Virus record (IMG/VR): IMGVR_UViG_3300032242_000235
Coordinates: 1-21,581 of that record
Source of the DNA: a virus
Direction: 5' to 3' (one strand)
Length of the DNA: 21,581 nucleotides
The notes under the pieces were generated by a model. It ran no database searches. It saw only the letters and a program-made list of their open reading frames with translations, and had not been told where the DNA came from. The translations under genes and the position numbers were made by a program. Below, in pieces: positions 1 to 21,581 of this stretch; within the stretch, counting starts at the first letter, position 1; each line of letters starts with the position of its first letter.

Positions 1-3
1 CTG

Positions 4-3000
4 TTAAACTGAACTTGCGTTTGCACTACTTTGTAGTTGTGCAGGGGTTAATGCTGAAATTATTACTATATCTGTAGCCTGAGCGCAACTTACAAATATT
101 TCATATGGTGCTGAACGAATTTCATATAAATCACCAAATACTAAATTAGGATCTTTAGGAACTAATATAACACTATTAACATAGTCACCTAATACATTGT
201 GTAAATATGCGGCTAGTTCACTAAAGTAGAATGTGTCCCCAAAGTCCCAATTATCAATCGTAAAATAATTATTCATTTCTGATAAAACTTTGGTACGAAT
301 CTCACTCTCACTAGCAGTAGACATTGTATTCTTAATTACTTTGATTGTGGCCTGTAAATTGCTTTCTGCTTTATTACCAAACAAAGGTTTGAATGTAACA
401 CTATTGATAATGATACTATCAGTTAACATTTTATAATTATCCAAATCACTATATAGTTGAGTTAATTCATTTATAGTCGGTACACTTGGTTTAGATATCA
501 TACCGGTTGTATCTTTAATCCAATTTTGATATTGTGTATAGTAACTTTGTGTCACTACGTATAAATCGATAATATTGGTTGTTGCTGGGTTGATACGTGT
601 TGTATTATCACTAATATGTTTATATTGGAAATATAATCCTTGACGGCCAGTCATTGCACTATAAGTTGTTAACAATGACAAATTATAGATGTTTGCACTT
701 GTAGTAGCATCAATTACACTTTGATAGAATTTATTTTCATATACTGCATAGAAGATTGTTCCTAATGGGTATTCATACTTAATAATATTAATATCTGACT
801 GTAATCCATAACTATAAACAACTTCACTAGTAGGAATCATTACTTTCCTAGTTAGCATATTAGCATCAGTAATTGATTGGAAGAATACAAAAAATTGTAC
901 ATTTGAAGTACCGGATACATACCCTGTTACTTCACTAAAGAAATCAGGATTACTTAGTGTGCCCGGTAAGTTAGCATCTGCCGTAGATACTTCAACTGCA
1001 TAGTCATCAACATATCCATCAGTCTCGGTTGGTTGACCAACTACATATAATACCTTATCTTTTGCTAATGGCCAATTACTAAATGGTTGACTATTAGTTT
1101 TCATAACATTGATATAGTCTTGCATAACTTTGCCACTTAGTGGATCATATATGATTTTTTCTCTTTCAAAACTAAATCTAACTCCATTAACACTTGCAAA
1201 ATAATAAGCAAGACTATTATATGATACACTATAACTACTACCGCCTAAACTATTAAATCGTAAAAATGCAGTAGCATCATCATATGCAACAATGCTCCAA
1301 CGGTCTTGATTAGCCAATAATGTATTATCAAACTTTAATCCAAAACTTTGATTTAAATTAATTAATGTAATACAATCCTGTATTACTGTATTAGGTAGCA
1401 TATTAGTAAAACTAGGTATAATTGTATTCAATATACAACTTCCCGGTACAGTCGTATTCAATACTACTGGACCTTGGCCATTGCTCAAGTTACCCAATCC
1501 ATTATTACTGCCGTCGCCGGTAATGCCTCCTACACTAGTCCAAATATATGTTATATCGCTAGGTCCAGGGAATCCTTTTACTAATTGATTATTCTTATCA
1601 AAATAATATCCACTAGGCGCAGTAAATTTTAATAACGCACCCTCTGTAATATAACTAGTATTACCACCACTATATACACCTACTTGTACAGGACCATTAG
1701 AATCATTATAAAAGAATCCAGTAGTCTGATTTGAATTGAAGTTAGTTTGATTCCATTTTAATGTAGTTATTCTACTATAAGTAGATGGTTGATGCACCCA
1801 TGGATAGTATGCTGTATAATATTGTAATACCCTACTACTATTCAATACTGTACTTAATGTCTCGGTTAAAAAGTTTATTATTTCACTAGTGCTAGCCGGA
1901 CTGAATGTAATAAAACCAACGCTATCATCTACAAATAAACCACCGTCATCAGCAAAATCGTTTGTTGAACTATACTTTGCGCTAGGGTCTTGTAAGTCAA
2001 AGTTACGACTTACACCAACACTAACTCGGTTAAGTGCCTTGCTCTTAATGATTGAACTATACAATGTAAATGGGAAGTTGTTATAATCTTCTCCGTTAAC
2101 CATACGGTTTTGAGTATAGAATCTTTGCGGTGCTCTTGTCTTAATATTTTGTAATGTTTCACGCTGTTGTGCAGTAGTTACTGGCAATTGTAATGTTAAT
2201 GCCATTGACAATGTTTCTGTACGACCGGTTCTACTTATGTAGTTTAAGTTAACTGTAATACCGGCAAATTCAGTTGGGTCAATTGTATATGTAAGTGCGT
2301 TTCCAGTACGTATATATGATATATAGTTACCTGTAGGCATTGCACCAAATACACCGTCACCAAAATTATATGTTACTTGGTCGTTATATCTACTAGTGAC
2401 ACTAAAAATGTTTTTATTAAAATTATTAGTTTGTTGCGAATAAATGCTATCAACTTGTTTCCAAGAAACTAATGCGTTTGTCGTTGGATCTATACCATAT
2501 AACCAAGTGTCTGTGTTGTTAACACCTTGAATATCAATATCAACTTGTTGATTACTTATTTGTTCGGGTACATTAAATGCATATGTTCCTAATGTACCTT
2601 GTTTGAAGTACATAAAGAATCCGGTATTAACACTACCGAACCCTAGATTATCATTGCGATATAATATGTTAAATTTTCCAGTAGGTGCAGGTGGATTTTC
2701 ATATAATGTTGAACTATTAACGCTAGTCATGCTAACGCATTCAAATGCCATACTAACACCATCGATAGTCGCACCAAAACTGCTTGTGGGTAATACACCT
2801 GGTGGAATTCTGATAGTATATTCATCAGTTTTGATATCAAGAATCGTCTGGCTATTCCCAGGCTTTCCTACACGTTGGCTGTCAGTTAATGATGCATTGA
2901 GTACTGTATTGAATTGCTCTTGCCAATTTGGATTAGCCGGGTCATTCCATAATATAGTTAACCCGCTTAGATTGATACCATTAATGTCTTTTAGTTGTTC

Positions 3001-3378
3001 AGTTGTTTGTATGCTGGTAATTTTCAAAAAGCCCTGACCAGCGATGTTACGTTTTGGAGTATACCCAACTAAGTTTGCTAGTTTTACTACAGAGTCACGG
3101 CGTTCAGCAGTATCAATAAAGTTTTCACGTGTGTTCAAATCATCACGGAAACTCATGGCTTGTCCCATAAACGCCATGATATCTAGTAATGCTACATATT
3201 CACTAGATTCTGTGTAATCATTAAACGTTTCAGGGTAGTAGGCACGCAAGTAATCTACGAAATTCTTACGTAGTGATTCATAATCGTAACTTTGGAAGTC
3301 GGCTTGGCTATACGTTTTGTATATTGATTTCCAATCATTAACACCAAAAATACTACTTTGTCTTGAACTTGTGGCCAT
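4..3378 (-). CDS. gp6: Baseplate wedge protein gp6, long form
   Basis: Structural protein of the baseplate wedge. In T4, gp6 dimers join neighbouring wedges into the inner ring around the hub. The first ~120 residues are typical of the T4-type gp6 family: a helical start (DFQSYDYESLRKNFVDYL), then an FMGQAMSFRDDLNTREN segment and a GYTPKR segment. The protein has 1124 residues, while T4 gp6 has about 660. The extra length seems to lie in the Ser/Thr/Asn/Tyr-rich beta-type middle and C-terminal parts. The start ATG at 3378 is preceded by a purine-rich ribosome site (AAGAGAGA) and by a late promoter at 3396-3403. It is the last gene of the leftward baseplate block in this window, after gp25, and its stop lies at 4-6. 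The family call rests on the N-terminus and gene order; the middle was not matched to a domain. Confidence 0.88.
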   Translation of the reverse strand: MATSSRQSSIFGVNDWKSIYKTYSQADFQSYDYESLRKNFVDYLRAYYPETFNDYTESSEYVALLDIMAFMGQAMSFRDDLNTRENFIDTAERRDSVVKLANLVGYTPKRNIAGQGFLKITSIQTTEQLKDINGINLSGLTILWNDPANPNWQEQFNTVLNASLTDSQRVGKPGNSQTILDIKTDEYTIRIPPGVLPTSSFGATIDGVSMAFECVSMTSVNSSTLYENPPAPTGKFNILYRNDNLGFGSVNTGFFMYFKQGTLGTYAFNVPEQISNQQVDIDIQGVNNTDTWLYGIDPTTNALVSWKQVDSIYSQQTNNFNKNIFSVTSRYNDQVTYNFGDGVFGAMPTGNYISYIRTGNALTYTIDPTEFAGITVNLNYISRTGRTETLSMALTLQLPVTTAQQRETLQNIKTRAPQRFYTQNRMVNGEDYNNFPFTLYSSIIKSKALNRVSVGVSRNFDLQDPSAKYSSTNDFADDGGLFVDDSVGFITFSPASTSEIINFLTETLSTVLNSSRVLQYYTAYYPWVHQPSTYSRITTLKWNQTNFNSNQTTGFFYNDSNGPVQVGVYSGGNTSYITEGALLKFTAPSGYYFDKNNQLVKGFPGPSDITYIWTSVGGITGDGSNNGLGNLSNGQGPVVLNTTVPGSCILNTIIPSFTNMLPNTVIQDCITLINLNQSFGLKFDNTLLANQDRWSIVAYDDATAFLRFNSLGGSSYSVSYNSLAYYFASVNGVRFSFEREKIIYDPLSGKVMQDYINVMKTNSQPFSNWPLAKDKVLYVVGQPTETDGYVDDYAVEVSTADANLPGTLSNPDFFSEVTGYVSGTSNVQFFVFFQSITDANMLTRKVMIPTSEVVYSYGLQSDINIIKYEYPLGTIFYAVYENKFYQSVIDATTSANIYNLSLLTTYSAMTGRQGLYFQYKHISDNTTRINPATTNIIDLYVVTQSYYTQYQNWIKDTTGMISKPSVPTINELTQLYSDLDNYKMLTDSIIINSVTFKPLFGNKAESNLQATIKVIKNTMSTASESEIRTKVLSEMNNYFTIDNWDFGDTFYFSELAAYLHNVLGDYVNSVILVPKDPNLVFGDLYEIRSAPYEIFVSCAQATDIVIISALTPAQLQSSANASSV

Positions 3379-3395
3379 ATTATATCTCTCTTACA

Positions 3396-3414
3396 TATTT
3401 ATCGTACAAAAAAA
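3396..3414 (-). promoter_or_regulatory. T4-type late promoter of gp6 (GATAAATA) with upstream T-tract
   Basis: On the minus strand GATAAATA occupies 3403-3396. It is one base from the T4 late consensus TATAAATA and lies 17 nt before the gp6 ATG. A run of seven T (3414-3408) sits four bases upstream of the box. The same T-tract plus box layout occurs before the gp48-like gene and before gp26. The expected reader is RNA polymerase carrying gp55. Confidence 0.7.
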
Positions 3415-3424
3415 CCGTGTTTTT
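3408..3424 (-). terminator. Weak terminator-like hairpin after gp25
   Basis: On the minus strand the gp25 stop codon runs into AAAAAC-ACG-GTTTTTTT, a 6-bp stem with a three-base loop followed by further T residues. It could end the gp25 transcript just before the gp6 late promoter. The stem is almost all A-T, so termination would be weak, and the T-tract may instead belong to the promoter. Confidence 0.3.
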
Positions 3425-3872
3425 ATACTGTAGTTGCGGTTTGTGTACCTTGGTCAAATAATACGGCTAATTGAGTAGGATTATTAAAAGGGGTTATCGC
3501 TAGTTCTAATTCAATTAGTATACCAGATTCCATATTAGTAGTTTGTAATGTATTCAGTATAATTCTAGGATCTGATTGCACTATTCTTGCAATTTCATGC
3601 TCTAAATCTTTTCTAACGTCTATTGTGTTTGGCTCGAATATAAAACTCCAAAGAGTTGTACCATAATCAGGTCGTCCGGGCTTTTGCCCTTGCACAATAT
3701 TAAAAGCATTTATTAAATCTTGTATAACTAATTGTTCGTCTACTGTTCTGAATTTTTTACCTGAACGTTGGACTTTATCTGTATTACCAATAGTACTATT
3801 AATACCCCTGGTAAAGCCAGCAGTTCTCACATTTTCTACATGTTGTGTGCTAAATCCTACGTATGTTGGCAT
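3423..3872 (-). CDS. gp25: Baseplate wedge protein gp25 (gpW/gp25 family)
   Basis: Small inner-baseplate wedge protein. In T4, gp25 sits in the core bundle with gp6 and gp53 and helps start sheath assembly. The 149 residues match the family: a helical segment with TVDEQLVIQDLINAF, a GRPDYGTTLWSF stretch, then the F-EPN signature (FIFEPNTIDVRKDLEHEI) at about residues 85-102 that marks the fold shared by T4 gp25 and its type VI secretion relatives. The ATG at 3872 has a good ribosome site (AAGGAT) about 6 bases upstream. An exact TATAAATA late box overlaps the end of the preceding gp5-like gene. T4 gp25 is about 132 residues, so the length is normal. Confidence 0.92.
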   Translation of the reverse strand: MPTYVGFSTQHVENVRTAGFTRGINSTIGNTDKVQRSGKKFRTVDEQLVIQDLINAFNIVQGQKPGRPDYGTTLWSFIFEPNTIDVRKDLEHEIARIVQSDPRIILNTLQTTNMESGILIELELAITPFNNPTQLAVLFDQGTQTATTV

Positions 3873-3887
3873 ATTAAATCCTTAAAA

Positions 3888-3895
3888 TATTTATA
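3888..3895 (-). promoter_or_regulatory. T4-type late promoter of gp25 (TATAAATA)
   Basis: An exact TATAAATA on the minus strand (3895-3888) lies 15 nt before the gp25 ATG and overlaps the stop codon of the upstream gp5-like gene. No T-tract precedes it, unlike the intergenic late promoters. The exact match, position and direction support it, but it also sits in AT-rich coding sequence. Confidence 0.6.
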
Positions 3896-6800
3896 CTGTT
3901 AATGTGTTTCTTATCTGTGTTTCTAGGTCTGCTATTTTTCCACTTGATATATATACTGGCGTAAATGCATCTGATGCTTGCGTACTGTTTACTCCATATT
4001 TTGCCCTTGCAGCATCCCAAGCCTCATTTAATTTGTTATAATTAGTTTTTTCTTCTGCTAATTGTTTTGCTAAACTATCTATTTTTACTGATGCGGCTGT
4101 GTTGGGTTCAGGTGCTTTTGCTGATCCAAGTATAGGAGGAGGTACTTTATCACCTAATTTAGCCTTAGCACTTGCTAATAATCCATCAGTTTTAAATGCA
4201 TTAGTTATTGAAGTAGGTAAAGCAATATTCAATGCTCCGTGACCAATAGCACTTAATAGGCTATTTAATTTACTCAGCATACCAGGGTCGATGCCACCCA
4301 TTGCTACAGTAGCAAGTGACCCACCTGCTAGTAAACTCTTAGCACTGGCTATATTAGTTCCTAATTCACTACTGTTTATTGATCCGGATATACCTTTGAT
4401 TGAACTTGATATGTCTTTTATTCCTGAACTAGTAATTGGATTACTAGCATTATTAGATATTGCATCCGCGCCACCTGGCAACCCACCTAAACTAGCAACG
4501 TTAACTCCTGGAATAGCAGCATTAAGTTGTGATTGTACTAATGAATTAACATTTAATCCCTGTCCACTTTGAGCGGCACTAGCTGCAGCCATTGCAAGAC
4601 CTGCACCAGGCACACTTGCTGATATTGCTTGCATTGCTAATCCTTGAAGTTGAGGATCATTTGCCGCCTTAGTTGCTAAGTCAGTGGCTGCATTTGCAAT
4701 TCCACCCAATGCACTTGCAGCACCAGTTAAATCACCGGCAGATGCAGCTGCATTTGCAAGACTAGTCGGGTCAGGAGGTGCATTAATTGCAGTTAAGTTT
4801 TGCGGGACATTTGCTTTTAGTGGCTTAAATGCTGACAATACACTAGAATATAAACTTGAAGCAAATCCTTTAACTGCACTTGTTACATCAATACCACCTA
4901 ACTTAATACCACTAAGTGCTACCATTGATTTATCTGCAAGACCCGCTGCAAAGTTTCCACTAGATACTAAATCTTTTGCTGATCCCATTAACCCTAGTGC
5001 GGCGCCTGTTTGTCCGCCTGTTAAGAAATTACTAGTTGCTTTCAATCCTAATGATGCTGTACTCATAATTAATCCAGCAGTTTGTGTAGAATGTTCAGTT
5101 CCAGTTATTAATCCTGCAGCCTTTAATGCTCCTTCACCCTGTGTCAATAATGAAGCCGCTGATTTTGCTTGTGCAGTAGGATCATTTAAATATTGATTTA
5201 AGTTAGTAACGCCGTTTTGCCCGGTAAAGATATTATTAGGAAATGCTTGTGTTAGTGCTTTACCACTATTCAATGCATAATCAACTGCGACTTCACTTCC
5301 TGGTTTAATAACGCCGGCTGCACTCATTTGTGAGGCGTTTAATGCAAAGTTACCTATGCTTGGAACTTTAAGACCGTTGCCATCTGATAACACACCTGCA
5401 CCACCTGACAATACAGCAGGACCCATTGGGCCTAATGCGGCTGTTACAGCCATTTGACTTACCATACTAGTTAATGCTGGATTACTTAATGTAGTTTCCA
5501 GACCTTTAGTAAGATTTGATACGTCGGCTAAGCCTGGCACTGTAGCCGCAAATGTTGTATTTGTTGGATTTTCTGGTACTTTAGGTGCTACTAAATTCGC
5601 AGCACTTATTGCTTTACTTGGTGGAGAGGGAAATGCCGCACTCGCACTCTTATCTACTTTAACATCTACCCCTTTACCTGCATCAGCCCAAGGCATGTGT
5701 GCAGGGGCACGATTAACAATACTTGTTAGTTTAGCCGGCGCAGGGTTATAACCCTTACTATCATCAAATAATGTATCTGATAATACGCTTACGCCTATTT
5801 GACCCACTGGCTTTGGTGTAGTAGAAATATCACCACTGTTAATCTTAACGTTTGGTTTTTTCTTACCACCATTAATGAATACGGTACCTTTTGCCTTATG
5901 TCCTATATCTCCGCTGGCTTCAGTTGCAAAGTTACTTTCAGTCTTAGTTGTATAATCACCTTTAGAATATCCGGCAAATGTATCACCTGCATATTGAGTC
6001 ATTGTTTGTAATGCTTCAATTTTAGTATTCTTTGCTGACATTTTTAAATCACCCATTGCATTGATATTAATATTTCTATCAGCGTGTAGATTTAAATCAC
6101 CCTCAGTTCTTATGTTTACTGAGTTAGTAGAGTACATATCAATTGTACCTTCACGACCTAACTCAATATAACTTTGACCATTGGCATGCATAATCATTAA
6201 TGTTTGTGCATAGTCATTCATTAATATAGTATGTCCGGATGCTGTACGTAATCTGATTAACTGGTCTCTTCCATTAAGATCACCGTCATCCATTACAAAA
6301 CTATGTCCGCCTCTACGACCAATGATTTTAAAGTTTTCGTTTTTAGCATCGGCTTTAATAGCATCATTAATAGTGGTATCATCATACCCACCTTGATATA
6401 TAGGTCGTCCGGGTGTGCTTATACCAAATACTTGACTTGGGCTTTCACGCATACTAGAGCTACTAATTGCTCCTCTATCAGGATCTTTCAACAATCCCTG
6501 ATTAAAAAGAACAGTTGCTTGATAACTGTGTACTGGTCTAGGTACATATGTAGTTCCTATAAGTGAACTGTCTTTATATGCTTTATTTGCATTGTTTACT
6601 TCAGACACAGGTAATCTTGATGCACCACCATAACTTTTTGCTTCACTCGCATTCATAACTACATTATCGCTTGCTCCTACACCCGGAGTCATATATGTCA
6701 TACCAGGTTTAGGTAACGAACCTATATAATAACCAAAGTTAATATCACCGTTCAAAAATATACATAATACTTCTGTACCTATATCAGGGGGTGTCATCCA

Positions 6801-7097
6801 CATACCATAACTATTTGGATTACCTAAATATGTACCTTCACCTGTGTCACTTGCGGTATTAGGAGTATATCCAAAGAAAGGACTCATATAGTTAACTGGT
6901 GTCCAACTAGCAGGACTATCCTGAACAGATGTATTACCTCTTAATAGAAAAACTTCTATTCTACCTGAACGTGTTGGGTCTACATTATTCTTTACAATGC
7001 CTATAACCGCGCTGGGTATAGTATTGGCTCCGCCTCTAGTATCTTTGTTACTATTAAATGAACCACCTAATTTAATATAATTTTCATTATCTGACAT
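3891..7097 (-). CDS. gp5: Baseplate central spike/hub protein gp5-like, no visible lysozyme domain
   Basis: Central membrane-piercing spike component of the baseplate. Residues ~27-130 form an OB-fold region with the family-typical PDIGTEVLCIFLNGDINFGY. Residues ~255-410 hold the RRGGHSFVMDDGD stretch and a run of short beta-strand repeats (IELGREGTIDMYS, VNIRTEGDLNLHADRNININ) as in the gp5/VgrG triple-stranded beta-helix. A conserved SIVNRAPAHMPW segment lies near 459-470. From ~490 to ~1000 the chain is very rich in Ala, Gly, Ser and Leu, and it ends in a charged, probably coiled helix. T4 gp5 (575 residues) has a lysozyme domain between OB-fold and helix; I see none here. The ATG at 7097 has a strong ribosome site (GAGGAAA). 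The gene lies 21 nt after the gp27-like hub gene, its expected partner. Confidence 0.83.
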   Translation of the reverse strand: MSDNENYIKLGGSFNSNKDTRGGANTIPSAVIGIVKNNVDPTRSGRIEVFLLRGNTSVQDSPASWTPVNYMSPFFGYTPNTASDTGEGTYLGNPNSYGMWMTPPDIGTEVLCIFLNGDINFGYYIGSLPKPGMTYMTPGVGASDNVVMNASEAKSYGGASRLPVSEVNNANKAYKDSSLIGTTYVPRPVHSYQATVLFNQGLLKDPDRGAISSSSMRESPSQVFGISTPGRPIYQGGYDDTTINDAIKADAKNENFKIIGRRGGHSFVMDDGDLNGRDQLIRLRTASGHTILMNDYAQTLMIMHANGQSYIELGREGTIDMYSTNSVNIRTEGDLNLHADRNININAMGDLKMSAKNTKIEALQTMTQYAGDTFAGYSKGDYTTKTESNFATEASGDIGHKAKGTVFINGGKKKPNVKINSGDISTTPKPVGQIGVSVLSDTLFDDSKGYNPAPAKLTSIVNRAPAHMPWADAGKGVDVKVDKSASAAFPSPPSKAISAANLVAPKVPENPTNTTFAATVPGLADVSNLTKGLETTLSNPALTSMVSQMAVTAALGPMGPAVLSGGAGVLSDGNGLKVPSIGNFALNASQMSAAGVIKPGSEVAVDYALNSGKALTQAFPNNIFTGQNGVTNLNQYLNDPTAQAKSAASLLTQGEGALKAAGLITGTEHSTQTAGLIMSTASLGLKATSNFLTGGQTGAALGLMGSAKDLVSSGNFAAGLADKSMVALSGIKLGGIDVTSAVKGFASSLYSSVLSAFKPLKANVPQNLTAINAPPDPTSLANAAASAGDLTGAASALGGIANAATDLATKAANDPQLQGLAMQAISASVPGAGLAMAAASAAQSGQGLNVNSLVQSQLNAAIPGVNVASLGGLPGGADAISNNASNPITSSGIKDISSSIKGISGSINSSELGTNIASAKSLLAGGSLATVAMGGIDPGMLSKLNSLLSAIGHGALNIALPTSITNAFKTDGLLASAKAKLGDKVPPPILGSAKAPEPNTAASVKIDSLAKQLAEEKTNYNKLNEAWDAARAKYGVNSTQASDAFTPVYISSGKIADLETQIRNTLTV

Positions 7098-7118
7098 TAT
7101 ATTTCCTCATGTATTTTA

Positions 7119-9572
7119 TCATTCACGTCCACCTTGATATCCAGGAACTGTACTAGCCCCACTTGGTATTGTTGTAGCAGAAGTACCGTTTAACGGATTT
7201 AGTGCAGCACTATTAAATCTTCCTGTTACACTTGTATCCGTAGTTTTTTGATTACTACTATCACTTACAAAAGGTGGGATACATACTTTTAATTCTTGTT
7301 GAAATACACCTTTACTAAATGTACTGATAACTTGCCATACCATATATATTGTGCCCTGTACATCTTTTTTAATACTATCAGGGTATTTCCAAAATAATAT
7401 GTCACCGTCTTTACTAGGATTTAATAACCCGTCTGCTTTACTACCAGTACTGGGTGAATAATCTAGTGCATCTCTAAACTCAATTTCAATAAAGACTTGA
7501 CCTGAATTTGGATTAATACTTTGATCGGTGCCAAACCATTTTCTAATAGCCTCTTCATAACCTTTAGACGTAGCGGTCATCAAATAATCAGGATCACCTA
7601 ATATAACAATTTTTGCTTTAAGTTGGTCTGCGGGACTATACAAAAACGTTTTGAATGGTCCCACTGCTTTATCATACCAACCGGGTGCCTTTCCCTGAGT
7701 ATTACTACCGCCACCTGATTTCTCATTTGGTGCCGGATCATCTGTTTGTTCTTTCTCCCAATCATTGCCTAAACCTGCTAAGTTAAAATATAATAGATTG
7801 TAAGTTACATCATAACTTATGATTTCTTTTTGATGTTGTGAATTTTCTGGGTTGGTGTCGTTGCTCATAAACCAGTGTTTATATCTTTTAACTGGTCCAT
7901 AATATTGTGTGCGTTTTCCTAAGTCTAATCCTCTGATGTAAGGTACTTCATATCTTTTAATAATATATGTTATTTCAGTAGAAAATTGATTTCTCTTGTT
8001 ATCATACTTACCTAAAACAACATTTGGTATAACACTATACCAACCAATTTCTTTTGCTCTACCATCTTTATAATTCTTCTCGCCTTCTTTTGCTTGGGTA
8101 TATTCTTCACTTGGTGTCTTTTTTAGTGCGTTAGTTACATATGAACTTTGTGTAATAACTTGTTCTATCACCTGCAATATACTATCTCCGCTATTAACAC
8201 TAACAGGGCGAAATTGTTTTTGTATCACTGCTTGTTTAGATGATAATTTAACATTTACTCCATCTGCACTACTAACAGGTGTGTTTCGTGATTTTTCGTT
8301 TGGATTAAAATCTTCATCCACTAAGTCAGCATTTTCTATGCCAGTACCGGGTTCAAATTTAATATTCCAAACATCTTTAACTTCTATTTCACCTAAGTCT
8401 AATTTTCTCTGCTGAATTTCATTTAGTCGTTGCATCAGTCCCATTACGTTTGGATTTTTATTTTTATCATCTGAACCCTGTAATACATCCTTAACTGTTT
8501 TTCCTGTTAGTGTCATGTTCTCAGTAATTTTTAATCTAGTCTGACCTAAACCTAATTGCTCGCTGGCTATCTTGGCCTTTACATTGTAGGTAACCATTTT
8601 AGGATCTAACTTAAAATCAAATCCATATATGATTATAGGAAAACATCTTTCAAATGATGCAGTTGAGTCAGTTACATTTTCTGAACGTGTTGCACTTTTC
8701 ATTATATTACCGTCTTTATCATATCCATAAAATCTTATTACCAACATATATTGTATTTGTAATGCGGTAATACTTTCATTGACATTTCTTTTTATTTTAC
8801 TAGAAGCCTGTACTTTGGTTGCAGCCTTTACTAATCTTGTTGGTAATGAAAAACCATAAGGTTCATGTATTTGAAAAGTAAAATCAAAACTATTACATGG
8901 ACTCATTGTTTCTTTACTACTAATTGCAGTTTTTATAGTTAGATTATCAATGTAACAGTCTAATTCAAAACCATCTGCTCTTTCACCAAATTGAGAAGTA
9001 GTAGTATTATTATCCATTCCGTTCTTTGTAGCACCCTGAATACCACCACTACGACATATTAACTTCCAATCATTTGGTATTTTATAACCTTGAGAATATA
9101 AATTATATGTATCTGGATTAATCATATACAAACTTATATTGTATGTACTGCTTGAAAATGCAGATAATGGATTAGCTCTTAATGGAGCAACTTTATTAGT
9201 ACCACTAGGTGTATCAACTTTTATAGGAGGGGGTTTAACTGGTTCTTCTTTATTGTAACCAGTTATCTCTACTCTATATGCAGGTTCACTTGTAGGTTGT
9301 TCAACAATCGGTGCTGGAGTTACTACAGCAGGGGGTTGTGCTTCTGGCTGTGGGGTGGGTTCTGCTTGCGCTGCCGCATTAGTCTTCCACTTATCAACTA
9401 TGCCGCTTAGTGTGTCACCGCGTTGTACTGTGACCTTACTACCATCCGGCAAGTTTATAACCTGGCCAGGACTTATTGCATTAGGATTTTTAAGACCGTT
9501 GTCACTTACTACTTTGTTAACAGTTTGTGAAAATGACAGGTTACTGCTAGGATATGAGTATGCTGTTGCCAT
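7119..9572 (-). CDS. gp27-like baseplate hub protein with N-terminal LysM motifs
   Basis: Probable hub protein that would connect the gp5-type spike to the tail tube. Residues ~1-65 show LysM-type motifs: a C-terminal-half motif (LKNPNAISPGQVINLP), then an N-terminal-half motif (VTVQRGDTLSGIV). A Pro/Ala/Glu-rich linker follows (~66-130). The remaining ~680 residues look like mixed beta domains, with YNISLYMINPDTYNLY near the start and FIEIEFRDALDYSP near the C-terminus. The hub assignment is inferred from its size, its place directly before gp5, and the lack of another gp27 candidate; T4 gp27 is 391 residues, so this is about twice as long. The ATG at 9572 starts one base after the gp53 stop, without a clear ribosome site, so translation is probably coupled. 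Confidence 0.6.
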   Translation of the reverse strand: MATAYSYPSSNLSFSQTVNKVVSDNGLKNPNAISPGQVINLPDGSKVTVQRGDTLSGIVDKWKTNAAAQAEPTPQPEAQPPAVVTPAPIVEQPTSEPAYRVEITGYNKEEPVKPPPIKVDTPSGTNKVAPLRANPLSAFSSSTYNISLYMINPDTYNLYSQGYKIPNDWKLICRSGGIQGATKNGMDNNTTTSQFGERADGFELDCYIDNLTIKTAISSKETMSPCNSFDFTFQIHEPYGFSLPTRLVKAATKVQASSKIKRNVNESITALQIQYMLVIRFYGYDKDGNIMKSATRSENVTDSTASFERCFPIIIYGFDFKLDPKMVTYNVKAKIASEQLGLGQTRLKITENMTLTGKTVKDVLQGSDDKNKNPNVMGLMQRLNEIQQRKLDLGEIEVKDVWNIKFEPGTGIENADLVDEDFNPNEKSRNTPVSSADGVNVKLSSKQAVIQKQFRPVSVNSGDSILQVIEQVITQSSYVTNALKKTPSEEYTQAKEGEKNYKDGRAKEIGWYSVIPNVVLGKYDNKRNQFSTEITYIIKRYEVPYIRGLDLGKRTQYYGPVKRYKHWFMSNDTNPENSQHQKEIISYDVTYNLLYFNLAGLGNDWEKEQTDDPAPNEKSGGGSNTQGKAPGWYDKAVGPFKTFLYSPADQLKAKIVILGDPDYLMTATSKGYEEAIRKWFGTDQSINPNSGQVFIEIEFRDALDYSPSTGSKADGLLNPSKDGDILFWKYPDSIKKDVQGTIYMVWQVISTFSKGVFQQELKVCIPPFVSDSSNQKTTDTSVTGRFNSAALNPLNGTSATTIPSGASTVPGYQGGRE

Positions 9573-9573
9573 A

Positions 9574-9882
9574 TTATAAACTCAAAATAGATTTTAAATT
9601 TGAGTACTGTGGTAAAAATATATACGTACCGGCTGCAAAGTCAAACATAGGATCCTTCAATATATCAGGATTACGTTGTGCAAACACCCACCACAATTTA
9701 CTATCATTGTATAGGTCATATGCTAATAAGTCAGGTCTATAATTATAAGTAACATTAATTTCCCAATATTCATCAGTAGAGTCTGGTGGTATTGGTCTGT
9801 TATTCATCACATCTAAAAATATATTTTTATATACTGATGATAGATAATATGGGCTAGTCTGTGGGTATGCTATAGGTGTCAT
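9574..9882 (-). CDS. gp53: Baseplate wedge protein gp53-like
   Basis: Small wedge protein that in T4 binds the gp6/gp25 part of the baseplate and has a LysM-like fold. The 102 residues contain the family pattern VTYNYRPDLLAYDLYND, SKLWWVFAQRNPDILKDP and FDFAAGTYIFLP, which matches the short gp53 proteins of environmental T4-like phages; T4 gp53 is longer (196). I chose the ATG at 9882, whose A is also the last base of the upstream stop (TAATG), over a possible TTG six bases earlier. The overlap implies coupled translation with the gp48-like gene. The downstream hub gene starts one base after its stop. Confidence 0.85.
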   Translation of the reverse strand: MTPIAYPQTSPYYLSSVYKNIFLDVMNNRPIPPDSTDEYWEINVTYNYRPDLLAYDLYNDSKLWWVFAQRNPDILKDPMFDFAAGTYIFLPQYSNLKSILSL

Positions 9883-11462
9883 TACCAAATTCCATCTTTA
9901 GTTAATTTTCCAGAAGAGTATCCGTCTTTTCCGTTTAATTTGAATCGGTTACTTATATCTTGTCTAGTTACTACAGGGTATGCGGTAATTTGAATAGATA
10001 ATTTAGTTGGTACATATGTAACCCCACTACCTGGTTTTGTTATACTTGAAAAATTAGGTTGCTTAGGTACTGCACCTTTATTTAATTTTGCACCTCCTAA
10101 TCTAAATTTAGATAGTGCATTGCCAATTATACCATTGCTTTTTGGTGGTGAATTTTTTACTATGTTTGTGATTCCACCTGAACTAAATGAGTTAACTTCT
10201 TCTGTTCTTATATAGTCAACATCATTAGGTAAATTATAAGTAAAACTACCTATGACTAACGGATGATTATTAAATTGATATGATCCTAATCCAGTTAGAT
10301 AACATAAAGGTGGGGGTGTTCCTCCTCGGGGATCAACATCTTGTCCATAAAACATTTTAGTGACACTCTTAAAAAAGTGAATCACGGCTAACATATATTT
10401 TGCTTCTACATTATCTTGTGCAGTGAAATCACCTACTATAGTTATCTCATCTACACTACTATTTTGATAAAACCAATTTTTGTAATTAGTATGTACAATA
10501 TCGACATTTTGATAATTTGCTTTATACGAAACATTAATCGTTGGTAAGTAAGGAAATATAACACCCTCAGTATATCGTAAAGGATATAATATATCATTGA
10601 AATCTAATGGCTCTTGCTTATACAAGTAATTTGCACCGGGTGCTAAACTTAATCGCACACGCCAATCTTGTCCAATAGTAGTTTTTTGCGGTACAGATTT
10701 TGGTGTGACACTGGTAGTTTGTGCCGGTGCACTTGCTGGTAATATTGGTACACCGTTAGCATCAACTCTTTCTCCCTGACCATTTTCATATCCACCAAAT
10801 CCATCTGGATAAACTTTACTTGCACTTGTAGCACCTATTTCTTTGACTCCGTAACCTTCTAATGTTGTTGGGTCAATTGCTGCTTGAACCCCGAAACCTT
10901 CTGTTGTGGTTTTGTCAACTGTTGCTTGGACTCCATATCCCTCTAATGTTTTTGGATCAACTGGTTGTATTGCTTTTGCTTCAGTTTCTATTTGAGCAGG
11001 GGTTTTAGCAACTGCATCACTTACGGGTACTTGTTGGTCATTTGGCGATGACGTACCTGCATCAGCTTGAATTTCTTTTATACTTGGTTCTGATTTTACT
11101 GAAACTTGAGTAGGCGCTGATAACGGTGTATCAGCATTTGCTTGTGCCTGTTGTTGTGCTGTACTTATTGCCGGGTCCGTTGTGGTTTTTTGCTCTACTG
11201 CTGCGGGTGTCTGTGCTGGAGGGGTTGCAGGAGGTTGGTCTGCCGGGGCATCTTTTATTGGGTCACCCTGTGCTTGTAATTTTTCTAAGCTAGCCTGTGC
11301 GGTTGCTAACTTAGCATTATATCTACCCAGATTAGTCTGTGCTACTTGTTTACTTACTGCACTACGTGCAGGATCATCTATTACAGCCTGGTAAACCGCA
11401 ATGTCAGTTTTAATATTTGCTATGTTTTCTTCTGCCTTATTAATTTCGTACTGCGTTGCCAT
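9882..11462 (-). CDS. gp48: Baseplate tail-tube cap protein, gp48-like
   Basis: Probable baseplate protein at the tube/baseplate junction. The C-terminal half (~265-526) has a conserved tail-protein pattern: DWRVRLSLAPG, then GVIFPYLPTINVSYKANY, HFFKSVTKMFYG, GTPPPLCYLTGLGSYQF and NLPNDVDYI. I associate this with gp48-type tube-cap proteins of environmental T4-like phages. The N-terminal half is a charged coiled helix (~5-65) followed by a long Ala/Pro/Gln/Thr-rich linker with three 14-residue repeats (169-210). The ATG at 11462 has an AGGA ribosome site and a late promoter, making this the first gene of the leftward baseplate block. It could instead be a gp54-type initiator; the structural role is much surer than the gene number. 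Confidence 0.6.
   Translation of the reverse strand: MATQYEINKAEENIANIKTDIAVYQAVIDDPARSAVSKQVAQTNLGRYNAKLATAQASLEKLQAQGDPIKDAPADQPPATPPAQTPAAVEQKTTTDPAISTAQQQAQANADTPLSAPTQVSVKSEPSIKEIQADAGTSSPNDQQVPVSDAVAKTPAQIETEAKAIQPVDPKTLEGYGVQATVDKTTTEGFGVQAAIDPTTLEGYGVKEIGATSASKVYPDGFGGYENGQGERVDANGVPILPASAPAQTTSVTPKSVPQKTTIGQDWRVRLSLAPGANYLYKQEPLDFNDILYPLRYTEGVIFPYLPTINVSYKANYQNVDIVHTNYKNWFYQNSSVDEITIVGDFTAQDNVEAKYMLAVIHFFKSVTKMFYGQDVDPRGGTPPPLCYLTGLGSYQFNNHPLVIGSFTYNLPNDVDYIRTEEVNSFSSGGITNIVKNSPPKSNGIIGNALSKFRLGGAKLNKGAVPKQPNFSSITKPGSGVTYVPTKLSIQITAYPVVTRQDISNRFKLNGKDGYSSGKLTKDGIW
10833..10958 (-). repeat. Three tandem 42-bp in-frame repeats in the gp48-like gene
   Basis: Residues 169-182, 183-196 and 197-210 of the gp48-like protein are copies of a 14-residue unit with pattern D-x-x-T-x-E-G-[YF]-G-V. 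The DNA copies are also clearly related (42 bp each), which points to tandem duplication. They lie in the low-complexity linker before the structured C-terminal half. Confidence 0.85.
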
Positions 11463-11484
11463 TAGTTATTCCTATACTAAATAG

Positions 11485-11502
11485 TATTTATCGCATAAAA
11501 AA
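11485..11502 (-). promoter_or_regulatory. T4-type late promoter of the baseplate block (GATAAATA) with T-tract
   Basis: Minus-strand GATAAATA at 11492-11485 lies 22 nt before the ATG of the gp48-like gene. Six T residues at 11502-11497 precede it with a four-base spacer (ATGC), the same arrangement as upstream of gp6. This is the likely late start point for the whole leftward baseplate block. Confidence 0.7.
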
Positions 11503-11515
11503 TCACCATTTTTTA
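11496..11515. repeat. Perfect 8-bp inverted repeat between divergent promoters
   Basis: TAAAAAAT-CACC-ATTTTTTA forms a perfect 8-bp inverted repeat with a four-base loop, placed between the leftward late promoter and the rightward gp55 promoter. It reads as a weak hairpin with T residues on either strand. It may act as a bidirectional terminator, or its T-run may be an upstream promoter element. Confidence 0.5.
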
Positions 11516-11525
11516 CCATAAACAG

Positions 11526-11554
11526 TTGTATTCACGCAACAGTTGTGCTATACT
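11526..11554 (+). promoter_or_regulatory. Sigma70-type promoter of gp55 with extended -10
   Basis: TTGTAT (11526-11531), a 17-bp spacer and TATACT (11549-11554), with TG one base before the -10 (TGCTATACT), give a good sigma70-type promoter with an extended -10. Transcription would start near 11561, about 20 nt before the gp55 ATG. It would let the host polymerase make the late sigma factor without any phage factor. Confidence 0.7.
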
Positions 11555-11579
11555 CGTCTTATCAAAACTACGGAGAAAT

Positions 11580-12476
11580 ATGAGTTTACCAAGCAAAAAA
11601 CCAGTCAATTATTTAAACAATAAAGATATATTAAAAGAGATTCATGCAAGCAAAAACACATATTGTGTATATTCAAAACCCAATGACCATCGATATGATT
11701 TCATTGTGGATATGCCTACCGAGTCTATGGAAAAGAGTTTAGAATATGCTCTTAAACCAGAAAGTATTCAATTAGCACGTGAGACCAGAGCGACACGATT
11801 AGGCATAGAAGCAGGGGAAAAGGATTCAGTCGATCCATTAAGTATCCCAGTAACAGATTTAGTATTCAGAGTAATGACATGGGATCATATTCCGGTTGCT
11901 CCAAAACAACCCCGTAAAGTAGATAAAAAGAAAACTGCAAAAGACTTCTTTGAATTTGATAGCGACCAAGATGAGATTTTCTCTGATTTGGAAGATCCAA
12001 CTACTGCAAAAGAAATTGATGACATGGTTCATGTTAAAGTTAATTTTCCCCCATTCCAGCATTTCCGTTTAGATAAAAATAATAACTTTAAGTGTATTGG
12101 CAAGAGTCATTGGATCGGTGACTTGAAGAAGGGTGAGTTCAGCAAAGACCAAGGTAATATCACTAACAAACTTGCACGTATGTACATTATGATGTGTGAA
12201 AAATATGCTATGAAGTTTAACTGGCGTGGATACACATACAACGATGAAATGCGTAACTCAGCAATATTACAATTAACTTATGTAGGATTACGTTTCAATG
12301 AAGCAAAGTCTGCTAACCCATTCGCATATTACACAGCCGCAATTACAAATAGTTTCTGTCGTGTATTGAATAGTGAGAAGCGCAATCAGAATATCCGTGA
12401 TGACATTTTAGAAATGAACGGATTAAACCCAAGTTGGAGTCGTCAAGGTACTTCAAGTATGGTTTATGAGGAATAA
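11580..12476 (+). CDS. gp55: Late-transcription sigma factor gp55
   Basis: Sigma-family protein that binds host core RNA polymerase and directs it to late promoters of the TATAAATA type. The family core is residues ~185-280: ITNKLARMYIMMCEKYAMKF, then RGYTYNDEMRNSAILQL, NPFAYYTAAITNSFCRVLN and EKRNQNIRDDIL, a sigma region 2-like helical set. The 298 residues exceed T4 gp55 (185). The additional ~145 N-terminal residues include an acidic patch (FFEFDSDQDEIFSDLED, 123-139) and match nothing I recognise. I chose the ATG at 11580, with GGAG four bases upstream; a longer reading from TTG at 11526 would start inside the -35 box. The stop overlaps the next start (TAATG). Confidence 0.92.
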   Translation: MSLPSKKPVNYLNNKDILKEIHASKNTYCVYSKPNDHRYDFIVDMPTESMEKSLEYALKPESIQLARETRATRLGIEAGEKDSVDPLSIPVTDLVFRVMTWDHIPVAPKQPRKVDKKKTAKDFFEFDSDQDEIFSDLEDPTTAKEIDDMVHVKVNFPPFQHFRLDKNNNFKCIGKSHWIGDLKKGEFSKDQGNITNKLARMYIMMCEKYAMKFNWRGYTYNDEMRNSAILQLTYVGLRFNEAKSANPFAYYTAAITNSFCRVLNSEKRNQNIRDDILEMNGLNPSWSRQGTSSMVYEE

Positions 12477-13240
12477 TGTTTAAGAATAAGAAACGCTTAT
12501 TTACATTTGGATGTAGTTTTACTAACTACAATTGGAACTATACATGGCCCGAAATTCTTAAAGTGGAACTCGGGCTTCCATTATATAACTATGGTAAGAT
12601 AGGTGCGGGTAATCAATATATCTTTAACACTATAATGCAGGCTGACAATCATTATAAATTCAATAGTGATGATTTAATTATGATTTGTTGGTCCGGTGTA
12701 CATCGTGAGGATAGATATGCATATGATGAATGGCATCATACATCAAATGTGTTTTATAATAAAAATGAGATGTATAACACAGAGTGGGTTAAGAAATATT
12801 GTGATCCGAACGGAATGGCACTTAGAGATTATGCATTATTCAAAGCAACAGATATGTTATTACAGCGTTCCGGGTGTGAATCATATAGAATGTCTATGAA
12901 TACATTGACTATGGGTATTGATAAAGAAATACAAGAAATGTACAAATATACACTAATGAATATACGTCCTAGTTTTTTAAGTGTGCTTTGGAAAGATGAT
13001 TGGGAAGTTAAAAAGAAACTAATAAGAGACATGAATCCCATAGTTGATGATTATCACCCAAGTCCAATTGAACATTTGATATATCTATCAAAGACCTTCA
13101 ATTATAAGTTCTCTAACCCAGTTATCTATGGTGTATCTCAGTTCCAATCTGAGTGGGAAAAGATTGTCAAACAATCAAAAGAACCCAGATTCATTTATAA
13201 ACCATATCAAGTAAGTGAAAACTTAGTAGGTTATATTTAA
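12476..13240 (+). CDS. SGNH/GDSL hydrolase-like protein
   Basis: Predicted member of the SGNH hydrolase superfamily, whose enzymes cleave esters, often acetyl groups on sugars or peptidoglycan. Visible motifs are FGCSFT at residues 11-16 with Ser14 in the nucleophile position, GAGN at 43-46 in the oxyanion-hole region, and DDYHPSP at 191-197 giving a D-x-x-H pair (Asp191/His194). Spacing and length (254 residues) suit the family. No signal peptide or membrane segment is seen, so it probably acts in the host cytoplasm or within particles. It overlaps gp55 by one base and has GAGGA upstream, so the two are probably co-expressed. The substrate is unknown; possibilities include phage glycans or modified host metabolites. 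Confidence 0.65.
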   Translation: MFKNKKRLFTFGCSFTNYNWNYTWPEILKVELGLPLYNYGKIGAGNQYIFNTIMQADNHYKFNSDDLIMICWSGVHREDRYAYDEWHHTSNVFYNKNEMYNTEWVKKYCDPNGMALRDYALFKATDMLLQRSGCESYRMSMNTLTMGIDKEIQEMYKYTLMNIRPSFLSVLWKDDWEVKKKLIRDMNPIVDDYHPSPIEHLIYLSKTFNYKFSNPVIYGVSQFQSEWEKIVKQSKEPRFIYKPYQVSENLVGYI

Positions 13241-13247
13241 CCAACCA

Positions 13248-13266
13248 CATTGATTTACTATCAATG
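13248..13266 (+). repeat. 7-bp inverted repeat before gp47
   Basis: CATTGAT-TTACT-ATCAATG is a perfect 7-bp stem with a five-base loop in the short gap between the SGNH gene and gp47. It overlaps the -35 region of a candidate promoter, so it could be a weak terminator (followed by TTTATAG) or an operator-like site. Confidence 0.4.
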
Positions 13267-13279
13267 TTTATAGTACAAT
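13250..13279 (+). promoter_or_regulatory. Candidate sigma70-type promoter of gp47
   Basis: TTGATT (13250-13255) and TACAAT (13274-13279) are separated by 18 bp. The -10 ends six bases before the gp47 ATG, so a transcript from here would be leaderless or nearly so. gp47 has no Shine-Dalgarno sequence, which fits. The motif is moderate in an AT-rich region. Confidence 0.4.
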
Positions 13280-13285
13280 AGACAA

Positions 13286-14299
13286 ATGAGTAATTTATTT
13301 AAAAAAGCCGCAGTCTTTACCGACATACATTTTGGTTTAAAGAGCAACAGTTTACAGCACAATTTAGATTGTGAGGGATTCGTTGATTGGTTTATACAAA
13401 AAGCCAAATCAGAGAATTGTGAGACTTGTTTCTTTTTAGGCGACTGGCATCATCATAGAGCCAGTATCAACTTGCATACACTACAGTTTAGTTTGCAGGC
13501 AATAGAAAAATTAAGTAAGAACTTTGATCGGGTATTCTTTATACCCGGTAATCATGACCTCTATTACAGAGATAAACGTGATGTACATAGTGCTGAATGG
13601 GCTAAACATATCCCAAACATTACAATCGTTAATGACTTTTATAGTGAAGGCGATGTAGTTATTACTCCATGGCTAGTGCAAGACGATTACAAAAAGATAC
13701 AAAAACTAAGTGGCAAGTATATGTTTGGTCATTTAGAGTTACCTAGATTCTATATGAATGCTATGGTAGAGATGCCCGACCATGGTGAGATTAATGAGAA
13801 TCACATGGGCGGCTTTGAAAAAGTATTCAGTGGTCACTTTCATAAACGACAGGCTCGTAAAAATATTTGGTACATTGGTAATAGTTTTCCACATAATTAT
13901 GCTGACGCAGGTGATGATGCAAGAGGTATGATGATATTAGAATGGGGTAGTGAGCCTGTATTTCATGCATGGCCAAGACAACCAGTCTTCCGTGTACATA
14001 AACTAAGTGATGTACTAGATAATGAACAGGGCTTGTTATTGATTGACAGTTATGTTAGAATACATTTAGATACAGAGATTAGTTACGAAGAGGCTAATTT
14101 CTTACGTGAAACATGGATCCCAGAATACAAACTACGTGAAATGGCACTTATCCCTATTAAGGTAGAACAAGCCGAACAAGCAAACATGGACGGTGTTAAG
14201 TTTGAAAGTGTTGACCAGATTGTTATTGACCAAATCAATTCAATTGAAAGTCAAGGCTTTGACAAAAAGATGCTATTAGAAATTTACAACAACCTATGA
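13286..14299 (+). CDS. gp47: Recombination nuclease subunit gp47 (SbcD/Mre11-like)
   Basis: Metal-dependent phosphoesterase that with gp46 forms the phage Mre11-Rad50-like complex. In T4 this resects DNA ends for recombination-dependent replication and helps degrade host DNA. The five metal-binding motifs appear in order: D-x-H at 13-15 (TDIHFG), GDWHHH at 52-57, GNHD at 88-91, a GH at 148-149, and GHFH at 183-186. Its 337 residues match T4 gp47 (339). The stop overlaps the gp46 start (ATGA), the usual coupled arrangement. The ATG at 13286 lacks a clear ribosome site. Confidence 0.95.
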   Translation: MSNLFKKAAVFTDIHFGLKSNSLQHNLDCEGFVDWFIQKAKSENCETCFFLGDWHHHRASINLHTLQFSLQAIEKLSKNFDRVFFIPGNHDLYYRDKRDVHSAEWAKHIPNITIVNDFYSEGDVVITPWLVQDDYKKIQKLSGKYMFGHLELPRFYMNAMVEMPDHGEINENHMGGFEKVFSGHFHKRQARKNIWYIGNSFPHNYADAGDDARGMMILEWGSEPVFHAWPRQPVFRVHKLSDVLDNEQGLLLIDSYVRIHLDTEISYEEANFLRETWIPEYKLREMALIPIKVEQAEQANMDGVKFESVDQIVIDQINSIESQGFDKKMLLEIYNNL

Positions 14300-16365
14300 T
14301 TTTATTAAAGAATATCACATTAAAAAACTTTCTATCAATCGGACAAGTAACACAAGCAGTCAACTTTGACAAACAAGAACTAACATTAATTCTAGGTGAG
14401 AACTTAGACTTGGGTGGTGACGGTGCTCGTAATGGTACTGGTAAGACCACATTGATTCAAGGTTTGTGTTATGCATTGTTCGGTGTACCTATTAACAACA
14501 TTCGTAAAGACAACCTAGTTAACAGAACTAACGGGTCTAAGATGTTAGTTACATTAGAGTTTAGTGTTAACGGTGTTGAGTATAAGATTGAACGTGGTCG
14601 TAAGCCGAACTTACTAAAGTTCTATGCAAACGACCAACAAAAAGGTGCAGACGATGCACAAGGTGAGAATAAAGAAACACAAGTACATATTGAGAAAGTT
14701 ATCAATATGAGCGTTGACATGTTCCGTCATATTGTTGCATTGAATACATATAGTGAACCATTCTTGGCACTTAAATCAAATGAACAACGTGCTATCATCG
14801 AACAATTGTTAGGTATTACATTACTTTCTGAAAAGGCTGATGTAGTTAAAGAATTGATTCGTAACAGCAAGGATAATATCCAAGCAGAAGAATTTCGTGT
14901 TAGGGCAGTTGAAGAAGCCAATAAGCGTGTTAAAGAACAAATTGAAAGTTTAAAACGTAGACAAACACTTTGGACTAACAAACATGCAAGTGATTTATCT
15001 TATCTGGTTATACAATATGATGAATTAAGTAAGATTGACATTGAAAAAGAATTGGCTGCCCATAAAGACTTAGCCATCTATAACACTAAGAAAAAGCAAC
15101 AAGATGCATACAATGCATTATTGGCTAGACAAATTGCTTGGAAACAAAAACAAGATAAAGACATAGGTGATTTAGAAAACAGTATCTTTAAACTAGAACA
15201 TATTGACATTGTTCAAGAATTGTTGGCACACCGAGCATTGGCTGAGTACAATACCAAGACCGCTGAGCTAGCAACACGTGACAAAGAGTTAGCAAGGTTA
15301 CAAAAAGATATTGATAAAGAAAACAAGTTAATCAGTAAACTTATTAGCGAGGTTGCAACATTGCGTGACCATCAATGTTATGCTTGTGGTCAAGAGTTCC
15401 ATGATGAACAACATACTAAGGTTCTAGCAGATAAAGAGAAAATGCTAGAAGATGCACAGTTTCATGTCACTACACTATTGAATCAATATAAAGAACAAAA
15501 CGATAAAGATATTGTTCCAGGTGACAAGCCAAAGACACATTACAAAACAGAAGCCGAAGCAATTCGTCATGGTAGCGACTTAGAAAATATCAGAACTAAG
15601 ATACTAGAGAAAGAAGCCGAGACTGATCCATATGCAGAACAACTAAGTGAGCATACACCAGTTGAATTGGGTGTTATGCCAATCACAATATATGATACAG
15701 AAACACAAGCAATTGAGCATAGGTCAAAAGTTGAAAACTTACTAAACAGTATTGCTAATAAAGATGCAGAAACTGATCCATATGGTGAGCAGATTACTGA
15801 AATGGAAAGTCAAGCATTACAAAATGCAGATTTTGAAGAAATTAACAGACTTACAAGAGCAATGGAACATCAAAAGTTCTTACTTGACTTACTAACTAGT
15901 AAAGATAGTTTTGTTCGTAAGAAGATTATTGACCAGAATCTGTCATACTTGAATAGTAGACTGACACATTACTTAGACAAGATTGGTTTACCGCATCAAG
16001 TTATCTTTAAGAATGACTTAGAAGTTGAAATCACAGAGTTAGGTCGTGAACTTGACTTTGACAACCTATCTAGGGGTGAGCGTAATCGTTTAATCTTAGG
16101 TCTAAGTTTTGCTTTCCGTGATGTTTGGGAATCATTATACAGTCCTATCAATACATTGTTTATTGACGAATTGATTGATAGTGGGCTAGACACGATGGGT
16201 GTTGAAAACTCTATTGCTATTCTTAAGGACATGTCACGTAGGCGCCAAAAGTCAATATGGCTTGTTTCTCATCGTGAAGAATTAGCAGGACGAGTGCCCA
16301 ATGTCTTAAAAGTAGTTAAAGAAGGCGGTTTTACTACATATTCAACTGCGGTTGATATAGAATAA
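14296..16365 (+). CDS. gp46: Recombination ATPase subunit gp46 (SbcC/Rad50-like)
   Basis: SMC-like ATPase partner of gp47 that holds DNA ends and drives nuclease action. The first ~100 residues hold the N-terminal ATPase lobe, with Walker A (NGTGKTT, 46-52). Two coiled-coil arms (~180-355 and ~370-535) flank a zinc hook CYAC at 361-364. The C-terminal lobe has the ABC signature LSRGE (591-595), Walker B LFIDE (621-625) and the H-loop SHRE (658-661). At 689 residues it is longer than T4 gp46 (560). Each arm carries an internal duplication (247-269/303-325 and 411-450/461-500). It starts inside the gp47 stop codon, so translation is coupled. Confidence 0.95.
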   Translation: MILLKNITLKNFLSIGQVTQAVNFDKQELTLILGENLDLGGDGARNGTGKTTLIQGLCYALFGVPINNIRKDNLVNRTNGSKMLVTLEFSVNGVEYKIERGRKPNLLKFYANDQQKGADDAQGENKETQVHIEKVINMSVDMFRHIVALNTYSEPFLALKSNEQRAIIEQLLGITLLSEKADVVKELIRNSKDNIQAEEFRVRAVEEANKRVKEQIESLKRRQTLWTNKHASDLSYLVIQYDELSKIDIEKELAAHKDLAIYNTKKKQQDAYNALLARQIAWKQKQDKDIGDLENSIFKLEHIDIVQELLAHRALAEYNTKTAELATRDKELARLQKDIDKENKLISKLISEVATLRDHQCYACGQEFHDEQHTKVLADKEKMLEDAQFHVTTLLNQYKEQNDKDIVPGDKPKTHYKTEAEAIRHGSDLENIRTKILEKEAETDPYAEQLSEHTPVELGVMPITIYDTETQAIEHRSKVENLLNSIANKDAETDPYGEQITEMESQALQNADFEEINRLTRAMEHQKFLLDLLTSKDSFVRKKIIDQNLSYLNSRLTHYLDKIGLPHQVIFKNDLEVEITELGRELDFDNLSRGERNRLILGLSFAFRDVWESLYSPINTLFIDELIDSGLDTMGVENSIAILKDMSRRRQKSIWLVSHREELAGRVPNVLKVVKEGGFTTYSTAVDIE

Positions 16366-16398
16366 TATTGGGCACTATTTTGAAGTATAAGTATTAAC

Positions 16399-16971
16399 AT
16401 GCCAAGTCCACAAAAAGCAAAAGGTTCAGGATACGAAAGAGAAGTTGCAAAGTTTCTCTCAGCATTATACGGTGAAAGTTTCATTCGTGCTCCTGGATCT
16501 GGTGCATATGTGGGTGGCAAGAATCAAGCAAGAACCGAAATCTTACATGAAGGTCAGATTCGTTCATTCAAGGGAGACATTGTTCCAGGACAAAGTTTCA
16601 ATAAGATGAATGTAGAATGTAAATTCTATGCTGACTTTCCGTGGCACTTAACCCTTACAGGGGAGTGTAAGCAACTTGATTCGTGGTTAGAACAATTACT
16701 TGATGTAGAAGAACCCGGCGATTTTAACATTCTTTTTATGAAGTTTAATCGTAAAGGTCAATATGTCGCAGTACAACCAAAACTAACTTGGATATCAGAC
16801 AATCATGTCTTTTATGCTAGTGAGAAGTACGGTGACTGGCTTATCATAGAACACTCTAGCTTTTTCAAATATAATGCAGAATTAGTAAAAACATATTCAG
16901 GCACAACATCAGACACAACGTCAACCAAAAATACAGAACCCTTGAATTTAGAAACACAATTAGTAGCCTGA
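16399..16971 (+). CDS. PD-(D/E)XK nuclease, resolvase-like
   Basis: Predicted Mg-dependent DNA nuclease with the PD-(D/E)XK core. The likely catalytic set is Glu13 (SGYERE), Asp60 (KGD) and the E-x-K pair Glu73/Lys75 (VECKFY), with a basic RAPGSGA turn at 31-37 as in archaeal Hjc-like Holliday junction resolvases. At 190 residues it is slightly longer than a minimal resolvase; the last ~25 residues are a Ser/Thr-rich tail. It lies 33 nt after gp46, in the same direction, so a role in branched-DNA processing fits. The start has no strong ribosome site. Its stop codon lies within a small hairpin (16966-16980). A RecB-like exonuclease or very short patch-type role cannot be excluded. Confidence 0.65.
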   Translation: MPSPQKAKGSGYEREVAKFLSALYGESFIRAPGSGAYVGGKNQARTEILHEGQIRSFKGDIVPGQSFNKMNVECKFYADFPWHLTLTGECKQLDSWLEQLLDVEEPGDFNILFMKFNRKGQYVAVQPKLTWISDNHVFYASEKYGDWLIIEHSSFFKYNAELVKTYSGTTSDTTSTKNTEPLNLETQLVA

Positions 16972-17510
16972 GTGTCAGGCCTCCTTGAGATTGTACAGAT
17001 TGTGCTGTGCCGTCAGATTCTGGAGTATGCATGTATTAGCATGTATCTATTATATATGGTAGCGAATATATAATCTTTACAATGTTAGCATGGAACACCG
17101 AGAAGGCTATTCAGATAGGAAACCTTCAATGAGTCTATATCTTACTCCATCAATTGGGATATAGAACATGCGTTGCTGAGATGTTAAATGATTTTAAGTT
17201 TAATAATCTCACTACAGACCCATAAATAACTTATAGGGCAACCGGTGTCACATAGTAACTAAAGACGTTGACTGTGTGGGGTATAGATGGCAAAGGACGA
17301 CGGGCAGGGCAAGTTTTTCCATTGGTAGTGCTTAGACTGCACTACCATGGCTTCTAAGCGGCAAATAGTATTAAAGCATATAAGATATGCCTAAAGTAAT
17401 TAAGAGTAAAGGAAGAGTTGTAAGACTAACCGAATCTAATTACGAACGAAGTGAGTAATTAGAGAAGGTTAATGACCGAAGGTCATTCGTAATGACTTAG
17501 GGCTTAATGA
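16972..17510 (+). ncRNA. Candidate large structured RNA of unknown class (about 540 nt)
   Basis: No convincing ORF exists on either strand between the nuclease and gp51, but hairpins are dense. Examples: 17049-17074 (9 bp); 17102-17127 (gaagg/ccttc with an inner 4-bp stem); 17134-17165 (8 bp); 17177-17211; 17249-17278 (11 bp with one G-U pair and one bulge); 17319-17350 (12 bp with one bulged T); 17376-17390 (6 bp); 17436-17462 (8 bp, then tandem G-A pairs and an inner AC/GT stem), enclosed by 17428-17431/17467-17470; 17471-17487 (7 bp). A further pairing, 17390-17397 with 17495-17501, closes a multibranch domain. Purine-rich loops and the tandem G-A suggest the plus strand. Its size recalls the large phage RNAs GOLLD and ROOL, but I cannot confirm either. 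I see no tmRNA, RNase P or group I intron core. A perfect TATAAT lies at 17069-17074 without a good -35, so the 5' end is uncertain. Confidence 0.55.
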
Positions 17511-17533
17511 TAAATGAATAGTTACGGATATGA

Positions 17534-17710
17534 TTAGAAGAATGGTAATCCTGATTTCTTTGTAGTTTCCATATTTTCTCCTATGAGTTTAGTAATCATA
17601 TTACGTTCATCAATACTCATATTCATCACATCGGTATAACTAACACCACCTCTCATATGCCATGTCAGTTTTAGTGCATGGGATTTTATGGTGTTTACAT
17701 CTTTTTCCAT
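17534..17710 (-). CDS. gp51: gp51-like baseplate hub assembly protein, probably made by -1 frameshift
   Basis: Short protein of 58 residues from the ATG at 17710, with the pattern HALKLTWHMRGGVSYTDV, MSIDERNMI and a C-terminal ETTKKSGLPFF. I associate this with the small gp51-type hub assembly proteins that follow gp26 in environmental T4-like phages; T4 gp51 itself is 249 residues. In T4, gp51 and gp26 are needed to assemble the hub but are not in the finished tail. There is no good ribosome site before 17710. The same frame stays open upstream for 18 more codons, back to a slippery heptamer at the end of gp26. The main product may therefore be a gp26-gp51 fusion of about 351 residues. The gene number is moderately sure; the coding frame is well supported. 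Confidence 0.7.
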   Translation of the reverse strand: MEKDVNTIKSHALKLTWHMRGGVSYTDVMNMSIDERNMITKLIGENMETTKKSGLPFF

Positions 17711-17719
17711 GTCTGATAA

Positions 17720-17770
17720 AAGGCTCTTAATTTCTTCGGAATTAAGAAATAAAAGCCTTAATCGAAAAAA
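17720..17770 (-). promoter_or_regulatory. Candidate programmed -1 frameshift site: T_TTT_TTC plus stem-loop
   Basis: On the minus strand the gp26 codons AAT TTT TTC GAT TAA contain the heptamer T_TTT_TTC (17770-17764) in the correct X_XXY_YYZ phase. Four bases later a stem-loop begins: AAGGCT (17759-17754) pairs with AGCCTT (17725-17720), and CTTAATT (17746-17740) pairs with AATTAAG (17732-17726), leaving a 7-nt bulge and a 7-nt loop. A -1 slip reads CGA TTA AGG and continues without a stop into gp51. Confidence 0.7.
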
Positions 17771-18588
17771 TTTGATACGTTAATTACAAATGATTGTTCA
17801 TACTCATGTTTGCAATGTATACATGAAATTTGTAATGGTTTTGCCTCAGATTCCGATCTGAGTTTAATATTAGTTTCTTTGATTTTATTGAATATGTTCT
17901 TATCACAATTTCTTAAGAATTCTTCAATATGTTCAGTTTCAAATACTGTGGCATTAGGTGTCTTAACATATTCAATTGTGGATAGTAATAGTTGAACAGT
18001 CATCTCATTCAACTTTTTAATCAAGTCAGTGGTCTGTCTACCTCTTTCTAAATCATCTTCCATATTTTGTAGATTTGACATCATGCGCTGTACTTCAAAT
18101 TGTAATATATTAGATTCGTTGATTTCACTATATAACAAAGGTTTAAACTTTACTTGTAAATCATTTACGGTAAGTAGCATACTATAATCACTAGGTTTAA
18201 AGTTAGCTAATAATCCGGTAAGGTTTACATCATACTTTGCTTCTTCTTTACAACTTGGGCAACTAGTTTCAATTTCCATTTTATCACCGTTACTGGCGGC
18301 ACGAATAGCAATTAGTATAGGGTCTAAGTCAACAACTGGTATACACCAGGGGTCTAGTATATTAGGTATACAACTTTTTATAATGTCTGCTACTGCATTA
18401 CCATTAAACAATGCGTCTGGAGTCTTACTAGTTATTTCATCAATTGTGGTCATTGGGTAAACCGGAACTTCACCGTTTTCAGGTAAGTTAATAGATCCTT
18501 CTTTATATCCGGCTCCACCGCTAGGTAATTTTAGGTATATTGCAGGTCTACGAAAATATTGACGTAATGGGTTAACTGTATCGTTCAT
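17758..18588 (-). CDS. gp26: Baseplate hub assembly protein gp26-like (tail assembly chaperone)
   Basis: Probable member of the T4 gp26 baseplate family, which in T4 is needed for hub assembly. The 276 residues begin with a short basic segment (LRQYFRRPAIYLKLPSGG), typical of this family. Two CxxC pairs, Cys110/Cys113 (SCPSCK) and Cys256/Cys259 (SCIHCK), probably form a zinc ribbon around a helical middle domain. The ATG at 18588 has a strong ribosome site (GAAGGAT), and a late promoter lies 51 nt upstream. The C-terminus (NVSNFFD) contains a slippery heptamer that can move ribosomes into the gp51 frame. This short/long pair next to a tape-measure-like gene is the layout of tail assembly chaperones in long-tailed phages. 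Confidence 0.8.
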   Translation of the reverse strand: MNDTVNPLRQYFRRPAIYLKLPSGGAGYKEGSINLPENGEVPVYPMTTIDEITSKTPDALFNGNAVADIIKSCIPNILDPWCIPVVDLDPILIAIRAASNGDKMEIETSCPSCKEEAKYDVNLTGLLANFKPSDYSMLLTVNDLQVKFKPLLYSEINESNILQFEVQRMMSNLQNMEDDLERGRQTTDLIKKLNEMTVQLLLSTIEYVKTPNATVFETEHIEEFLRNCDKNIFNKIKETNIKLRSESEAKPLQISCIHCKHEYEQSFVINVSNFFD

Positions 18589-18639
18589 TTTTAATCCTTC
18601 TTTTGGTTGGTTTTTTTATACTAAATAATAGATGTACTA

Positions 18640-18657
18640 TATTTATAGACAAAAAAA
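18640..18657 (-). promoter_or_regulatory. T4-type late promoter of gp26 (TATAAATA) with T-tract
   Basis: Minus-strand TATAAATA at 18647-18640 is an exact match to the T4 late consensus. Seven T residues (18657-18651) precede it with a three-base spacer (GTC). It would give gp26 a leader of about 45 nt. In the same 84-bp gap the plus strand has only a weak related box (ACTAAATA, 18620-18627) for the tape-measure-like gene. Confidence 0.75.
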
Positions 18658-18672
18658 CATGGAATTTATTAA

Positions 18673-20982
18673 ATGGTAGCAGCAGTAATAGGTGCAATTG
18701 AAGAAGCCTTAGGGACACTTGGTGTCAGCGCCGGCGAAGCGGCAGCCGGTGCAAATGCTGCTGGTCAAGGATTAAATGACCTCGAAAAGGCTAGCGGGGG
18801 TGCTAGTAGTCAACTTAAGAATAATTTTACACAAGCACTTAAACAGTCTAAAGAAACAGTAAACAGCCTTGAGGAGTCCATCAGAGAACTACAAGGTGGT
18901 GTTAAAAAATATGAAGGTGCAGTAGGTGATGCCGGACTTATGGCTACAGCCTTTACGGCTGCTATTCAAGCCCTAATTCCGGGTATGCAAGGTATAGCAG
19001 TTGCTACCTTATTCGCTGGTAACGCATTAACTAGTTATGCAAAATCATCATTAAAACAACAAGATTTGTTAGTAAAAGGATACCAATCATTAAGTGAGTT
19101 TGGTGCATTAGATCCTTCTGGTTTACGTGGAGTATTAGATAGTGCTAAAAATGTAGGTGCAGTACCAGAAACAATGGCCTTCATGTTAGAAACTATTACT
19201 AAGAATAGTCAACAGTTAGCAAGTTTTGGCGGTACTGTAAACGAAGGTGGTAAAATACTAACAAGAACTGTAGACAAATTGTTAGAACCCTCTGACGACT
19301 ATTTTAGAGTACTAACAAATTTAGGTTTTACTACTGAAGATTTAACAAAATTTACTGCAGGTTTTATTTCAGTTAACTCAAAATCAATAAGAGGGATGGC
19401 AAATGATGAAGCTGCTCTTAAAGTACAGACTAACCAATATTTAGAAACATTGACTGAGTTAGCAGAACTTACCGGTGTGAGCCGTGACCAACAACTAAAA
19501 GCGGCTCAAGAGTTACAGCAAGAAGTTGAATGGCGTCAATATCTAAGAGAACTTGCAAAAGAACCAAACGGTGCTGAAAAGGTTGCAGCAGCTAACTTAA
19601 TGATGGCTGCCATTGTAGAAAAACAAGGTAAGGACATGGGACACGTTCTCAAGGACTTTGTTATTAACGGTGCTGCAACAACTGGAATGTCAGCACAATT
19701 GCAAGGTGCGCTTGGTGGCGCAGATAAAATGTTTAGGCAAACTATTGCAACTGGCGGTGATGCTACTATATCAGTGGGTAGAATGGTAAATGCAATGGGT
19801 AAAGGACAAGATGCATATATAGAGGCTATGGGTCCCACACTAAAAATTGCAGGTGCTGCTAAAGATGTATATGTTACCTCTAAAATGTTTGACAATGCCA
19901 TGAATACTGCTACCGGTGATGTTGCCAAAGCTATAAAAGACAATACCGATAAAATTAAAAAAGAGGGTGATGACAGATTAAACATGCAAGCAAAACTTCA
20001 ACAAACAGAGCGTACATATGCTTATGTTTATCAGGAGTTATATTTTGCATATGGAAAATTAGCAACCGGCGCGGTTACTATATTTTCAGATTTGTTAATA
20101 GCTAAGGCTAAGGCGATAAATGCTACTGTACCTGGATTTGATGCATCAAAAGACATTGCAAGGTATGATGCAATGGTTGCTAAAGAAAAAGATGCAAATC
20201 TAGCTAGAGCAAGAGAAATTGCAAACAAACCAGAAAATCAAAAATTTGCAAAAAGTCCATTAACAAAAGAAGAAGCTATTGCTTTATTAGATAATCCAAA
20301 TAAAATTCAAAGAGAAAGGGATATAAAAGACTTTGGTGGTTTAGAAAGATTACAGACTATTGCTGGTAGAGCAATTGATACTGCAAATAAAGCAACTGAG
20401 AATGCCGACAACTCTAGAAAATTACTTGATAATAAAATTAATATAAAACCCGGAGCAGTAATGCCTGGTACTACGGTAGATCCAAGATTAGCTAAAATAG
20501 CAGAAGATTTTACAAAAATGTATCCTAATGCTAGACTTACCGGATACAATGAAGCAGGAGCACATGCTCCTGGTGGAAAGCATTATAAAAACAGTGCTAT
20601 GGATTTAGCATTAGAACAAGGTCATAATTATACACCTGCTGAAGTTAAGCAAATGACTGCAATGTTAAAACAATTAGGTGCATCTGTGGTACTTGATGAG
20701 ACTAAGAAAAAAGAAGGACCTCATTTACATATTGAAATAGGTGATAATCCTGCTAAACAAGTAGAACTGAATAATAAAAAAGTATCTATGACTGTACCAA
20801 CGTATAAACCAGATGATACTAAAACTGCTAGTGTAACAGATACTAGACCCGCTTTCAATAACCAACAATCTAATAACGATAGTATAATGGTTGTTGCTAA
20901 ATTAGATGAATTACGTACAATATTTAACCGATCACTAGGTGTACAAGAAGAAATTCTATCTTATACTAAGCAACACGCATAA
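18673..20982 (+). CDS. Tape-measure-like tail protein with C-terminal M15-type peptidase motif
   Basis: Probable tail tape-measure or tail-lumen protein with a cell-wall hydrolase module. Residues 1-80 are Ala/Gly-rich and helical. A hydrophobic stretch lies at ~86-120 (a possible membrane-inserting segment), and ~120-580 is long and mostly helical. Residues ~610-690 show an M15-type zinc peptidase pattern: KHYKNSAMDLAL gives His637 and Asp644 with the 7-residue spacing of VanX-type enzymes, and EGPHLHIEI gives Glu681 and His684. M15 enzymes cut peptides in peptidoglycan. At 769 residues it is compatible with a T4-sized tail (T4 gp29 has 590). The ATG at 18673 has GGAA about 8 bases upstream. 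It is divergent from gp26/gp51 and directly before portal gp20. The tape-measure role is inferred; the peptidase motif is clearer. Confidence 0.62.
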   Translation: MVAAVIGAIEEALGTLGVSAGEAAAGANAAGQGLNDLEKASGGASSQLKNNFTQALKQSKETVNSLEESIRELQGGVKKYEGAVGDAGLMATAFTAAIQALIPGMQGIAVATLFAGNALTSYAKSSLKQQDLLVKGYQSLSEFGALDPSGLRGVLDSAKNVGAVPETMAFMLETITKNSQQLASFGGTVNEGGKILTRTVDKLLEPSDDYFRVLTNLGFTTEDLTKFTAGFISVNSKSIRGMANDEAALKVQTNQYLETLTELAELTGVSRDQQLKAAQELQQEVEWRQYLRELAKEPNGAEKVAAANLMMAAIVEKQGKDMGHVLKDFVINGAATTGMSAQLQGALGGADKMFRQTIATGGDATISVGRMVNAMGKGQDAYIEAMGPTLKIAGAAKDVYVTSKMFDNAMNTATGDVAKAIKDNTDKIKKEGDDRLNMQAKLQQTERTYAYVYQELYFAYGKLATGAVTIFSDLLIAKAKAINATVPGFDASKDIARYDAMVAKEKDANLARAREIANKPENQKFAKSPLTKEEAIALLDNPNKIQRERDIKDFGGLERLQTIAGRAIDTANKATENADNSRKLLDNKINIKPGAVMPGTTVDPRLAKIAEDFTKMYPNARLTGYNEAGAHAPGGKHYKNSAMDLALEQGHNYTPAEVKQMTAMLKQLGASVVLDETKKKEGPHLHIEIGDNPAKQVELNNKKVSMTVPTYKPDDTKTASVTDTRPAFNNQQSNNDSIMVVAKLDELRTIFNRSLGVQEEILSYTKQHA

Positions 20983-20985
20983 ATA
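20978..20985 (+). promoter_or_regulatory. Candidate late promoter of gp20 (CATAAATA)
   Basis: CATAAATA overlaps the stop codon of the tape-measure-like gene and ends six bases before the gp20 ATG. It is one base from the T4 late consensus, but so close to the start codon that its transcript would be nearly leaderless. There is no T-tract upstream. Confidence 0.4.
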
Positions 20986-20991
20986 TAAGAT

Positions 20992-21581
20992 ATGTCATAT
21001 AAAAAGCGTTTTCACGGCCCTAACACTACCGGTGCATTAAGTCCTATTTCCGGACGAAATAACAATACCGGTGCATGGAATGGTAACGATTATCCAGTAA
21101 ATACAGGTGGCCCTAGTAGAGACGGATATAATAATAGTGATTTTGGTTATAAGAACTATCAAAGTCGTTTACCAGAAGTTTATACTGGACATCCAAATCG
21201 CATTGAACGTTATAATCAATATGAAATGATGGATGTAGATGCCGAAATTAATGCATGTTTAGACATTATTGCTGAGTTCAGTACACAGAAAAACGAACAA
21301 AATAACACACCATTTGAGATAGTTTTCCATGAGGATCCAACTCCCCATGAAGTAGAACTAATCAAAAAACAGTTACAACAATGGTGTAAACTTAATGAAT
21401 TTGACACACGTATATTCAAAGTTTTTCGTAATAGTTTGAAATACGGGGATCAGGTTTTCATTCGTGATCCAGAAAACTTTAAGTTATATTGGGTTGACAT
21501 GACTAAAGTTACTAAAGTTATTGTTAACGAAAGTGAAGGTAAGAAGCCTGAGCAATATGTAGTTAAAGATATCAACCCTAA
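20992..21581 (+). CDS. gp20: Portal protein gp20, N-terminal part (cut by window end)
   Basis: Head portal protein, the dodecameric ring through which DNA is packaged and to which the neck and tail attach. The reading frame from the ATG at 20992 stays open for 196 codons to the window end. The first ~55 residues are Gly/Asn-rich and look disordered. The recognisable portal region follows: RIERYNQYEMMDVDAEINACLDI (split here as RIERYNQYEMM and DVDAEINACLDI), AEFST, then FEIVFHE, and FRNSLKYGDQVFIRD, which corresponds to the conserved segment before the portal wing/stem in T4-type gp20. The start has no strong ribosome site. It begins nine bases after the tape-measure-like gene. T4 gp20 is 524 residues, so well over half is probably outside the window. 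Confidence 0.85.
   Translation, partial: MSYKKRFHGPNTTGALSPISGRNNNTGAWNGNDYPVNTGGPSRDGYNNSDFGYKNYQSRLPEVYTGHPNRIERYNQYEMMDVDAEINACLDIIAEFSTQKNEQNNTPFEIVFHEDPTPHEVELIKKQLQQWCKLNEFDTRIFKVFRNSLKYGDQVFIRDPENFKLYWVDMTKVTKVIVNESEGKKPEQYVVKDINP

Follow-up and report, generated by a model that had tools for sequence, protein, structure and literature searches.

The stretch of DNA analysed here, referred to below as the window, is a 21.6-kb IMG/VR record, and all positions and strands refer to it. The closest relative found was a 367-kb contig carrying a gp26 that is 79 % identical to the one in the window, and hence the window is a fragment of the genome of a jumbo T4-type phage. The product of the gp26-like gene matches PF12322 T4_baseplate with 73.6 bits (curated cut-off 24.5, E 2.5e-20) and also phrog_150, baseplate hub (E 1.9e-20), and its AlphaFold2 model has a mean pLDDT of 87. 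On the minus strand, the gene ends with TCA AAT TTT TTC GAT TAA, which places the heptamer T_TTT_TTC in the phase needed for a -1 slip; it has the form X_XXY_YYZ, in 0-frame phase, of a canonical -1 site. The -1 frame reads FF-RLRLLFLNSEEIKSLLSD-MEKDV...LPFF. The coordinates and phase of the heptamer were given correctly in an initial annotation made from the sequence alone, as was the absence of stops over the 18 codons up to the next ATG, and the frame in fact stays open for 76 codons past the slip. Translation yields 276 aa for the short form and 351 aa for the joined long form, in agreement with the sizes proposed there. The extension is predicted to be helical (pLDDT 83). Fold searches with the models of the short form and the extension found no match in the PDB, and neither did the profile. 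The features of the locus are listed in Table 1.

Table 1. Features of the gp26 locus and its surroundings, in window coordinates
Feature	Position	Strand	Basis or remark
gp26-like gene encoding the short form (276 aa, two CxxC motifs), N part of the tail assembly chaperone (TAC-N)	17758..18588	-	PF12322, phrog_150, AlphaFold2
gp26 stop codon TAA	17760-17758	-	
gp26 ribosome site, AGAAGGA upstream of ATG	18589..18605	-	
T_TTT_TTC slippery heptamer, in phase for a -1 slip and separated from the gp26 stop by one codon	17764..17770	-	In phase in 79/79 distinct sequences
Two-part stem-loop past the heptamer; the main stem starts at 17759 after a four-base spacer and may be prolonged by 3 bp at its base	17715..17763	-	
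Putative extension in the -1 frame (76 codons past the slip), encoding the C part of the chaperone (TAC-C, 'gp51')	17537..17764	-	Stop TAA 17536-17534
Internal ATG, earlier taken for the gp51 start, 18 codons past the slip	17708..17710	-	Without SD, not conserved
Large gene divergent from gp26, candidate tape measure	18673-20982	+	Position
Conserved non-coding stretch of ~350-400 nt, between the RusA-like gene and the end of the -1 extension	16972-17380	+	Conservation, covariation

Two of the neighbouring features deserve comment. The product of the large divergent gene matches no Pfam or PHROG family. Its positional counterpart in RaK2 carries an annotation of similarity to a tape measure, the Pfam match there reaching only E 0.36, and a large structural-type gene lies at the equivalent position in several jumbo phages. 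Most relatives of the branch have the non-coding stretch on the other side in the equivalent position, with roughly 68-92 % DNA identity; of the 78 distinct gp26 loci besides that of the window, 62 gave a match, and several of the remainder lack the flank. Its consensus fold has 75 pairs, of which 31 show compensatory double changes, a number reached by none of 500 shuffles; when the partners were slid by 1-3 columns only 3-6 such pairs were obtained. A 5' motif of this RNA was present in >119 viral stretches and in no bacterial genome contig. No Rfam family was matched at the gathering score, weak sub-threshold matches appearing only at E<=5. From its conservation and covariation, the stretch looks like a large structured phage RNA that is unannotated and undescribed.

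As a bare string, the heptamer is unremarkable in the window, with 5 copies found and 7.2 expected, and since it is not rare there the window sequence by itself is weak evidence and the case is carried by conservation. A megablast search of the junction against the phage collection found no match and protein-level searches were therefore used. A consolidated set of 79 distinct sequences was made up of the window, its IMG/VR relatives down to ~30 % protein identity, PA5oct and RaK2. All 79 have TTTTTTC in the same phase near the end of gp26 together with an open -1 frame, and the extension is 76 codons long in 75 of them. Elsewhere in the 21,392 gp26 codons of this set, in-phase TTTTTTC does not occur even once. 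Where Phe-Phe is encoded, NNT TTT TTC would arise with a chance of 0.074 per sequence, to be read with the proviso that the 79 sequences share ancestry and are not independent. The eight bases TTTTTTCG are invariant in 75 aligned sequences, with third codon positions around the site varying freely. Hence the comparison of junctions that had been suggested in the initial annotation turned out in its favour, and neither a stop in the -1 frame nor the loss of the slippery site was found in any relative of this branch that was examined.

The same arrangement is found further afield. A poly-T heptamer and an open -1 frame are present in all 11 further named jumbo phages (Phosso, PBECO4, XaC1, GAP32, SCTP-2, XacN1, Munch, BF, Kaldavass, CBB and Vibrio 2.275.O), the heptamer being T_TTT_TTC in ten and T_TTT_TTT in XacN1. 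The cyanophages S-PM2 and P-SSM2 have T_TTT_TTC, and the pelagiphage HTVC008M T_TTT_TTT, each with an open -1 frame, and in 70 of 70 further cyanophage-type loci, making 73 cyanophage or pelagiphage loci in total, T_TTT_TTC lies three bases ahead of the stop and the -1 frame is again open. Of 70 cyanophage gp26 loci, 67 carry an SD-like GGAGGG/GAGGG element roughly ten bases ahead of the heptamer; it resembles the upstream stimulator of dnaX and is too distant from the gp51 ATG to serve it. In a remote gp26 relative, from Bacillus phage SP-15, a C-terminal extension lies in the +1 (or -2) frame and not in the -1 frame, and this phage was kept out of the comparison.

The two-part stem-loop reported to begin four bases past the heptamer was also recovered. 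Positions 17759-17744 pair with 17736-17720, with one bulge and a loop at 17743-17737, and in the window sequence the minimum free energy is -16.9 kcal/mol (z -2.9 relative to dinucleotide shuffles). Whether the stem is conserved had been left to comparison with relatives. RNAalifold applied to the junction produced neither a column-wise consensus stem nor column-wise covariation, because the pairing registers shift between relatives, and a test using synonymous shuffles that keep the -1-frame protein was applied instead to the 45 nt past the heptamer, a z below -1 being counted as more stable. In 66 of 70 relatives this segment was more stable than its synonymous-codon shuffles (mean z -3.3). 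Control windows in gp26, up to 180 nt upstream, gave z of about 0, and some windows further downstream of the stem reached -0.8. Thus, stability beyond what codon usage accounts for is a conserved property, and a downstream structure at the short spacing of a canonical -1 site is present, though its four-base spacer is rather short.

The sequence past the slip site behaves as coding sequence from the outset. Over the first 18 codons, before the ATG of the window is reached, the share of synonymous changes among codon differences is 38 % in the -1 frame versus 12 % and 7.5 % in the other two frames, and per-codon-position entropy shows a coding pattern from the first codons. The -1 frame thus appears to evolve as a protein from the slip site itself, ahead of any start codon. 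This bears on the possibility that gp51 is a gene in its own right, whose translation starts at the ATG (17710) either coupled to that of gp26 or by reinitiation behind it. The initial annotation had taken this ATG for the gp51 start. An ATG is indeed found at codon 18 past the slip in 53 of the 79 sequences, and the cyanophage loci, where an ATG is at codon 3, are annotated as separate gp26 and gp51. However, the internal ATG is not conserved. An ATG is missing from the first 30 codons in 21 of the 79 sequences and from the first 40 in PA5oct, and 12 sequences have none of ATG, GTG and TTG within the first 25. An SD-like 4-mer precedes the internal ATG in only 1 of 53 cases versus 73 of 77 loci for gp26, in line with the earlier remark that gp51 lacks a ribosome site of its own. 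Protein-level selection on the frame begins upstream of any start, and a separate gene leaves both heptamer and stem unexplained. A gene with its own start is therefore very improbable, and the ATG at 17710-17708 is probably an internal Met codon.

Slippage of RNA polymerase on the T6 run, in place of ribosomal slippage, would yield identical proteins, and the homopolymer run is invariant. However, six T are short for efficient transcriptional slippage, and conservation extends to the final C and to the stem downstream, which fits tandem slippage on the ribosome, so that we consider there to be at best a slim chance that the frame is changed during transcription. Though homopolymers are prone to error, the idea that a mistake in sequencing or assembling the T run split one gene in two is refuted by the recurrence of the arrangement in the 79 distinct sequences, the 11 further named phages and the 73 cyanophage or pelagiphage loci, and its probability is negligible.

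A programmed -1 frameshift that produces a 276-aa short and a 351-aa long chaperone from one recoded gene, composed of gp26 and the -1 frame downstream, is by far the best reading of the locus and is held with high confidence. Counting against it are the short spacer, the pairing register of the stem that shifts between relatives, the neighbouring gene, which sequence searches did not identify as a tape measure, and the failure of both structure models to match a solved structure. The majority of ribosomes would terminate at the gp26 TAA and release the TAC-N chaperone of 276 aa, the counterpart of gpG in lambda and gp26 in T4. A minority would be stalled by the stem-loop four bases downstream and slip back one base on T_TTT_TTC, the P-site codon changing from TTT to TTT and the A-site codon from TTC to TTT, both read by the same Phe tRNA. 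Translation of 76 more codons would then give the fusion of 351 aa (TAC-NC), which corresponds to gpGT of lambda and gp51 of T4, and 'gp51' in these phages would be the C-terminal part of a frameshift product. The two forms may load and guard the tape-measure protein during tail assembly. At the level of sequence, the locus has what defines a TAC-N/TAC-NC pair, namely a short form and a C-terminally extended form reached by a frameshift at the 3' end of the gene; that slippage takes place, its rate and the role of both forms are what we infer from this.

The relationship to the two T4 proteins was examined by profile comparison. Both gp26 and gp51 of T4, each listed as a hub assembly chaperone (PMC3004832), match PF12322, and gp51 has an extra C-terminal domain that matches the extension. 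The gp51 of cyanophages (phrog_634) matches the C-terminal part of T4 gp51, and when wide alignments were used the extension family matched the C-termini of cyanophage and Straboviridae gp51 over 33 columns with an hhalign probability of 86 % (E 5e-6); a narrow alignment of the C parts gave a weaker match. Hence, the short product corresponds to T4 gp26 and the frameshifted product to T4 gp51. The initial annotation had proposed gp26/gp51 as the T4-type counterpart of lambda G/GT, and for this branch the heptamer, the open frame and the homology to gp51 support that view. It does not extend to T4 itself, where genes 26 and 51 are separate and divergently transcribed and gp26 has no slippery site, its Phe-Phe being kept as TTC TTT with a stop met at once in the -1 frame. 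The heptamer is also absent from three other Straboviridae with separate gp51. A frameshift shared by T4 was therefore rejected.

Rather, the two T4 genes look like a short copy, gp26, which has lost the heptamer, and a separate long copy, gp51, and the fixed long form of T4 would derive from duplication of a frameshifting gene. A broader scheme, which we favour with some reservation, is that T4-type and jumbo phages inherited one recoded chaperone gene, in which the slip site was retained but the helpers differ, a downstream stem-loop in jumbo phages and the upstream GGAGGG-type element in cyanophages, and that in Straboviridae the gene was duplicated into gp26, which lost the slip site, and gp51, which fixed the long form.

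In lambda, the short and long forms, G and GT, both arise from a single gene through a -1 slip at the 3' end (PMC5009743). The likeness to the present locus is in obtaining a short and a long chaperone from one gene; the slippery sequence is different, and the large structural neighbour gene is divergent here, unlike in lambda. The slippery sequence of lambda is G_GGA_AAG, and that of phage P2 E / E+E' is reportedly T_TTT_TTG (Christie and colleagues, 2002). The P2 case resembles this one in that it involves a contractile-tailed phage and a poly-T heptamer. The T4-like tail assembly chaperones treated by Vladimirov, Gautam and Davidson in 2022 appear to represent the same gene family and the same idea as presented here, and pieces of the scheme above may already be found there. 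Its abstract is said to describe frameshifting as conserved in several T4-like groups and T4 as using genes 26 and 51. The initial annotation knew of no description of such frameshifting for gp26/gp51, yet poly-T -1 slippery sequences in the TAC-N genes of T4-like phages are treated as known in another paper (PMC12846349), which cites the 2022 study (Virology 566:9-15) for them. That paper also describes, for Vandenendeviridae and Andersonviridae, a conserved -1 frameshift that annotation had missed, TAC-N there ending in a GTTTTT motif; these are other phage families, and the passages on them contain no stem analysis.

Slippage was marked in none of the annotated records examined, which either list a separate small gene or leave the stretch past gp26 blank. 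In the reference genomes PA5oct (L004 3350-3570) and RaK2 (L005 3353-3545), the chaperone C part is unannotated. Though frameshifting in tail chaperones is already known from many phages, the jumbo-phage case appears to be new and, on the comparative data, is very well supported. It settles the nature of the short ORF past gp26 across large groups of jumbo and marine phages. In addition, frameshifting phages can be set beside T4, where two genes appear to have taken over from the frameshift, a natural contrast that would help to test why it matters how much short chaperone is made relative to long.
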